From Lysobacterales bacterium (GTDB lineage: Bacteria > Pseudomonadota > Gammaproteobacteria > Xanthomonadales > Wenzhouxiangellaceae), in contig PBLG01000046.1 in assembly GCA_002722315.1 (NCBI GenBank), positions 62,001-126,000 of the forward strand: a stretch of DNA of 64,000 nt. Direction: 5' to 3'. Under the pieces are notes generated by a model that was given only the letters and a program-made list of their open reading frames with translations, was not told where the DNA came from and made no database searches. A program made the position numbers and the translations under genes. This document shows, in pieces, positions 1-64,000 of the stretch. How positions within the stretch are numbered: position 1 is the stretch's first letter; the number at the start of each line of letters is the position of its first letter.

Positions 1-396
1 GTCCACGGCCCGATCACCGGTGTCTATGGCTCGCAGCGCATTCTCAACGGCGAGCCCCGCAGCCCGCATTGGGGCGTCGATCTGGCCGCGCCTACCGGCA
101 CCCCGGTGGTCGCCCCGGCCGCCGGCGTGGTCACCCTGGCCCATCCGGACATGTATTTTTCCGGCGGCACGCTGATGCTCGATCACGGCCTGGGCCTGAG
201 TTCGGCGTTTCTTCATCTCGCCGAAATCCTGGTCGAGCCGGGCCAGCGGGTGGAGCAGGGCGACCTGATCGCCAGGGTCGGGGCCACCGGCCGCGTCACG
301 GGGGCACACCTGGACTGGCGCATGAACCTGGGCGAGACCCGGGTCGATCCCCAGCTGCTGATCGACGAGCCGCCGCAGACGACTTCCCGTTACTAA
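1..396 (+). CDS. M23 family (LytM-type) metallopeptidase, C-terminal part
   Basis: The reading frame is open from the first base, so only the last 131 codons are present. They form a typical LytM/peptidase M23 domain, the zinc endopeptidase fold that cuts peptidoglycan cross-bridges or acts as an amidase activator in the periplasm. The first metal motif is HWGVD (HxxxD, codons 23-27) and a histidine follows in AFLHLAEI. The last motif reads GAHLDW, that is HxD where classical members have HxH, so one expected zinc-ligand histidine is an aspartate. The stop TAA overlaps the first possible ATG of the next gene (TAATG). The protein is either a variant active enzyme or an inactive LytM regulator; the sequence alone does not decide. 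Confidence 0.85.
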   Translation, partial: VHGPITGVYGSQRILNGEPRSPHWGVDLAAPTGTPVVAPAAGVVTLAHPDMYFSGGTLMLDHGLGLSSAFLHLAEILVEPGQRVEQGDLIARVGATGRVTGAHLDWRMNLGETRVDPQLLIDEPPQTTSRY

Positions 397-419
397 TGAG
401 ATCACTAATTGGTAAGCCA

Positions 420-1352
420 ATGGGCTCGCCGAACCGCCGCCGGCTGGGTACGCTGATCGTCTCGGGCCTGTTCGTCTGGCTTGCCGGATGCGCGGCGCCG
501 GCAGAGCGGAATGCCGAGGAACCCGGGCTGGCCACGGCCGAACGGGTGGCCCGGGTGCTCGCCGGGCGCTACGCCGGCCGTTCCCCGGACGCCGCGAACG
601 AAGGCGACTCGGCGGAGCTCGTGCGCCTCGACGCCCGTATCGAGCGAATCGCCGCCGGCGGCGTTGAAACGTTCATGTCGCAGCGACAGGGGGAAGGCGC
701 CGCGCGCGACTTCGCCCTGGTCTTTCGGTCGACTTCCGTTGCCACACGGCTGGAAGGGACATTTTCACCGCTGGACGCCCAGGGGCGCCCGGTCGGTTCC
801 TGTCCGATCGAAGTGATCGTCCGTAGCGACGGTTTCGTTGCCCGGACCGACGCCGGCACCTGTCGCTTCGGTACCGGAAGCGAGCAAGTCGCGCTGATCA
901 AGGAGATCGCGCACGACGGCCAGACGCTGGTCATCGGCGACAGGGTCGTGGATCCGGAAACCGGCGAAACCCGGTTGGCGGATCGGGTGATTCAGTTCGA
1001 GCGCGTGCGCGGTTATTCGGGATGGGCCGGCGTTCGCGATTCCGACCCTGGTGAGTCCCAGGGGGCCTGGCGAGTCGCCAATGAAATATCGATCCGCTCC
1101 GACGGTCTGGGGCTGGACCCGGAAGACGCCGCCGGCATGCCTTTGGGCGTCACGCTGGATCTGGCACCGTACCGGGTGCGCGAGAGCGAATCGCCGGTGT
1201 TGAGGCTGCGCGTGTTCGACAGCGCAAGCGGAGAACTGCTGGGCCAGGCCTGGGCCGATCCGCTGGCGACCCGGATAGGCATCGCCCTCCCGGCCGTGCA
1301 GGTGGGTCTGCGACTGGCTGCGGCGCGTCCCGATTCCGCGGACAACCCCTGA
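420..1352 (+). CDS. Putative lipoprotein, possibly CpcT/CpeT-like
   Basis: The protein of about 310 residues starts with a positively charged segment, a hydrophobic stretch and the lipobox LAGC, so it should be a lipid-anchored periplasmic or outer-membrane lipoprotein. I chose the ATG at 420 because it places the lipobox cysteine about 24 residues in; an ATG at 396 that overlaps the previous stop codon is also possible. The central part has two cysteines around a GFVARTDAGTC stretch and a following DxxTGE-like segment. This faintly recalls CpcT/CpeT proteins, but I would not assign that family without a profile search. Function unknown. Confidence 0.65.
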   Translation: MGSPNRRRLGTLIVSGLFVWLAGCAAPAERNAEEPGLATAERVARVLAGRYAGRSPDAANEGDSAELVRLDARIERIAAGGVETFMSQRQGEGAARDFALVFRSTSVATRLEGTFSPLDAQGRPVGSCPIEVIVRSDGFVARTDAGTCRFGTGSEQVALIKEIAHDGQTLVIGDRVVDPETGETRLADRVIQFERVRGYSGWAGVRDSDPGESQGAWRVANEISIRSDGLGLDPEDAAGMPLGVTLDLAPYRVRESESPVLRLRVFDSASGELLGQAWADPLATRIGIALPAVQVGLRLAAARPDSADNP

Positions 1353-1439
1353 CAGGTTCCGTCTCGTCGCGCGCCGCGCGAACTTGTTCATGCATTCCCA
1401 ACTTGTTCAAACCTGGGGCTTCCATGCAGGCGCCGCTAT

Positions 1440-1448
1440 TGCTATAAT
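1440..1448 (+). promoter_or_regulatory. Extended -10 promoter for rpsF-rpsR-rplI
   Basis: TATAAT at 1443-1448 is preceded directly by TGC, a perfect extended -10 element. No good -35 hexamer lies 16-18 bases upstream, which is normal for extended -10 promoters. Transcription would start near 1455, leaving a leader of about 114 nt before rpsF. Confidence 0.65.
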
Positions 1449-1454
1449 TCCCGG

Positions 1455-1568
1455 CTACCTGCGATATGCAGGCCTTGCTCCACGGCGAGCGGCATGGAAA
1501 TCCACGCCGGATTCGTGCGGGGGCTTTTCCGGACCGGGGTTGCCGGCCGGTAAATCCACAAGGAGAAC
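1455..1568 (+). promoter_or_regulatory. rpsF leader, possible S6:S18 autoregulatory RNA
   Basis: The leader is GC-rich and contains CCGG/CCGG pairings just upstream of the AAGGAG ribosome-binding site. rpsF leaders in many bacteria fold into an RNA bound by the S6:S18 pair through a CCG-containing bulge. Position and composition fit, but I have not shown the consensus structure, so this is a suggestion only. Confidence 0.25.
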
Positions 1569-2039
1569 ATGAAGTTGAGACACTACGAGATCGTGTTTCT
1601 GGTCCACCCTGACCAGAGCGAGCAGGTCCCGGGAATGATCGAGCGCTACAAGTCGCTTGTCGAATCCAAGGGCGGCGCCGTGCATCGCTCCGAGGACTGG
1701 GGCCGCCTGCAGTTGGCCTACACCATTGCAAAGCTCCACAAGGCGCACTACCTGCTGCTGAACATCGAATGCGATGCCGAGACGCTCGAAGAACTGGAAA
1801 GCATTTTCCGCTTCAACGACGCGATCCTGCGCCACCTGACCATCCGCCGCAGCGAAGCCGTCACCGAACCTTCCATCATGCTCAAGCGCAAGGAAGAGAA
1901 GGACGAACGCGAATCGCGTCGCAGCCGGCCGCACGATGATACCGACAGCGGCAGCAGCAAGAGCAGCGACGACGATGACGATAACGACGATTCGGACGCT
2001 GACGACAGCGAATCCGAAAAAGAATCCGAGGAGGCTTGA
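1569..2039 (+). CDS. rpsF: 30S ribosomal protein S6 with long acidic C-terminal tail
   Basis: S6 binds the central domain of 16S rRNA as a dimer with S18. The first about 100 residues ([19 protein letters not shown] onward, with RHLTIRR near residue 92) are ordinary S6. The remaining about 45 residues are low complexity, rich in Asp, Ser and Glu, giving 156 residues against about 130 usually. In E. coli the S6 tail is lengthened by post-translational glutamylation (RimK); here an acidic tail is genetically encoded. The start has a strong AAGGAG site seven bases upstream. It is the first gene of a ribosomal operon with rpsR and rplI, and the priB gene often found between rpsF and rpsR is absent. 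Confidence 0.97.
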
Positions 2040-2044
2040 GAGCA

Positions 2045-2269
2045 ATGGCCAAATTTTTCAGACGTCGCAAGTACTGCCGTTTTACCGTCGAGGGCATTTC
2101 GGAAGTCGACTACAAGGATGTCGACCTTCTGAAGGATTTTGTCGGCGAAACCGGCAAGATAATCCCGAGCCGCATTACCGGCACCAAGGCAAAGTACCAG
2201 CGCCAGCTTTCGACCGCGGTCAAGCGCGCGCGCTACCTGGCACTGCTGCCCTACACCGATAACCACTGA
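2045..2269 (+). CDS. rpsR: 30S ribosomal protein S18
   Basis: A 74-residue protein beginning [13 protein letters not shown] and containing the conserved [17 protein letters not shown] segment of S18, which contacts 16S rRNA and S6. An in-frame ATG nine bases upstream exists, but the usual N-terminus and a GAGG ribosome-binding site ahead of it favour 2045. It follows rpsF by five bases. Confidence 0.97.
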
Positions 2270-2277
2270 GGCCCGTC

Positions 2278-2733
2278 ATGGAACTGATTCTTCTTGAAAA
2301 GGTGCACAACCTGGGCGACCTCGGCGACACCGTCAACGTGAAGCCCGGCTATGGCCGCAATTTCCTGCTGCCGCGCGGCAAGGCCGTTCCGGCCACCGCC
2401 CAGAACAAGGAAAAGTTCGAGGCCGAGCGCGAGGAACTCCAGCGCCAGGCCGGCGAGAAGCTTGCCAGCGCCGAGGCTCGCCGCGAAGCGATCGACGAGC
2501 TGGAATCCGTCGTGTTCACCGTCAACGTATCGCCGGAAGGTCGTCTCTACGGTTCGATCAGCGCGCGCGAGATTGCAGACAAGCTCACGGAAATGGGTTA
2601 CCCGGTCGAAAAGGTCGAGGTCGACCAGCCCGAAGGCCCGATCCGGGAAGCCGGCGAGTACACCGTCGGACTGATCCTGCATGCCGACGTGATCACAGAA
2701 GTCAAGGTCGTTGTGATCGGCGAAGAAGGCTGA
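2278..2733 (+). CDS. rplI: 50S ribosomal protein L9
   Basis: A 151-residue L9 with the canonical N-terminal RNA-binding domain (MELILLEKVHNLGDLGD, then VKPGYGRNFLLPRGKA), the long connecting helix rich in Glu and Arg (residues 45-75) and the C-terminal domain. It binds domain V of 23S rRNA at the base of the L1 stalk. It starts eight bases after rpsR and ends the ribosomal part of the operon; a possible terminator follows. Confidence 0.97.
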   Translation: MELILLEKVHNLGDLGDTVNVKPGYGRNFLLPRGKAVPATAQNKEKFEAEREELQRQAGEKLASAEARREAIDELESVVFTVNVSPEGRLYGSISAREIADKLTEMGYPVEKVEVDQPEGPIREAGEYTVGLILHADVITEVKVVVIGEEG

Positions 2734-2750
2734 TCCCACCCGCCAGGACG

Positions 2751-2771
2751 GCCCGGCCTCCGGGCTGTTCT
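2751..2771 (+). terminator. Possible terminator after rplI
   Basis: GCCCGG, a three-base loop and CCGGGC form a six-pair GC stem, followed by the weak T-tract TGTTCT. It may act as an attenuating terminator between rplI and dnaB. Confidence 0.35.
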
Positions 2772-2918
2772 GGTGTGCCCCGTTGAAAGGTACACGAATT
2801 GGGACGGGGTGCACTGGGGTAGACTATATCCCGACCCGTCGAAGCGAAGCCGCAGCCTGCGGCAGCCCGCCCGACGCCGATTTTCCAGCCACGGAACATC
2901 CAGTTACGGGAAGCGCAC

Positions 2919-4298
<1,380 letters not shown>

Positions 4299-4328
4299 GA
4301 CTCGCCTGGCCGTTCACGCCACAGAACC

Positions 4329-4363
4329 ACAAAACGACCAAACGACAAAGCGACCAAACGACC
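4329..4363. repeat. Short ACCAAACGAC repeats upstream of fumC
   Basis: The unit CGACCAAACGAC occurs twice in 35 bases, with a related AAAACGACC start. A copy of GACCAAACGACG also lies at about 11564 next to imuB. The distance to the fumC start codon is under 10 bases, so the repeats lie in its leader. Confidence 0.5.
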
Positions 4364-4369
4364 TTATTT

Positions 4370-5752
<1,383 letters not shown>

Positions 5753-5757
5753 GTGGC

Positions 5758-6237
5758 ATGTCGATGTCGCTGCCCGAGGGCAAGGGGCTCCAGGAGACGT
5801 TCGCGCCGCACAACGCTTGCTTCGGCTGCGGTCCGGCCAATGAAAAAGGTCTGCGTATCCGTTCCATTCCGGAGGGCGACCACGTGGTGTGCCACTGGAC
5901 CCCCGAGCCGCACCACGAGGCTTTCCCCGGCGTGCTCAACGGCGGCATCATAGGCGCCATCCTCGATTGCCACTGCAACTGGACGGCGGCCTGGCACCTG
6001 ATGACGACGCGCGGGCTGGATACGCCACCGTGCACGGTCACCATGGAATTCACCGTCAAGTTGCGCCGCCCGACGCCGTCGGACGGCGAGCTCAAGCTTA
6101 TCGCCAGGCCGGTGTCGGTCGACGGCGACATCGTGAGGGTCGAGTCCGAGCTGTTTGCCGGCGACAAGCTCTGCGACCTGTGCACCGGCAGGTTCGTCGC
6201 GGTCAAGCCGGGACATCCCGCCTACCACCGCTGGTAG
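5758..6237 (+). CDS. Hotdog-fold thioesterase (PaaI/4HBT-like)
   Basis: A 159-residue protein of the hotdog family, which hydrolyses acyl-CoA or similar thioesters. The N-terminal CFGCGPANEKGL stretch and the HEAFPGVLNGGI active-site loop with its following helix are typical of small PaaI-like thioesterases, and the central strand segment PCTVTMEFTVKLRRPTP fits the family. The substrate cannot be told from sequence. It lies between fumC and a DksA/TraR-type gene, with five- and three-base gaps, so the three are probably one transcript. Confidence 0.8.
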   Translation: MSMSLPEGKGLQETFAPHNACFGCGPANEKGLRIRSIPEGDHVVCHWTPEPHHEAFPGVLNGGIIGAILDCHCNWTAAWHLMTTRGLDTPPCTVTMEFTVKLRRPTPSDGELKLIARPVSVDGDIVRVESELFAGDKLCDLCTGRFVAVKPGHPAYHRW

Positions 6238-6240
6238 TTC

Positions 6241-6591
6241 GTGAACGCGTTGCGACTGGAGGACTGGCGTCGGCTCATCGAGACGCAGATTGCCGAACTG
6301 ACCGAGCTCAGCGAGGAGTCGCGCGAGTCCCAGGCCCCGGTCGAACTGGACCAGACCCGGCAGGGTCGGCTCTCGCGCATGGACGCCATGCAGGGCCAGG
6401 CCATGGCCCGGGCGACCGACGCCAGGCGACTCCGGCAGATCTCGGCGCTCAAGGCGGCCCTGGCGCGTATCGACAGCGGGGATTTCGGCCTGTGCATCGA
6501 ATGCGCAGAACCCATTGCCGAACCGCGGCTGGAGTCGAATCCGGCGATCACCCTGTGCATCGACTGCGCGAGCGCGAGAGAGCGCGGGTAG
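6241..6591 (+). CDS. DksA/TraR-type zinc finger protein
   Basis: A 116-residue protein with a GTG start directly after the thioesterase stop codon. The first 75 residues are predicted coiled coil (Glu/Arg-rich). The C-terminus carries a C4 zinc finger: Cys85-x2-Cys88 and Cys106-x2-Cys109. DksA/TraR proteins enter the secondary channel of RNA polymerase and modulate initiation with ppGpp. It is shorter than DksA (about 150), so it is one of the small TraR/YbiI-like paralogues rather than the main DksA. Confidence 0.85.
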   Translation: MNALRLEDWRRLIETQIAELTELSEESRESQAPVELDQTRQGRLSRMDAMQGQAMARATDARRLRQISALKAALARIDSGDFGLCIECAEPIAEPRLESNPAITLCIDCASARERG

Positions 6592-6613
6592 GATAGACAG
6601 CCAGGAGGCGTGA

Positions 6614-6985
6614 ATGAATTTCCTTAGATTGCTCCCCGTCATCGTCAGCTTCGTACTGCTGGCCGCACACTTCTATCGCGCGGAACTGACGCCGCTGGTC
6701 GCTGCGTGCGCATTCCTGCCGCTGTTGCTGTTTCTACGCAAGCCCTGGGTACCCAGGCTGTTTCAGGGATTGCTTGTCGTCGGCGCGCTGGAATGGCTGC
6801 GCACGCTCTACGTGCTGGCTGCGATGCGGATGGGTTTCGACCAGCCCTGGGGGCGGCTAGCACTGATCCTCGGAGTGGTTGCGCTGTTCACCGCGCTCTC
6901 CGGCCTGGTCTTCAACGGTCGATCCCTTCGGACGCGATACCGGAGAACCCGGGTCGGAGCGGCCGACCGGCCTCAGCGGCCGTGA
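6614..6985 (+). CDS. Small integral membrane protein of unknown function
   Basis: A 123-residue protein with about four hydrophobic helices (near residues 3-20, 28-45, 50-72 and 83-103) and an Arg-rich C-terminal tail, which should lie in the cytoplasm. The start follows an AGGAG-like site (CCAGGAGGCGTGA). I do not recognise the family. It converges with the redoxin gene, their stops being 16 bases apart. Confidence 0.6.
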   Translation: MNFLRLLPVIVSFVLLAAHFYRAELTPLVAACAFLPLLLFLRKPWVPRLFQGLLVVGALEWLRTLYVLAAMRMGFDQPWGRLALILGVVALFTALSGLVFNGRSLRTRYRRTRVGAADRPQRP

Positions 6986-7001
6986 GGGCGTTCGTTGGGG
7001 A

Positions 7002-7844
7002 TCAGCTGTTTTCCTTCGGCGCAAGGTGCTTCAGGTAAGTTTCGGGATCGGGACGCAAGCGGTAGTTCTCGGCGACTTCGACGAACCGGACGATGCCCGC
7101 CTCGTCGACCACGATGACGGTCGGGATTGCCGCATCGGTCGGATATCCGAACGCCTCCAGTCCGGCCGGCGTGGCGCCGGGCGCGTGTATCCCCAACTGC
7201 CTGGCCACCCGGTTGTCCGGATCGCGCAGGAACTTCGCCGGGATGGAAAATCTCTGAGCGATCTCGCGCGTGTGCTTTTGCGACTGACCGCTGACGAACC
7301 AGACCCTGGCGTTGTAGCGCGCCACCTTGCGCCATGCCGCGGCCAGCTCCCCGATCTGCGCCGTGCAAAGCGGACACCAGTTGCCGCGGTAGAACATGAT
7401 TACCGCATTGTGCCCGCGCAGTGAATCCGTGGAGATTTCCTCGCCTTCGGCATCGAACAGGGAGAAGCCGGGCAGGGGCTCGCCCGGAACCGGCGCGCCG
7501 ATCGGCGTCGGCTGGCGCGAATACCAGGTGACGTAGGCCAGCCAGCCGGCCAGCGCCACGACCGCGCCGATCAGCCAGGGCTGGAGGTCGTCGCCGTAGC
7601 GATAGACCGCCATCATGCTCATCACGGCCCCAAGGCCGGACAGCACCGAAACGATGACCGGGTGCGCCTCGGTCCGGGCCGGCCGCGCGCCGGCCAGCCA
7701 CGTGAAGAACGTCAGCGGCGCGATCGCGGCAAGCAGCAGCCCCGCAGGCGCCGACCACGCGACGGATCGTGTCAGGCCGTACAGCGCCGTGACGACCAGC
7801 GCCGCCAGGACCGTGAGATACAGGGATATGAACCATCGTTTCAT
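7002..7844 (-). CDS. Membrane-anchored AhpC/TSA-family redoxin
   Basis: A 280-residue protein with four N-terminal membrane helices (to about residue 107) followed by a thioredoxin-fold domain facing the periplasm or cytoplasm. The redoxin part has the active site NWCPLC, the CxxC form found in bacterioferritin-comigratory/redoxin-like proteins, and the IPTVIVVDEAGIVRF strand with its cis-proline. It probably reduces peroxides or disulfides. The combination of membrane anchor and redoxin is seen in some gammaproteobacteria, but no specific substrate can be named. Confidence 0.8.
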   Translation of the reverse strand: MKRWFISLYLTVLAALVVTALYGLTRSVAWSAPAGLLLAAIAPLTFFTWLAGARPARTEAHPVIVSVLSGLGAVMSMMAVYRYGDDLQPWLIGAVVALAGWLAYVTWYSRQPTPIGAPVPGEPLPGFSLFDAEGEEISTDSLRGHNAVIMFYRGNWCPLCTAQIGELAAAWRKVARYNARVWFVSGQSQKHTREIAQRFSIPAKFLRDPDNRVARQLGIHAPGATPAGLEAFGYPTDAAIPTVIVVDEAGIVRFVEVAENYRLRPDPETYLKHLAPKENS

Positions 7845-7932
7845 GTCGATTCCATCGTGCGGTGCTCAGTTCGTGTGCTTCGCCCGGTCATTGTCGCCGA
7901 GACCGGCCTCGATCCGGCAGGGCCCGGACGCT

Positions 7933-8847
7933 TCAATCCGGCAGCCGTTCGCGGGCCGCTTCCAGGCCTTGCGCATGCCGGGCGATATCGGCCCAGGGGT
8001 CTTCGCGCTGGCCGAGTCGCCGGAAGATGTTGCCGATGCGATATTTGCGCGGCGTCAGAGCGCTTTCGCCCACCTCGTTCCATTCCAGCGGCGTGGCGAT
8101 CGGGGCGCCCGGCCGCGCGCGCACCGCATACGGTGCGACCGAGGTCTGACCATAGGCGTTGCGGAGGTCGTCGAGAAAGACCCGATTCCCGCGCTTGGCC
8201 TTGCGTTGCTCCACGGTCATCAGGTCGGGATGCCGTTCGGCCAGGTTACGACAGACACGGTGACTGAACTCGCGTACTCCATCGAAGTTCGCCTCGCGGT
8301 CCAGCGGCACCACGACGTGCAGCCCGCGCGAACCGGTGGTCTGGACGAACGAGGTCAGGCCCAGTTCGTCGAGGAATTCCCGCAGGTGCCGGGCGGTCTG
8401 CCGAACCTTGTCGAAGTCGTCGTCCGACGGGTCCAGGTCGAAGATCATGCGGTCGGGGTGCTGGGGCCGGTCGATGCGGGAAAGCGCAAGATGCGGGGTG
8501 ATGCAGGCCTGGCCGGCCAGGTAGACCAGGGTCGCCGCGCTGTTGGCCACGACGTGCGTGACTTCGCCGTCCTTCTTGGGCAGCGTCGCGCGGTCGATCC
8601 AGTCGGGGAAGTAGTCCGAGACGTTTTTCTGGAAGAAACCGTCTCCGTCTATACCGTCCGGGTACCTGTGCATGCTCAGCGCGCGGTCGCGATAGTGTCG
8701 CAGCGCCACCTCGGCCACCTTGCGATAGTAGTCGGCCAGCTCGAACTTGGTGATGGCGTCATCGGGAAACAGCACTTTGTCGCTATGGCTGATCGCGACC
8801 TCGCGGCCGCCGACTTCGATCATGCGTTGTTGATCGCGTTCACTCAT
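7933..8847 (-). CDS. ligD: LigD polymerase (POL) domain as a separate gene
   Basis: A 304-residue archaeo-eukaryotic primase-type polymerase, normally the C-terminal domain of LigD. It fills or extends DNA ends during bacterial non-homologous end joining. The catalytic metal motif is D137-L-D139-P in MIFDLDPSDDDFDKV, followed by TTGSRGLHVVVPL, both hallmarks of LigD-POL. Its ATG overlaps the stop of the ligase gene by four bases (ATGA), so translation is coupled. It is the last of three genes that together equal one PE-LIG-POL LigD. Confidence 0.92.
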   Translation of the reverse strand: MSERDQQRMIEVGGREVAISHSDKVLFPDDAITKFELADYYRKVAEVALRHYRDRALSMHRYPDGIDGDGFFQKNVSDYFPDWIDRATLPKKDGEVTHVVANSAATLVYLAGQACITPHLALSRIDRPQHPDRMIFDLDPSDDDFDKVRQTARHLREFLDELGLTSFVQTTGSRGLHVVVPLDREANFDGVREFSHRVCRNLAERHPDLMTVEQRKAKRGNRVFLDDLRNAYGQTSVAPYAVRARPGAPIATPLEWNEVGESALTPRKYRIGNIFRRLGQREDPWADIARHAQGLEAARERLPD

Positions 8848-9869
8848 TCGGGTGTCTCTCGCTTGACGTCGCGGGGTTTCTTGTCCCGTCTAAGCCCGAG
8901 GAACCGGGGATGGCGAAGCTTGCCGTCGTTGGTCCATTCGGTGAACCCGAACTCGCCGACGAAGCGCGGCTCGACCCAGGTAACGCCCTTGCTGCCCGGC
9001 CCGTCGACGAACGGACACTCGTCGACGGCGTGTTCGTCGAGCCGGGCGCGGAATTCGACGAGAAATTCGTCGTCGTAGCCGGTCCCGACCTTGCCGGCGT
9101 AGCGCAGATCGTCTTCGCCACCGTTATCTTCGCGCCTGTCTTCGTAATACCCGACCAGCAGGGCGCCGAACCCCTTGCGCTCGCCTTCCGGTTCGGTGAA
9201 GCCCGCGATGACCAGTTCCTGGCCGTGGTCGCACTTGAACTTGAGCCAGTCGCTTGACCGGCTGTGGCGATAGCGCGAGTCGGCCCGCTTGGCGATGACG
9301 CCTTCCCAACCCTTGCTGCAGGCCTCCTCGAAGTAGGCCTCGCCGTCCTCATTTCTGTGGGGGGTGAAGTGAAGCGGCTTCTCGAACCCGATCAGCCGCC
9401 GAAGCAGTCGCTTGCGCGTTCTCAGCGGTAGTTCATCCAGATCGTAGCCGTCGACGTGCAGCATATCGAAGACGTAGAAATGAATTGCCACGCGCGACTT
9501 CCGGGCCTCGTCCGGGTCGGTGATCTTCATCCGCTGCTGCAGGCGCGAGAAACTGCTGACCCCGTTCTTGAATGCGACGACTTCGCCGTCGACGACGAAA
9601 TCCGTGCACCCCTGTTCGAGGCAGGCCTCGACCAGTTCCGGATAGGTGTCGTTGGCCCGTTTCCGGTTGCGCGTCAGCAGGCGGACGTCGTCGCCGCTGC
9701 GAAACAGCAGCAGCCGTTCGCCGTCGAGCTTGCGCTCGTAGATCCAGCCTGGATCGGAAAAGCGCTTTTCGGTCAGCGTAGCCAGCATGGGCGACATCCA
9801 GTCCGGGTGGCCGGATTTCTTCAGGGCGTCGCGCTCGTCCGCCGTCAGAGCCTCTTGCCAGCCGCTCAT
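8844..9869 (-). CDS. ligD: LigD ATP-dependent DNA ligase (LIG) domain as a separate gene
   Basis: A 341-residue ATP-dependent ligase. Motif I, which becomes adenylated, is K47-L-D-G50 in YERKLDGERLLL. Further motifs include DFVVDGEVVAF and EGVIAKRADSRYRHSRS, and the C-terminal OB-fold ends in WVEPRFVGEFGFTEWTNDG. It seals nicks during end joining. Both ends overlap neighbouring genes by four bases, so it is the middle gene of a tightly coupled PE-LIG-POL operon. There is no sign of a frameshift; each gene has its own ATG and stop. Confidence 0.93.
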   Translation of the reverse strand: MSGWQEALTADERDALKKSGHPDWMSPMLATLTEKRFSDPGWIYERKLDGERLLLFRSGDDVRLLTRNRKRANDTYPELVEACLEQGCTDFVVDGEVVAFKNGVSSFSRLQQRMKITDPDEARKSRVAIHFYVFDMLHVDGYDLDELPLRTRKRLLRRLIGFEKPLHFTPHRNEDGEAYFEEACSKGWEGVIAKRADSRYRHSRSSDWLKFKCDHGQELVIAGFTEPEGERKGFGALLVGYYEDRREDNGGEDDLRYAGKVGTGYDDEFLVEFRARLDEHAVDECPFVDGPGSKGVTWVEPRFVGEFGFTEWTNDGKLRHPRFLGLRRDKKPRDVKRETPE

Positions 9870-10462
9870 TCCTCTTCCTCGCCTTCATCATCGGCGATCT
9901 GTTTCATCGTGCGATCGCTCTTGACCGATTTTCGTTCGGTGGATACCGGATTGCGGCGCGCGTCGGCATGCTCGTCGTCCATCTTGATCATCAGCCAGCG
10001 CGCGTCGTCGCCGGAACCGGTGCGGTGCAGAGCGTACCCACCTTGCAGCTTTTCGCCGTGCAGGTCGACCAGAACGTGACCGGCCTTTATCGCCTTTTCG
10101 ATCGGCTGGATCTCGTCGTCTTTCTCGGTGATGTTTTCGTAGGAACCGCGATCCCAGATCATCACGGTACCGCCGCCGTACTCGTCTTCGGGAATGACCC
10201 CTTCGAAATCGGCGTAGGCCAGCGGGTGATCCTCGGTGGGAATTGCCAGGCGCTTCTCGCCGGGGTCGGTGGACGGCCCCTTCGGCACGGCCCATGACTT
10301 GAGGACCCCGTCGGCTTCGATCCGGAAGTCGTAGTGCAGGGTGGAGGCATCGTGCTTCTGGATCACGAACTGCGGTTGTTTCGAGGATTTACGGCCGGAC
10401 GAACCCCGGGGTTCGCTTGTCTTGTCGAAGTTTCGCCTGGAACTATAGTCCCTGGTCGACAT
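9866..10462 (-). CDS. ligD: LigD 3'-phosphoesterase (PE) domain as a separate gene
   Basis: A 198-residue protein matching the LigD PE domain, which trims 3'-phosphates and 3'-ribonucleotides at breaks. Conserved segments are FVIQKHDASTLHYDFRIE, LKSWAVPKGPS, EDHPLAYADFEGVIP and EYGGGTVMIWD, which hold the His/Asp/Glu metal ligands. The C-terminus is a run of acidic residues ending in EGEEEE. It is the first gene of the three-gene LigD operon; its stop overlaps the ligase ATG. No Ku gene is in the window. Confidence 0.92.
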   Translation of the reverse strand: MSTRDYSSRRNFDKTSEPRGSSGRKSSKQPQFVIQKHDASTLHYDFRIEADGVLKSWAVPKGPSTDPGEKRLAIPTEDHPLAYADFEGVIPEDEYGGGTVMIWDRGSYENITEKDDEIQPIEKAIKAGHVLVDLHGEKLQGGYALHRTGSGDDARWLMIKMDDEHADARRNPVSTERKSVKSDRTMKQIADDEGEEEE

Positions 10463-10594
10463 GGATCACCGCCTTTGCAATGTTCCCGGGTTCAGCTTAC
10501 CAGAGCCGGTCTATATCAGGCACGTTGAATATTGGTGTGCGTGAGGTTCCGAAGGGCTCGGTCGGAGGCACCGGCCATACTTTGCCCGTTAAGT

Positions 10595-11431
10595 TCAGGG
10601 CGAGCCGGCAGCGCTCTCGGGTGGATGCCATTCCAGCGGATCGACCTGGAAGCATTTCTGCATCTCGGCGTAGAGTTCCGGATGCTTTTTCTTGAGCTGG
10701 CGCGGTTTCTCGTAAAAGGTCTCGACCAGTACGGCAAAGAACTCTTCGGGCGCGCTGGCGCCGTAGTGGTCCATTACGGTGCGTGCCCGGCGCCCCGCCT
10801 GCGCCTGGAGCTGCTTGTATTCGCGCCGCATCACGCGCGCCCAGCTGGTGTATTGCGAGCGTTGTTCGAGAATCGGCGCGCCGTCGACCCGGCCGTCGGC
10901 GTCGTCGAGCTTGTGCGCGAATTCGTGCAGCACCACGTTGTGACCGTCCTTGATGTCGCGCGTGCCGTGCAGCACGGCGTCCCAGGCCAGGACCAGCGGA
11001 CCGCGATGCCAGGACTCGCCCAGCCGGGCCTGGTGACCGACGCTTTGAACCACGCCGTCGTAGGTGGTGTGCTGCGCCACGAAGGTGCTGGGATAGAGGT
11101 AGATGGAGGTGAAGTTCGAATAGTGGTCGTTGGAGCGGTTCAGCAGCAGTACGCAGGCATTGCCGGCCACGGTCAGGCGCATCTCGTCGTCGACTTCCAG
11201 TCCGTCGAAGCCGTAAAAGCGCTTGTCGTGCAGAAACAGCTGGACATGGCCGTGGAGTTCCTCCTTCAGCGCGTCGGGCAGGCGCTTGTACAGCGGCACG
11301 TTGCGCAGCAGGATCTCGCGCCACTCATCGGGCATGGGACGCGTCGAGATCGCCCGGCGCCGGCGCCGGCGGAACAGGCGATAGCCGAACCAGGCCAGGG
11401 GAATCAGGACAAGCAGAATTAGTAAACGCAT
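10595..11431 (-). CDS. mtfA: MtfA-type zinc peptidase
   Basis: A 278-residue member of the MtfA family (Mlc titration factor A), gluzincin-like aminopeptidases; in E. coli MtfA binds the glucose repressor Mlc. The zinc motif is H169-E-F-A-H173 in NVVLHEFAHKLDD. Unlike E. coli MtfA it starts with a hydrophobic helix followed by an Arg-rich stretch (residues 1-27), which suggests membrane attachment. It lies 130 bases upstream of the LigD genes on the same strand. Confidence 0.88.
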   Translation of the reverse strand: MRLLILLVLIPLAWFGYRLFRRRRRRAISTRPMPDEWREILLRNVPLYKRLPDALKEELHGHVQLFLHDKRFYGFDGLEVDDEMRLTVAGNACVLLLNRSNDHYSNFTSIYLYPSTFVAQHTTYDGVVQSVGHQARLGESWHRGPLVLAWDAVLHGTRDIKDGHNVVLHEFAHKLDDADGRVDGAPILEQRSQYTSWARVMRREYKQLQAQAGRRARTVMDHYGASAPEEFFAVLVETFYEKPRQLKKKHPELYAEMQKCFQVDPLEWHPPESAAGSP

Positions 11432-11490
11432 GGGTAGAGCTTACCGTAGTCGGAAGTCGGAAAATCTTCCGCCGTCTGGCATTGGATTTT

Positions 11491-11551
11491 GTGGGAGCGG
11501 GCTCTGGCCGCGATTGAGGTTGGATTCATCGGCGCCAGAGCCGCCTCCCAC
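11491..11551. repeat. REP-like palindrome
   Basis: GTGGGAGCGGGCTCTGGC at 11491-11508 is matched by the nearly complementary GCCAGAGCCGCCTCCCAC at 11534-11551, giving a long imperfect hairpin of the GTGGGAGC type common in Pseudomonas and Xanthomonas intergenic regions. It sits between mtfA and imuB. Confidence 0.75.
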
Positions 11552-11576
11552 GAAAACCGAAAAGACCAAACGACGA

Positions 11577-13001
11577 TTATCCGAACAACCCGTGCACGAA
11601 CCACCCGTCGCGCGGCTTGTATTCGCGGAATACCCACAGCCGGTTGCCGTGGCGGTCGTGGGCGGTCCAGTAGTCGCGTCGGCAGTCCTGGCCGTCCCAC
11701 CACCCGGCCTCGATGCGTTCCGGACCGTCGATCAGGCGCAGCTCGCCGGCGCGGCAGGGACGAGGCTCCGGCAACAGCCAGTTCGGCCTGGTCGGAGTCG
11801 CCGCGTCGGTGCTGGTCGTGCCCGGCGGTGTCCATTTCCAGGCTTTTTCCGGACGATGATCGGGGCACGGTGCGATGCTGCACAGGCCGTCCTCGCCGAT
11901 GCGCGCGACAAGCCGGTCGATCAGCGCCGGCCAGGCGTCGTTGATGTTGGTGCCGGTCCACAGGTCGGCCTGCGGCGGCCGCTGTTCGGTGGTGCTGTCG
12001 GCGCGCACGCGCAGCGATTCTATGGCCGAGATCAGGCGGATCGATTCCAGCTTCAGCCGCAGGATCTCCAACAGTCGGTCGCGCTGAAAGCCCGGTTGAC
12101 CGAGCCCGGCGGAGAATTCGATCTTCGGCCCCCGATCCTCCGGCAGCAACTCGATCTCGATTCCCGACAGGGCACGGTCGCGCACCCGGAGCCACTGATG
12201 CAGGTGCTCCAGCACCCGGTTGAGCGCAAAAAGAAGCGCTTCGCTGCGGATGGTCGGCACGGGCAGCTCGAGCACCTGGCAGAAGGTCTCCGGCGGCTGC
12301 CAGTAGACCAGCGGCGTCTGCTCGCGGCCGTGAATCTGGTCCAGGTAGCGGTTCAGCGCGCGGCCGAGCCGACGTTCGCGCTCGAAACGCGGCAGCGCCA
12401 GCACGTCGCGCACCGATTTCAGCCCCAGCCCGTCGAGTTTATGGAGTTCGGCCGGCGCCAGGGCGAGCCGGCGCAGCGGCCAGTCCGAAAGCATGCCGCG
12501 CAGCGTTTCCGCCTCGGTCACGTGCTGTCCGGTGCGCGCCAGCAGGCAGGCCGCGGTCGGCACCGGCGCCGTGCCCAGGCTTGCGTGCAGTCCCATGGCC
12601 GAGATTTCATCGTTCAGGGCGCACAGCATCGTGTCCAGGTCGCCGTGCAGCCGGCGACTGCCGCCGGTTTCCAGCACCACGCCGTCTCCGGTAATCGCCA
12701 CCTGGTGGCTGTAACGGTAGGCGACCAGTGCCAGTTCCTCCAGCAGCCGGGCCTCGGCCTTGCGGTCGCGCGCCGGGCTCTCGAGGTCGGGTGCGATCGC
12801 CAGCGCATCGGCCAGCGCCTGGCCGGGGTGAACGCCCCGGCTGCGCGCGGCGCGGTTGATCTCGATGATCCGCACGCGGCCGCTGACCGTGTCGTGCAGC
12901 GCCAACGGGGTTGCCGGCGTCATGCCCGGCAGCAGGCGCAGCACGGCCTGCAGGGCGCCCTGGGGGCACACGATGCCGGTCCATAGCGTGTTCGCCGGCA
13001 T
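11577..13001 (-). CDS. imuB: ImuB, inactive Y-family polymerase-like translesion protein
   Basis: A 474-residue Y-family (DinB/UmuC-like) protein beginning MPANTLWTGIV. ImuB lacks polymerase activity and bridges ImuA, the beta clamp and DnaE2 in SOS mutagenesis. Family features are the EINRAARSRGVHPGQALADA segment, the helix-hairpin-helix region LHKLDGLGLKSVRDVLALP and a long C-terminal tail ending in WFVHGLFG. I placed the start at 13001, where ATG overlaps the imuA stop (TAATG); a longer open frame upstream is antisense noise over imuA. The usual third gene, dnaE2/imuC, does not follow. Confidence 0.9.
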   Translation of the reverse strand: MPANTLWTGIVCPQGALQAVLRLLPGMTPATPLALHDTVSGRVRIIEINRAARSRGVHPGQALADALAIAPDLESPARDRKAEARLLEELALVAYRYSHQVAITGDGVVLETGGSRRLHGDLDTMLCALNDEISAMGLHASLGTAPVPTAACLLARTGQHVTEAETLRGMLSDWPLRRLALAPAELHKLDGLGLKSVRDVLALPRFERERRLGRALNRYLDQIHGREQTPLVYWQPPETFCQVLELPVPTIRSEALLFALNRVLEHLHQWLRVRDRALSGIEIELLPEDRGPKIEFSAGLGQPGFQRDRLLEILRLKLESIRLISAIESLRVRADSTTEQRPPQADLWTGTNINDAWPALIDRLVARIGEDGLCSIAPCPDHRPEKAWKWTPPGTTSTDAATPTRPNWLLPEPRPCRAGELRLIDGPERIEAGWWDGQDCRRDYWTAHDRHGNRLWVFREYKPRDGWFVHGLFG

Positions 13002-13663
13002 TATCTTCCGGGCACCAGCGGCACGACGTTGTCGGCGTGCAGCCGGATCGTGCCGGTGGTCTCGCCGCCCCGGCTGCGCAGAATCTCGATATGGCCGCCG
13101 CAGCGAATCGCCAGCCGCAGACTGGCCAGCGAGGGCGGTGGCGTGCTGCCCGGGGCGTAGCAGAGAAATACCGGCGCATCGCCGTTTTCGGCCGCCAACT
13201 GGAGCCGGCGCACCGCGCGATCGCTGACGGCGCTGCCGTTGCCGGCATCGGGCCAGACCGCGATCGCACCGCACAGGCCGCTTTTCAGGCACTGTTCGGC
13301 AGCCCAGAACGCATGTTTCTGCTCGCGCACGATCAGCAGACGGGTCAGGTCCAGGCCGGCCCGGGCCAGGCTCTGGGGGCAGGGCACCATCGGCGGCGCG
13401 ATGAACAATACCGGCCGTTCGCGCCGGGTGAGTTCGGCCAGGCAGGGCAGCAGCAGGTCGAGTTCGCCGACGCCGATTCGCTCCGGCAGCAGTTCCACCA
13501 GCTTGCCGCGGGGCCAGCCGCCATCGGGCAACCGCCGGTCCAGCGCGGCCCGACCGGTGGCCAGCGCATTGCCAGGCCGCCGTCGGCGTCCGCGCCACAG
13601 GTCGTTGCGTTCGGCGAGCAGCTGTTCGAGCGAATCGGTGAGGTTCATCGGGGCGGTTTCCAT
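13001..13663 (-). CDS. imuA: ImuA, RecA-like SOS mutagenesis protein
   Basis: A 220-residue protein of the ImuA (RecA/SulA-like) family that works with ImuB and DnaE2 in translesion synthesis. It shows the conserved ATGRAALDRRLPDGGWPRGKLVE start of the RecA-like core, though without a clear Walker A, and the LLIVREQKHAFWAAEQCLKSG helix. A second ATG 15 bases downstream is a possible alternative start. A near-consensus LexA box lies directly upstream, so the imuAB pair is damage-inducible. Confidence 0.88.
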   Translation of the reverse strand: METAPMNLTDSLEQLLAERNDLWRGRRRRPGNALATGRAALDRRLPDGGWPRGKLVELLPERIGVGELDLLLPCLAELTRRERPVLFIAPPMVPCPQSLARAGLDLTRLLIVREQKHAFWAAEQCLKSGLCGAIAVWPDAGNGSAVSDRAVRRLQLAAENGDAPVFLCYAPGSTPPPSLASLRLAIRCGGHIEILRSRGGETTGTIRLHADNVVPLVPGR

Positions 13664-13674
13664 GCAGACCAGAA

Positions 13675-13694
13675 TACTATATATAAATACAGTT
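13675..13694 (-). promoter_or_regulatory. LexA (SOS) box upstream of imuA
   Basis: Read on the minus strand the site is AACTGTATTTATATATAGTA, almost the E. coli consensus CTGT-N8-ACAG with one change (ATAG). It ends 12 bases before the imuA start and covers an AT-rich core that can serve as the -10 region. Confidence 0.85.
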
Positions 13695-13743
13695 TCTCAG
13701 AAGATGATAAACCAGCGGTCGGCAGTCGGAGGTCGGGCAACAT

Positions 13744-13768
13744 AAAAAAGCCCGGCGCGAGGCCGGGC
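13744..13768 (-). terminator. Rho-independent terminator of the ComEA-like gene
   Basis: On the minus strand GCCCGGC, a five-base loop and GCCGGGC are followed by six T residues. Confidence 0.85.
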
Positions 13769-13811
13769 TCCGGAGCAGGCCGCCGCGATTGCGGCGGCGG
13801 TTGCAGTCCTT

Positions 13812-14099
13812 TCAGCCTTCGCCCGAGGGGCTTTCGTCGCCGAAGCGGATCATCTCCCGGTTCTTGTCGACGGTGGCCATGCCGATGCCGCGCACATTGA
13901 TCAGTTCATCGATGTGCGTGAACGGTCCGTTGGCTTCGCGGTACTCGACGATCGCCTCGGCCTTGGACTCGCCGACGCCATTCAGCGCTTCGGCCAGTTG
14001 TTCCGCCGTGGCGGTGTTGACGTCGACCGGTTCCGAGCCAAACGCCGCGTTGCCGATGCCCAGTGCCAGAACCAGTGCCAGAATGATGTGCTTGAACAT
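13812..14099 (-). CDS. ComEA-like helix-hairpin-helix secreted protein
   Basis: A 95-residue protein starting at 14099 behind a good AAAGGAG site. Residues 1-22 are a signal peptide (MFKHIILALVLALGIGNAAFG). The rest is a tandem helix-hairpin-helix domain: VDVNTATAEQLAEALNGVGESKAEAIVEYR and then INVRGIGMATVDKN. Such short ComEA homologues bind double-stranded DNA in the periplasm, and in competent bacteria pull incoming DNA through the outer membrane. Competence cannot be inferred from this gene alone. A strong terminator follows. Confidence 0.88.
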   Translation of the reverse strand: MFKHIILALVLALGIGNAAFGSEPVDVNTATAEQLAEALNGVGESKAEAIVEYREANGPFTHIDELINVRGIGMATVDKNREMIRFGDESPSGEG

Positions 14100-14410
14100 G
14101 ATATTTCTCCTTTCGGTTTGTTTTTGATTCCAGGTTTCGTTCCTGAATTTCGATCGGGTCGCTGTTTTCGCGTCCGTCGACCGTGAGCACAGATTAGGCA
14201 AGGGCCCGGATTTCGAACATCGGCAAACTTCGCCGCAATCGCTCGGAAAGCGCCTCGAAAGGGACTAGGGGAAAGCGCAGCCGGCGTAGGAAAATTCCGA
14301 CACTGGCGCACAGAAACGCTCAGGTATCGTTCGCAAGCATCTGAAAAAATTCAATAAAACTGGAATTCAGGACAGGGTCTGCAGGCCCGAGGCTGGATAT
14401 GCGTCGAACA
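14100..14410. other. Intergenic stretch with no recognised gene
   Basis: About 310 bases between the ComEA-like gene and the SRP RNA terminator. It holds the ComEA promoter region and a short AT-rich patch near 14340-14360. I see no ORF with coding character and no further structured element. Confidence 0.5.
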
Positions 14411-14428
14411 GGGGGAAAAGAAAAAAGA
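14411..14428 (-). terminator. T-rich 3' end of the SRP RNA gene
   Basis: Directly after the closing stem of the SRP RNA the minus strand reads TCTTTTTTCTTTTCCCCC. The RNA's own terminal helix plus this T-tract act as the terminator. Confidence 0.7.
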
Positions 14429-14539
14429 GGTGGCCCCCGACCGCCCGATCCCGTCGCCCACGCTCCCGCTGCCGCTGCTCCCTTCCGGGCCTGACGGGGT
14501 TTACGGGTTAGTGGCGCGGGGAGACCGACGAGGACCACC
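14429..14539 (-). ncRNA. ffs: Signal recognition particle RNA (4.5S type)
   Basis: The minus strand carries the invariant apical SRP motif GTCAGGCCCGGAAGGGAGCA, in which the GGAA tetraloop and asymmetric internal loop bind Ffh. The ends pair: GGTGGTCCTC at the 5' end with GGGGGCCACC at the 3' end, giving a single long hairpin of 111 nt, the size of the E. coli 4.5S RNA. Together with Ffh it targets nascent membrane proteins to FtsY. An extended -10 promoter lies at the right distance and a T-tract follows the 3' end. Confidence 0.93.
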
Positions 14540-14546
14540 AGCGCGT

Positions 14547-14555
14547 ATTGTCGCA
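14547..14555 (-). promoter_or_regulatory. Promoter of the SRP RNA gene
   Basis: On the minus strand TGC is followed directly by GACAAT, an extended -10 element. The predicted start about seven bases downstream coincides with the 5' end deduced from the RNA's terminal stem. Confidence 0.65.
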
Positions 14556-14620
14556 AAAAATCAGAGCCCGGTGGCCACCAGGGCGGCCGAATTGCTGGCC
14601 AAAAACCAGTCCGCATCGGT

Positions 14621-14626
14621 ATAATT
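14621..14626 (+). promoter_or_regulatory. Possible -10 element reading toward tRNA-Ser(GCU)
   Basis: A perfect TATAAT on the plus strand, 135 bases before the tRNA. The -35 region is poor. If used, the precursor would have a leader of about 130 nt that includes the half element at 14655-14698. A weaker GACAAT closer to the tRNA (near 14750) is an alternative. Confidence 0.35.
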
Positions 14627-14654
14627 GCCAGTTCGCTTCGGCGGAAAAGGCGAA

Positions 14655-14710
14655 TACCGGCCTGCAAGCGCGCGAAGGGCCAGCGACCGCAGGTCGCGCA
14701 GTACTCCCTC
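14655..14710 (+). repeat. Half copy of the tRNA-insert element followed by a tRNA-Ser 3'-end remnant
   Basis: The stretch CGAAGGGCCAGCGACCGCAG and the following GTCGCGCAGTA match the 3' half of the insert unit at 14930-15011. It runs into CTCCCTCTCTCCC, which resembles the T-arm and acceptor end of the neighbouring tRNA-Ser. It looks like the remains of another interrupted tRNA-Ser copy. Confidence 0.55.
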
Positions 14711-14784
14711 TCTCCCGTTGCGCAGCAACGCCTGGTCGAGAGCGTGAGACAATAAGTTTACGGAGAGATGGCCGAGTGGCTGAC

Positions 14785-14874
14785 CCGAGCAACGCGAGGA
14801 CGATGTGGAAGCCGCGCAGCGGCTGAAGCAACCCGGAGCGAAGCGAAGGGCAAGCGCCGGAACGGCGCGCAGTC
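14785..14874 (+). repeat. Hairpin insert element in the D-loop of tRNA-Ser(GCU)
   Basis: A 90-base member of the CCGAGC...GCAGTC family. It contains the hairpins GCCGC-GCA-GCGGC and GCGCC-GGAAC-GGCGC; the first hairpin of the family is degenerate here. It follows GGCTGAC and precedes AACGCG. Confidence 0.85.
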
Positions 14875-14929
14875 AACGCGCTCCCCTGCTAAGGGAGTAT
14901 GGGGTCAAAAGCCCCATCGAGGGTTCGAA

Positions 14930-15011
14930 CCGAGCGCAGCGAGCTCACGAGCCCAGGCGCCGCAGGCGACTGGCGAGCCCGAAGGGCCAGCGACCGCAGG
15001 TCGCGCAGTAA
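14930..15011 (+). repeat. First of two tandem hairpin inserts in the T-loop of tRNA-Ser(GCU)
   Basis: A divergent unit that begins CCGAGCGCAGCGAGCT directly after GGTTCGAA and ends GCGCAGTAA. Its 3' hairpin is GCGACC-GCA-GGTCGC, a changed but still fully paired version of the family stem. Confidence 0.75.
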
Positions 15012-15100
15012 CCGAGCTGCGCGAGCTCGATGTGGAGGCCGCGAAGCGGCTGGAACAACCCGGAGCGGTAGCGGAGGGCAAGCGCCGAAGGTGCGCAGTC
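15012..15100 (+). repeat. Second tandem hairpin insert in the T-loop of tRNA-Ser(GCU)
   Basis: An 89-base unit that is typical of the family: CGAGC/GCTCG stem, GCCGC-GAA-GCGGC stem, then CCCGGAGCGGTAGCGGAGGG, then GCGCC-GAA-GGTGC and the terminal GCAGTC. The tRNA resumes with CATCCCTC. Confidence 0.85.
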
Positions 15101-15130
15101 CATCCCTCTCTCTCCGCCAGATACGACAAG

Positions 15131-15151
15131 CCCCGCGAAAGCGGGGTTTTT
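15131..15151 (+). terminator. Rho-independent terminator of tRNA-Ser(GCU)
   Basis: CCCCGC, GAAA loop, GCGGGG and five T residues, 11 bases after the encoded CCA. Confidence 0.92.
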
Positions 15152-15166
15152 CGTATTGATCCCGCG

Positions 15167-16417
15167 CTATCCCAGAATCGCCCGCAGAACGAAGAAAAAC
15201 ACGACCGACAGCAGCGCGCCGGCGGGCACGGTCACGAACCAGGAAATGAAAATGGTGCCGACGACGCGCAGGTTGATGGCCGTCATGCCGCGTACCAGTC
15301 CCACACCGAGAACCGCACCTACCAGCGTGTGCGTGGTTGAAATCGGCAGGCCGGTGCCCGAAGCCATCACGATGGTGGCAGCCGCGGCGATGCCGGCGCA
15401 GAATCCCCGGCTGGGGGTCAGATGCGTGATCTTGCTGCCAACGGTGCGGATTACCTTGTGGCCGTAGGTCGCCAGGCCGATCACGATGCCGACGCCGCCG
15501 AGCACCAGGATCCACGGGGAAACCACGGCCTCCTGCCCGACTTCACCGCTGAGCGAAATGCTGACCACGGCTGCAAGCGGACCGACTGCATTGGCCACGT
15601 CGTTCGAGCCGTGCGCGAATGCCATCGCACAGGCGGTGACCACCATCAGTACGGCGAAGACTTTCTCGACGCTGGCGTACTGGAAGTCTCGCTCGCTGAT
15701 CAGGTCGCCGCGAATGCTGTTGATGTAGAGGTGCCCGACCAGCGCCATGAGCCCGCCGATGAATGCGGCCAACGCCCCGCTCTGGACGGCGCTCAGATCT
15801 ACGCCGATATGCTTGATGCCCTTGAGCAGCGTGACCAGGGCGATGAAGAAGCCCGACAGGAAAATGTAGAACGGCGCGTAGCGACGCGCGGCGGCGAGCG
15901 GGTCTTCCCGCTCCAGGATCAGCCGCTGTACGCTGATGAACAGCATCAGGCCGATGACACCGGCCAGCACCGGGCTGATGAACCAGCTCATCACGATCTG
16001 CCCGATCTGCGGCCATTGCACGGCATTCAGCCCGAGCGCGGCCACCGCGAATCCGGTCACGGCCCCGACGATCGAGTGGGTCGTGGAAACCGGCCAGCCG
16101 TATTTCGACGCAATCAGCAGCCAGGTACCGGCGGCCAGCAGGGATGCCAGCATGCCGAATACCAGCAGATCCGGCGTGGCGGCGAACAGGTTGGCGTCGA
16201 CGATGCCCTTTCGGATGGTCGAGGTGACGCCGCCACCGGCCAGCACCGCGCCGGAGAATTCGAAGATGGCGGCAATGAAGACCGCCTGGCGAATCGTGAT
16301 CGATCTCGAACCGACCGCCGGCGCCATGGCATTGGCCACGTCATTGGCGCCGATTCCCCAGGCCATGAAAAGCCCGAAAAGGGCCGCGAGTACGATGAAT
16401 ACCAGGGCGAGTTCCAT
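15167..16417 (-). CDS. pit: Low-affinity inorganic phosphate transporter, PiT family
   Basis: A 416-residue, about ten-helix PiT permease that imports metal-phosphate with protons or sodium. Both halves carry the family signature: GANDVANAMAPAVGSRS near residue 23 and HGSNDVANAVGPLAAV near residue 270. The stop lies close to the terminator of the convergent tRNA gene. A DUF47 gene starts the operon 13 bases upstream, a pairing known from many bacteria. Confidence 0.94.
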   Translation of the reverse strand: MELALVFIVLAALFGLFMAWGIGANDVANAMAPAVGSRSITIRQAVFIAAIFEFSGAVLAGGGVTSTIRKGIVDANLFAATPDLLVFGMLASLLAAGTWLLIASKYGWPVSTTHSIVGAVTGFAVAALGLNAVQWPQIGQIVMSWFISPVLAGVIGLMLFISVQRLILEREDPLAAARRYAPFYIFLSGFFIALVTLLKGIKHIGVDLSAVQSGALAAFIGGLMALVGHLYINSIRGDLISERDFQYASVEKVFAVLMVVTACAMAFAHGSNDVANAVGPLAAVVSISLSGEVGQEAVVSPWILVLGGVGIVIGLATYGHKVIRTVGSKITHLTPSRGFCAGIAAAATIVMASGTGLPISTTHTLVGAVLGVGLVRGMTAINLRVVGTIFISWFVTVPAGALLSVVFFFVLRAILG

Positions 16418-16430
16418 CAGCCCGCCCGGT

Positions 16431-17108
16431 TCAGTTCGAAATCAGCAGGTGCAACCGACCGCCGACCCCTTGCGCGAGGTCGCCGAGGTCGCCGGTCCAG
16501 TCCAGGATCTTGTAAAGGAACATCACGTCCACCGGCGGCAGATCCTTTTCGATTCTGAACAACTCCGCTCTGAGCGCGATCTGCTTGCGGTCGCCTTCGC
16601 TCTCGATGCGGCCGAGTTCCTCGGTCATGCCCATCATCAGTTCCACCTCGCGGCCGCGAAACCCGCTCTCGAACAACTCGTCGAGCTCTGCGACCGACTG
16701 CTGGGCCTGGGCCACGGCCCTCAGGCTGCAGCGCAGGAACTCCAGGTATTCCTCGGCGAGAGATGCCGGCGGTTGCATCCTGCGGCCGATGATCAGGCCC
16801 GAGATGTCCTTCGCCTTGTTGGCGATGCGGTCCTGGTTGGAGATCAGGTCGAGCAGGTCGGCGCGACTGACCGGCATGAACATGCTCTTGGGCAGGTTGA
16901 GCCGGAATTCCTGCTTCAGTTCGTCGGCGGCGTCTTCGAACCCTGTAATGCGCTCGCGCGCCTTGGTTGCTGCGGTCCAATCTCCGGCGATCACCGCCTG
17001 GAAGAACGGGACGAGCTCCATGGCGCATGCGGAAGCTTGCTCGAAATGCTGCTGGATAGGCTTGACCGGCGAACGTCCGAACAGGCGTGACATGTAATGG
17101 TTGGGCAC
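16431..17108 (-). CDS. DUF47 (PhoU-like) partner of the phosphate transporter
   Basis: A 225-residue all-helical DUF47/TIGR00153 protein. I chose the GTG at 17108 because AAGGAGG lies seven bases upstream and the N-terminus (VPNHYMSRLFGRSPVKPIQQH) then fits the family; the open frame extends farther but without a ribosome-binding site. DUF47 proteins resemble PhoU and are thought to control the adjacent Pit transporter. Confidence 0.9.
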   Translation of the reverse strand: MPNHYMSRLFGRSPVKPIQQHFEQASACAMELVPFFQAVIAGDWTAATKARERITGFEDAADELKQEFRLNLPKSMFMPVSRADLLDLISNQDRIANKAKDISGLIIGRRMQPPASLAEEYLEFLRCSLRAVAQAQQSVAELDELFESGFRGREVELMMGMTEELGRIESEGDRKQIALRAELFRIEKDLPPVDVMFLYKILDWTGDLGDLAQGVGGRLHLLISN

Positions 17109-17276
17109 GGCGAAACCTCCTTGGTCACGGCGACGAATCCGTCGAAACGTCCGGGCGTGCCTTGCGATGCCTGCGCGCTTTGGGACGTTCCGGTGCACTT
17201 TAGCCCGAATGCGGCCCGAGTGCAGGAAAGCGGATTCGTGCCGGTTTCCTCGTGGATGCGCGAAATCGCGGGAAAG

Positions 17277-18857
17277 TCAGTCCGCCCCGATGTCGCCCTC
17301 GATACGACTTTGCGAGGGCGGGCCGCCCTTGCCGACATCGACCGAGAATGCCCGCACCATGCCGTAGCAGGCCGCGGCCAATAGCAGCGTCATCGGAAGC
17401 GCCATGGTAATCGCCGCCTGCTGGATGGCCGCCAGGCCGCCGACGATCAACAGCGTCGAGGCCACGGCGCCCTCGGATACCGCCCAGAACACGCGCTGCG
17501 AGACCGGCGGGTGGGGGTGGCCGCCGGAGGTCACCATGTCGTCGACCAGCGACCCGGAATCGGAGGACGTGATGAAGAAGATGATGATCACCAGCGTGGC
17601 GAATACCGTGGTGATCGAACCCAGCGGCAGTTCGCTCAGCAACAGGTGAAGCGAGACGGCCACGTCGTCGACCGCCTGCTGGGCGATATTGATTTCGGTG
17701 AATCGTTCCAGGTGCAGCGCGGTGCCGCCGAAGGTCGACATCCAGAAGAACGTCACCAGCGAGGGCACCAGCAGGCCCGCGGTGATCAGTTCGCGGACCG
17801 TACGCCCCTTCGAAATGCGGGCGACGAAGATGCCGACGAACGGCGACCACGAAATCCACCAGCCCCAGTAAAACAGCGTCCAGCGCGCCTGCCAGTCCGA
17901 GGCGGTCGCGAAATCGGTCTCCAGGCTGGTCTCGATCAAGGTCTGCAGGTATATGCCGAGGCCGCCGATCAGCGTTTCCAGGATATAGGCGGTCGGGCCG
18001 ACCAGGAACACGAACATGAGCAGCACGAATGCCAGCCCGATGTTCAGGGCCGAAAGGCGCCGGATGCCGCGCTGTATGCCTGATACGACCGAAACGGTGG
18101 CGACCGCCGTGATCGAGGCAATGATCAGCACCTGGACCAGGGTCGAGGTTTCTATGCCCAGCGACATCGAAAGGCCGGCGTTGATCTGCATCGCGCCCAG
18201 GCCCAGCGAAGTCGCAACTCCCAGCAGCGTGCCCACCGTGCACAGAATATCGGTCAGGTGGCCAGGCATCCCGTAGATGCGCTCGCCTATCAGCGGCCAG
18301 AGCACCGAGCGCGGCGCCAGCGGCAGTCCGGTGCGGAAATGGAAGTACGCGATGGACAGCGCCAGCACCAGGTAGATGGCCCAGGGATGCAGGCCCCAGT
18401 GGAAGAACGAATACCGGATCGCATCGTGCATGGCCGCCGCCGTTGCGGGATCGGCGTAGTGAGGCTCCAGGTAGTGATTGAGCGGCTCGGCCACGCCCCA
18501 GAACACCAGCCCGGTGCCCATGCCGGCGGCAAACAGCATCGCGAACCAGCTCAGCCGCCTGAATTCCGGTTCGTCGTCGGGCTTGCCGAGTTTCAGCCGG
18601 CCGGCCGGACTGAACACCACGGCCAGCGCAAACACGACCAGCGCCGTCGTGACCAGCATGTAGTACCAGCCCAGCGCATCGGCGATCCAGCCCTGGATGG
18701 CCTCGAAGGTGGCGGCTGCGGTGGCGGTGAATCCGCCGCCGAAGATGCAGAATGCGACGACCAGCGCCGCCGAGCCGAAGAACACCGTGGGCTGCATCCG
18801 CTTGAACGGCCCCAGCGGCCGCGCGAGATTGTGCTTCGGGTCCCGTTTTTCGGTCAT
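17277..18857 (-). CDS. BCCT family betaine/carnitine/choline transporter
   Basis: A 526-residue, twelve-helix sodium- or proton-coupled transporter of compatible solutes. The BCCT signature is present as RWTLFYWGWWISWSPFVG followed by the ISKGRTVRE loop. The early GMGTGLVFWGVAEPLNHY segment with its glycine-rich unwound helix is also typical. The start at 18857 (MTEKRDPKH) gives the usual short cytoplasmic N-terminus; an ATG 63 bases upstream is possible. It fits a saline habitat, but the substrate is not fixed by sequence. Confidence 0.9.
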   Translation of the reverse strand: MTEKRDPKHNLARPLGPFKRMQPTVFFGSAALVVAFCIFGGGFTATAAATFEAIQGWIADALGWYYMLVTTALVVFALAVVFSPAGRLKLGKPDDEPEFRRLSWFAMLFAAGMGTGLVFWGVAEPLNHYLEPHYADPATAAAMHDAIRYSFFHWGLHPWAIYLVLALSIAYFHFRTGLPLAPRSVLWPLIGERIYGMPGHLTDILCTVGTLLGVATSLGLGAMQINAGLSMSLGIETSTLVQVLIIASITAVATVSVVSGIQRGIRRLSALNIGLAFVLLMFVFLVGPTAYILETLIGGLGIYLQTLIETSLETDFATASDWQARWTLFYWGWWISWSPFVGIFVARISKGRTVRELITAGLLVPSLVTFFWMSTFGGTALHLERFTEINIAQQAVDDVAVSLHLLLSELPLGSITTVFATLVIIIFFITSSDSGSLVDDMVTSGGHPHPPVSQRVFWAVSEGAVASTLLIVGGLAAIQQAAITMALPMTLLLAAACYGMVRAFSVDVGKGGPPSQSRIEGDIGAD

Positions 18858-19012
18858 GAATGCACCATGGCGCGTGGACGCGCTTCCGGATGGATCGGTG
18901 TGCGCTCGTGCCGAGGCCACCCGCTGGTCGCGGCGACCGCGTTATTCGGGCAAAGCGCTTGCAGGGCGGGGTCTCCCAGGCGTCCGCGCCGCCTACCCGG
19001 GGCCCTGGCTCG

Positions 19013-20179
19013 CTAGAGTTCGATGGCGACCGCCGTGGCCTCACCCCCGCCGATGCACAGCGAAGCGACGCCGCGCTTGCCGCCGGTGGCTTTCAATGCG
19101 TGGATCAGCGTGACCAGGATGCGCGCACCGCTGCAGCCGATGGGGTGGCCCAGTGCGCAGGCGCCCCCGTGAATGTTGACCTTGTCGTGGGGCAGGCCGT
19201 GCTCGTGCATCGCGGCCATGGTGACCGTTGCGAAAGCCTCGTTGATCTCGTAGAGGTCGACTTCGTCGGCGCGCCAGCCGGCCCGCTCCAGCACTTTCTT
19301 CATCGCCCCGACCGGCGCGGTCGTGAACCATTCAGGTTCCTGGGAGTGGGTCGCGTGCGCGACGATCCTGGCCAGGGGCTGGATTCCGCGCCGTGAAGCA
19401 TTGTCGGCGCTCATCAGCACGAGGGCCGCGGCGCCGTCGGAAATCTTCGAAGAACTGGCCGCGGTGATCGTGCCGTCCTTGGCGAAGGCCGGACGCAGGT
19501 TCGGAATCTTGTCGACGTTGATCCGGCCGGGTTCCTCGTCGGTGGCGATCTCCATGTCGCCCTTGCGCGACTTGACCTTGACCGGCACGATTTCGCCGGA
19601 AAACAGGCCTTCTTCGATCGCCTTGTTGGCGCGCTCGACCGAGGCGCGCGAGAAATCGTCCTGCTGCTCGCGCGAAAAATTGTACTTGGCCGCGCACTTC
19701 TCGCCGAATCCGCCCATCATCTGGCCGTCGTAGGGGTTCTGCAGCCCGTCGAAGAACATGTGGTCGATCAGCTGGTCGTGGCCCATCCGCAGGCCGCGCT
19801 TGACCAGGTAGGGTGCGTTGGTCATCGACTCCATGCCGCCGGCAACGACCACGTCGGCCGAGCCTGCCCGGATCGCGTCATGCCCGAGCATCACCGCCTT
19901 CATGCCCGACCCGCAGACCTTGTTGAGCGTGGTCGCCCCGGCCGAAAGCGGCAGCCCGGCGCCGATCGAGGCCTGGCGGGCAGGCGCCTGGCCGGTGCCG
20001 GCCGGAAGCACGCAGCCCATCAGGACTTCCGACACGTCGTTGCCGTCGATACCCGAATCCTCGATCACCGCGCGAATGGCCGCGGCGCCAAGCTCCGGGG
20101 ATGAAACGGGCGAGAATTGTCCCTGGAACGCGCCGATCGCGGTGCGGCGCGCGGCGGTGATGACGATCGAATCGGTCAT
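19013..20179 (-). CDS. Acetyl-CoA C-acetyltransferase (thiolase)
   Basis: A 388-residue biosynthetic-type thiolase that interconverts two acetyl-CoA with acetoacetyl-CoA. The acyl-carrying Cys89 lies in NKVCGSGMKAVM, the substrate His is in the NIHGGACALGHPIGCSGAR segment, and the second catalytic cysteine is in SLCIGGGEATAVAIEL at the C-terminus. In this context it can complete leucine breakdown by cleaving acetoacetyl-CoA, or feed polyhydroxybutyrate synthesis. The start at 20179 (MTDSIVITAARRTA) matches the family; an upstream ATG at 20209 would add ten atypical residues. Confidence 0.93.
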   Translation of the reverse strand: MTDSIVITAARRTAIGAFQGQFSPVSSPELGAAAIRAVIEDSGIDGNDVSEVLMGCVLPAGTGQAPARQASIGAGLPLSAGATTLNKVCGSGMKAVMLGHDAIRAGSADVVVAGGMESMTNAPYLVKRGLRMGHDQLIDHMFFDGLQNPYDGQMMGGFGEKCAAKYNFSREQQDDFSRASVERANKAIEEGLFSGEIVPVKVKSRKGDMEIATDEEPGRINVDKIPNLRPAFAKDGTITAASSSKISDGAAALVLMSADNASRRGIQPLARIVAHATHSQEPEWFTTAPVGAMKKVLERAGWRADEVDLYEINEAFATVTMAAMHEHGLPHDKVNIHGGACALGHPIGCSGARILVTLIHALKATGGKRGVASLCIGGGEATAVAIEL

Positions 20180-20382
20180 GGTCGTGAATCCGTGATTGAA
20201 AACCGTCATATTATCGCAGGTCCCGGCAACGCTGGCCGAATGTCCCGGCGCAGTGCAAAAACATGACGAAGTATGCGGTGGGGGGACGTCGGCGCCGTTT
20301 CCGATCAGGGTCGAAAAGCCAGGGCGGCCCTCATCAGGACCAGGGCTGTTTCAGGGATTCGTTCCTGCAGGTTGCGGTGAAA

Positions 20383-22209
20383 TCAGGCGTTCACCGGCCA
20401 GAAATGGACCACGGCGAAGCTGGTGACGACCATCAGGATCAGGTTCAGCGGCGCGCCGACCCTCGGGAAGTCGGAGAATCGCAGCACACCGGTGCCGAAG
20501 ATCATGGTGTTTGTCTGGTAGCCGACCGGCGTCAGGAAACTGTTGGACGCGGCGAACATCACGGCGATGGTCAGTGCGATCGGGTTCAGCTCCAGCATCT
20601 GGGACAGCGAAATCGCGACCGGCACCAGTATGACCACCGAGGCGTTGTTGCTCAGGATACTGGTCAGCAGCGCGGTGGCGGCGTACAGCGCCATGACGAC
20701 GTAGACCGGGTCCCAGTTGACCGCATAGACGGCCAGCAGCGAACTGAGCCACGCGGCCGCGCCGGACTTGGTCATGGCTATCCCCAGCGGGATGATGCCG
20801 GCAAGCAGGAAGATCACGTCCCACGAGACGTCTTCGTACATGTCGGTCTTGCCGATGCATCCGGTCGCGAACATCGCGATCACGCCGGCGATCGCCGTCA
20901 GCACGATAGGCATCGGCGTCAGTGCCGCCAGGCCCACCACGGCGGCAACAATGCCGCCTGCCACCAGCATGCGCCGGGTATCGAAATCGTCCTTGTATTC
21001 GTCGAGCACGACGATATCGGTGTTGCGATGCAGGCGGGCCAGGGCGGTCTTGGAAATCTCCAGCAGCACGATCTCCCCGACGTGAAGCTTTTCCTGGCCG
21101 AGGCGACGTGAACGGACGGTCTTGGTATCGAGTCCTATCAGTCGCGCCTGGTAGCGCTTCCAGAAATCCACCGCGCGCGCGGTGCGGCCGTTGAACAGCC
21201 CACGGTTGCGCAGCAGGATGGGGACGAGCTGACCGTCGCTGCGCGCCTTGCGCGTGTCGCCGAAATCCGACAGGACATCGACGTGATTCTCCTTTATCAG
21301 GTCCATGATCTGGCGCACCGTAGCGCTTGCCATGATGATGTCGCCGGACTCGATCGGCGTGGTCCGTGCGCGCTTGATCCAGGTCTGTTCGGCGCGCGTG
21401 AGCTTCATGATCTCGGCGCCCGCATGGGCTTCGAACTTGGCGTCCTGCAGGGTCTTGCCGACCAATGGGCTGTCGTTGGGAACGCTCAGTTCGATAATGA
21501 AGCTTTCTTCTTCCTCCTGCTGCAGCGGGCGTGCATCGCTGGATGGCAGCAGCCACCGACCCAGGGTGAGGAAGTACAGGACGCCGACGCCGAGCACGAT
21601 GAGGCCCAGGTGCGCAAATTCGAACATGTCCAATTCACGCCCGACGCGCGGATCCTCGGCCAGGATGGCTGACGCCAGGATATTGGTGGAGGTCCCGATC
21701 AGCGTCAGCGTGCCGCCGAGCATGCCGAAGAAGCTCACGGGCATGAGCACCCGCGAGGCGCGCAGCTTGCTACGTCGGGCCATGTCGAGCACCAGCGGAA
21801 TCGATATCGCAACCGCCGCGGTGTTGTTGATGAACCCCGAGACCAGTCCGACCATGATTCCGATCACGATGATCTGTCGCACCTCGGAATTGCCCACCAG
21901 CGGAAACAGTCGCTTGCCGATCATGTGAATGAGGCCGGATCGCTGGATGCCGCCGGACAGGATGAACATGCACAGCACCGTGACCGTTGCAGTGCTTGAA
22001 AGGCCGGACAGGCTCTCGGAGACGTTCGGAAAAGCCGATTTGAGATCGACGCCACGCTCGAGCAGCCACTCGGAGTGGAACAGGATGGGAATGGCCATCA
22101 CGGTGACGAGAATCGCCAGCGCGGTCACGTCAACGGGCAGCTTCTCGGTCGCGAACAGGTAAAGGGCGCAACCGATGATCACGAACACCACGGCGATTTC
22201 AACAGTCAT
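20383..22209 (-). CDS. SLC13/DASS-type permease with TrkA-C (RCK) domains
   Basis: A 608-residue anion permease. Hydrophobic helices flank a central soluble insert (about residues 200-400) with two RCK_C/TrkA-C-like domains, for example LSVPNDSPLVGKTLQDAKF. This is the YfbS/SLC13-like architecture found in many marine gammaproteobacteria, assigned to sulfate, dicarboxylate or sodium-coupled transport. The SNNASVVILVPVAISL segment near the end corresponds to the conserved SNT-type motif of the DASS family. Substrate unknown. Confidence 0.85.
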   Translation of the reverse strand: MTVEIAVVFVIIGCALYLFATEKLPVDVTALAILVTVMAIPILFHSEWLLERGVDLKSAFPNVSESLSGLSSTATVTVLCMFILSGGIQRSGLIHMIGKRLFPLVGNSEVRQIIVIGIMVGLVSGFINNTAAVAISIPLVLDMARRSKLRASRVLMPVSFFGMLGGTLTLIGTSTNILASAILAEDPRVGRELDMFEFAHLGLIVLGVGVLYFLTLGRWLLPSSDARPLQQEEEESFIIELSVPNDSPLVGKTLQDAKFEAHAGAEIMKLTRAEQTWIKRARTTPIESGDIIMASATVRQIMDLIKENHVDVLSDFGDTRKARSDGQLVPILLRNRGLFNGRTARAVDFWKRYQARLIGLDTKTVRSRRLGQEKLHVGEIVLLEISKTALARLHRNTDIVVLDEYKDDFDTRRMLVAGGIVAAVVGLAALTPMPIVLTAIAGVIAMFATGCIGKTDMYEDVSWDVIFLLAGIIPLGIAMTKSGAAAWLSSLLAVYAVNWDPVYVVMALYAATALLTSILSNNASVVILVPVAISLSQMLELNPIALTIAVMFAASNSFLTPVGYQTNTMIFGTGVLRFSDFPRVGAPLNLILMVVTSFAVVHFWPVNA

Positions 22210-22319
22210 GGAAATGACCCGATCGTCGATTCAGAGAGGAGTGTAGCGGCTTTGCAGGAGCGCGTCGCGGTCCTTCGGTACCGCCCGGTTCCCGCCGGGC
22301 GGGAGGAGAGCTCGTCACT

Positions 22320-23474
22320 TCAGCCGCGCTCGTGGACCAGTTCGCGCCCGATCAGCATGCGCCGGATCTCGTTGGTCCCGGCACCGATATCATAGAGCTT
22401 GGCGTCGCGCAGCAGTCGGCCGGTAGGGTATTCGTTGATGTAGCCGTTGCCGCCCAGGGCCTGGATGGCCTCCAGCGCAACGTTGACCGCGCTGGTCGAC
22501 GAGTGAAGCAGGCAGGCCGCGGCGTCGATTCGCGATTTTTCCCCCGCATCGTAGGACTGGGCGGTCTGGTAGGCGAAGCCTCGCGACGACTGCAATGCCG
22601 CGTACATGTCGCCGATCTTGGCCTGCATCAGGCCGAAATCGCCCAGCCGCCGATCGAACTGCTTGCGCTCGCGCACGTAAGGCAGGACCTGGTCGAGGCA
22701 GGCCTGCATGATGCCGATGGGGCCGCCGGAAAGCACCAGCCGTTCCGAATTAAGGCCCGACATCAGGATCTTCACGCCGTGATGGACTTCGCCCAGCACG
22801 TTGGCGTCGGGAATCTCGCAGTTGTCGAATACCAGTTCGCAGGTATTGGAACCCCGCATGCCCAGCTTGTCGAGCTTCTGCGCCTTGGAAAAGCCCTTCA
22901 TGCCGTCCTCGACGATGAAGGCGGTCATGCATTTCGAGCCCGCGTCCTTGCCCGCGGTGCGCATGTAAACCACCGCCACGTCGCATTCCGGCCCGTTGGT
23001 GATCCACATCTTCGAGCCGTTGGCCACCCAGACGTCGCCGTGCTTCTCTGCCCGGCAGGCCATGGAGCCGACCACGTCGGAACCCGCGCCGGGCTCCGAC
23101 ATCGCCAGCGCGCCCTTGAACTGGCCCGAGACCAGCCCGGGCACGAATCGTTCGCGTTGATCCTCATTGCCGTTGCGATAGAGGTTGTCCAGGCACAGGT
23201 TCGAGTGGGCGCCGTACGAGAGCCCGACCGATGCCGAAGCCCGGGAGATCTCCTCCATTGCGACAAGGTGAGCCAGGTAGCCCATGTCCGAGCCGCCCAG
23301 AGCCTCGGGGATCGTGATCCCCAGCAGCCCCATTTCGCCGAGCGCGGTCCACAGCTCCTGCGGAAACTCGTTGGTCTCGTCGATGTCCGCGGCGCGCGGC
23401 GCGATCGATTCCTCGGCGAAGCGCCGAACGGATTCGCGCAGCAGTTCGATGTCTTCTGATAATTTCACTGTCAT
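22320..23474 (-). CDS. liuA: Isovaleryl-CoA dehydrogenase
   Basis: A 384-residue acyl-CoA dehydrogenase that oxidises isovaleryl-CoA to 3-methylcrotonyl-CoA with FAD, the first committed step of leucine catabolism after the ketoacid dehydrogenase. The segment SGLNSERLVLSGGPIGIM contains the glutamate that is the catalytic base in isovaleryl-CoA dehydrogenases (Glu254 in the human enzyme), and the C-terminus has IGAGTNEIRRMLIGREL. The rest of the pathway is in two other places of the window (liuD-liuC-liuB at 48-53 kb and liuE at 43 kb). Confidence 0.92.
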   Translation of the reverse strand: MTVKLSEDIELLRESVRRFAEESIAPRAADIDETNEFPQELWTALGEMGLLGITIPEALGGSDMGYLAHLVAMEEISRASASVGLSYGAHSNLCLDNLYRNGNEDQRERFVPGLVSGQFKGALAMSEPGAGSDVVGSMACRAEKHGDVWVANGSKMWITNGPECDVAVVYMRTAGKDAGSKCMTAFIVEDGMKGFSKAQKLDKLGMRGSNTCELVFDNCEIPDANVLGEVHHGVKILMSGLNSERLVLSGGPIGIMQACLDQVLPYVRERKQFDRRLGDFGLMQAKIGDMYAALQSSRGFAYQTAQSYDAGEKSRIDAAACLLHSSTSAVNVALEAIQALGGNGYINEYPTGRLLRDAKLYDIGAGTNEIRRMLIGRELVHERG

Positions 23475-23513
23475 GGCCTGTCAGCAGCAGTTGAATTCAG
23501 GCGGAAAAGCATC

Positions 23514-23654
23514 AACCACGAAGAACACGAAGAAAATAGGATCGAGAAAACCGGATCAATTTGACAGTTGCCGGCTCGAGACTGGCGTTTCCAGTGTTCT
23601 GCCTTCCCCGGTTTTGATCTTGCCGTGCTTATACCTTCGTGCCCTTCGTGGTTG
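23514..23654. repeat. CACGAAG-type inverted-repeat element
   Basis: AACCACGAAGAACACGAAG at the left is matched in inverse orientation by CCTTCGTGCCCTTCGTGGTT at the right, about 140 bases apart. A second, inner pair (GAAAACCGG at 23546 and CCGGTTTT at 23608) gives the element a nested palindromic structure. It fills the gap between leucine dehydrogenase and liuA. A sister copy lies at 35310-35460. Confidence 0.8.
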
Positions 23655-23691
23655 GATCGCCTTTGACTCTAATCCGGCATGCTACCCGCCA

Positions 23692-24795
23692 TCAATGATT
23701 TCCGCGTTCGCGGCCCGGGAAGCGGTGGGCGCGGCCCATGAACGGGAGCTTGAGCTTGCCGATGGTGGTAATGCGCTCCTCGGCCATGCGGTCGGCCGCC
23801 TTCCAGCTGGGAATGTTGTCGCGCTCGGCGATCTGGAAGATCTTCGAGACGTTGTAGTAGATCGTGCGCATCATGCGCTTGGCGCGTTCGCGGTTGTAGC
23901 CCTCGAACTCGATGGATACGTTCATCAGGCCGCCGGCGTTGACCGCATAATCGGGCGCGTAGATGATGCCGCGCGCTTCGAGCTCGTTACCGCACTCGTC
24001 GGTGGCCAGCTGGTTGTTGGCCGCCCCGCAGACGATCTTGAACTTGAACCGCGGAATGGTCTGCTCGTTGACGATCGCGCCCAGCGCGGTAGGGCAGAAC
24101 ACGTCGGCATCGACCTCGTAGATGTCGTCCAGACCCACCGCTTCGCAGCCCAGTTCGACGCACTGCTTGACCGCCTCGTCATTGATGTCGGTGACGAAGA
24201 CCTTGGCGCCTTCGTTGCGCAGCAGCTTGACCAGTTCGAAGCCGACGTGACCGACGCCCTGGATGGCGTAGCTGTAGTCGCCGACTTCCTCGTTGCCGAA
24301 CTTGTGCTGAAGGCTCGCACGAATGCCCTGCAGCGTGCCGAACGCGGTGAACGGCGAAGGGTCGCCGGAACCGCCGTGGACCTGGTGTACACCGACGCAG
24401 TTGTCCGTTTCCTGGAAGACGTATTCCATGTCGTTGACGTCGATGCCGACGTCTTCCGCCGTGATGTAGCGGCCGTTGAGCGAATCGATGAACCGTCCGA
24501 AGGAGCGGAACAGGGCCTCGGACTTGTCGGTGCGCGGATCGCCGATCAGCACCGACTTGCCGCCGCCCAGGTTCAGTCCGGCCACGGCCGCCTTGTAAGT
24601 CATGCCGCGCGACAGGCGCAGCACGTCGTCCAGCGCTTCCTGCTCTGTCGCGTAAGGCCACATCCGCAGGCCGCCCAGGGCAGGGCCCAGGGTGGTGTTG
24701 TGAATGGCGATGATGCCCTTGAGGCCGGCATCCTTGTTGTGGCAGAAAACGACCTGCTCGTGCTCGGTCGTGTGGATGGTTTCAAAAAGATTCAT
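23692..24795 (-). CDS. ldh: Leucine dehydrogenase (Glu/Leu/Phe/Val dehydrogenase family)
   Basis: A 367-residue NAD-dependent branched-chain amino acid dehydrogenase that deaminates leucine to 2-ketoisocaproate. Lys68 and Lys80 (AGLNLGGGK80SV) match the substrate and catalytic lysines of leucine dehydrogenase, and LGPALGGLRMWPY and the QGVGHVGFELVKLL Rossmann motif fit. Upstream of liuA with a repeat element in between, it supplies the start of leucine breakdown. Confidence 0.92.
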   Translation of the reverse strand: MNLFETIHTTEHEQVVFCHNKDAGLKGIIAIHNTTLGPALGGLRMWPYATEQEALDDVLRLSRGMTYKAAVAGLNLGGGKSVLIGDPRTDKSEALFRSFGRFIDSLNGRYITAEDVGIDVNDMEYVFQETDNCVGVHQVHGGSGDPSPFTAFGTLQGIRASLQHKFGNEEVGDYSYAIQGVGHVGFELVKLLRNEGAKVFVTDINDEAVKQCVELGCEAVGLDDIYEVDADVFCPTALGAIVNEQTIPRFKFKIVCGAANNQLATDECGNELEARGIIYAPDYAVNAGGLMNVSIEFEGYNRERAKRMMRTIYYNVSKIFQIAERDNIPSWKAADRMAEERITTIGKLKLPFMGRAHRFPGRERGNH

Positions 24796-25039
24796 TCAAT
24801 CCTCCAGGCTTCGCGCTTCTTGCGGCGCGAATTGTGAAAACTCATTTAACCGGCCCCCGAGAACCGGCGGGGATAAAAAGTCGTGCGTGTGGACAGCTAG
24901 ACTCAGCGGCGTATTTTAGCGGATTTGACGACTGCCGATGCCGGGGCGGAAGCTTCGCGGATTCGATGCTCGGAACGTGGCCCGACCAGGTGGTTGCAGT
25001 ACAATCGAAAGGTGTTGCAAATTGCTGGTTTCCCGACAC

Positions 25040-25053
25040 TTGATCGATATCAA
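25040..25053 (+). promoter_or_regulatory. FNR/ANR box upstream of cydAB
   Basis: TTGAT-CGAT-ATCAA is a perfect match to the FNR/ANR consensus TTGAT-N4-ATCAA. It lies 68 bases before the cydA start; possible -10 elements follow at 25075-25091. The gap from 24796 to 25120 otherwise holds only the ldh and cyd promoter regions. Confidence 0.85.
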
Positions 25054-25120
25054 TGCGGTGTGATCAACAAAACATTAGCTTGCGGTAATATTCAACCAGA
25101 CCTCAGCCGGAGCGCCGTGC

Positions 25121-26530
25121 ATGGAACTTGATCCTCTGCTTCTGTCCCGAATTCAGTTCGCTTTCGTGGTCTCCTTCCACGCGATCTTCCCGGTGTTCAC
25201 GATCGGGCTGGCGGCCTGGATCGCGGTGCTGGAGGCGCTCAACTATCGCCGACCCGATCCGGTGCGGGAAAAGCTCAGCCAGTTCTGGATCAAGATCTTC
25301 GCGCTGGTTTTCGGCATGGGCGTGGTCTCGGGTATCGTCATGGCGTTCCAGTTCGGCACCAACTGGTCGAACTTCTCCTACGCCGCCTCGAACTTCATGG
25401 GCCCGGTGCTCAGCTACGAGGTGGTCACGGCATTTTTCCTCGAGGCCACGTTCCTGGGCGTGCTGCTGTTCGGGCGCGACAAGGTGCCGCGCGGGGTTCA
25501 TCTTCTGGCCGCCTGCATGGTTGCCCTGGGGACGTTCATTTCGTCGTTCTGGATCCTGTCGGCCAACAGCTGGTTCCATACCCCGGCGGGCGTCGAGCTG
25601 GTCGACGGTCATTTCCAGGTCACGTCGTGGTTGCAGGCCATCTTCAACCCGTCGCTGCCGTTCCGCTTTGCCCACATGGCGCTGGCCTCCTTCATTACCG
25701 GCGGATTCGTCGTGGTAGCGGTCAGCGCCTGGTACCTGCTGCGCCGGCGCAATCCGCGATCCAGCCGCATGGCGTTGAAGATGACCGTGGTCATGCTTGC
25801 CGTGGCCACGCCGCTCCAGCTGTTCGTCGGCGACCTGCACGGGCTCAACACGCTGGAACATCAGCCGATCAAGGTCGCGGCGATGGAAGGGCACTGGGAA
25901 ACGAAAAAGGGCGCGCCGCTGGTGCTGTTCGGCTTGCCGGACTCGGAGGCCGAAAAGAACCACTTCGAAGTCGCGATTCCATACCTGGGCAGCCTGATCC
26001 TGACCCACAGCCTGGACGGCGAGGTCCAGGGTCTCAAGTCGGTGCCGTCCGAAGACCGGCCGCCGGTGGCGATCGTGTTCTGGAGTTTCCGGATCATGGT
26101 GGCGATCGGCCTGGTTTTCATTCTGCTGTCGTGGGCGGCGCTGGTCCAGATGCTGCGCGGCCGCCTGTTCGAGTCCCGGCCCCTCCTGACCGCGTTGTCG
26201 TGGTCGTACCCGCTGCCGTTCATTGCGGTGGTCGCGGGCTGGTTCGTCACCGAGATCGGGCGCCAGCCGTGGGTGGTCTACGGCATGATGCGGGTATCCG
26301 AGGCACTGACGCCGTCGCTCACCGGCGGCATGGCGCTGGCGACACTGATCGGCTATTTCGCGGTCTATGCCGTGGTGTTCGGCGCGGGCGTGTACTACCT
26401 GCGCCGCGTGATCCTGGATGGGCTGGAGCCCATAGAGAGCGCCCGGGATTCGGATTCGGCGCGGCCCAAGCGGCCGCTTTCGGCCCTGAATACCGGTTTT
26501 GACGGCGAAGCACAGGCGACGAGGAGCTGA
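25121..26530 (+). CDS. cydA: Cytochrome bd-type quinol oxidase subunit I (short Q-loop, CIO-like)
   Basis: A 469-residue subunit I of a cytochrome bd oxidase, which oxidises quinol and reduces oxygen to water with very high oxygen affinity. The N-terminal haem ligand His20 lies in SFHAIFPVF and a second His in RFAHMALASF. The protein is shorter than E. coli CydA (522), close to CioA of the cyanide-insensitive type, because the periplasmic Q-loop is short. The perfect FNR/ANR box upstream predicts induction at low oxygen. cydB, cydD and cydC follow with gaps of three bases or less. Confidence 0.94.
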   Translation: MELDPLLLSRIQFAFVVSFHAIFPVFTIGLAAWIAVLEALNYRRPDPVREKLSQFWIKIFALVFGMGVVSGIVMAFQFGTNWSNFSYAASNFMGPVLSYEVVTAFFLEATFLGVLLFGRDKVPRGVHLLAACMVALGTFISSFWILSANSWFHTPAGVELVDGHFQVTSWLQAIFNPSLPFRFAHMALASFITGGFVVVAVSAWYLLRRRNPRSSRMALKMTVVMLAVATPLQLFVGDLHGLNTLEHQPIKVAAMEGHWETKKGAPLVLFGLPDSEAEKNHFEVAIPYLGSLILTHSLDGEVQGLKSVPSEDRPPVAIVFWSFRIMVAIGLVFILLSWAALVQMLRGRLFESRPLLTALSWSYPLPFIAVVAGWFVTEIGRQPWVVYGMMRVSEALTPSLTGGMALATLIGYFAVYAVVFGAGVYYLRRVILDGLEPIESARDSDSARPKRPLSALNTGFDGEAQATRS

Positions 26531-26533
26531 ACG

Positions 26534-27535
26534 ATGGAAAATATCGACCTGACCCTGATCTGGGTTGCCATCATCGGTCTGGCAGTCTTCATGTACGTGC
26601 TCATGGACGGATTCGACCTGGGAGTCGGCGTGCTGTTTCCGTTCGCGCCCGACGACGAGTCCCGCGACCTGATGATGAATTCGGTGGCGCCGGTCTGGGA
26701 TGGCAACGAAACGTGGCTGGTCCTGGGCGGCGCGGGCCTGCTGGCCGCGTTCCCGCTGATCTACTCGGTATTCCTGCCGGCGCTCTACATCGGCGTGTTC
26801 CTGCTGCTGGCCGGCCTGATCTTTCGCGGCATCGCGTTCGAGTTCAGGTTCAAGTCCACCGCGTCGAAGCACTGGTGGGACAAGTCGTTCAACATCGGCT
26901 CGACCGTCGCCGCCTTCGCCCAGGGCGCCGTCATCGGCGCCTACATCCAGGGCTTCGAGGTGGTGGACATGAAGTACGTCGGCGGCGCCTTCGACTGGCT
27001 GACGCCGTTCACCGTGATGACGGGCCTGGGGGTCGTCACCGGCTATGCGCTGCTGGGCGCGACCTGGACGGTGCTCAAGACCGAGGGCAGGACACGGGAC
27101 TGGGCATTCAGGATGAGCGAACGCCTGTTGCTGGGCGTTTTCGGCTTCTTCATCGTGGTCAGCTTGTGGACGCCGCTGACCAAGCCTTTCGTCTATGACC
27201 GGTGGATGGACAACGTCGCGTGGCTCTGGGTGTTTCCGTTGTTCACCGCGGTCGTCAGCCTGTGGGTCTGGCGCAGCATTCGGCGCCGGCACGAGATCAT
27301 CCCGTTCGTCGGATCGATGCTGCTGTTCGCGTTCTTCTACGTCGGCATTCTCATTTCGATGTGGCCATACGCAGTGCCACCGGATTACACCTTCTGGGAT
27401 GCCGCATCCGATCCGGGCAGCCAGCTGTTCCTGCTGCTCGGCGTGCTGTTCCTGATCCCCGTGATTCTTGCCTATACGGCCTTCAACTACTGGGTTTTCC
27501 GCGGCAAGGTCAAGCCGGGTGGCGGCTACCATTGA
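26534..27535 (+). CDS. cydB: Cytochrome bd-type quinol oxidase subunit II
   Basis: A 333-residue subunit II with about eight membrane helices. The MYVLMDGFDLGVGVLFPF motif near residue 17 and the WDGNETWLVLGGAGLLAAFP motif near residue 56 are signatures of CydB. It starts three bases after the cydA stop and its end overlaps the beginning of cydD. No cydX-like small gene fits between cydB and cydD, which agrees with the CIO type. Confidence 0.95.
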   Translation: MENIDLTLIWVAIIGLAVFMYVLMDGFDLGVGVLFPFAPDDESRDLMMNSVAPVWDGNETWLVLGGAGLLAAFPLIYSVFLPALYIGVFLLLAGLIFRGIAFEFRFKSTASKHWWDKSFNIGSTVAAFAQGAVIGAYIQGFEVVDMKYVGGAFDWLTPFTVMTGLGVVTGYALLGATWTVLKTEGRTRDWAFRMSERLLLGVFGFFIVVSLWTPLTKPFVYDRWMDNVAWLWVFPLFTAVVSLWVWRSIRRRHEIIPFVGSMLLFAFFYVGILISMWPYAVPPDYTFWDAASDPGSQLFLLLGVLFLIPVILAYTAFNYWVFRGKVKPGGGYH

Positions 27536-29225
27536 GCGCGATCTGAAAGCGGACGGCGATGCCTGGCTGAAGCGGCAGGCGCCGGGCTGGCTGGTTCCGG
27601 GCATGACCCTGATCTCGGCCCTGGACGCCGGGATCGTCATTGCGCAGGCGTGGTTGATAGCGGCGCTGGCGGCCGGGGCATTCATCGAACGCCAGCCGCT
27701 CGCGGCCCTGATGCCGATGATGTGGCTGTTGTTGCTGGTCCTGGTGTTGCGCGCCCTGTCCGGCGGAATTCGCCAATGGCTGGCCGGCCGCGCTTCGGTC
27801 CGGGTCCGGTACGAAATTCGCGCCGGACTGCTCCGCCGGTTCGAAAAGACCGGTCCGGCGAATCTGCCGCCGGACGGGGAATCGATTGCCGCGTTCGACG
27901 AGCAGGTCGAAGCCTTCGACGGGTTCTACAGCAGGTTTCTTCCGCAGAGAATCAGCGCCACCGTGGTGCCGCTGGCGATCCTCGTCTTCGCGTTCGCCAC
28001 CGACTGGCTGGCCGGCTTGCTGTTGCTGCTGACCGCGCCGCTGATCCCGCTGTTCATGATCCTGATCGGCATCGGCGCCGAGAAGCTCGCGCGCGAACAG
28101 TTCCGCAGCCTGGCCAGGCTGGGCGGCTGGTTTCTCGACCAGGTCCGCGGGGCGGCGACGATTCGCCTTTTCCGTGCAGAGGACCAGGCCCGGCGCCAGG
28201 TCGAGCGGCGCACGGATGCGCTTCGCCGCGAGACCATGCGCGTGCTGCGCCTGGCGTTCCTGTCCTCGGCCGTGCTTGAATTCTTCTCCGCGGTGGCCAT
28301 TGCCAGTCTCGCGATCTATATCGGTCTCGGACTGCTCGGTTACCTGACGTTCGGCCCCGCGCCCGATCTGACCCTCCAGAGCGGACTTTTTCTGCTGCTG
28401 CTCGCGCCCGAGTTCTTTCAGCCGCTCCGGGCGCTTTCGCAGGGCTGGCACGATCGGGCAGACGCCGCCGCGGCGGCCGGTGAAGTGCGCCAGCTACTGA
28501 CGCTGCCGCCGGCGCGTCCCCGCGCCGAGGACGGGATTGCCCCCGAAGCGCCTCGCCAGTGCAAGGTCGAGCTGCGCGGCGTGAGTTTTGCCCATCCGGA
28601 CAAAGCCCCGCTGCTGCGCGACCTGGACCTGGAGATCGAGCCCGGCCTGAAGATCGCGCTGGTCGGGCCCAGCGGAAGCGGCAAGAGCAGCCTGATTTCA
28701 ATGCTCGCGGGCTTCGCCGAGCCCTCATCCGGTGACATCCTGCTCGACGGGCAGCCGCTCGCGCGCTTCAGTGATGCCGCTCTGCGCGATCACGTCGCAT
28801 GGCTGGGCCAGCGACCCGTGCTGTTTGCCGGCACGATTGCCGAAAACATCGCGCTGGGGTGGGAATCAGCATCACGCGAACAGATCGCGCGCGCTGCCGA
28901 TCAGGGCGGTGTCGGCGAGTTCGCCGACCGGCTCCCGGAAGGCCTCGATTCGCCGGTCGGCGAGAACGGTTACGGGCTCTCGGGGGGACAGGCGCAGCGC
29001 GTCGCGCTGGCGCGGGCGCTGCTTCGCCCGCGACCGCTGGTGCTGCTGGACGAGCCCACGGCCAACCTGGACGGCGCGTCCGAAGCCCTGGTGCTGCAGG
29101 CGCTGGAGAATATGCTGTCGGAGCGCAGCGCAACGGTCATCTGTGCGGCGCATCGTGCCGCCACCATGGCCTGGGCCGATCGAATTCTCGCGATCGAGCA
29201 GGGGAACCTGAAATGGCTGCGCTGA
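27519..29225 (+). CDS. cydD: Thiol reductant ABC exporter subunit CydD
   Basis: CydDC exports cysteine and glutathione to the periplasm and is required to assemble cytochrome bd. This subunit has an ABC membrane domain (about residues 15-320) and an ATPase domain with Walker A GPSGSGKSS, signature LSGGQAQR and Walker B PLVLLDEPTANLD. I chose the GTG at 27519, which overlaps the cydB end by 17 bases and gives 568 residues; the open frame is 17 codons longer but has no better start. Confidence 0.92.
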   Translation: MAATIERDLKADGDAWLKRQAPGWLVPGMTLISALDAGIVIAQAWLIAALAAGAFIERQPLAALMPMMWLLLLVLVLRALSGGIRQWLAGRASVRVRYEIRAGLLRRFEKTGPANLPPDGESIAAFDEQVEAFDGFYSRFLPQRISATVVPLAILVFAFATDWLAGLLLLLTAPLIPLFMILIGIGAEKLAREQFRSLARLGGWFLDQVRGAATIRLFRAEDQARRQVERRTDALRRETMRVLRLAFLSSAVLEFFSAVAIASLAIYIGLGLLGYLTFGPAPDLTLQSGLFLLLLAPEFFQPLRALSQGWHDRADAAAAAGEVRQLLTLPPARPRAEDGIAPEAPRQCKVELRGVSFAHPDKAPLLRDLDLEIEPGLKIALVGPSGSGKSSLISMLAGFAEPSSGDILLDGQPLARFSDAALRDHVAWLGQRPVLFAGTIAENIALGWESASREQIARAADQGGVGEFADRLPEGLDSPVGENGYGLSGGQAQRVALARALLRPRPLVLLDEPTANLDGASEALVLQALENMLSERSATVICAAHRAATMAWADRILAIEQGNLKWLR

Positions 29226-30871
29226 TTCGACTGCTGTGGCCCGGCGGCGCGACCGCGCGCTGGATGCTGATTTCGGCTTCGATGGCGCTGGCCGCGGTGG
29301 TGCTCGGTGTCGTTCTGCTGGCGGTCTCCGGCTGGTTGATCGCGGCCAGCGCGCTGGCCGGCATCGGCGCTCTGGCCGTGCTGGATATCTTCGCCCCCGG
29401 GGCGATCATCCGGGCGGCAGCCGTCGGCCGAACGGCGACCCGCTACCTCGAGCGACTGCTGGGCCACGAAGCCACTTTCCGACAGCTGACCGAAATACGC
29501 ATTCGAGCCTTTTCACGCTTGCTGGCCATGCCGGTTGAACGGCTGGAGGCGCTGGGGCGCGGCGACACGCTTACCCGCCTGACGCGAGACGTGGACGTAC
29601 TCGATCACATGTTCCCGCGGCTCGTACTGCCCAGCGTCGCGGCGTCAGGCGCGACGCTGCTGGCGGTCGTCGTGGCGCTGGTTCTGGCGCCTCCGGCAGG
29701 GGTCGCACTTGTTGCAAGTCTCGCCGGGGGCGGCACGCTGGTTCTGATCGTCGGCGTCGGAATGGCGCGCGGTCCGGGCCGAATGCTGGCGCAGGCGACG
29801 CCCCGGATGCGTTCGGCAACCGCCGAATGGCTGCAGGGCCTGGCCGAACTGATCAGCGTAGGGCAGGCAGGGCGGCGTGCGCGCGACGTGATGCTTCGCG
29901 TCGAGGAGCACTTGCGCGCCCAGCTTGCCCAGCGGCGTGTCGAGGCCACGATGCAGGCCGGCCTGGCGCTGGCCGGCTACCTGGGTTTCTGGCTGGTGCT
30001 GTTGATCGGGCTGAAACTTCATGTTGATGGCCTGCTGAGCGCACCGGTGGCCGCCGGCCTTGCGCTGGCATGCCTGGCGCTGGTCGATGCGTGGCTGCCG
30101 CTCGCGGCCAGCTGGAGCTTCTTCGAGACCTGTCGCCAGGCCGCCGGGCGAATCGATGCGCTGGGCGGCTCGGCTTCGCCGCGGCCCGGTGCGATTCGCG
30201 AGTTGCCGGATTTCAGCGTGACCGTGCGCGATCTCGCGTTCCGCTATCCCGGCGCCGTCGACCCGGTGGTTTCGAGTTGCGATCTCGATATCGCCCAGGG
30301 CGAACACATGCTCGTTCAAGGGCCCAGCGGCGCGGGAAAAACGACCCTTGGCAAGCTGCTGGCCGGAGTCCTCACGCCCGACAGCGGGACGGTGTCGCTG
30401 GGCGGCATCGACCTGCGTCGCCTCGACGAGACTTTTCTGCGCGGCCAGGTCGGCTTTCTTTCCCAGAGCCCGATGCTGTTCAACGACACGCTGGCGACAA
30501 ATCTTCGGCTGGGCGCGCCTGCCGCCACCGACGACCAGGTGCTGCTAGTGCTCGAGGCAGTGGGCCTTTCGGGATTCGTCGACGACCTGCCGAATCGCCT
30601 CGAAAGCTGGATCGGCGAGCACGGCCGCGACGTCTCGGGCGGAGAAGGGCGCAGGCTCGCGCTGGCCAGGCTGCTGCTGGCCGACTTCCCGGTGTTGATA
30701 CTCGACGAGCCGATGGCCGGGGTGGACGCTGCCACGGCCGCGGCGATATCGGAGAGACTGGCGCCGCTGCTGGCTGGCCGGAGCGTCGTCGTGTTGTCGC
30801 ACGATCCGCTCGTGCTGCCAGCGTATGATCGGCGCTACAGCTTCACCGGCGGCCGAATCGCGCCGGCCTGA
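29213..30871 (+). CDS. cydC: Thiol reductant ABC exporter subunit CydC
   Basis: The second half of the CydDC heterodimer, 552 residues, starting with ATG at 29213 inside the last codons of cydD. Membrane helices occupy residues 15-300. The ATPase domain has Walker A GPSGAGKTT, signature VSGGEGRRLALARLL and Walker B VLILDEPMAGVD. With cydABD it forms one four-gene operon. Confidence 0.93.
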   Translation: MAALIRLLWPGGATARWMLISASMALAAVVLGVVLLAVSGWLIAASALAGIGALAVLDIFAPGAIIRAAAVGRTATRYLERLLGHEATFRQLTEIRIRAFSRLLAMPVERLEALGRGDTLTRLTRDVDVLDHMFPRLVLPSVAASGATLLAVVVALVLAPPAGVALVASLAGGGTLVLIVGVGMARGPGRMLAQATPRMRSATAEWLQGLAELISVGQAGRRARDVMLRVEEHLRAQLAQRRVEATMQAGLALAGYLGFWLVLLIGLKLHVDGLLSAPVAAGLALACLALVDAWLPLAASWSFFETCRQAAGRIDALGGSASPRPGAIRELPDFSVTVRDLAFRYPGAVDPVVSSCDLDIAQGEHMLVQGPSGAGKTTLGKLLAGVLTPDSGTVSLGGIDLRRLDETFLRGQVGFLSQSPMLFNDTLATNLRLGAPAATDDQVLLVLEAVGLSGFVDDLPNRLESWIGEHGRDVSGGEGRRLALARLLLADFPVLILDEPMAGVDAATAAAISERLAPLLAGRSVVVLSHDPLVLPAYDRRYSFTGGRIAPA

Positions 30872-30892
30872 AGCCCGCTGCCGCGGTTGGAC

Positions 30893-31468
30893 TCAGTCGG
30901 TCGCCGGAAGCTGCACCCTCACGCTGAACGCGCCGCGCAGTTCGCCCGGCGCGAAACCCGTGGCCTGATCCTCGGGATAAAGGCGCTGGATGGTTTCCCG
31001 CAGGTCGGGCGCGATGTTCTCGCCGTGGCAAAGAACGCACTGCGGGCCGGTCGGAATGGCCTTCATGTATCGGCCGACCCGTCCGCCGTCGGTCGTTTCG
31101 ACCTGCCATTCCTCGAGCCCTGCCGGATCGGTCCCGTGGCTCAATCCGCGCTCGAACCGTTGCAGGACCGAGGTTTCCCAATCGTCCGGCGCATTGTCGG
31201 GGTTGCGGACGCGCAGTGCCGTTCGTCCGACCTCGAAGCGGTCGTTCGATATCTGTTGCGCGATTTGCGGTGCCTTGATGCTGCACGCCTCCACGCCGCC
31301 GGTCGGCCCGCGGGATACAAGCGCCTCGCGCAACGCGTCGACCAGGCGAGCACCCAGCTGGGCGCTCTTCTGGCGGGCTTCGGTGACCCATTCGGGCGCT
31401 TCCGTATCGGCGAATGCGACCGGCGCGAACGCCATCGCTGCAGCGAGCAGGACTGTGCGCACGATCAT
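30893..31468 (-). CDS. DUF3365/Tll0287-like secreted single-haem protein
   Basis: A 191-residue protein with a signal peptide (to about residue 20) and one c-type haem motif, CVLCH near residue 147. The [15 protein letters not shown] segment is typical of the DUF3365 (Tll0287-like) fold, often a sensor domain. It is here a free periplasmic protein. Its ATG overlaps the stop of the DUF2892 gene by four bases, so the two are coupled. Confidence 0.8.
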
Positions 31469-31668
31469 TGGAATGCCGTCCCAGGACGTTTGCCAAGCGC
31501 CGACAGGATCCTGGCCAGCGGGCAGAACCCGGTAAACGCCGCCTGCAGCATGTTGGCGCCGACGAAGGCGGTGAACCAGAGCCAGTAGGGGCTGTGGAGC
31601 TGGGACAATACGAGGCTGACCAGGATGAACAGCCCGGCGAACGCGAAAACGAGTCGGTCTATATTCAT
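31465..31668 (-). CDS. DUF2892 (YgaP-type) small membrane protein
   Basis: A 67-residue protein with two membrane helices, starting [14 protein letters not shown] behind a GGAGAG site. The [15 protein letters not shown] segment is the hallmark of DUF2892, as in the membrane part of YgaP. Such proteins often accompany sulfur or persulfide stress genes. It is the first gene of a two-gene operon with the DUF3365 gene, with its own consensus-like promoter and direct repeats upstream. Confidence 0.85.
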
Positions 31669-31712
31669 GACAATGCTCTCCTTCCGGGAATTTTCCCAAC
31701 TGGACTTGCTTT

Positions 31713-31742
31713 TAATATAAGAACAGACTAATATAAAGTCAA
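31713..31742 (-). promoter_or_regulatory. Promoter with TTATATTA direct repeats (DUF2892 operon)
   Basis: On the minus strand TTGACT (31742-31737) is separated by 17 bases from TATATT (31719-31714), a very good sigma-70 promoter. TTATATTA occurs twice, eight bases apart, in the spacer and over the -10 element. A regulator bound there would block the promoter; the arrangement resembles operators of small ArsR-type repressors, but the factor is unknown. Confidence 0.7.
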
Positions 31743-31794
31743 GCGAAATTTCAAATTTCGACGCGGGAAACATGAATCGAGACGGGCCTTGGCG

Positions 31795-34470
31795 ATGAAC
31801 GATAAGAAAACACTGGAATCCTTCTCCGACCGCGTCACCGGCCTGGCGACACGCCGTCCGGTTGCGGTCAGCGTGATCATGACGGTCAGCCTGGTCGTGC
31901 TGCTGGCGCTGGCGGTCCTGCCGAGCATCTGGCCGGCGACGTTCGCGCCGCTGCACTCGGTGGCGGTCGATACCGACCCGGAGAACATGCTGGCGGAAGA
32001 CGAGCCGGTGCGGGTGTTCCACGACCAGGCAAAGCGGCGCTACGACCTCTACGACATGGTCGTGGTCGGAATCGTCAACGAAACCGACCCGAACGGCGTG
32101 TTCAATCCCGGAAGCCTTGCGCGCATCTTCGATCTGACCGAGTTTGCCCGCGAGCTGGAATTTCCGGACCCGCGCAATCCGGACCAGCGCCGTGAAGTGG
32201 TCGGGGTGGACGTCATCGCTCCGTCCAACGTCGACGATATCCAGCAGGCTGGCGTCGGCCAGGTCGAGTTCTCGTGGCTGATGCCGCAGCCGCCCGAGAC
32301 CGAGGAAGACGCGCGCCGGATCTTCGAGCGGGCCCAGCGCATTCCCATGCTCGACGGAACCATGGTGGGCACCGACGGCCGTGCGCTGGCGATCTACCTG
32401 CCGATCACCGACAAGGCGATCTCGTGGAACGTTCGTCAATCGATCCTCGAGTTCACCGCCGACTGGCCGGACGGCGACCGGGTTCACGTCACCGGCCTGC
32501 CGGTTGCCGAAGACACGTTCGGCGTCGAGATGTTCTACCAGATGGCGATCTCTGCGCCGCTGGCCATGCTGGTGATCTTCATCCTGATGTGGCTGTTCTT
32601 CCGGAACCTGGTGCTGGTCATTTCGCCGATGATCGTCGCGCTGGTCACTTCGCTTTCGACCATGGCGTTTCTGGTGATCTCGGGCAATACGATCCACATC
32701 ATGAGCTCGATGATCCCGATCTTCATCATGCCGATTGCCGTGCTCGATTCGGTGCACATACTTTCCGAGGCGTTCGACAGCTACCAGAAGTACCGCGACC
32801 GGAAAAAGACCATCATGGCCGTGATGCGCCAGCTGTTCAGGCCGATGCTGTTCACGTCGCTGACCACGACCGCGGGTTTCGCCTCGCTGGCGCTCACGCC
32901 GATCCCACCGGTCCAGGTCTTCGGCGTTTTCGTCGCGATCGGGGTGATGCTGGCCTGGTTCTGGAGCATCCTGTTCATTCCTGCGTATTTCATGTTCATT
33001 CCGGAGCGCAGGCTGGCGAAGTTCGGTCATGCCGAGGGCGAGGACCCGGGATCGGTGACGTTTCTGGGCCGGCTGCTGCACGCCACCGGTCGCTTTTCCG
33101 TGGAACGTCGCGGCACGGTGCTGTTGATCGCCGTGGCCCTGGTCGGCGCGGCGGCATGGGGCATCAGCATGATCCGGATCAACGACAACCCGATCAAGTG
33201 GTTCGAACCCGATCACCCGATTCGCGTCGCCGACCGCGTGATGAATGATCACCTGGCCGGTACGTACATGGCCTACCTGGAGTTCACGGACGCGTCGGCC
33301 CGGTCGCTGCCGGAGTTGCGCGACGAACTCGCCGGCAGCCTGACCTCGCAAGCGGAGTCGCTGGACGGCGCCGGAGCCTCGGCCTTCAAAGATGCCGCTG
33401 AGCTTGCGCGGTCGGTCGAAGTCACGTCCGTCGATCAGTTCTTCGACGCCATGCTCGCGCGCATCGAAGATCGTCAATCGGATGCCGACGATCCGTTCGC
33501 ATGGGACGACGTATGGCTGGCAGTCGACGAAAGGCGCGCGGCGGGCGAGACGTTCAAGCAGCCCGAGGTTCTCGAGTGGTTGGATGCGCTTCAGCTTGAC
33601 CTGAAAGAAGACCCACGCGTCGGCAAGGTCAATTCGCTGGCCGACATCATCAAGGTCGTTCACCGCGAGTTGCTGGGGGGCGGGGCAGAGGAGTTCCGGA
33701 TTCCGGATCGCGCCGATACCGTGGCGCAGACCATATTCACCTTCCAGGGCAGTCACAGGCCTCAGGACCTCTGGCATTTCGTCACGCCGGACTATCGGTC
33801 GGCCAACCTCTGGCTGCAGCTCAACAGCGGCGACAACATGGACATGGAAGCCGTGCTCGCGCATGTGGACCGCTTCATTGCCGACAGTCCGCCGCCGGTC
33901 GAATTGGAAAAGAACTGGTTCGGCCTCACCTATATCAATGTCGTGTGGCAGGAAAAGATGGTGACCGGCATGTTGTACGCCTTCATGGGCAGTTTCGTCA
34001 TTGTGCTCGCCATGATGGTGATGCTGTTCCGGTCCTTCCTGTGGGGCCTGCTGTCGATGATTCCGCTGACGCTGACGGTGGGACTGATCTACGGCGTGAT
34101 CGGACTGGTCGGCAAGGACTACGATATGCCGGTGGCGGTGCTCAGCGCGCTCAGCCTGGGTCTGGCGGTCGACTTCGCGATTCACTTCCTTGCCCGGTCT
34201 CGGCAGTTCTTCGACCAGACCGGAGACTGGAACGAGACCGTTGAAAAGATGTTCGGTGAGCCCGGTCGTGCGATCAGCCGCAACGTGATCATTCTTGGTG
34301 CCGGATTCCTGCCCTTGCTTGCCGCACCGCTGGTGCCGTACCAGACGGTCGGCATTTTCATTGCCGCGATAATTTTCGCCGCGGGCGTGATCACGCTGGT
34401 GCTGCTGCCGGCGTCGATGAGCTACCTCAAGAGATTCCTTTTCCGTCGAACTATCCGCATGGCCCACTAA
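31795..34470 (+). CDS. MMPL/RND-superfamily exporter
   Basis: An 891-residue protein with twelve predicted membrane helices in two halves, each with a large periplasmic loop (about residues 50-240 and 460-720). It belongs to the MMPL/hydrophobe exporter branch of RND transporters, single-component pumps for lipids or hydrophobic molecules, rather than the AcrB drug pumps. The second half has the [17 protein letters not shown] segment with the proton-relay Asp. A LolA-like protein and a DUF1302 outer-membrane protein follow, so it probably moves a lipid-like substrate to the outer membrane. I chose the ATG at 31795 over a TTG six bases upstream. Confidence 0.85.
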
Positions 34471-34483
34471 GGAGGGCTGAGAC

Positions 34484-35293
34484 ATGAAAGTCTTGATGAC
34501 AGCATTGCTGCTCGCATTCATATCCGTAGCCGCCGCGCAACAGGCGCCGAGCGTCGAAGATATCGTGCACCGGGCCAACCTGGTCGCCTACTACCAGGGC
34601 AAGGACGGCCGCGCCGAAGTGCAGATGACGATCACCGACAGCCAGGGCCGGGAGCGCGACAGGCGGATGATCATTCTGCGCCGCGACCAGGCCGATACGG
34701 ATTCGCTGGAGGACCGCGCCTACTGGAGCGAGCAGAAATACTACGTCTATTTCCGGCGTCCGGCCGACCTGAACCGGACCGTCTTCATGGTCTGGAAGCA
34801 CCTGGATTCCGATGACGATCGATGGCTGTACCTGCCGTCGCTGGACCTGGTGCGCCGGATCTCTGCGACCGACAAGCGCAACAGCTTCGTCGGCTCGGAT
34901 TTCTTCTACGAGGATGTTTCCGGTCGAAACGTCGACCTGGACGAGCACGAGCTCAAGGAGACCACGGACGTGTATTACGTGGTCAAGTCCACGCCGAAGA
35001 ATCCTGACAACGTCGAGTTCGCGTGGTACGAAAGCTACATCCACAAGGACAGCTTCATCCCGGTGCAGATCGACTTCTTCAAGAAGGACGGTGAAATATA
35101 CCGGCAGGCCAAGGCGCTGAAGGTCGAGAACATCGAAGGATTCCCGACGGTAACGCGCGCCCAGATGTCGTCGCTCGAGTCCGGCTCCAATACGATCATG
35201 GAGTACCTGTCGGTGGACTACGACGTGGGTCTGCCCGAAGACATCTTCACCGAGCGCTACCTGCGACGTGCCCCCCGCGAGCACCTGCGTTGA
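34484..35293 (+). CDS. LolA-like outer-membrane lipoprotein-sorting family protein
   Basis: A 269-residue periplasmic protein with a signal peptide (cleavage near residue 19) and a LolA/LolB-like half-barrel fold, the carrier type that ferries lipoproteins or lipids. The stretch [27 protein letters not shown] is typical of the outer membrane lipoprotein-sorting family next to RND/MMPL pumps. It starts 13 bases after the exporter, so both are one transcription unit. A role as shuttle between the MMPL pump and the outer-membrane DUF1302 protein is an inference from context. Confidence 0.85.
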
Positions 35294-35309
35294 AATCGAA
35301 AGCGCCTGA

Positions 35310-35460
35310 ACCGCGAAAGGCACGAAGAACACGAAGGACAGAGAAATGCAGTTCATGAAGAGCGGAAAAAGCAATTGCAGGGGACGACTTGTCGACTTCT
35401 GGATTCGCTTTTCGGGTTTTCTCTTCGTGCTCTTCGTGCTCTTCGTGCCCTTCGTGGTTC
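35310..35460. repeat. CACGAAG-type inverted-repeat element, right arm inside a gene
   Basis: The left arm GGCACGAAGAACACGAAGG lies in the gap, and the right arm is a run of CTCTTCGTG units ending in CCCTTCGTGGTTC. The right arm is inside the following gene and codes for its signal peptide. It is the sister of the element at 23514-23654. Confidence 0.8.
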
Positions 35461-36929
35461 ATGCCTTTCCGGCTTTTCAGGAACAGGATCAACCCGAAGC
35501 GGAACCAGCGAAGCGCGAGGCGCCGGCGCTGCCGCCTGGGCTGGGCGACAAGCCGCGTGAGGCGCAGACCGAAGACTCCGATGAGGGGCCGGCATTGCCG
35601 CCGGGCCTGGATGGCGCTGCCGACGGGCAGCGGGATGGACCTGCGCTTCCGCCGGGGCTTGGCGCGGAAACACCGGGCGAGACGGCGCCTGGGCAGGGCG
35701 GGACGGGCGCTTCGGCCCGTGCGTTTGCCGACAGCATCACCGGCTTCTTGGACGTTCGCGCCGGTATTCGGCTGCGCGAAGACCCGCACCAGAGCGCGAC
35801 GTCGCTGGGCGAAACCCGGCTGCAGCTGTCTCGCGACCAGTACGTCGGTGCCGCGGTGTTCCGGGTCACCGCCGACCTGGTATACGACAACGTCGCCGAC
35901 AGCCACAAGCTGCAGCCGGAGCAGGGGCGCGGCTGGCTGGACCTGCGCGAGGCTTATATCGGCTCGCCGGTGGGAGATTCGCTGGATGCACGCCTGGGGC
36001 GCCAGGTACTGACCTGGGGCGTGGGCGACCTGCTGTTCCTAAACGACCTGTTTCCCAAGGACTGGAATTCCTTCTTTACCGGGCGCGACGTGGAATACCT
36101 GAAGGCGCCCTCGGACGCGGTGCGCGTCGCCTGGTTCGGGACGCTGTTCAATCTCGATGTGGTGTATACGCCGAAGTTCGACCCCGACCGCTTTATCGAC
36201 AATCGACGATTGTCGTTCTTCGATCCCAGGCTCGGTCGAGTCGCCGGAAATGACGTCTCCTTCGAACCGGTGCGACCCAGCGACTGGGTCGGCGATGACG
36301 AGTGGGCCTTCCGGCTGCCCCGCGTCCTGGGCGGCTGGGAACTCGCCGGCTACGGCTATCGTGGATTCTGGAAGAGTCCACAGGGATTCGACCCGGCGTC
36401 CGGACGCCCCTTGTTTCCGCGCCTTGCGGCCTGGGGCGGAAGTGTCCGCGGCCCGCTGCATGCCGGCATTCTTTCGGCCGAAGCGGCGTGGTACCGATCG
36501 CGCGACGACCTTTCGGGCACCGATCCCTTCCTGCCCAACAGCCAGCTCCGCTTCCTGGTCGGCTACGAGCAGGAGATTGTCTCGAATTTCACCCTCGGTG
36601 GCCAGTACTACCTCGAACGAACGCTCGACTACGACGAGCTTCGGACAAACCAGCCTGCCGGTTTTGCGGGTCCCGACGAGAATCGACACCTCTTCACGCT
36701 GCGCGCGACGCTGCTGACGCATTCGCAGAACGTTACCTGGTCGTTGTTCACCTTCGCCTCGCCGTCGGACGACGACGCCTACATGCGCGGCCTGTGGCAA
36801 TGGAAGGCCACCGACGCCTGGGCCCTTTCGGCCGGATTCAACCTGTTCGAGGGCCGCTCGCGCGAGACCTTCTTCGGCCAGTTCGAAACCAACTCCAACG
36901 TCTACGCGGGTCTCAGATACGGCTTCTGA
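35346..36929 (+). CDS. DUF1302-family outer-membrane beta-barrel protein
   Basis: A 527-residue secreted protein. The signal peptide (about residues 20-41, FSGFLFVLFVLFVPFVVHA) is encoded by the right arm of a dispersed repeat. A disordered linker follows with three copies of a PALPPGL motif (residues about 58-105), then a beta-barrel region with alternating aromatic residues and a C-terminal phenylalanine (YGF), as needed for Bam assembly. The DLREAYIGSP...RLGRQVLTWGVGDLLFLNDLF segment is typical of DUF1302. It ends the MMPL-LolA-DUF1302 operon and is a candidate outer-membrane receptor or channel for it. An ATG nine bases downstream of 35346 is an alternative start. Confidence 0.85.
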   Translation: MQFMKSGKSNCRGRLVDFWIRFSGFLFVLFVLFVPFVVHAFPAFQEQDQPEAEPAKREAPALPPGLGDKPREAQTEDSDEGPALPPGLDGAADGQRDGPALPPGLGAETPGETAPGQGGTGASARAFADSITGFLDVRAGIRLREDPHQSATSLGETRLQLSRDQYVGAAVFRVTADLVYDNVADSHKLQPEQGRGWLDLREAYIGSPVGDSLDARLGRQVLTWGVGDLLFLNDLFPKDWNSFFTGRDVEYLKAPSDAVRVAWFGTLFNLDVVYTPKFDPDRFIDNRRLSFFDPRLGRVAGNDVSFEPVRPSDWVGDDEWAFRLPRVLGGWELAGYGYRGFWKSPQGFDPASGRPLFPRLAAWGGSVRGPLHAGILSAEAAWYRSRDDLSGTDPFLPNSQLRFLVGYEQEIVSNFTLGGQYYLERTLDYDELRTNQPAGFAGPDENRHLFTLRATLLTHSQNVTWSLFTFASPSDDDAYMRGLWQWKATDAWALSAGFNLFEGRSRETFFGQFETNSNVYAGLRYGF

Positions 36930-36948
36930 GCGACGTACCGCTCATCAC

Positions 36949-37812
36949 CTAGACCGCATGGCTCGATGCGGGACGGCTCCTCGGCGAGTGAGAGAGGCCG
37001 CTGTCGACTCCGGCTTCCCGCTTGATCTCGGCGTAGTTGGCGATAAAGATATCGACAAGACCGGGATCGAAATGACGGCCGGCCTGCTCGCGAATGTGAT
37101 CCAGCACGGCCTCCTCCGGCCACGCGTCCTTGTAGACGCGCTTGTGGGTCAACGCGTCCCAGACGTCGACAATCGCGAACAACCGGGCGGCCAAAGGGAT
37201 TTCGGCGCCGCGCAGGCCTCGCGGGTAACCGCTGCCGTCCCATTTCTCGTGATGGCACCACGGGATGTCTATGCACGGACGCAGGAACGAAATCTTTTCC
37301 AGCAGCTCGCGCCCGATATCCGGGTGTGTCTGCATCAATGCCCACTCGTCCGGGTCCAGTTTTCCCGGTTTGATCAGTATCGAGTCGGGGATTCCGATCT
37401 TGCCGATATCGTGCAGCGTCGCACCGCGCGCAATGCGTTCCAGCCGCTCGGGGTTCACCCCGGCGAGCCGCGCGAAGGCCACGGTCATCCGGGTCACGCG
37501 CTCGGTGTGGTTGCGGGTCTCATGGTGCCGAAGGTCCATGACTTCGATCCAGCCGCGGATCGTCTGGTCATAGCTCTCGACGAGTTCGCGATGCTTGTTC
37601 TTCAGCGTTCGAAAGTGTTCCTGGACCAGCAGGTACAGCATTGCCGAGGTAATAAGAATGAAAAACCAGCCCTTGACGTTCTGCGCGGCAGTGATCGCCT
37701 CGGGAGTTGACAGGCTGGCCGCGATCAACCTGTCGGAGAAATAGATCCATAACGTTCCCACCACCAGGTAGACGAGTACGATTCTTGTCTGCGGAGATCC
37801 TGGAATTTTCAC
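36949..37812 (-). CDS. Membrane-bound HD-GYP domain protein
   Basis: A 287-residue protein with two N-terminal helices (about residues 10-28 and 48-66) and a cytoplasmic HD-GYP domain. The HD motif is in TLHDIGKIGIPD and the GYP motif in HHEKWDGSGYPRGL. HD-GYP enzymes hydrolyse cyclic-di-GMP. A linker helix (KNKHRELVESYDQTIRGW) joins membrane and catalytic parts, so it may transmit a membrane signal. Both catalytic motifs are intact. Confidence 0.9.
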   Translation of the reverse strand: MKIPGSPQTRIVLVYLVVGTLWIYFSDRLIAASLSTPEAITAAQNVKGWFFILITSAMLYLLVQEHFRTLKNKHRELVESYDQTIRGWIEVMDLRHHETRNHTERVTRMTVAFARLAGVNPERLERIARGATLHDIGKIGIPDSILIKPGKLDPDEWALMQTHPDIGRELLEKISFLRPCIDIPWCHHEKWDGSGYPRGLRGAEIPLAARLFAIVDVWDALTHKRVYKDAWPEEAVLDHIREQAGRHFDPGLVDIFIANYAEIKREAGVDSGLSHSPRSRPASSHAV

Positions 37813-37971
37813 GCCAACTGCCCCCTGTGCACGAGTCGAACAAGGCTGTGCTGCGCTTGCAACATACCCGGTTCCGAGGCACTTGGCAATCCGTGCCGAA
37901 GTGGCTCGCGAGGCACGCCAGTCCGACTGGCACTCGCTCGACCTCTGGACCCGCTGGTGGGCTGGCGGTGT

Positions 37972-38784
37972 TCAGTCGGCCGTCTTTGCCTTGAGCGATT
38001 CGGTCAGGTGCGGCTCGATCGCCTTGCGCATCGGGGTGACCAGCTTGAACGGTGCGGCGATGATGTGGCCCGACTTCAGCCAGTTGTCGCCGCCTGCAAT
38101 GTCCATGACCACACCGCCGGCTTCCTGGACGAGCAGGGCGCCCGCGGCCGTATCCCAGGGCTTCAGCGCCAGTTCCCAGTAACCGTCCAGTCGCCCGCAG
38201 GCGACGTAGGCCAAGTCCAGGGATGCCGAGCCGGCACGCCGAACATCCTCGCACTGTTCGAACAGCGCGTTGAACATTCCCATGTACGCCGGCGTCAGCC
38301 GACGACTGCGAAACGGGAAGGCCGCAGCCAGCACGGCGGTTGAAAGCGTGGCGCGGCCCGAGACCCGCACGCGGCGGTTGTTCAGCGTAGCGCCCATGCC
38401 GCGGCTGGCGGCGAACAGTTCGTCGCGCGCCGGATCGTAGACCACGCCGTGCTCGATACGGCCCTTGACCGAAAGCGCGATTGAGATCGCGTAGTGCGGA
38501 ATCCCGCGGAGGTAATTGCTGGTGCCGTCGATCGGGTCGATCAGCCAGACGTTTTCGCTGTCGCCAGTCTTGCCGTGCTCCTCGCCGAGGATCTCGTGGT
38601 CGGGATAGCGCCGGCCGAGTTCGGTCCGAATGATTTCTTCACAGGCCTTGTCGATTTCGCTGACGTAGTCGCCTCTCGCCTTGCGCTCCACCGGAATCGA
38701 TTCGATCCGGTCGCGATACTTCATGATCAGGTCGCCGCCCTTGTGGGCAGCTTCGATGGCGGTGTTGAGGAATGGGTGGCTCAA
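37972..38784 (-). CDS. suhB: Inositol-1-monophosphatase SuhB
   Basis: A 270-residue member of the inositol monophosphatase family. In enterics SuhB also joins the rRNA transcription antitermination complex. The metal and substrate motifs are LGEEHG near residue 67 and WLIDPIDGTSNYLRG near 80, and KPWDTAAGALLVQEAGG near 210. I chose the TTG at 38784 (SHPFLNTAIEAAHKGGD follows), which gives the usual N-terminus and length; an ATG-started frame is 71 codons longer and would cover the divergent promoter of trmJ. Confidence 0.88.
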   Translation of the reverse strand: MSHPFLNTAIEAAHKGGDLIMKYRDRIESIPVERKARGDYVSEIDKACEEIIRTELGRRYPDHEILGEEHGKTGDSENVWLIDPIDGTSNYLRGIPHYAISIALSVKGRIEHGVVYDPARDELFAASRGMGATLNNRRVRVSGRATLSTAVLAAAFPFRSRRLTPAYMGMFNALFEQCEDVRRAGSASLDLAYVACGRLDGYWELALKPWDTAAGALLVQEAGGVVMDIAGGDNWLKSGHIIAAPFKLVTPMRKAIEPHLTESLKAKTAD

Positions 38785-38895
38785 GGCTGAATCGATCCTG
38801 GAAATGCAGGCTGGAATGGTATCAGATAGCGGCGATTCAGGCGCCTCGCAGGCCGGCGCAGCGACCGGTAGCAGGTATCGGGTAACCGCTGACAC

Positions 38896-38901
38896 TATAA
38901 T
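38896..38901 (+). promoter_or_regulatory. -10 element of trmJ, suggesting a leaderless mRNA
   Basis: A perfect TATAAT ends seven bases before the trmJ ATG, so transcription would begin at or next to the start codon. There is no Shine-Dalgarno sequence in between. The -35 region is weak. Confidence 0.5.
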
Positions 38902-38908
38902 CCCGACC

Positions 38909-39682
38909 ATGAATGCCCTCGACAATATCCGGATCGTTCTGGACCACACCTCGCACCCTGGCAATATCGGCGCGGCGGCCCGGGCGATGAAGGTCATGGG
39001 CCTTTGCGAACTTCACCTGGTGAATCCGCAGCGATTCCCGCATTCTCAGGCCACCGCGCTCGCTTCCAGCGCCGACGATCTGCTCGACAAGGCGCGCATT
39101 CAGCCGACGCTCGCCGCCGCGCTCGAGGGCTGCACGCTGGTCATGGGAACGAGCGCGCGCCGGCGCAGCATCGCGCAGGAAATCCTGGAGCCGCGCGAGG
39201 CTGCCGCGCGGGCCGTGGCCGAGGTCGGGCCCGTTGCCGTCGTGTTCGGCTGCGAGAAGAGCGGCCTGGACAATGAGGCGCTGGATCGCTGCCATGCATT
39301 GGTCAGCATCCCCACGGGCGATCGCTACATGTCGCTGAACCTGGCCCAGGCGGTACAGGTGATCTGCTATGAACTGCATCTTGCAGGGCGAGGCGACCGG
39401 ATCGCGGCCGACGGCGAATCCAGGCCACTGGCGACCGCCGACCGGATGGAGGTGTTCTTCGATCGCATGGAACAGACCATGAAGGCCATAGGCTTTTCCA
39501 CGCCGGGCCAGACCGAGACGTTGCATCGGCGCATTCGTCGGGTCTACCAGCGCGCCAGGCTGGACGATGACGAGTTGAACATGCTCAATGGTATCCTTTC
39601 GCGCACGCTCAAGATTGCGGCTGCCGGGCAGCCGCGCACCGGGCCTCATGGTGACCAAGAAGACGCCGAATCCGACCAGTAG
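38909..39682 (+). CDS. trmJ: tRNA (cytidine/uridine-2'-O)-methyltransferase TrmJ
   Basis: A 257-residue SPOUT-class enzyme that methylates the 2'-hydroxyl of residue 32 in the anticodon loop of several tRNAs, serine tRNAs among them. The N-terminal IRIVLDHTSHPGNIGAAARAMK and the knot motifs VAVVFGCEKSGLDNEAL and IPTGDRYMSLNLAQAVQVICYEL are diagnostic. A C-terminal helical extension is present. The promoter -10 element abuts the start codon. Confidence 0.95.
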   Translation: MNALDNIRIVLDHTSHPGNIGAAARAMKVMGLCELHLVNPQRFPHSQATALASSADDLLDKARIQPTLAAALEGCTLVMGTSARRRSIAQEILEPREAAARAVAEVGPVAVVFGCEKSGLDNEALDRCHALVSIPTGDRYMSLNLAQAVQVICYELHLAGRGDRIAADGESRPLATADRMEVFFDRMEQTMKAIGFSTPGQTETLHRRIRRVYQRARLDDDELNMLNGILSRTLKIAAAGQPRTGPHGDQEDAESDQ

Positions 39683-40019
39683 CGACAACGACGATCGCTA
39701 TCGCCGCATCTGGGATGTCGTGGCCGGCATCCCGGCAGGCTGCGTGCTGAACTACGGCGAGGTCGCCCGGCTCGCCGGGCTGCCCGGACGCGCGAGGCTG
39801 GTAGGGCGTGCGCTGGGCCTCGCGCCGAAAAAGATGAAGCTGCCGTGGCACCGTGTAGTCAACGCGCAGGGCCAGATCAGCTTCAAGCCCGGCGGCGCCA
39901 AGCACCGGGCGCAGCGCGAGCGGCTCGAGGCGGAGGGCGTCGAATTCGTCGAAGGCGTAATCGACCTGGAGGAGCATGCGCCGGCGAGGGTGATCGACAA
40001 GATGCTCTGGGGCCCGTAG
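39648..40019 (+). CDS. atl: Alkyltransferase-like (Atl) DNA repair protein
   Basis: A 123-residue homologue of the DNA-binding domain of O6-alkylguanine-DNA alkyltransferase. The reactive cysteine of the PCHRV motif is replaced by tryptophan (P66-W-H-R-V70), the hallmark of Atl proteins. These bind and flip O6-alkylguanine without repairing it, and hand the lesion to nucleotide excision repair. The gene starts inside the end of trmJ, overlapping it by 35 bases in another frame. Confidence 0.92.
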   Translation: MVTKKTPNPTSSDNDDRYRRIWDVVAGIPAGCVLNYGEVARLAGLPGRARLVGRALGLAPKKMKLPWHRVVNAQGQISFKPGGAKHRAQRERLEAEGVEFVEGVIDLEEHAPARVIDKMLWGP

Positions 40020-40057
40020 AAAATCGCCTGAGGCCTACTGCGCGAGTGCCTGCCGGC

Positions 40058-40493
40058 GTCCGGCGGTGCTCGGAATCCTCATGCACCCGAATGTGCACTG
40101 CGGTTCCTCCGCTCCGGCGGCCACCGGCAGGCGCTCGCTCGCTACGGCCTCAGACGATTTTCTGCGTCGCTGTTCTTGCGGCGTCCGGCGGTGCTCGCAA
40201 TCCTCATGTACAGACTCGTACACTGCGGTTGCTGCGCTCCGGCGGCCACCGCCAGCGGTCCGCTCGCTACGCCCTGGGCCGATTTTCCCCGTCTGCGTGT
40301 TCCGGTTCTGCGCGAACCGCTTGCGGTGTCCGGCGGTGCTCGGAATCCTCTTGCACCCGAAAGTGCACTGCAGTTCCTCCGCGGAGCCTGCCCCGGACGA
40401 CGATCCGGGGGCGGCCACCGCCAGCGGTCCGCTCGCTACGCCCTGGGCCGATTTTCCCCGTCTGCGTGTTCCGGTTCTGCGCCAACCACTGAG
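40058..40493. repeat. Array of three copies of a GTCCGGCGGTGCTCG repeat family
   Basis: Copies begin at 40058, 40183 and 40328. Each starts GTCCGGCGGTGCTCG, has AATCCTC and a short palindrome (TGTAC-N5-GTACA or GTGCAC-like), and ends in CCTCCGCTCCGGCGGCCACC. Copies two and three are followed by the same tail CTGGGCCGATTTTCCCCG... ending near 40316 and 40490. The 550-base gap between atl and mscS holds no gene. Confidence 0.8.
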
Positions 40494-40569
40494 CCAGCCC
40501 TGGCGGCCGGGGCTGGTGCTTCACAGGCAGGTTTTGCGTAAAGCGTAAAGCGTAAACCGTGGCTTCCGA

Positions 40570-41409
40570 TTACGCTGCCTCGCTGGACTTTCCGACCTCG
40601 TGCACGTGGACGTCGCGCTGGGGGAAGGGGATGGAGCAGCCCGCGGCTTCGAGTTCGGTCTTCAGTTGCTCGAGCAGCTCGTTGCGGACCTGCCAGTAGT
40701 CGGCGGCCGCGACCCAGGGGCGCACGGCGAAGTTGACGCTGGAATCGGCCAGTTCCATTACCCAGACGATGGGCTCGGGGTCTTCTAGCACCTTGTCGTG
40801 AGCCTTGACCACCTTTTCCAGCGTCGCGCGCGCGGTCTTGAGATCATCGCCGTAGTCGACACCGATGATCATGTCGATGCGCCGCGTGTCGTGTGCCGAA
40901 TAATTGGTGATCACGTCGTTGGTGATCTGACCGTTCGGGACGATGACGCGACGGTTGTCGGGGGTGTTGAGCACGGTGTTGAAGATGCCGACTTCACTGA
41001 CCGTGCCCGAAGTGCCGCCGGCTTCGACGAAGTCGCCCTTGGTGAACGGACGGAACAGCACCAGCATCACGCCCGCGGCGAAGTTGCCCAGCGAGTTCTG
41101 CAGCGCCAGGCCGACGGCCAGGCCGGCCGCACCGAGTACCGCGACCAGCGGAGTGGTCTGGATGCCGAGTTGTCCGACCGCGGCGATGATGACGGCCACC
41201 AACAGGATGGCGTAAAGAATCGCGGCAAGGAACGCGACCAGCATCGGGTCCAGGCCGCGTGCGGCCATCAGTTTCGACATCGACCTGCGCACCAGCTTGG
41301 CAACCCAGCGGCCGATGATGAAGATCAGCAGCGCGGCCAGGATCTTCCATCCCCAGGCAATCAGCGTTGCCGTATCGATGTCCTGAATGTATCGCTGAAT
41401 CGCGTCCAT
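40570..41409 (-). CDS. mscS: Small-conductance mechanosensitive channel MscS
   Basis: A 279-residue MscS of the simple, three-helix type that opens under membrane tension to release solutes on osmotic downshock. The pore helix region reads LGAAGLAVGLALQNSLGNFAAGVMLVLFRPF, with the Ala/Gly packing typical of TM3, followed by the beta domain with the FVEAGGTSGTVSEVG and TPDNRRVIVPNGQI segments. The repeat arrays on both sides leave it isolated. Confidence 0.93.
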   Translation of the reverse strand: MDAIQRYIQDIDTATLIAWGWKILAALLIFIIGRWVAKLVRRSMSKLMAARGLDPMLVAFLAAILYAILLVAVIIAAVGQLGIQTTPLVAVLGAAGLAVGLALQNSLGNFAAGVMLVLFRPFTKGDFVEAGGTSGTVSEVGIFNTVLNTPDNRRVIVPNGQITNDVITNYSAHDTRRIDMIIGVDYGDDLKTARATLEKVVKAHDKVLEDPEPIVWVMELADSSVNFAVRPWVAAADYWQVRNELLEQLKTELEAAGCSIPFPQRDVHVHEVGKSSEAA

Positions 41410-41479
41410 GAAATTCCCTCATTGAAGATTTTTGACCAGACCTCCGAACTATACCGCCCCCGAAAGCGCCTCGTCAGGC

Positions 41480-41880
41480 ATGCGAGTCCGACCACACAAG
41501 TTCAAGGCTACACAAAAGCACGTGACGGTTCCGAGCACCGCCGGACGCTTTCAGTTGCCCGCGCAGTAGCTGTTTTGTGGAGTTTCCGAAGCAGGAGGCA
41601 GTCGCTCCAGTGCGTCGCGAGCGGGTGGCTGGTGGTGGCCGCCGGAGCGCAGCAACCGCAGCGTACATAAAGGTACGTGAGGCTTGCGAGAACCGCCGGA
41701 CGCTTTCAGTTGCCCCCGCAGTAGCTTGTTTTGTGGAGTTTTCGAAGCAGGAGGAAGTCGCTCCAGTGCGTCGCGAGCGGGTGGCTGGTGGTGGCCGCCG
41801 GAACGCAGGAACCGCAGTGTACGAAGTGGTACATGAGGATTCCGAGTACCGCCGGACGCCGCCAGGCGCCCGCGCAGTAG
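41480..41880. repeat. Two 155-base tandem units of the same repeat family, inverted
   Basis: A first unit at 41540-41694 and a second at 41695-41850 are about 90 percent alike. Each runs GCCGGACGCTTTCAGTTGCC, then CGCAGTAGCT, a GTGGAGTTT spacer, GGTGGCCGCCGGA, the CGCAGCAACCGCAG core and a GTAC-containing palindrome. They are in the opposite orientation to the array at 40058-40493, so the two flank mscS. A partial third core ends near 41880. Confidence 0.85.
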
Positions 41881-41895
41881 CACTGGAGCGACTTC

Positions 41896-42303
41896 CTAGA
41901 ACCAGTCCCCGCCGTGGGTCAACGTCTGCTCCATCTCGTCCCCCATCTCCGCCAACTGCCGCACCGTTTCCAGAAGCAGTTCCTGCCCGAGATAACGATA
42001 GTCGATGTTCTGGCAGAGCTTGAGGAAGGGCACGCTTTCGAGGTCGCCCACGGCCAGGTAGCCGACGCGCAGCATCAGGTTGATGCGCAGGACCTTGAGC
42101 GGGTCGTGCTGGCCCAGCGGTCCCAGGGTGGTCTCCAGGTGCAGGTAGCGCCGATCATTGTCGTCCTTGACTTCGGCCAGGAACACGCTCTGGTGCCGAC
42201 CTTCTCGTCCAGTGGGAATTTCCAACCCGAGCACGAACTTCTCGTCGTGCACGGCGTTGAAGTGCTCGCGCGCGAATTCAGCGATTTCGGAGAATGTTTC
42301 CAT
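41896..42303 (-). CDS. YbjN-domain protein
   Basis: A 135-residue protein of the YbjN superfamily (CesT/type III chaperone-like fold). The start codon overlaps the stop of the SDR gene (TAATG), so translation is coupled. YbjN proteins have no firmly known biochemical role; in enterics YbjN affects motility and stress responses. The C-terminal helix EMGDEMEQTLTHGGDWF is typical. Confidence 0.7.
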   Translation of the reverse strand: METFSEIAEFAREHFNAVHDEKFVLGLEIPTGREGRHQSVFLAEVKDDNDRRYLHLETTLGPLGQHDPLKVLRINLMLRVGYLAVGDLESVPFLKLCQNIDYRYLGQELLLETVRQLAEMGDEMEQTLTHGGDWF

Positions 42304-43073
42304 TACTTGGGTTCCAGGCGGATGGCGCCGTCGAGGCGGATGGCTGTGCCGTTGAAATAGGCGTTTTCGACAAGGTGCACGCACAGGTCGGCGAATTCCC
42401 CGGGCTCGCCGAGGCGCTTCGGGAACGGGACCGAGTCGCCGAGCGCCTGCTGGACCTCGGCCGGCATGGTGTCGACCATGGGCGTATGAAAGACGCCCGG
42501 CGCAATCGTGTTGACGCGGATGCCGAAACGGGTGAATTCGCGCGCCATGGGCAGCGTCATGCCGACCACGCCGCCCTTGGATGCCGAATAGGCGGCCTGG
42601 CCGATCTGGCCCTCCCACGCGGCCACCGAAGCGGTATTGATGATCACGCCGCGTTCGCCGTCGTCGTTGGCTTCGTTGTGCTGCATCCGGTCGGCGGCGG
42701 CCTTGGCCACGTTGAAGCTGCCGACGAGATTCACCATGACAGCGGACTTGAAGCGGTCGAGCGGCATCGGGCCGTTCCGGCCCAGCACGCGGCCGGCGCC
42801 CAGGATGCCGGCGCAGTTGACCAGGACATCGATTCGGCCGAGGAATTCTTCGGCCGCGGCGACCGAGTCGCTGACGTTCTGCTCGTCGCTGACGTCGGTC
42901 AGGAAAAATTTCGCGTTGTCGGCACCGAGTTCGGCAACCGCCGTTTCTGCCTGTTCGGCGTTGACGTCGAACAGCGCGAGCTTGCCGCCGGCGGCGGCGA
43001 AGCGCCTTGCCACCGCAAGACCGAGCCCGGACACGCCGCCGGTGATGATTGCCCTGATACTCGAAAACTCCAT
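42303..43073 (-). CDS. SDR family 3-hydroxyacyl-CoA dehydrogenase (HSD10-like)
   Basis: A 256-residue short-chain dehydrogenase with the NAD motif TGGVSGLGLAVARRF and catalytic AAYSASKGGVVGMTLP (Tyr-x3-Lys). It most resembles type 2 3-hydroxyacyl-CoA dehydrogenase, which also handles 2-methyl-3-hydroxybutyryl-CoA in isoleucine breakdown. Located between HMG-CoA lyase and a YbjN gene on the same strand, 72 bases after the former, it fits a branched-chain acyl-CoA catabolic unit. Confidence 0.85.
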   Translation of the reverse strand: MEFSSIRAIITGGVSGLGLAVARRFAAAGGKLALFDVNAEQAETAVAELGADNAKFFLTDVSDEQNVSDSVAAAEEFLGRIDVLVNCAGILGAGRVLGRNGPMPLDRFKSAVMVNLVGSFNVAKAAADRMQHNEANDDGERGVIINTASVAAWEGQIGQAAYSASKGGVVGMTLPMAREFTRFGIRVNTIAPGVFHTPMVDTMPAEVQQALGDSVPFPKRLGEPGEFADLCVHLVENAYFNGTAIRLDGAIRLEPK

Positions 43074-43145
43074 GATCGGTCGAACTCCTGAATGGATTGA
43101 AATTTCACTCGCGGCGCGCGGGCATACGCCGCGCGTCGTGACAAG

Positions 43146-44051
43146 TCAGTCGGCAAAGCACTTGTTGTAGATTGCCGTACCGGCGCGCGAACCCGGTCGT
43201 CCGAGTTTGCCGGCAATCCAGTTGCCGGCGCGGGAAAGCGCTTTCAGGTCCACGCCGGTTTCCATGCCCATGCCTTCGAGCATATAGACGACGTCCTCCG
43301 TGGCCACGTTGCCGGTGGCGCCGCGCGCGTAGGGGCAGCCGCCCAGCCCGGCGACCGAGCTGTCGACGATGCGAAGCCCTTTTTCGAGGCTCACCAGGAT
43401 GTTCGCCAGCGCCTGCCCGTAGGTGTCGTGCAGGTGCACCGCCAGCTTTTCGGCCGACACCGATCCCAGCACGGCGTCGAGCATTGCGCCGGTCTTCTCG
43501 GGTGTGCCAACGCCGATGGTATCGCCCAGCGATATCTCGTCGCAGCCGGCGCCGGTCAGCGCCTCGGCGACGCGGACCACATCCGAAATCGGGACGTCGC
43601 CCTGGTAGGGGCAGCCGAGCACGCAGGAAATGTAGCCTCGTACGCGAACGCCGTCGGCGCTGGCACGCTCGATCACCGGCCGAAAGCGCTCGAAGGATTC
43701 GTCGATCGAGCAGTTGATGTTCTTCCGGTTGAAGGCTTCGGACGCCGCCGAGAATACCGCGACTTCGTCGGCGCCGGCCGCGCGCGCCCGCTCGTAGCCT
43801 TTTTCATTGGGTACCAACACCGGGTAGCGCACGCCCGGCTTGCGCTTCAGGCCGGCCATGACCTCGGCGGCGTCGGCCAGCTGCGGCACCCAGCGCGGCG
43901 AGACGAAGCTGGTGGCTTCGACCACCGGCAGTCCGCAGTCGGACAGGCGGTGGATCAGCTTCAGTTTCGTTTCCACCGGCACATAGCGCGACTCGTCCTG
44001 CAGCCCGTCGCGCGGTCCGACTTCAACGATCTTGACGTAATTCAGGTTCAT
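43146..44051 (-). CDS. mvaB: Hydroxymethylglutaryl-CoA lyase
   Basis: A 301-residue TIM-barrel enzyme that splits HMG-CoA into acetoacetate and acetyl-CoA, the last step of leucine catabolism (liuE). The N-terminal VEVGPRDGLQDE holds the metal and catalytic residues, and DSSVAGLGGCPYARGATGNVATEDVVYML holds the essential cysteine. The gene is first of a likely operon with the SDR and YbjN genes. Confidence 0.94.
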   Translation of the reverse strand: MNLNYVKIVEVGPRDGLQDESRYVPVETKLKLIHRLSDCGLPVVEATSFVSPRWVPQLADAAEVMAGLKRKPGVRYPVLVPNEKGYERARAAGADEVAVFSAASEAFNRKNINCSIDESFERFRPVIERASADGVRVRGYISCVLGCPYQGDVPISDVVRVAEALTGAGCDEISLGDTIGVGTPEKTGAMLDAVLGSVSAEKLAVHLHDTYGQALANILVSLEKGLRIVDSSVAGLGGCPYARGATGNVATEDVVYMLEGMGMETGVDLKALSRAGNWIAGKLGRPGSRAGTAIYNKCFAD

Positions 44052-44200
44052 CCGGTAGCGGACGCCGCAGTCTTGTTGAGAATTGCTTGCATTTTAACGG
44101 GTTCGGGGCGAGGGCAGGGGTGGCCGACGAACCGGCATGGTCCGGCCGTGTGATGTACGGTTCTCTATTGATAGATTCGATCCAACCGGAGTGTCGAGCC

Positions 44201-45349
44201 ATGCCGAAACATCCAGCCATCTCGCCCGCCGCGCAGGCCGTGCGCGGTGCAGTCTATTCCGGTCTTGCGCGAAAGCCCGCATCCGGACGGCCGCCGGTGC
44301 CGCTGCACGTCGGCGATACCTGGATGGATCCGGCCGAGGGTTGCCGGATGCAGGACCTCAACGTGGACGACTATCCCGGTCTGCATCGCTATTCGCCGGT
44401 ACCCGGCTATCCCGAACTGCGCGACCGGATCGCCGAAGTGCACGGTCGGCGCTGCGGGGTGGCCACCGGGCGTGAACAGGTGATCGTGACCGCCGGCGCC
44501 ACGGCCGGGCTGGCGGCTTCGGTCTCGGCGCTGGTCGCGCCGGGGGAGGACGTGCTGCTGGCCGCACCCTACTGGCCGTTGATCGCCGGCAGCATCCGCG
44601 CCTTCCACGCCAATCCGATCGACGTGCCCGTGATGACCGAGGCCGAAACGGCCGGCGATGCGGTGGCCTGCTTCGAAAGATACCGGACCGAAAAGACCGT
44701 GGCGGTTTACTGGAATACCCCGCACAATCCGACCGGCCGACTGCTGGATCGCGAATGGCTGGTCGCGCTGACCGACTGGGCGCGGGAACACGATCTCTGG
44801 ATCTTCTCCGACGACGTCTACGAGGACTACGTCTACGACGGCGAGCACGTCCATAGCCGCGCGCTCGCGCCGGACAACACCATCTCCGTGCACAGCTTCT
44901 CCAAAGCTTATGGCATGGCCGGCAACCGCTGCGGCTACCTGGCCGGCCCGGAGAACGCCATAGGCGCGATCAAGCGCATCGTCACCAACATCAACTACTC
45001 GGCCTGCTCGGCCTCGCAGCGCGCGGCGCTCAACGCGCTGAACGGCGCGGGGCAGCCATGGGTCGACGCCGCGCGCGAGAAGTATGCCGAGCTGGGCCGC
45101 CACGCCGCCGAAGTCCTCGGCCTGCCGCCGCCCAGGGGCGGCACCTTCCTTTTTCCGGATGTGTCCGGCGTCCTGGACGAGCGCGGCCTCGACGGCTTCC
45201 TCGGCGACCTGGCCGAAGCCGGCGTGCTGGTCGCACCGGGTCCGAGCTTCGGGCCGTACCCCAACCACGTCCGCCTGTGCTTCACCGCCGCGCCGCCCGA
45301 CGAAATCCGGCGCGGGGTTGGAATCCTGGCCGATCACATGCGTCGCTGA
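44201..45349 (+). CDS. Class I/II PLP-dependent aminotransferase
   Basis: A 382-residue fold-type I aminotransferase. The PLP lysine is in HSFSKAYGMAGNRCGYLAGP, and YWNTPHNPTGRLLD and SDDVYEDYVYDG give the other cofactor contacts. I chose the ATG at 44201, which has GGAG nine bases upstream and the usual N-terminus. The substrate cannot be read from sequence; such enzymes act on aspartate, aromatic or branched-chain amino acids. Confidence 0.85.
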   Translation: MPKHPAISPAAQAVRGAVYSGLARKPASGRPPVPLHVGDTWMDPAEGCRMQDLNVDDYPGLHRYSPVPGYPELRDRIAEVHGRRCGVATGREQVIVTAGATAGLAASVSALVAPGEDVLLAAPYWPLIAGSIRAFHANPIDVPVMTEAETAGDAVACFERYRTEKTVAVYWNTPHNPTGRLLDREWLVALTDWAREHDLWIFSDDVYEDYVYDGEHVHSRALAPDNTISVHSFSKAYGMAGNRCGYLAGPENAIGAIKRIVTNINYSACSASQRAALNALNGAGQPWVDAAREKYAELGRHAAEVLGLPPPRGGTFLFPDVSGVLDERGLDGFLGDLAEAGVLVAPGPSFGPYPNHVRLCFTAAPPDEIRRGVGILADHMRR

Positions 45350-45469
45350 GCGTCGTTCGTGCCGGGCCGTTGAATGCGGTCCCGGCGCCGGGTGATTGGA
45401 ATCCTTCTGCGAAATGGGTTAACTTTGATTCGGGGAAACGATCAATCCAACCGCAGTAGGAGGCTTGAA

Positions 45470-45985
45470 ATGTTGAAGTTGAAGATGTTGTGCGCGCTGA
45501 TCGGCGCGGTCGCCGTCGCGCAGATTGCCGTCGCAGATGATTCGTTGACGGAGAAAGAGGCGCTGGCGATGGAGATCATCGAACTGACCGGCGCCGATGA
45601 CATGGTCGATGCCATGACTGGCCAGATCAAGGCGCAGATGCAACAACAGATGGAAAAGCAGATCAGCTGCCCTGCCGAACGCGAAGTTGCGGCGGAGATG
45701 ACCGACGCCTTCGCCTCGACCATGAGCGAGATGATGCGTTCGTCGGACCTGCGGGCCGACCTGATCCTCGCCTATGCCGAACTGTTCACCCGCGACGAAC
45801 TCGAGGCGCTGGTCGAATTTCACAGTTCGGACCTGGGGCGTAAACTGATCGAAGTTCAGCCCGAGATCATGCGCCGAAGCATGCAGGCGGCGCAACGGAT
45901 GAGCGCCGATATGCAGGCGAAGATGCTCGAGGCCTCGGCAAATTTTCAGTCGCGCATGAAGGAAATAGAGGGCAGCTGCGAATAA
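45470..45985 (+). CDS. Secreted DUF2059 protein
   Basis: A 171-residue helical protein with a signal peptide (MLKLKMLCALIGAVAVAQIAVA) and a DUF2059 domain in its second half (LILAYAELFTRDELEALVEFHSS). The start has a strong AGTAGGAGG site. DUF2059 proteins are periplasmic and of unknown function. Two conserved cysteines, one in ISCPAER and one at the C-terminal GSCE, could form a disulfide. Confidence 0.85.
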   Translation: MLKLKMLCALIGAVAVAQIAVADDSLTEKEALAMEIIELTGADDMVDAMTGQIKAQMQQQMEKQISCPAEREVAAEMTDAFASTMSEMMRSSDLRADLILAYAELFTRDELEALVEFHSSDLGRKLIEVQPEIMRRSMQAAQRMSADMQAKMLEASANFQSRMKEIEGSCE

Positions 45986-45986
45986 A

Positions 45987-46050
45987 CCTGCCCCCACCCC
46001 CGGATCGAGTCCGGGGCAGGCTCTGGCCCTCCCCCGCAAGCAGGGGAGGG
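45987..46050. repeat. Two GC-rich hairpins after the DUF2059 gene
   Basis: CCTGCCCC...GGGGCAGG with an inner CCCCGGA/TCCGGGG, and CCCTCCCC...GGGGAGGG. Palindromes of this kind are widespread intergenic elements in GC-rich proteobacteria. They may also stop transcription of the DUF2059 gene, though no T-tract follows. Confidence 0.6.
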
Positions 46051-46189
46051 AACGACAAGCGCGCGCAGTAGTTCTCAGCGGTCAGCCCGCCTTATCGACC
46101 GTCGGCTCGTAGCGAGGCACCGCCAAGTCCTGTAGCTGGGACGTTTTGCGACCGAGCGAAATTTTCAATCCGACGAGTCAGCCGCTGAG

Positions 46190-46312
46190 AGCGTAGCGAG
46201 CGCGTGGCTGGCGGTGGCCGCCGGCGCGCAGGAACCGCAGTGTACGCATTTGTACATGAGGAATCCGAGCACCGCCGGACACCGCCAGGCGCGCGCGCAG
46301 TAGCTCTCAGCG
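46190..46312. repeat. Further copy of the GGTGGCCGCCGG repeat family
   Basis: The stretch has GGCGGTGGCCGCCGGCGCGC, CAGGAACCGCAG, the palindrome TGTACGCATTTGTACA, GAGGAATCCGAGCACC and CGCGCAGTAGCT. It is in the same orientation as the array at 41540-41850. Confidence 0.8.
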
Positions 46313-46318
46313 GTTGAC

Positions 46319-48235
46319 TTACCAGGCTATGCCGTAGTCCTCGCCGTAGTCACTGGCCCCGCCCTGCATCGTGCCGTTCTCCCAGTCGAACCAGATGGCC
46401 TGGGTCGGGTTGTAGACGCGGTCGACGACTTCGACGTCGTAGCCCATCGATTCGAGCTGTTCGATGCTGTAGGGCGTGACGTGATCGGCCGGTACCTGGA
46501 TGCGACCCGGCTCGGCCTGGTGGGCGCCGAACGAGCTCTGCATCTGGTAGCTCATGACGTTGCCGTGGCCTTCGGCGGCCTGCTGCACGTTCATGCCCCA
46601 TTCGACCATGGCCAGGAAGAACTGCAGCAGGTTCTGGTCCTGCGTATCGCCGCCCTGCACGGAGAAGGCCATCAGCGGCCTGCCGTCCTTGATTGCCATG
46701 GTGGGGGTGAGCGTCACGCGCGGGCGCTTGCCGGGGGCGACGACGTTGTAGGGGTTCAGCGCCTCGTCGAGCACGAAGCTCTGCATGCGCTGGCTGAGAC
46801 CGATGCCGGACTCGCCGGCGATGAACGCGGGCACCCAGCCGCCGGAAGGCGTGACCGAGACCACCCAGCCATCCGCGTCGGCGGCCTGGATGGCAGTGGT
46901 GCCGGCCCGGAAAGCCTCGTCGGCACTCATCACGCCGGCCTGCTGGAAACCCTCTTCGCCGGCAGCTTCGGCGTCGGGCGGATTAAGCTGCCAGTTCTGC
47001 CGGAGTTCCTCGAACGGGTTCACACCGTCCTGGAACAGGTACGGGTCGCCGGGCAAGTAGTCGGTCATGTTGCGGTCGTCCGGGATCAACTCGCGTCGCA
47101 TCGCGGCGTATCCCTTCGCGAGCAGGCCCGCCACCGGTTCTTCGGGCGGAAAGTACGGGTCGCCATAGTAGAAGTCGCGGTCGGCGAAGGCCAGGTTCTG
47201 CGCCTGGTAAAGCGTGTGGATATAGCGCGTCGAGTTGTAGCCCATCGCCTTCAGGTCGAAGCCTTCGAGGATATTCAGGGCCTGCAGCATCACCGGGCCC
47301 TGGGTCCAGGTGGTGAGCTTGTAGACGTCGATGTTGCGATAGCTGGTCGAAACGGGGTCCTCGAACTTGACTTCCCAGTTCGCCAGGTCTTCCATGGTGA
47401 AAAGCCCGCCGGCCTCCCGGGTGGACTCGACGATTTCCTCGGCGATGTCGCCGGTGTAGAAGCGATCATAGGCGGCCTGGATGGCTTCCTTGCGCGACTT
47501 GCCGGCATCGAGCGCCTCGCGCTCGGTCGCGACCAGCTTCTTCAGCGTCGCGGCCAGGTCGGACTGCACGAAGTTTTCGCCTTCTCGCGGCGCGGCGCGC
47601 TGCTCGGGGTTGTCCGGATCGTAGTGGGGAAGGAACACCGCAGTCGACGACGGCCAGCGTTGCAGCACCTCGCGCCGGCGCTCCATGTTGTCGGCCTGGG
47701 CCTTTTCGATCGGGTAGCCTTCGGCCATCTCGATCGCCGGTGCCAGCACTTCGGCCAGGCTGAGCCTGCCGTATTCGGCCACCATCTTCATCAGCGCGCC
47801 GGGCGTGCCGGGCGTGACCGCGGCCAGTGGGCCGTACTCGGGTGGATACTGCATGCCCTGTTCGCGGAAGAATTCGGGGGTGGCGCCGGTCGGCGCCACG
47901 CCCAGCCCGTTGACGCCGATGACCTTCTTGAGTTCGGGATGCCAGATCAGGGCCTGGGTCTCGCCGCCCCAGCCCAGCGTGTCCCACATCGTGGCGGTGG
48001 CCGCCAGCATTGCGGCTGCCGCGTCTACCGCGTTGCCGCCTTTCTGGAACGTCATGGCCCCGGCGGTGGCGCCCAGCGGCTTGCCGGTCACCGCGACCCA
48101 GTGCTTGCCGTGCAGCACCGGCTTGTTCGTCTCCTGGGCCTCGACGGGATTCGGATTCATGGCGACCAGCAGGATAAGCGGTGCGCACGCGCGAACAAGA
48201 GGTGCCCTGAAATAAGACGGAAGGCGGATATGCAT
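46319..48235 (-). CDS. ggt: Gamma-glutamyltransferase family protein, secreted
   Basis: A 638-residue N-terminal nucleophile hydrolase of the gamma-glutamyltransferase family, with a signal peptide (cleavage near residue 33). The precursor cuts itself before a threonine; here the candidate is in RAGTTAIQAADADGWVVSVTP, near residue 420, which matches the start of the small subunit in the family. GGNAVDAAAAM near residue 66 and the MAFSVQGGDTQDQNLLQF stretch are also typical. It may degrade glutathione or a related gamma-glutamyl or acylated substrate in the periplasm. Confidence 0.88.
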   Translation of the reverse strand: MHIRLPSYFRAPLVRACAPLILLVAMNPNPVEAQETNKPVLHGKHWVAVTGKPLGATAGAMTFQKGGNAVDAAAAMLAATATMWDTLGWGGETQALIWHPELKKVIGVNGLGVAPTGATPEFFREQGMQYPPEYGPLAAVTPGTPGALMKMVAEYGRLSLAEVLAPAIEMAEGYPIEKAQADNMERRREVLQRWPSSTAVFLPHYDPDNPEQRAAPREGENFVQSDLAATLKKLVATEREALDAGKSRKEAIQAAYDRFYTGDIAEEIVESTREAGGLFTMEDLANWEVKFEDPVSTSYRNIDVYKLTTWTQGPVMLQALNILEGFDLKAMGYNSTRYIHTLYQAQNLAFADRDFYYGDPYFPPEEPVAGLLAKGYAAMRRELIPDDRNMTDYLPGDPYLFQDGVNPFEELRQNWQLNPPDAEAAGEEGFQQAGVMSADEAFRAGTTAIQAADADGWVVSVTPSGGWVPAFIAGESGIGLSQRMQSFVLDEALNPYNVVAPGKRPRVTLTPTMAIKDGRPLMAFSVQGGDTQDQNLLQFFLAMVEWGMNVQQAAEGHGNVMSYQMQSSFGAHQAEPGRIQVPADHVTPYSIEQLESMGYDVEVVDRVYNPTQAIWFDWENGTMQGGASDYGEDYGIAW

Positions 48236-48296
48236 ATCGGGCTCCGGATTGATTGAGGCTCAAAGGATAGCAAGGGCGCGAGAACACTTTTCATGA

Positions 48297-50276
48297 TCAC
48301 TCGCCCGGTTCGATTTCCAGCAAGACGAAATCGGCCTCGACCAGGTCGCCTTCGGCTGCGCCTATGGACTTGACCTTGCCGGCGACTTCGGCCTTGATCG
48401 AAAGCTCCATCTTCATTGCCTCCATCAGCGCCAGGGCCTGGCCTTCGGTGACTTCTTCCCCCACGCCGACCATGACCTGTATGACCTTGCCGGGCATGGG
48501 CGCGACGACTCGACCGCTGCCCTTGCTGGCCGAGGTGATCGATTCGAACCGGCGATGGCGGAGCACGCTCCAGCGGCGGTGGTCGTGGACGATTTCCAGC
48601 CGGTCGCCGGCCTCGTGAACCACTACTCTGCGGCCGGCGCCGTCGATGAACAAAGTGCAGTCGGTATCGGAAGTCTGCCGGATGTGGACTTCGTGCCGGG
48701 TTCCATCGAATTCGAACCGGTAGCCGGTGTCGCTGTCGCCGCGGCATTCGAGTTCGAAGCGGCTGTCGCCGATCTCCAGGTCGATCCAGCGCGATTCGCG
48801 CCCGCCTATGCGCCAGCCGTCGGGCCGGGCCCACGGCGAGGAATCCTGCTGTTCGGCCTGGCGCTCCTGGATACCCAGCAGCCAGGCTGCGGCGGCCGCC
48901 GGGATCTCGGGCGGAATCTCGGCGTCGCGTTCGAGTATTTCGTCCAGCGCGCGATCCAGCAGCCCCGTGTCGATGCTGGCATCGGCGATCTCCGGGCGCT
49001 CGGCCAGCTGCAGCAGGAAACCCAGGTTCGTGACCAGGCCGCCCACGTGGCTTTCGGCCAGCGCCTGCTTGAGCCGGGCCAGCGCGACCGTGCGGTTTTC
49101 GCCCGACACGACCAGCTTGGCGATCATCGGGTCGTAGTGGACACTGACCCGGTCGCCGGCCTCCACGCCGGTATCGATGCGCGCCCACGGCCGTTCTGGA
49201 AAACGCAGGGCCGTGATGTCGCCGGACCCGGGCAGGAAGTTCCTGTCCGGGTCCTCGGCGTAGATGCGCGCTTCCATCGCGTGTCCGCTGCAGGTGATCC
49301 GGTCCTGGGAAAGCGGCAGCGCCTCGCCGGCGGCCACGCGCAGCTGCCACTCGACCAGGTCCAGGCCCGTCACGCATTCGGTGACCGGGTGCTCGACCTG
49401 CAGTCGCGTGTTCATCTCCAGGAAATAGAATCCTTGCGCGTCGACCAGGAATTCGACGGTGCCGGCGCCGACGTAGTCGACCGCCCGGGCCGCCTTGACC
49501 GCGGCGTCCAGGAGTTCAAGCCTGATCTCCGGGTCCAGTCCGGACGCCGGCGCTTCCTCGATGACTTTCTGGTGGCGGCGCTGGCTGGAACAATCGCGCT
49601 CGAACAGGTGGACGACGTTGCCGTGCGTATCGCCGAAAATCTGCGCCTCGATATGTCGAGGGTGCTCGACATATCTCTCTATGATCATGCGTTTGTCGCC
49701 GAAAGCTGAAGTGGCCTCTCGCCTCGCCGCGGCCAGCGCTTCGGCGAACTCTCCGGCCGAGCGGACGATACGCATGCCCTTGCCGCCGCCGCCGGCCGCG
49801 GCCTTGAGCATCAGCGGAAATCCGACCTTGTCCGCTTCGGCCGACAGGGTCTCGTCGGCCTGGTCGTCGCCGTGGTAGCCGGGGACGAGTGGAACGCCCG
49901 CCTCGCTCATGATGGCCTTGGCGCGCGCCTTGGAGCCCATCGCATCGATGGTCTCCGGTTTCGGGCCGATCAGCGCGATACCGGCCTCGGCCAGCGCGCG
50001 GGCGAAATCGGCATTTTCCGACAGGAATCCGTAGCCGGGATGCACGGCCTCGGCACCGGTATCGCGGGCCGTTTCGATGATCTTTTCGGCCACCAGGTAG
50101 GACTTGCCGGCCTCGGCCGGTCCGATGGCCACCGCGCGGTCGGCCATGCGCACGTGACGGGCGTCGCGATCGGCATCGGAATACACCGCAACGGTCTCGA
50201 CGCCCAGCCTGCGGCAGGTCTCGATGACCCGGCATGCGATTTCACCGCGATTGGCGATCAGGATTCGTTTGAACAT
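48297..50276 (-). CDS. liuD: 3-Methylcrotonyl-CoA carboxylase biotin subunit (alpha)
   Basis: A 659-residue subunit with biotin carboxylase (MFKRILIANRGEIACRVIET onward, about residues 1-450) and a C-terminal biotinyl domain with the lysine in EAMKMEL near residue 625. Together with LiuB it carboxylates 3-methylcrotonyl-CoA to 3-methylglutaconyl-CoA in leucine breakdown. The start at 50276 fits the conserved N-terminus. Upstream is a repeat element and liuC; downstream is the GGT gene. Confidence 0.94.
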   Translation of the reverse strand: MFKRILIANRGEIACRVIETCRRLGVETVAVYSDADRDARHVRMADRAVAIGPAEAGKSYLVAEKIIETARDTGAEAVHPGYGFLSENADFARALAEAGIALIGPKPETIDAMGSKARAKAIMSEAGVPLVPGYHGDDQADETLSAEADKVGFPLMLKAAAGGGGKGMRIVRSAGEFAEALAAARREATSAFGDKRMIIERYVEHPRHIEAQIFGDTHGNVVHLFERDCSSQRRHQKVIEEAPASGLDPEIRLELLDAAVKAARAVDYVGAGTVEFLVDAQGFYFLEMNTRLQVEHPVTECVTGLDLVEWQLRVAAGEALPLSQDRITCSGHAMEARIYAEDPDRNFLPGSGDITALRFPERPWARIDTGVEAGDRVSVHYDPMIAKLVVSGENRTVALARLKQALAESHVGGLVTNLGFLLQLAERPEIADASIDTGLLDRALDEILERDAEIPPEIPAAAAAWLLGIQERQAEQQDSSPWARPDGWRIGGRESRWIDLEIGDSRFELECRGDSDTGYRFEFDGTRHEVHIRQTSDTDCTLFIDGAGRRVVVHEAGDRLEIVHDHRRWSVLRHRRFESITSASKGSGRVVAPMPGKVIQVMVGVGEEVTEGQALALMEAMKMELSIKAEVAGKVKSIGAAEGDLVEADFVLLEIEPGE

Positions 50277-50304
50277 GGCATCAGTCTTGTGAAGTTCAGA
50301 AGCT

Positions 50305-50470
50305 GGCCGCGGATCAGCGCGGATGAACACGGATAAAACAAGAAGCGAGCGTTGGTTTCAAACCGACGAACAACGCCGCACAGCGTTTGCGCGGCGAATA
50401 AAGCTTACCGTTTTTGATCAGGATACCGCTTTTCATCCGCAGCGATCCGCGTTCATCCGCGGCGAGATTT
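50305..50470. repeat. CGCGGAT-type inverted-repeat element between liuC and liuD
   Basis: The left arm GCCGCGGATCAGCGCGGATG, continuing AACACGGAT, is opposed by the right arm CATCCGCAGCGATCCGCG, TTCATCCGCGGC, about 125 bases apart. The interior is unrelated to genes. It is one of three such elements between 50 and 57 kb. Confidence 0.82.
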
Positions 50471-50484
50471 TTCGGATCATGGAT

Positions 50485-51273
50485 TCAGCCTGGATTCCAG
50501 GAGGCTTTGCGTTTTTCCAGGAAGGCGCGAAGCCCTTCCTGGCCCTCCTCGCCGACGCGCAGGCGGGCGATCCATTCGGCGGTGATGGCGTCGAGTTCGC
50601 CGGCCGGGCCGTCGAAGGTCTGCACGCGGCGGATCAGCTGCTTGCACTCGGCCACCGCCTGCGGCCCGCTGGCCAGCAGGGCTTCGGCGATCGATTCGAC
50701 TTGCGCGTCCAGTTGCTCGTCGGCGCAGGTTTCGTGCACCAGCCCGATCGCTTTGGCTTCCTGCGCATCAAACCGCTCGCCGGTGAGCATGTAACGTCTT
50801 GCATTGGCCGCGCCGATGCGCGCGATCACGAACGGGGCGATGGTCGCCGGGATCAGGCCGAGGCGGACTTCGGTGAGGCCGAACTTCGCGTGATCGGCGG
50901 CCACTGCGACGTCGCAGCACGAGATCAGTCCGACGCCGCCGCCGAACGCCGCGCCGTTGATCCGGGCCACCGTGGGGCAGGGCAGTTCGTCGAGACTGCG
51001 GAACATTGCCGCAAGGCGTTCAGAATCTGCGCGATTCTCGGCTTCGCCGGCATCGGCCATCGCCCGCATCCAGCCCAGGTCCGCGCCGGCCGAAAACGAC
51101 CTGCCCGCACCGGTGACGATCAACACGCGCGGCGGTGCCGCCGCCAGATCATCGAACGCCCGCGTCAGCTCCGCGATCAACTCCGCGTTGAACGCGTTAT
51201 GCACGTCGGGCCTGTTCAGCGTCAGCGTCGCGACGCCGTCGTTCCTGGTTGTCAGTTCGAATGATCTGGTCAT
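50485..51273 (-). CDS. liuC: Methylglutaconyl-CoA hydratase (enoyl-CoA hydratase family)
   Basis: A 262-residue crotonase-fold enzyme. RSFSAGADLGWMRAMA near residue 60 forms part of the oxyanion hole and is close to LiuC/AUH enzymes, which hydrate 3-methylglutaconyl-CoA to HMG-CoA. AFGGGVGLISCCDVAVAAD carries the second oxyanion-hole contact. It lies between liuB and liuD on the same strand, with repeat elements in both gaps. Confidence 0.9.
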   Translation of the reverse strand: MTRSFELTTRNDGVATLTLNRPDVHNAFNAELIAELTRAFDDLAAAPPRVLIVTGAGRSFSAGADLGWMRAMADAGEAENRADSERLAAMFRSLDELPCPTVARINGAAFGGGVGLISCCDVAVAADHAKFGLTEVRLGLIPATIAPFVIARIGAANARRYMLTGERFDAQEAKAIGLVHETCADEQLDAQVESIAEALLASGPQAVAECKQLIRRVQTFDGPAGELDAITAEWIARLRVGEEGQEGLRAFLEKRKASWNPG

Positions 51274-51285
51274 GAAAACCTTTTT

Positions 51286-51318
51286 GCCGCGGATTAGCGC
51301 GGATCAACGCTGATTGGA
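51286..51318. repeat. CGCGGAT arm that forms the 3' end of the GxxExxY gene
   Basis: GCCGCGGATTAGCGCGGATC followed by AACGCTGATTGG. The last codons and the TGA stop of the GxxExxY gene lie inside this arm. Its inner part pairs with the gene's start region (GATGAACGCCGAT), so the gene has terminal inverted repeats. Confidence 0.8.
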
Positions 51319-51735
51319 AAACGGCGAATTGCGCGTCTGTTTTGGCGAATCGCTGAAAATGAGTCGTTTGAATTCCGGTCGATCACCGAAGTTGAGCAAG
51401 AGCCCCACTGGAATATCGGTTGCCTTCAGGTAATTGATCAACTGAGCTTCATGAGCGGGAGTCAAACGTGCTACTGCCTTTAATTCTACGACCAGCTTCA
51501 TCCCCACCAGTAAATCTGTTCGAAATTCGCCTACCGGTTCACCCCGAAACCAGACCGTGAGAGGCTGCTGTTGTGCGCACTGCAATCCTTCTTGTCCTAA
51601 TGCAATTGCCATGGCGTTTTCATAAACGCTTTCCGCGAATCCTCGACCCAATTCATTGTAGACCGAGTAAAAAATACCGATCACCTGCCTGGTCAGGTCG
51701 GCATCAATCAGGCTGAAGTTTTTATCGGCGTTCAT
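51304..51735 (-). CDS. GxxExxY protein (PDDEXK nuclease-like)
   Basis: A 143-residue protein with the defining motif G-F-A-E-S-V-Y (GxxExxY, residues about 32-38) and a nuclease-like site with an aspartate in FRTDLLVG and ELK in VVELKAVARL, the PD-(D/E)xK pattern. The family is uncharacterised but often present in many copies per genome. The first codons (MNADK) are encoded by one CGCGGAT-type arm and the final codons and stop by another in inverse orientation. This suggests that gene and repeats form one mobile or exapted unit inserted between liuB and liuC. Confidence 0.85.
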   Translation of the reverse strand: MNADKNFSLIDADLTRQVIGIFYSVYNELGRGFAESVYENAMAIALGQEGLQCAQQQPLTVWFRGEPVGEFRTDLLVGMKLVVELKAVARLTPAHEAQLINYLKATDIPVGLLLNFGDRPEFKRLIFSDSPKQTRNSPFSNQR

Positions 51736-51795
51736 CTACATATACTCGTGGTACGCGATTCTGACTTCATGTAGTCGGCTGAAAATTTTTTTCTT

Positions 51796-51886
51796 TGCCC
51801 CGGATCAACGCGGACTTTTTAATTGAACTCGGTTTTCACTATTACCGAATCTTCTATCCGTGTGTATCCGCGCAAATCCGCGGCCA
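51796..51886. repeat. 91-base CGCGGAT-type mini element
   Basis: CCCCGGATCAACGCGGACTT on the left faces ATCCGTGTGTATCCGCGC, AAATCCGCGGCC on the right. It sits directly upstream of the GxxExxY gene and downstream of liuB. Confidence 0.78.
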
Positions 51887-51901
51887 GAAAGAATGTCCAC
51901 C

Positions 51902-53509
51902 CTACATTCGGAACACGCCGAAGCGGTCCTTTTCGATCGGCGCGTTCAGCGACGAGGCGATGGCCAGGCCGAGGACGCGGCGGGTGTCGACCGGATCTAT
52001 GACGCCGTCGTCCCATAGCCGCGCAGTCGCGTAGTAAGGATGGCCCTGGGCTTCGTACTTGTCGCGAATCGGCGCCTTGAACTGCTCTTCGTCCTCTTCG
52101 CGCCATTCCTTGCCGGCGGCCTCCAGGCCGTCGCGCTTGACCGTGGCCAGCACGCTGGCGGCCTGTTCGCCGCCCATCACCGAGATGCGCGCGTTCGGCC
52201 AGGTCCACAGGAATCGCGCGCCGTAAGCCCGGCCGCACATGGCGTAGTTGCCGGCGCCGAACGAGCCGCCGATGATGACGGTGAATTTCGGTACGTGGGA
52301 GCAGGCCACGGCGGTGACCATCTTGGCCCCGTCCTTGGCGATGCCGGCCTGCTCGTACTTCTTGCCGACCATGAAGCCCGTGATGTTCTGCAGGAAAATC
52401 AGGGGGATATTGCGCTGATTGCACAATTCTATGAAGTGCGCGCCCTTCAGCGCGGACTCGGCAAAAAGAATGCCGTTGTTGGCAATGATGCCCACCGGAT
52501 AGCCGTGGATATGAGCGAAGCCGGTCACCAGCGTGGTGCCGTATCGCGCCTTGAATTCCTGGAATTCCGAGCCGTCGACGATGCGCGCGATGATCTCGCG
52601 TACCTCGAACGGGTAGCGCGTGTCGTCGGGCAGGATGCCGTAGATGTCGTCGGCCGGGTAGGCCGGCTCGACCGGTTCTTTCCGGTCCAGTTGTTCGCTG
52701 CGCGTGCGGTTGAAGTGCTCGACGATGTCGCGCGCCATGGCCAGCGCGTGCATGTCATTTTCGGCAAAGTGGTCGGCCACGCCCGACAGGCGCGTATGCA
52801 CGTCGGCGCCGCCCAGGGTTTCGGCATCCACTTCCTCGCCGGTGGCGGCCTTGACCAGCGGCGGCCCGCCGAGAAAGATCGTGCCCTGTTCCTTGACGAT
52901 GATCGCCTCGTCGCACATCGCGGGCACATAGGCGCCGCCGGCGGTGCACGAGCCCATCACCACGGCGACCTGCGGAATGTTCGTCGCCGACAGCCGGGCC
53001 TGGTTGTAGAAGATCCGGCCGAAGTGCTCCTTGTCCGGGAATACCTCGTCCTGCAGCGGCAGGAACGCGCCTCCGGAATCGACCAGGTAGATGCACGGCA
53101 GGTGATTTTCCAGTGCGATTTCCTGCGCCCGCAGGTGTTTCTTGACCGTCATCGGGTAATAAGTGCCGCCCTTGACCGTCGCGTCGTTGGCCACCACCAC
53201 GCACTCGACGCCCTGGATGCGGCCGATGCCCGCAATGACGCCGGCGGCCGGCGCCTGGTCGTCGTAAAGCCCGTGGGCCGCCATCGGCGCGATTTCGAGA
53301 AACGGACTGCCGGGATCCAGAAGGGTGCGCACGCGCTCCCGGGGCAGCAGCTTGCCGCGCGCCAGGTGCTTGTCGCGCGACTTCTCCGGTCCGCCCAGCG
53401 CGGTGCGCTGCAATTCGGCGCGCAGGTCCTCGGCAAGCTTTCGATGGTGCGCCGAGCGCGCGCGGAAATCTTCGTCGTTGCGGCTGATCTGGCTTTCGAA
53501 CTTCGGCAT
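51902..53509 (-). CDS. liuB: 3-Methylcrotonyl-CoA carboxylase carboxyltransferase subunit (beta)
   Basis: A 535-residue carboxyltransferase that transfers CO2 from biotin on LiuD to 3-methylcrotonyl-CoA. It has two crotonase-like halves; conserved stretches are [19 protein letters not shown] and the [26 protein letters not shown] segment typical of MCC-beta. The start at 53509 ([15 protein letters not shown]) fits the family. The gene leads the local liuB-liuC-liuD group. Confidence 0.94.
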
Positions 53510-53658
53510 CTGTCGACGGCCCGCGGAAAAACCGCTAGTGTACCCCGTCGTCATTCCCGTGACATTCGGAGAACTCCTGTGCCCGATGGCACATTCTTGC
53601 CGGGGCCGGATGCGGCAGAATCAATTGCCTGGTCATGACCGATCTTCAGAGGTTGAAC

Positions 53659-55275
53659 ATGAAACGCGACTTCCTCGCTCTCCATGCGTGCATTCGAATC
53701 TGCGCCTGCGTCCTTTTCGTCGCAGCCGCGCTGCCGGGCCAGGCACACACCGACGGCCCGGAATTCATCGAGTCGTTCGATACGCAATTGACCATGCGCC
53801 CGGACGGCTCGCTGCAGATTTTTCACGATGTGCGTTTTCACCCGCACGGCGACGAAATCCGCCGCGGACTTTTCTTCGAATTGCCGGACGAAGTGGGCCC
53901 GCTTTCGGCTTTCACGGCGCGAATCAACGGCGAGGACATCGAGCCTGACCTGGACGACGGCGCGATCGTGGTTGCGGCGGCCGAGCCGCTGGCCGTGCAA
54001 CAGATCCACTCGATGCAGGTGAGCTACCTGGCGGCGTTGCCACTTCGCGAGGTTTCCGGCGGCGCCAGCGCGCTGGAGTGGCGGCCGGTCATCGACCAGT
54101 TCGAGCTGCCCTGGCGGCGATCCAGCGTATCGGTGTCGTGGCCGGACGGCCCGGCCCCACAGGCGCTGCCGAGGAGCGGCGAACGCACCGGGAACGGCTG
54201 GCGTATGGCGTTCGGGACTTCACAGGATGAGGCGGCGGGCGCTTCGGGATCCGAGGCGATTCTTTTCGAGTGGCAGCCGGGCGCGTTTCCCGATTCGGTG
54301 GTTCGCAAGCACCGCGCCCACTGGGGCTGGCGGACCGTGCTCTTCATTGCGATTCTGGGACTCTGGGGCCTGGTGCACGCGTTCTGGCGCACCGTGGGCC
54401 GCGATCCCGACATCGGGCGCGTCCCCGCCAGCGCCAACCCGCCTTCGGGCATTTCACCGGCCGCGGCGCGCTACGTCGAGCGCATGGGCTTCGACACCAA
54501 GGCTTTCGTCGCGGCGCTGGTATCGCTGCGCGTGAAGGGCCGAATCTCGCTGGACCCGATCAAGGACAAGAAGAAGCTCGACATCGCCCGGCTGGGTTCC
54601 GGCCGCGAAGACGCGTCGCCGGGCGAGCGGGCGTTGGAGAAGGCGCTTTTCGCCGACTCGTCGCGGGTGGAGCTGAAGCCGGGCAGTTCGGTGGGCACCA
54701 AGGCATCCAGCGCGCTCGGGAAGGCGTTGGGCCGGGAACATCGCGGCCGTCATTTCGAGACCAACAGCCGCGAACGGGTCCAGTCGTTCGTGCTGGGTGC
54801 TGCCGTGATCTTCATCAGTATCGGCGCGCTGATCTCGGAACTCGGCGGCGTGATCGAGCGCGATCCCGTGGTGATCGCACTGGGTTTCCTGGGCGTCGCG
54901 GCCGGGCTCGTCGTTCCGCTGATCTACTTCGAGCTGATGAAGGCGCCGACGCGCGCCGGCGTTTCGGTGCGGCGCGAGATCGAGGCGCTCAGGCTTTACA
55001 TGTCGGATTCGTCGCCGGCGACCTCGTCGGTGGATGAATTCGCGAAGCTGCTGCCGTACGCGGTGGCGCTGGAGGTCGAGGAGGCGTGGCAGGCGCGTTT
55101 CGGGGATCGACTTGCCGACACCGAGGGTTCGCGCGCCGCCGACGTCGTGGCCTGGTATCGCAGGATCCAGCAAGAATTCGATTCCACCGCGGCCATCGTC
55201 ACGATAATCGCCGCCTCGGCCGCGACCACGTCCGCTTCGGCATCGGCCGGCGGCGCGTCGGCGGGGGGCGTTTGA
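53659..55275 (+). CDS. DUF2207-family membrane protein
   Basis: A 538-residue protein with a signal peptide (to about residue 30), an extracytoplasmic beta-rich domain (residues 35-210), a membrane helix near 222-240, a cytoplasmic part and two further helices near 380-430. The tail is low complexity (Ala/Ser/Gly), as usual in DUF2207. Function unknown. I chose the ATG at 53659, with AGAGG upstream, over one 24 bases earlier. Confidence 0.82.
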   Translation: MKRDFLALHACIRICACVLFVAAALPGQAHTDGPEFIESFDTQLTMRPDGSLQIFHDVRFHPHGDEIRRGLFFELPDEVGPLSAFTARINGEDIEPDLDDGAIVVAAAEPLAVQQIHSMQVSYLAALPLREVSGGASALEWRPVIDQFELPWRRSSVSVSWPDGPAPQALPRSGERTGNGWRMAFGTSQDEAAGASGSEAILFEWQPGAFPDSVVRKHRAHWGWRTVLFIAILGLWGLVHAFWRTVGRDPDIGRVPASANPPSGISPAAARYVERMGFDTKAFVAALVSLRVKGRISLDPIKDKKKLDIARLGSGREDASPGERALEKALFADSSRVELKPGSSVGTKASSALGKALGREHRGRHFETNSRERVQSFVLGAAVIFISIGALISELGGVIERDPVVIALGFLGVAAGLVVPLIYFELMKAPTRAGVSVRREIEALRLYMSDSSPATSSVDEFAKLLPYAVALEVEEAWQARFGDRLADTEGSRAADVVAWYRRIQQEFDSTAAIVTIIAASAATTSASASAGGASAGGV

Positions 55276-55383
55276 CATTCAGCACTGGATACCTTTGACA
55301 TCGGTTCCCGAGCGTGTTCCCGATGTGGTTTAAGCTTGGCGGAGGATCGGTGAACAGACATCGGCCTGCAAAGGAGCCATGAC

Positions 55384-55956
55384 ATGAAACTTTTCGGCAG
55401 CTACACCTCGCCCTATGTCCGGCACTGCCGGATCGTGCTGGCGCGGAACGGACAGGATTGCCGGTTCGTCGAGACCGATTACGAGCAGAGCGCGGAGCTG
55501 TCGCCGGCCCGGCGCGTGCCTTTCCTGTACGACGACAAGCTGATGCTCACCGATTCGGCCAGCATCCTGCGTTATCTCAGAGAAAAGGCCGGTCAGCCAT
55601 TCTTTCCCGATATCCGCGACTACGACCTGTTCCTCCTGGTCAACACCGCGATGGACAGCACGGTCAACCTGTTTCTGCTCGAAAAGGACGGGATTACCCC
55701 GGCCGATTGCGGCTACCTGGTCCGCCAGAAAGGGCGCGTGGAGGACACGCTTGCCTACCTCGACCGTCACCTGGGCAGCGGCGATGTGCCAATGGATTCG
55801 GCCTCGGACGGCATGATTCGGCTGGGCTGCTTTCTCAGCTGGGCGCTGTTCCGCAAGCGCATCTCGCTGAAAGACCATCCCGCGCTGGCGGATTTCCAGC
55901 GCCAGTTCGAGTCCGACCCGCAAATCGCCGCCACGCATCCTTCGAACGCTGGGTGA
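55384..55956 (+). CDS. Glutathione S-transferase family protein
   Basis: A 190-residue protein with an N-terminal thioredoxin-fold domain beginning MKLFGSYTSPYVRHCRIVLA and a cis-proline region ARRVPFLYDDKLMLTDSASI that binds glutathione. The SPYVR sequence gives a serine at the catalytic position. The C-terminal helical domain is short. Substrate unknown. The following 340 bases up to AlaX hold only a repeat element. Confidence 0.85.
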   Translation: MKLFGSYTSPYVRHCRIVLARNGQDCRFVETDYEQSAELSPARRVPFLYDDKLMLTDSASILRYLREKAGQPFFPDIRDYDLFLLVNTAMDSTVNLFLLEKDGITPADCGYLVRQKGRVEDTLAYLDRHLGSGDVPMDSASDGMIRLGCFLSWALFRKRISLKDHPALADFQRQFESDPQIAATHPSNAG

Positions 55957-56043
55957 TCAGGGGCTGGAAAAGCAGTCCGAAAGAAATGCAGACATCAGCC
56001 TGATTTTGAACGAGATTCGGTGATCTGTCTGAAAAGCTCTTTC

Positions 56044-56215
56044 AGCCGCGGATTCGCGCGGAAAAACACGGATCAAAACCTCTGAAGGGTGAAAGAACGC
56101 AAATGGGCCTCTTTCCTGCTGCGCGTATTGCTTGAAGCCCATCTCCTGGATATTTCCCTTACGATCAATCATCCGAATTCATCCGCTTGAATCCGCGCGC
56201 ATCCGCGGCAAAAAA
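56044..56215. repeat. CGCGGAT-type inverted-repeat element between GST and AlaX genes
   Basis: The left arm GCCGCGGATTCGCGCGGAAA continues AACACGGATC; the right arm is CATCCGCTTGAATCCGCGCG, CATCCGCGGC. An internal frame on the minus strand (to 55957) has no recognisable product. About 170 bases overall. Confidence 0.8.
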
Positions 56216-56296
56216 GGTTCCCGATTTGCGCTTTTCCAGCGGCCTGGACGATCGCTGACGAACAAAATCGAAACGCCCGGTTTTCGCCTTTTCCGC

Positions 56297-57001
56297 TCAG
56301 CCTCCAGCAAACACGACGTGCACGCGCCGGTTCTGGCGGCCCTTCTTTTCGACCTTTGTGACCTCCACCGGTCCGATTTCGGCGGTGGACTTGACGTGCG
56401 TCCCGCCGCAGGGCTGAAGGTCGACGCCGGGGATTTCCAGCAGCCGGATCCTGCCGACGCCGGTCGGCGGCTTGACCGACATGGTGCGGATCAGGCCGGG
56501 GTCGAGATCCGCTTCCTCGATCCAGCGTGACTGCACCGGGTGACCGGCCTCGATCAGCGCATTGACCTCGGCGGTCACCTCGGCCTTGTCGGGTGAGTCG
56601 GGCATGTCGAAGTCCAGCCGGCTCTTGTCCTCGCCGACCTGGCCGCCGGTGACCGGAAATTTCAGCACCGCGCCGAGCAGGTGCAGGCAGGTGTGCATGC
56701 GCATCAGGCGGTGGCGGCGGTCCCAGTCGATCTCGGCGCGTACCCTGGCGCCCGGCGCGGGAAGCGCCTCGTCGGTGGTCGGGTAGTGCACGATCGCCCC
56801 GTCCTCGCGTCGGCGGCGAGTATCGGTGATGGCCAGGGCGGTCTTGCCGTCCTCGGTCAGCGTCCCCCGGTCGCCGGGCTGCCCGCCGCCGGTCGGGTAG
56901 AACACGGTTCGGTCGAGCACGATGCCCTCGGGCCCGGATTCCAGCACGGTGGCTTCGCAGGATTTCAGGTAGGCGTCGCTCTGAAACAGGGCTTCGGTCA
57001 T
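56297..57001 (-). CDS. alaX: Alanyl-tRNA editing protein AlaX
   Basis: A 234-residue free-standing homologue of the editing domain of alanyl-tRNA synthetase, which hydrolyses Ser-tRNA(Ala) or Gly-tRNA(Ala). The zinc site is HTCLH (HxxxH) near residue 103 and CGGTH (CxxxH) near residue 198. VFYPTGGGQPGDRG near residue 34 is the family signature. The length is that of an AlaX-M. Only a repeat element separates it from the GST gene. Confidence 0.93.
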   Translation of the reverse strand: MTEALFQSDAYLKSCEATVLESGPEGIVLDRTVFYPTGGGQPGDRGTLTEDGKTALAITDTRRRREDGAIVHYPTTDEALPAPGARVRAEIDWDRRHRLMRMHTCLHLLGAVLKFPVTGGQVGEDKSRLDFDMPDSPDKAEVTAEVNALIEAGHPVQSRWIEEADLDPGLIRTMSVKPPTGVGRIRLLEIPGVDLQPCGGTHVKSTAEIGPVEVTKVEKKGRQNRRVHVVFAGG

Positions 57002-57164
57002 GGAGGGTTCCGGCTGATTGGATGACGGTGATTCTAGCGCGTGGTTCGGGAAGGGGCGGAAAGACGAAAAAGGGTATCCGGTCTCTGCTTCGCGCCCCGC
57101 TTGACTCCGATAAACCCCAGACCGTAATCTTGTCCGCTTGTCCCCCGATCTGTGAAGCCACCCC

Positions 57165-59156
<1,992 letters not shown>

Positions 59157-59202
59157 GAATTGGGGCGCCAGCCCGTGGTTCCGTCGAAACCAAACCCATG
59201 TC

Positions 59203-59223
59203 GCCCCGGACTTGATCCGGGGC
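59203..59223. repeat. GCCCCGGA palindrome
   Basis: GCCCCGGA-CTTGA-TCCGGGGC, an eight-pair hairpin like the one at 45987-46020. The rest of the gap from 59157 to 59434 shows no gene. Confidence 0.7.
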
Positions 59224-59434
59224 CCAGCGGCTTATTCGGCTGGCTCCCCTTTGTCGAGTACCGCTGACGGACTGATATTCGGCTCCGAACCCGGATCGAG
59301 CGGAGATCGGTCGCTTCAGTTCGACGCGTGGCGAGGCCTTCAGCGACCGATCCCCGCCCGACCCGGGGCTTGGCGGGCGGAGCGAACGGATGCTGAACAG
59401 CACGCGCCGCGGAGATCCACGTGTTCCCGAATCC

Positions 59435-61405
59435 CTACGGATCCGACTCGAATCCGTCGGCGAATATCACCGGCGAGACGAAAACATGCACACGCCCGGA
59501 AAAGGCCGGCTCATCGGCCGGCTGAACGACGGAGAATCCGGTAAACGGTGCGCCGGCCAACACCAGGCCTCTCCGGCCCGCAATCGACGTTCCCATCGAC
59601 GCGCCGATCGAGGTCAGCGGGTCGAAGGTCTTTTGCACAAGGATGGTGTCCTGGGTTTTGGTGAAGGCGCCGCCGACACGAAAGATGTAGATCGCCTGGT
59701 GATCCCGATCGGTGCCGATCGCCACCGCCGCCAGCGTCCTGTCGTCCAGCCAGGTCAGGTTTGCGCCCAGACTGTCGAACGCGTCGGCGTCGGAGGCGAT
59801 GAAGTTGTGCTCGACGCCCCATCCATTTGCGCCGCCCTGGTTCCTGTGACGTACAACCACGCGGCCCTTCCCGTCGCCCGATGGGTCCACGATCCCGGCG
59901 GCGACCCGGTCGCCGCGAACCGCCAGCGAGATGATCGAGTCCCCGTCGGCAAAGAAATTGCCCTCGGGTGCCCAGCCTGGTACGCCACCCATCTCTCCGC
60001 GACGATAGAGTTCGACGATGTCGGTGGTGCTGGTCAATGAAACCGATTGTCTGAAGACGGCCAGCAGGTCGCCGTCCAGGTCGACCAGCTGTCCGTAGAA
60101 CTCGTCGGAAGAGAAGCCGCCCGGCGAATCGGCGAAAGTCGCGCCCCAGGCGTCCGAGCCGCCCTGGTCGCGCTCGAATACGTAGGCGCCTCCACCGTCG
60201 CTGGCCGGCGCGCCGACGGCAATCCGGTCGCCGGAAGCGGCTACGGCAAAACCGAAGTTTTCGGCATCGGGAACGGAAAGCGTGGTCGCCAGGTTCCATT
60301 GAGCCGGCCCGGTGGTGCTGAGTTCGAACACGTCGACGCCGTCGAGGTCGGCCGTCGCTGCAAGCGCGCCGGAGACGTCGAGCGGCCTGGCCAGATCGGC
60401 GTTTAACGCAGTCGAGGGCATGAATGCCGAAGGCCGGGATGAGTGGTACTGAGGATCCGTCGCGCCCAGCAGTCGGTACCAGGCAACCTCCGAGGCGCCG
60501 GGCGAGCGAACCAGCAGCCATTGTCCGTCCATGGCAACCGATGCCCCGAATCGGTCGCCGGCGGTGGGCGTCTGGGCAAGAACGGTGTCGGTCTCGGGCA
60601 GGAGCTTCGGGCAGAAGTGGCGGCGAACCCCGTCGCCGGTGAATTCGCGATCCCAGACCTTTACCTCGTCGATGGCGCCGGGCCAGTGCCGGCCGCCGAA
60701 CTGGCTGGGCTTTCCGATGAAATGCTCCGTCGGCATACGTCCGTCGAAAGCGGCATCCATCGCCACGCTGTCGACCTGCACGCAGTTGACGTAGAGCTTC
60801 ATCTCCCCGGGAATGCGCCAGGTCACTGCCACGTGGGTCCACTCGTCGGCGGTCACCGTCCCGCCGCGAACTTCGCGTTGCTCCGTCGGGCCGCCGTCCT
60901 GCCAGACGGCGTAGTAGTCGCCGTCGAAGATGCCGGTGTGGATCTCCAGCGCGTTGCCCGAGGAGCCGAAGCCGTTGTAGTCGGGCGATGCAGCACCGGT
61001 AAAGTCGCTCTCATAAATCGCGATCCTGGTGCCTGTCGCGGTCGTCGGTCGCAGCCAGTGACCGATTGTGCCCTCGGTTCTCGGCAGCGGCGCGTCGTGC
61101 GCCACGTGGCGGTCGACGCCGTCGAACACCAGCGCGCGGCCGAGTACGCCCACGCTCCACTCGCTGCCGTCTTCGGGAAAGTTCGCCAGCGTGCCAGATG
61201 TACCGACTTCCGTTTCCAGAACGCCGGTGTCGGCCGAGGTCCACGGCTCCATCGCCCAGTGCATGGTCAACTGCGGGGGCGATCCGGCCCACGAAGCTGC
61301 GGTGTAAAGCAAGACTATCGATACGACCTCAACCTTGAGCACGGCTCGCCAGGGTCTTGCTTCTCGAGCGGATGATGTGCGTAGAGACGCGCGCTGGTCG
61401 GTCAT
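59435..61405 (-). CDS. Secreted LamG-domain protein with DGFES tail
   Basis: A 656-residue protein with a signal peptide (after MTDQRASLRTSSAREARPWR; cleavage near SWAGSP). Residues about 50-240 look like a LamG/concanavalin-like lectin domain (GRALVFDGVDRHVAH, ITVAVTW-type strands, AIDEVKVWDREF). The second half contains repeated RFGASVA-, FGFAVAASGDRIAVGAP-type segments of an FG-GAP-like beta-propeller. The C-terminus ends VIFADGFESDP; a DGFE-type ending may be a surface-sorting tag in this lineage, but that is inference. It may bind carbohydrates at the cell surface. Confidence 0.8.
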   Translation of the reverse strand: MTDQRASLRTSSAREARPWRAVLKVEVVSIVLLYTAASWAGSPPQLTMHWAMEPWTSADTGVLETEVGTSGTLANFPEDGSEWSVGVLGRALVFDGVDRHVAHDAPLPRTEGTIGHWLRPTTATGTRIAIYESDFTGAASPDYNGFGSSGNALEIHTGIFDGDYYAVWQDGGPTEQREVRGGTVTADEWTHVAVTWRIPGEMKLYVNCVQVDSVAMDAAFDGRMPTEHFIGKPSQFGGRHWPGAIDEVKVWDREFTGDGVRRHFCPKLLPETDTVLAQTPTAGDRFGASVAMDGQWLLVRSPGASEVAWYRLLGATDPQYHSSRPSAFMPSTALNADLARPLDVSGALAATADLDGVDVFELSTTGPAQWNLATTLSVPDAENFGFAVAASGDRIAVGAPASDGGGAYVFERDQGGSDAWGATFADSPGGFSSDEFYGQLVDLDGDLLAVFRQSVSLTSTTDIVELYRRGEMGGVPGWAPEGNFFADGDSIISLAVRGDRVAAGIVDPSGDGKGRVVVRHRNQGGANGWGVEHNFIASDADAFDSLGANLTWLDDRTLAAVAIGTDRDHQAIYIFRVGGAFTKTQDTILVQKTFDPLTSIGASMGTSIAGRRGLVLAGAPFTGFSVVQPADEPAFSGRVHVFVSPVIFADGFESDP

Positions 61406-61668
61406 GGCTGGCTCCAGTGTCGAAGGATGGTCGAAGATGGACACCTCTTCGACCACCGGAATATCGATCGAAAAGGCCGTGCGGTCCCGGGCGGGTCGAT
61501 ATTCCCCTGTATGCCTGTTTTGTCGAACTGCCGACCGAGAGCCGCTGATCCCCCCTTGGTGCCTTGAAAGTATAAGCAGCCGCCTTGCCCGATTCAAGGA
61601 AGCCCGTTCCGGGGTTTGGGGGTGGGTTGGGGGCCGGTGGAGGGGGATTTACTGCGCGGTCCAATACG

Positions 61669-61691
61669 AAAAAAAGCCCACTTTCGCGGGC
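61669..61691 (-). terminator. Rho-independent terminator of the tRNA-Ser(CGA) pair
   Basis: On the minus strand GCCCGC-GAAA-GTGGGC is followed by seven T residues, ten bases after the tRNA 3' end. Confidence 0.9.
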
Positions 61692-61699
61692 TCTTGATA

Positions 61700-61793
<94 letters not shown>

Positions 61794-61860
61794 GGAACTG
61801 TCAAATTGTAATCCGATCTTTGATCGGGCGGCCCTTTGCGGGCCGCGAGAGGGAGGGATT

Positions 61861-61950
61861 GACTGCGCACCTTCGGTGCTTGCCCTCCGCTACCGCTGCG
61901 GGTTGTTCCGGCCGCTGCGCGGCCTCCACATCGAGCTCGCTTACGCTCGG
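61861..61950 (-). repeat. Hairpin insert element in the T-loop of the tRNA-Ser(CGA) copy
   Basis: On the minus strand it starts CCGAGCGTAAGCGAGCTCG after GGTTCGAA and ends GTGCGCAGTC; a two-base AA is present on both sides (possible target duplication). Its last hairpin, GCACC-GAA-GGTGC, differs from the relatives by compensatory changes. Confidence 0.87.
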
Positions 61951-62004
61951 TTCGAACCCTCGAAGGGGCGTAAACCCCTTAACGGTTTTCGAGACCGCCG
62001 CATT

Positions 62005-62078
62005 GACTGCGCGCCGTGTCGGCGCTTGCCCTGCGCTTCGCTCCGGGTAGCTTCGCATCGAGCTCGTCTTCGGCTCGG
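62005..62078 (-). repeat. Hairpin insert element in the D-loop of the tRNA-Ser(CGA) copy
   Basis: A 74-base short version lacking most of the second hairpin. On the minus strand it starts CCGAGCCGAAGACGAGCTCG after GTGGTCGAA and ends GGCGCGCAGTC followed by AATGCGG. The 3' hairpin is GCGCC-GACAC-GGCGC. Confidence 0.87.
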
Positions 62079-62120
62079 TTCGACCACTCTGCCACCTCTC
62101 CAAAACTGGTCTAGTTGCGT

Positions 62121-62150
62121 ATTGTATCCAATGAGTACGGTATGTGCCAG
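62121..62150 (-). promoter_or_regulatory. Promoter of the tRNA-Ser(CGA) pair
   Basis: On the minus strand CTGGCA (62150-62145), an 18-base spacer and TACAAT (62126-62121). Start would be near 62114, 13 bases before the first tRNA. Confidence 0.65.
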
Positions 62151-62543
62151 ATTGCGGAGCGTTGGCTCCCAGTCCGGTGCCCTGGAACTGCCAGCGACCG
62201 GCAGTCGCGCGCGGATGCTCCCCGAGCGGCCCGCCAAGGACCGCTGGGCAGAGAACCCGGTTCAAGCCGCAAATTTGCCCTCCGCCCCAATTTCATGCAT
62301 GATTCCCAAAGGGAAGGCAGTGGAGGCAGACCGGCATATGGCAGTCCGGGGCGAGCGAAAATCAGGAAGTGGCCATCGGAACGGGTTGAAATTGCCGCCG
62401 GAGATTCTCGTTGTTCCTATATATATCAATGAAATGCGAGCGTCCGACTCGCGCTTTTCCGTCATATACGACGTTTCAGGCCCCGCATTCATTATAGGGC
62501 GAATTAGACGCTTATTTTCTAGTTGTGCGTCACAAGAATCACC
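62151..62543. other. Intergenic stretch before the Abi-type gene
   Basis: About 390 bases. The left part is GC-rich and without gene character. From 62400 on it becomes AT-rich (CCTATATATATCAATG) and probably holds the promoter of the following gene, which I could not resolve. Confidence 0.4.
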
Positions 62544-63365
62544 GTGTCTAATCTAACCAACGCAGAGAAGCGCAAGCTTGAACGAGCCCTGGGAATGGGA
62601 AGTGGCTACGTGCTAAATTTTTCAAACCGTACCTTCGAAGCGTTCATTCTCGACAGTGTGGGGATTGAAATTTACGATGACAAATACGATTACGGAAGCG
62701 GGTCAAAAGCCAACCGCATGAGGGCGCTATGGGAAAAGGAGCCCAATCATGTAGTAGGAAAGGTGCTTGGCGACATTCTAGATGAATGGGAAGAATGGGC
62801 CCCAAGCACATACAACTCGGCTACTGGAAACTACGAGACGCCAAGCTTTCCTGACGACTGCGTAAAAATCGTAGAAAGACTCAATCTTGATTCACCGGTT
62901 ACAGAAATTGAGGCCCTGCGTCCGAACGCAGATGATCGAGACTTTGAAGCCTTGGCTCGCTCCGTCAAGGAGTACATTAAGCGCAATGAGCCAGAAATGG
63001 GCTTGGACCGCCTCCACACTTTCATGGTTAAGTATGTCCGGACCCTTTGTAAGAAATACGGCATAACCACAGACCGGGACAAACCTCTGCACAGCGCCTT
63101 CGGAGAATATTTAAAAAAACTGAAGGAGGCGGGACTCATTGAGACGGAGATGGCGAACAGGATCCTCAAGTCGAGCATTTCTGTTCTGGATGCCTTCAAT
63201 CGTGTGAGAAATGATCACAGCCAAGCCCATGACAATAGAGTTATTGGCTACGCTGAAGCTCTTTTGATCTTCAACAACATTGTTAGCCTGGTGAGATACC
63301 TTGATGCACTGGAGGAGGAGAACAAGGAGCTGGAAGATGATCCAGATTTTGATATTCCGTTTTGA
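62544..63365 (+). CDS. Abortive infection family protein (Abi_C domain)
   Basis: A 273-residue protein. The C-terminal half (about residues 150-265) fits the Abi_C domain: RLHTFMVKYVRTLCKKYGI, RDKPLHSAFGEYLKKL, ILKSSISVLDAFNRVRNDHSQAHDN and EALLIFNNIVSLVRYLDALEE. The RN...SxAHDN pattern is probably an active site of the HEPN-like RNase type found in many abortive-infection toxins. The first part contains DDKYDYGSGSKANRMRALWE, typical of an AbiJ-type N-terminal domain. I chose the GTG at 62544 over a TTG at 62523. The codon use is more AT-rich than in the neighbours, pointing to horizontal acquisition next to a tRNA locus. Confidence 0.75.
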   Translation: MSNLTNAEKRKLERALGMGSGYVLNFSNRTFEAFILDSVGIEIYDDKYDYGSGSKANRMRALWEKEPNHVVGKVLGDILDEWEEWAPSTYNSATGNYETPSFPDDCVKIVERLNLDSPVTEIEALRPNADDRDFEALARSVKEYIKRNEPEMGLDRLHTFMVKYVRTLCKKYGITTDRDKPLHSAFGEYLKKLKEAGLIETEMANRILKSSISVLDAFNRVRNDHSQAHDNRVIGYAEALLIFNNIVSLVRYLDALEEENKELEDDPDFDIPF

Positions 63366-63484
63366 GAGACGCACAACGAATCGCTGCAGGTGACACTTGA
63401 CCCGCCGCCCATTTGTGCTACCGCAAAAACGGCCGTCACCTCAAACCCACCTGAGCTCAGGCGTTGTAGGCACGGCAACGGAAT

Positions 63485-64000
63485 ATGCACGTCGTAAGCT
63501 TTGATATCGACGGGACACTGGTCGCCTCCGTCGGCTTCGACGCGGAGCTTTACGCAGAAGCGGTTCGGGAAGTGCTTGGCGTGGAGATCGACACGGACTG
63601 GTCTCGGTACGAGAACGTTACGGATAGCGGGATCCTCGAAGAAATCCTCGATAAACACTCGTCGCCCGATCAGAGAGATCGTCTAGCACAAGAGGTTCAC
63701 GCCAGCTTTGTCGGGCGCACTGAACGCTACGCGGCGGAGAATCCTGGTTTCATACGAGAGGTCCCCGGGGCACTGGCGTTGGTGGAAGCGTTGCGCAAGT
63801 CACCGCAAGTTCGCGTCTGTTTGGCGACCGGCGGCTGGGCGGAGACCGCGACGCTGAAGCTTCGCGCTATCGGACTAGAACCGAGCGCCCTTTCCATGGC
63901 GACTGGCTCGGACGCATCGAGGCGCACCGACATCATGCGACTGGCTGAGTCGAGAGCGACGCAGGGCTTGAAGGCAACGAGACGGACATACTTCGGCGAC
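63485..64000 (+). CDS. HAD-superfamily hydrolase, N-terminal part
   Basis: An open frame of 172 codons that runs off the end of the window, so it is partial. The start MHVVSFDIDGTLVASVGFDAE holds HAD motif I (DIDGT) with the nucleophile Asp, and VCLATGGWAETATLKL holds motif II (Thr in ATGG). The C2-cap type and the helix EILDKHSSPDQRDR resemble phosphoglycolate phosphatase-like enzymes. It lies 119 bases after the Abi-type gene. Confidence 0.8.
   Translation, partial: MHVVSFDIDGTLVASVGFDAELYAEAVREVLGVEIDTDWSRYENVTDSGILEEILDKHSSPDQRDRLAQEVHASFVGRTERYAAENPGFIREVPGALALVEALRKSPQVRVCLATGGWAETATLKLRAIGLEPSALSMATGSDASRRTDIMRLAESRATQGLKATRRTYFGD

Follow-up and report, generated by a model that had tools for sequence, protein, structure and literature searches.

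RtT-like repeat units interrupt a copy of tRNA-Ser(GCU) in the D- and T-loops in a member of the Wenzhouxiangellaceae

Can a bacterial tRNA gene that is interrupted in two of its loops still provide the cell with a working tRNA? This question is raised by a tRNA-Ser(GCU) locus of a Lysobacterales bacterium located in the window, by which we mean the whole 64,000-nucleotide stretch of DNA that was analyzed. Direct reading of positions 14762 to 15119 (plus strand) revealed 93 nt of tRNA-Ser(GCU) broken into pieces of 22, 54, and 17 nt (Table 1). An earlier model-made reading of the letters (here, the sequence-only reading) had described a gene interrupted in both the D-loop and the T-loop, and all of the parts that it named are present. 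Two inserts do occupy these loops, with measured sizes of 92 nt in the D-loop and 173 nt in the T-loop in place of the 90 and 171 bases reported, and the T-loop insert is composed of two units arranged head to tail. The promoter-like GACAAT box is located ~12 bases 5' of the gene, and the same upstream layout is found at the tRNA-Ser(GCU) gene of G005, a genome of the same genus. The open-access literature searched afforded no interrupted bacterial tRNA genes of this kind.

Table 1. Positions of the two split tRNA-Ser copies, their inserts, and associated features in the window
Feature	Position	Length	Strand	Basis or remark
Array-copy remnant preceding the GCU gene: insert unit (second half) plus truncated tRNA-Ser 3' half	14670-14718		+	
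Short leader of the split gene, with GACAAT as likely -10 box	14745-14761		+	Direct reading
tRNA-Ser(GCU) exon 1: 5' strand of the acceptor stem, beginning of the D-arm	14762-14783	22 nt	+	Matches intact relatives through GGCTGA
D-loop insert, one long-type RtT-like unit	14784-14875	92 nt	+	Model R1, 75.8 bits
Exon 2: 3' strand of the D-stem, anticodon (GCU) and variable arms, T-arm as far as TTCGAA	14876-14929	54 nt	+	
T-loop insert unit 1, short type	14930-15011		+	Model R1, 59.8 bits
Long-type unit 2 of the T-loop insert, placed head to tail after unit 1	15012-15102		+	Model R1, 78.0 bits
Exon 3: T-stem and acceptor 3' strand, encoded CCA	15103-15119	17 nt	+	Direct reading
Intrinsic terminator CCCCGC-GAAA-GCGGGG and T run	15128-15151		+	Direct reading
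Intact tRNA-Ser(CGA), 50 bp downstream of the split CGA copy	61702-61793		-	ARAGORN, Rfam
Second split tRNA-Ser copy, anticodon CGA, acceptor 3' end truncated, without CCA	61843-62101		-	Genome search with the GCU locus
T-loop insert of the split CGA copy	61859-61950		-	Model R1
D-loop insert of the split CGA copy	62003-62078		-	Model R1

Comparison with relatives showed that the summed exon length is the length assigned by ARAGORN to intact tRNA-Ser(GCU) genes and that the exons are identical to the intact gene of G005 (L080) at 91 of 93 bases. This match is far beyond chance, thereby ruling out a fortuitous likeness to tRNA. The two differences comprise one base of the variable arm and one base of the D-stem 3' strand, which reads CGC instead of GGC. 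The acceptor, anticodon, variable, and T arms are intact. Because of the inserts, the split gene was called neither by ARAGORN nor by the Rfam tRNA model. Following joining of the flanks, ARAGORN accepted the resulting molecule, which was short of one T-loop A, as a tRNA-Ser(gct) with just two D-stem pairs. The D-stem mismatch C12-C23 remains after joining and is shared with a truncated pseudo-copy present in G015.

The inserts are members of a repeat family, which the sequence-only reading had missed together with the second split tRNA-Ser and the array-copy remnant present in the same window. The units of this family are structured repeats of about 70 to 100 nt that exist as long and short types. 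They have constant ends (CCGAG...GCAGT(C)AA) and are located between (T)CGA or (T)CGAA and the following tRNA base, mostly in T-loops and less often in D-loops. R1, a model derived from 30 insert units, detected 14 units in the host genome at E values of ≤0.001, beside tRNA genes, and had matches in 13 of the 25 genomes searched, including 2 in which the matches were weak and judged false. These two matches, L113 and L114 (27 to 28 bits), from other families of the order, were rejected since they displayed no unit anatomy and no nearby tRNA. Wherever flanks were readable, units at contig ends being left out of this judgment, a tRNA gene specific for Ser, Gln, Glu, Thr, or Arg lay no farther than a few hundred bases away, and no confident copy was found away from tRNAs. 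Wenzhouxiangellaceae relatives, complete genomes among them, contain many units, and a pattern scan of named genomes located the family in Wenzhouxiangella and its relatives. Pattern matches in Vreelandella utahensis (L219) and DS3.bin64 (L236) were attributed to chance, as they had a protein-coding appearance with neither a unit nor an adjacent tRNA. Rfam microRNA and plastid matches obtained in low-threshold scans were also discarded, since they were below the cut-off and mostly lay over tRNAs or long hairpins.

A hand-drawn structure of 19 pairs was 98% paired in 12 long-type units, a percentage that is flattered by the use of the same sequences for drawing the structure, so that the evidential weight is carried by the two-sided changes. 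These were observed at 7 pairs, including 5 in the six-pair helix 2. The covariation score was reached by none of 500 shuffles, and pairing dropped to 28 to 49% in slid controls. RNAalifold, applied to an alignment of mixed types, recovered the last hairpin alone. On account of the compensatory changes, the insert unit is probably under selection to fold, either as RNA or as single-stranded DNA.

To our knowledge, neither an origin nor a function has been settled since 1991 for the RtT repeats at the tyrT locus of E. coli. RtT RNA and the rttR repeats of E. coli tyrT-tyrV (RF00391) were described by Bosl and Kersten (1991, as cited in PMC2965389 and PMC4986893). RtT is described as an RNA freed from tRNA operons, for which a role in the stringent response has been proposed, and in a Pasteurellaceae genome it adjoins the tRNAs for Asn and Lys (PMC4986893, PMC2965389). 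The Salmonella rtT is a 175-bp VNTR of variable copy number (PMC2658671). Using the RtT model, we obtained 17.1 bits for the GCU locus and at best 28.4 bits (E value of 0.003) in the host genome, far under the Rfam gathering cut-off of 45 bits that defines membership and compared with 134 to 138 bits for the E. coli repeats themselves. Reciprocally, R1 scored about 18 bits on the E. coli repeats (E value of about 0.002). The placement is the same in both cases. At 14924-15119, the inserted units follow TTCGA of the T-loop and precede the tRNA 3' half with CCA, and the order in E. coli K-12 tyrT-tyrV is TTCGA, insert, ATCC, tRNA-Tyr 3' half, and CCA, the rttR insert reading CTCGAGCGCCAGCGAG...CCCGAAGGGC...GAGTA. 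E. coli harbors three rttR copies after tyrV and a fourth in the tyrT-tyrV interval, and an inverted 3'-half copy precedes each of them. The 3'-half units of the host genome and of its relatives have this same order, inverted acceptor/T-stem copy included, whereas the 5' half of the split GCU gene is that of a normal tRNA. RtT and the units also have in common a wealth of hairpins, the CGAGCG..GCGAG and CCCGAAGGGC motifs, and tandem copies adjoining tRNA genes. Apart from their scores, the units differ from RtT by the existence of long and short types, by the identity of the neighboring tRNAs (Ser, Gln, Glu, Thr, and Arg), and by the interruption of whole tRNA copies, in D-loops too, upstream of an intact gene. 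The weak, sub-cut-off, but reciprocal scores and the shared anatomy suggest kinship between the units and RtT.

Other known systems are more distant. Group I introns of bacterial tRNA genes are self-splicing, several hundred nucleotides long, and located in the anticodon arm. Although they likewise are structured inserts within tRNA genes, the units differ by their D- and T-loop positions, by the insert sizes given above, and by the lack of a match to any Rfam intron family, so that group I and other known introns were rejected, in agreement with the sequence-only reading. The analogy that it drew with Rickettsia palindromic elements, which are short structured repeats inside genes, proved to be the wrong comparison: judged by description only, the units differ from these elements in being tied to tRNA loops and RtT-like, and a close parallel is instead provided by the RtT repeats found in tRNA operons. 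The proteobacterial sRNA sX4 (RF02223) resembles the arrays described here in that a tRNA-Ser is succeeded by a terminator and by the tRNA 3' end in inverted copy. The match of the sX4 model in the host genome is weak (55.5 bits versus a cut-off of 70), and the sequence matched is that of an intact tRNA-Ser lacking an insert. An inverted tRNA 3'-half copy is found past the terminator of tRNA-Arg(ACG) (L098 / G000:C46), giving a long hairpin that is capped by the terminator, and this layout also occurs at other tRNAs of those genomes.

Split tRNA-Ser copies recur in the window and in relatives. The CGA copy carries inserts in both loops and adjoins an intact gene (Table 1). In the remnant upstream of the GCU gene, the insert portion (14670-14703) is 97% like 14977-15010, and unit 1 of the T-loop insert (14930-15011) is 90% identical to a unit adjoining tRNA-Ser(UGA) on contig C39 of the host genome. 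Among the loci fetched from relatives, split tRNA-Ser copies have GCU, CGA, UGA, and GGA anticodons and are inserted in the T-loop, the D-loop, or both. The typical split copy is located upstream of an intact gene, lacks CCA, and ends with a GCGG..CCGC hairpin; the usual array consists of split upstream copies, one intact tRNA with its terminator, and downstream 3'-half units made of an insert, CCA, and a terminator. In G018, the T-loop of a Ser(GCU) copy is interrupted by the same two-unit insert, and an intact copy follows. In the complete genome G015, the truncated Ser(GCU) pseudo-copy lies upstream of an intact one and has the D-loop insert, junctions, and flanking CGCGC found here. The complete genome G017 (L170) harbors tandem split Ser(GCU)-type copies with an altered anticodon arm (CTCCCTTGGCTCAAGGGAG), and the adjacent intact Ser(GCU) is normal. 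Intact partners of split tRNA-Ser copies were seen in the complete genomes G015, G017, and G022, and no tRNA existing in split form alone was seen in complete relatives.

The anticodon arm of the split gene is the single Ser(GCU) arm found in the host assembly. AGC and AGT represent 54 of the 173 Ser codons in seven ORFs of the window, and some working GCU tRNA gene must therefore exist. The sequence-only reading had proposed a search for an uninterrupted tRNA-Ser(GCU), which returned none in the assembly; this result is uninformative because the assembly is 85% complete and devoid of tRNAs for Asp, His, Tyr, and Ile. G001 is 99% complete by markers, yet it has zero Ser(GCU) arms and its units lie at contig ends. 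Units are also found at contig ends in G004, G005, G006, G010, and G014, and a contig of the last breaks within the GCU array.

We consider it likely that the GCU locus is an array copy that is dead as a tRNA and whose intact neighbor was lost through recombination or assembly collapse. According to this model, a tRNA-Ser array copy would have been invaded by RtT-like units, which would build tandem arrays around tRNA genes through duplication and recombination. If the T-loop insert of the split copy recombined with the insert of a unit farther downstream, the intact copy would be removed, and one gene would be left with both inserts, CCA, and a terminator and with no 3'-half unit behind, as is observed. 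The event may have taken place in the cell, or an equivalent path error may have occurred during assembly. The split copy would then yield no working tRNA-Ser(GCU), and the intact gene would be located in unassembled DNA. Support for an array copy comes from the intact genes that accompany the second split copy of the window, the split copies of complete relatives, and the Ser(GCU) copies of G018 and G015 that share the inserts. It also comes from the anatomy and reciprocal scores that link the units to the E. coli rttR repeats, from the fold kept by compensatory changes, and from the lack of four tRNA kinds in the assembly together with the position of units at contig ends in relatives. Against a dead copy, the promoter, CCA, and terminator are marks of the last, functional copy of an array, the arms are intact, and codon usage demands a GCU tRNA, of which no other was seen in the assembly. 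A long-dead copy should also show more decay, unless it is recent, homogenized, or chimeric. The dead gene and the assembly error entertained by the sequence-only reading both have a place in this explanation, although the failure to see an intact gene does not discriminate between its options.

One sub-case of the array-copy explanation is a pure assembly chimera, in which a shared insert led to the fusion of a split copy with a 3'-half unit located downstream, and no such molecule exists. This is a serious possibility that falls somewhat short of probable. The contigs of many related assemblies break at units, the GCU gene of the window is not followed by a 3'-half unit as it is in several relatives, and the upstream copy is likewise cut short (14670-14718). 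However, identity between units is often just about 80 to 92%, which assemblers can separate, and the CGA array of the window was resolved into split and intact copies.

The origin of the units is a distinct issue, so that their description as miniature mobile elements with fixed ends, targeted to the (T)CGA of tRNA loops by a transposase and having struck the GCU gene three times, is compatible with an array copy. We regard this origin as rather doubtful. The constant ends, the constant insertion point in the T- and D-loops of different tRNAs, the head-to-tail pairs of long and short units in either order, and the similar units adjoining different tRNAs of one genome speak for it. The fixed ends and fixed target are also those expected for non-autonomous elements of the Y1 type (IS200/IS605, REP), but Y1 transposases were not found in the unit-bearing genomes G001, G006, and G010, and they were accordingly rejected as partners. 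In addition, the units have no terminal inverted repeats and no clear target duplications, no confident copy was located off tRNAs, and recombination at the shared TCGAA could also shift units between loops. The fixed ends, the fixed point in two loops, and the tandem pairs in either order suggest site-specific insertion, and the exclusive tRNA linkage, the lack of a Y1 transposase in several unit-bearing genomes, and the TCGAA common to D- and T-loops fit local recombination equally well. Dada transposons of fish are specific for tRNA and other small RNA genes (PMC8869645), a target specificity akin to that of a mobile element of this sort, although these are eukaryotic DNA transposons for which kinship is not expected.

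The sequence-only reading had favored removal of the inserts from the RNA or their tolerance, and the evidence supports neither. In the case of removal, the split gene would be a working tRNA-Ser(GCU) whose inserts are cut out and whose pieces are joined, i.e., a new kind of bacterial tRNA intron, which we find very improbable. The sole Ser(GCU) arm of the assembly, the normal exon sum, the presence of a promoter, CCA, and terminator, and the acceptance of the joined flanks by ARAGORN are in keeping with splicing. However, the C12-C23 mismatch persists in the joined flanks, relatives having split copies keep an intact gene, the assembly lacks tRNAs for four amino acids, and the anticodon arms of the G017 split copies are altered to an extent that is unbearable for working tRNAs. 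Splicing by proteins is expected to involve an RtcB-type ligase, and RtcB was not found in the 11 insert-bearing genomes examined (the host, G000, as well as G001-G006, G010, G011, G014, and G015), the same search detecting it in E. coli and in six other genomes of the set. There is accordingly very little to commend the idea that the locus is the sole tRNA-Ser(GCU) gene of the cell, with both structured inserts removed from the transcript by an RtcB-independent route; if this were true, the RtT-like units would be the first bacterial tRNA inserts spliced from D- and T-loops. Least plausible is a cloverleaf core that folds with two long loop extensions and works without excision: pairing of the acceptor, anticodon, and T stems is still feasible despite the inserts and each insert can fold alone, but the contacts of the D-loop/T-loop elbow would need to survive insertions of 92 and 173 nt, the D-stem is damaged, and isoacceptors existing solely in split form were not seen in complete relatives.

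The novelty of these observations is the interruption of whole tRNA copies by RtT-like units in either of two loops, which recurs across the Wenzhouxiangellaceae. Since the units adjoin many tRNAs, occupy fixed loop positions, and have kept their fold, they offer a comparative system for RtT-like repeats in which their origin (mobile element, recombination, or selected RNA) and their role can be tested. The repeat family is worth studying in its own right, the choice between insertion and recombination being the part most worth pursuing. Such arrays also call for caution, as assemblies are interrupted at them and, in metagenome-assembled genomes, essential tRNA genes become hidden or corrupted.

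Several other features of the window were recorded. The gene of a bacterial small SRP RNA (14435-14530, minus strand; Rfam) is located directly upstream of the split tRNA in the opposite orientation, and an SRP-like sequence is found downstream of the Ser(GCU) gene of a relative (G012). The segment 41753-41834 (minus strand) matches the Xanthomonas sRNA sX9 with 45.1 bits, for a gathering score of 44. Two ORFs at 11577-13663 (minus strand) resemble, by eye, an ImuA/ImuB-type mutagenesis pair (SulA/RecA-like and Y-family polymerase-like), and ORFs at 8844-10462 (minus strand) resemble, by eye, an ATP-dependent DNA ligase and a LigD-type 3'-phosphoesterase domain.

Follow-up and report, generated by a model that had tools for sequence, protein, structure and literature searches.

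The closest described system to the feature reported here is the RtT repeat of the Escherichia coli tyrT locus, entered in Rfam as an RNA family (RF00391, rttR; gathering score 45 bits). To our knowledge, no role for the tyrT repeats has been accepted since they were described. That description, from around 1981, and an RNA product of tyrT are cited by way of a reference in PMC11623569. Partial tRNA copies are also known from integrating elements, which leave duplicates of tRNA 3′ ends behind, as reported in PMC9897764. We analysed a 64,000-nucleotide stretch of DNA from a Lysobacterales bacterium of the family Wenzhouxiangellaceae (the window; its genome is G000 and the Wenzhouxiangellaceae are the window's family below) and describe an unusual variant of the known but unexplained RtT-type repeat, in which an RtT-like insert lies inside a nearly full-length tRNA copy. 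No description of these tRNA-loop inserts was found among the literature titles and abstract openings searched, which lay mostly outside subscription journals.

The minus strand of the window carries at 62101-61847 a copy of tRNA-Ser(CGA) with two inserts of one family, in the D-loop and in the T-loop, followed in tandem by an intact tRNA-Ser(CGA) gene (61702..61793, minus strand, CCA encoded) that both ARAGORN and Rfam (60.1 bits) detect as a tRNA. The sequence-only reading had described this neighbour as uninterrupted, the tRNA parts of the two copies as identical and the insert boundaries as exact, and comparison with the intact gene bears this out. The tRNA 5′ part up to the D-loop TCGAA (62079..62101) and the anticodon arm, variable arm and T-arm up to TTCGAA (61951..62002) are the same as in the intact gene, to which all 87 bases ahead of the altered 3′ end are equal, and the junctions read TCGAA/insert/TGCGG and TTCGAA/insert/TCCC with AA flanks on both sides. 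The D-loop insert, with exact coordinates 62003..62078, is a 76-nt hairpin chain and the T-loop insert (61859..61950) one of 92 nt; they score 71.2 and 54.4 bits as training sequences of R1, a model built from 20 inserts of the window's family with tRNA parts and E. coli left out. The insert repeats of the window and an exact repeat of 54 nt far exceed chance. The acceptor end was likewise correctly described as CTCTCG without CCA: from 61858 downwards the minus strand reads TCCCTCCCTCTC and then GCGGCCCGC, and the altered acceptor 3′ strand TCCCTCCCTCTC followed by a GC-rich hairpin GCGGCCCGCAAAGGGCCGCC (61827..61858, minus strand) replaces CGCCA. Similar endings lie behind T-loop inserts in G017, G018, G022 and G005. 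Since the acceptor 3′ strand is altered and CCA is absent, we read the interrupted copy as a pseudogene, which should give no usable tRNA although it may be transcribed from its own putative promoter. This promoter, CTGGCA-18-TACAAT at 62121..62150 on the minus strand, was already pointed out in the earlier reading and is the sole promoter-like site found there (shuffles 0.1). The intact gene is preceded by a -10-like TACAAT (61805..61810, minus strand; a string match alone) and followed by a terminator-like hairpin (61672..61695, minus strand; chance expectation 1.2).

From the window sequence alone, neither the RtT link nor the downstream layout of the inserts nor their occurrence at further tRNAs is apparent. 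Like the units found in the window's family, the RtT units of E. coli tyrT are linked to a tRNA gene and contain a GGATGAGAAcC-like stretch and GGTTCGA ahead of the hairpin chain, and both kinds of chain share CGAGC-loop-GCGAG, GNA hairpins and CCCGAAGGGC before TCC and the tRNA 3′ end. The window copy has the same order of a chain and a tRNA 3′-end copy, with TCCCTCCCTCTC of the tRNA 3′ end behind its insert chain and an altered sequence thereafter. The RtT model matches downstream units of relatives over the full length of the model (GGAUGAGAAcC, GGUuCGA, hairpin chain, gUaA, then UCC and the tRNA 3′ end), with scores above the cut-off in G008 (60.7 bits), G030 (49.3) and G021 (47.8) and below it in G005, whose units reach 41.9 bits over the full model. 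At locus L388 (G008, contig C11), within the window's family, the 60.7-bit unit was seen by eye to lie behind a tRNA-Tyr-like gene, which is the E. coli arrangement. At E values up to 0.001, RtT was detected in 19 of 121 genomes of the order, six of them past the cut-off, and in one of 14 controls (E. coli); the same search gave no match in the window's own genome, and the interrupted copy itself did not match the RtT model at E values up to 5. Conversely, R1 locates all four E. coli inserts in the right places, weakly, with E values of 0.004, 0.004, 0.05 and 0.26 in 113 kb, where the best plainly unrelated hit had 0.37. From these sequence matches, the hairpin chains of the family are therefore likely, short of proven, to be akin to those of RtT. 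Unlike RtT, the family inserts sit at Ser, Thr, Arg, Glu and Gln tRNAs, lie also upstream within nearly whole tRNA copies, and occupy D-loops as well as, in another genus, anticodon loops.

Scanning 200 genomes of the order for a left-end pattern (TTCGAM-CCGAGC-hairpin-GCGAG) gave matches in 34, comprising 28 of the 35 genomes of the window's family and 6 of 165 from other families; the latter have one or two matches each, which look like chance. The window's own genome holds 11 such places, and the reversed control gave 3 in all. Linkage to tRNA genes was counted over 111 element rows from 60 regions, almost all of which surround hits picked by hand, and from five other sources, with a few rows perhaps counted twice at overlapping loci: 94 have an ARAGORN tRNA no more than 700 bp away, and all 94 are on the strand of that tRNA. 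The tRNA is upstream in 71 of these, 41 of which lie 69-86 nt behind it, and downstream in 23. The other 17 rows comprise 11 near contig ends, four farther off on the same strand, the tRNA-Ser(GCT) of the window, and one chance-like match within a gene (L135). A separate right-end pattern gave 28 hits in 14 genomes, 25 of them beside a same-strand tRNA, one at the Ser(GCT) of the window and two at contig ends. Altogether, inserts were found at 11 isoacceptors in the window's family. In the window's own genome the insert-bearing tRNAs have the T-loops TTCGAATCC, and several tRNAs with TTCGAA are insert-free. Inserts are also present in the single-contig genomes G015, G017 and G022 and are therefore not mere assembly artefacts.

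Two layouts recur. In upstream units, as in the window, a tRNA copy, whole or truncated, carries inserts and precedes the intact gene; in downstream units, the intact tRNA comes first, and behind it lie a stretch often inverse to its 3′ end, then TTCGAA, then the insert and finally another copy of the tRNA 3′ end (up to 17/17 identical). A unit at Gln(CTG) in the window's own genome (L024, contig C15) has its chain directly after the inverted tRNA 3′-end copy, with neither TTCGAA nor the first hairpin. The comparison with relatives that had been proposed earlier covered 30 loci retrieved by the intact Ser(CGA) sequence, other Ser tRNAs among them; 15 of these loci have intact genes only and 15 hold an interrupted copy. 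D-loop inserts occur at 7 of these 30 loci; at 2, which belong to another genus, the anticodon loop holds inserts of another hairpin type. Ser(CGA) copies interrupted in both D-loop and T-loop were found in another genus as well, twice in tandem in G015 and also in G202, and the interrupted copies of G003, G004 and G147 have lost the anticodon arm. Loci L331 and L334 (G009 and G013), in another genus, carry upstream Ser copies whose anticodon loop holds a different chain of hairpins, three of these copies being in tandem in G009. In G160 (contig C249, L336), the sole Ser(CGA) found has a D-loop insert and is otherwise complete with CCA.

The window holds a second example on its plus strand, which the sequence-only reading had taken as the first interrupted copy and which belongs to another isoacceptor, tRNA-Ser(GCT) (14762-15119). 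It has one D-loop insert and two tandem T-loop inserts: the 5′ part (14762..14783) is followed by the D-loop insert (14785..14876), the part from anticodon to T-loop (14877..14929), which contains the sole Ser(GCT) anticodon arm detected in the genome, the two T-loop inserts (14930..15102, divided into 14930-15011 and 15012-15102) and the 3′ end including CCA (15103..15119). Another insert, in degraded form, is represented upstream by its right end (14670..14702, plus strand; R1 28.5 bits, E 4e-4). The window's genome, in an assembly that is 85% complete, has Ser(GCT) in this interrupted form only, and the 3′ strand of its D-stem is CGC, where relatives have GGC. As no Ser(GCT) anticodon arm of any kind was found in the G001 and G023 assemblies, drop-out of the Ser(GCT) locus from assemblies is plausible. 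Elsewhere, an intact Ser(GCT) is present at 28 of 30 loci inspected, and 11 of these 28 have partial copies (3′ copies at 8, 5′ copies at 4, both at 1), among them loci from families f3, f4, f7, f10 and f11; in f4, f7, f10 and f11, other hairpins occupy the same T-loop place. A small SRP RNA gene (window 14435-14530) adjoins the interrupted Ser(GCT), and SRP RNA is also found near Ser tRNAs at L039, L141 and L147. At L041, L050, L059 and L060, in other families, chains at the T-loop place have GGA loops in their first and last hairpins. GGA in a hairpin loop resembles CsrA sites, and at several loci a csrA-like sequence was noticed by eye ahead of Ser(GCT). The idea of a CsrA sponge for these GGA loops was set aside because GGA is rare in the loops of the window's family (3 of 127 triloops).

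The earlier reading took the identity of the tRNA parts to mean that the insertion is recent or the copy under selection. This is not the best reading, given the like copies in another genus, the match of the tRNA parts to their intact neighbours and the altered acceptor. Seven genomes have both an interrupted and an intact copy; in each of them the closest match to the tRNA part of the interrupted copy is the intact gene beside it, and in six the two are identical, which argues that tandem copies are homogenised. While the tRNA parts track their own neighbour, the inserts vary from genome to genome, and insert change is fast between species. Taken together with the D-loop and T-loop layout in two genera, identity to the own neighbour indicates an old homogenised arrangement and no recent jump; the arrangement of inserts is neither unique nor recent.

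The inserts, 40-129 nt in length, consist of 2 to 4 hairpins in a chain. In an alignment of 13 short inserts, 92.3% of cells are paired, both partners change in 7 pairs, and covariation scores 0.276, compared with 0.098 for shuffled and at most 0.043 for slid alignments. Perfect hairpins can also be kept without selection, by quasipalindrome correction. Across 89 distinct inserts, and counting stems of 5 or more, triloops are GNA in 93 of 121 cases and tetraloops GNNA in 28 of 38, compared with 10% and 11% in dinucleotide shuffles; the rest of the window has, on both strands, 7 GNA among 242 triloops and 5 GNNA among 206 tetraloops. Such GNA and GNNA loops are reported in PMC4686876 to form very stable DNA hairpins. 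When DNA energies are used, stability is greater for the tRNA-sense strand in 73 of 88 inserts and for the other strand in 10. The triplet after GCGAGnnC predicts the right end of the insert in 84 of the 89, which either base pairing or descent in subfamilies would explain.

The inserts of the family have exact junctions at TCGAA and TTCGAA, tRNA-adjacent sites, one orientation, covarying modules and DNA-type loops, and they recur across the family. We consider the chances about even that the region is a tandem pair, made up of a non-functional copy with RtT-type inserts and then an intact gene, whose inserts entered tRNA loops as folded single-stranded DNA. On this account, entry into tRNA genes would take place at the DNA level, with the tRNA-sense strand folded as a single strand and the exposed tRNA loop as the target; it would be followed by tandem amplification and then by gene conversion or homogenisation with the intact gene through recombination. 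Surviving loci would keep an intact copy because the copies duplicate in tandem and their tRNA parts are homogenised by recombination. We infer the single-strand step, an enzyme that moves the inserts and their present mobility. The account is weakened by the RNA energies, which also slightly favour the tRNA-sense strand (50 versus 34 of 88 inserts), and by the one-orientation rule, which would suit a role as RNA too.

Hairpin ends, a fixed short left sequence and the lack of a clear target duplication are shared with REPs and with non-autonomous elements of the IS200/IS605 type. Unlike these, the inserts sit beside tRNA genes and show no link to a Y1 transposase, for which their 40-129 nt would leave no room. 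Checks of the Y1 transposase and the integron integrase found no mover enzyme for the inserts. The Y1 transposase was rejected: it is absent from the insert-bearing genomes G001, G006 and G010, the insert motif occurs at none of 13 Y1 loci, and the two weak Y1 hits in the window's own genome have no motif nearby. The integron integrase was also set aside, as it matches in all 25 relatives (18 over the cut-off) and therefore offers no useful contrast with the presence of inserts. Integron attC sites have the crossover core boxes GTTRRRY and RYYYAAC, which by eye do not fit the insert boundaries TTCGAA/CCGAGC and CAGTCAA/TCC.

The main rival to entry as DNA is that the inserts act as putative structured small RNAs, comparable to the rtT RNA of E. 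coli tyrT, with the tRNA-like ends as processing sites and the hairpins selected as RNA. We regard this as rather unlikely, even though the interrupted copy has its own promoter-like site, all 94 tRNA-linked inserts share the orientation of the tRNA, RtT is entered in Rfam as an RNA and an RNA product has been cited for tyrT. The loops obey the DNA rule, as 18 of the 28 GNNA tetraloops are not GNRA and only 10 are, and the second hairpin of the 13 short inserts has G-U pairs in 2 cells and other mismatches in 14, against what an RNA role would favour. Moreover, many downstream units in the window's family are seen in the sequence to lie behind terminator-like hairpins, and the inserts change fast between species.

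The T-loop and the anticodon loop are the usual crossover places of integrating elements. The partial tRNA copies could accordingly be duplicates of attachment sites, and the hairpins remnants of element ends; tRNA fragments of integrating elements are likewise partial copies beside an intact gene. We consider such integrase scars improbable: no integrated element was seen, the tandem units are short, about 130-270 bp with no gene seen in them, they carry the 3′ end of the local tRNA itself (up to 17/17), the hairpin chain lies in the loop, and D-loops hold inserts too. Introns cut from the RNA, leaving working tRNAs, would suit the identical tRNA parts of the window copy and the sole Ser(GCT) in G000 and sole Ser(CGA) found in G160 being interrupted, but are very improbable given the altered acceptor strand without CCA, the anticodon arms lost in G003, G004 and G147, the CGC of the Ser(GCT) D-stem, the two other assemblies that lack any Ser(GCT) anticodon arm, and the lack of any match of the inserts to an intron family.

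Returning to entry as folded DNA, it is possible, though we advance it tentatively, that RtT repeats are members of a broad class of DNA hairpin elements which enter tRNA-gene loops in the form of folded single strands, carry an internal segment matching their right end and are moved by an enzyme. The same design is found at 11 isoacceptors in one family, and intact neighbours reveal the exact insertion points. Enough insert variants are available to read the folding rules, and whether the inserts work as DNA or RNA, and whether they are mobile or fixed, becomes testable. For annotation, tRNA fragments beside tRNA genes need not be the scars of genomic islands.
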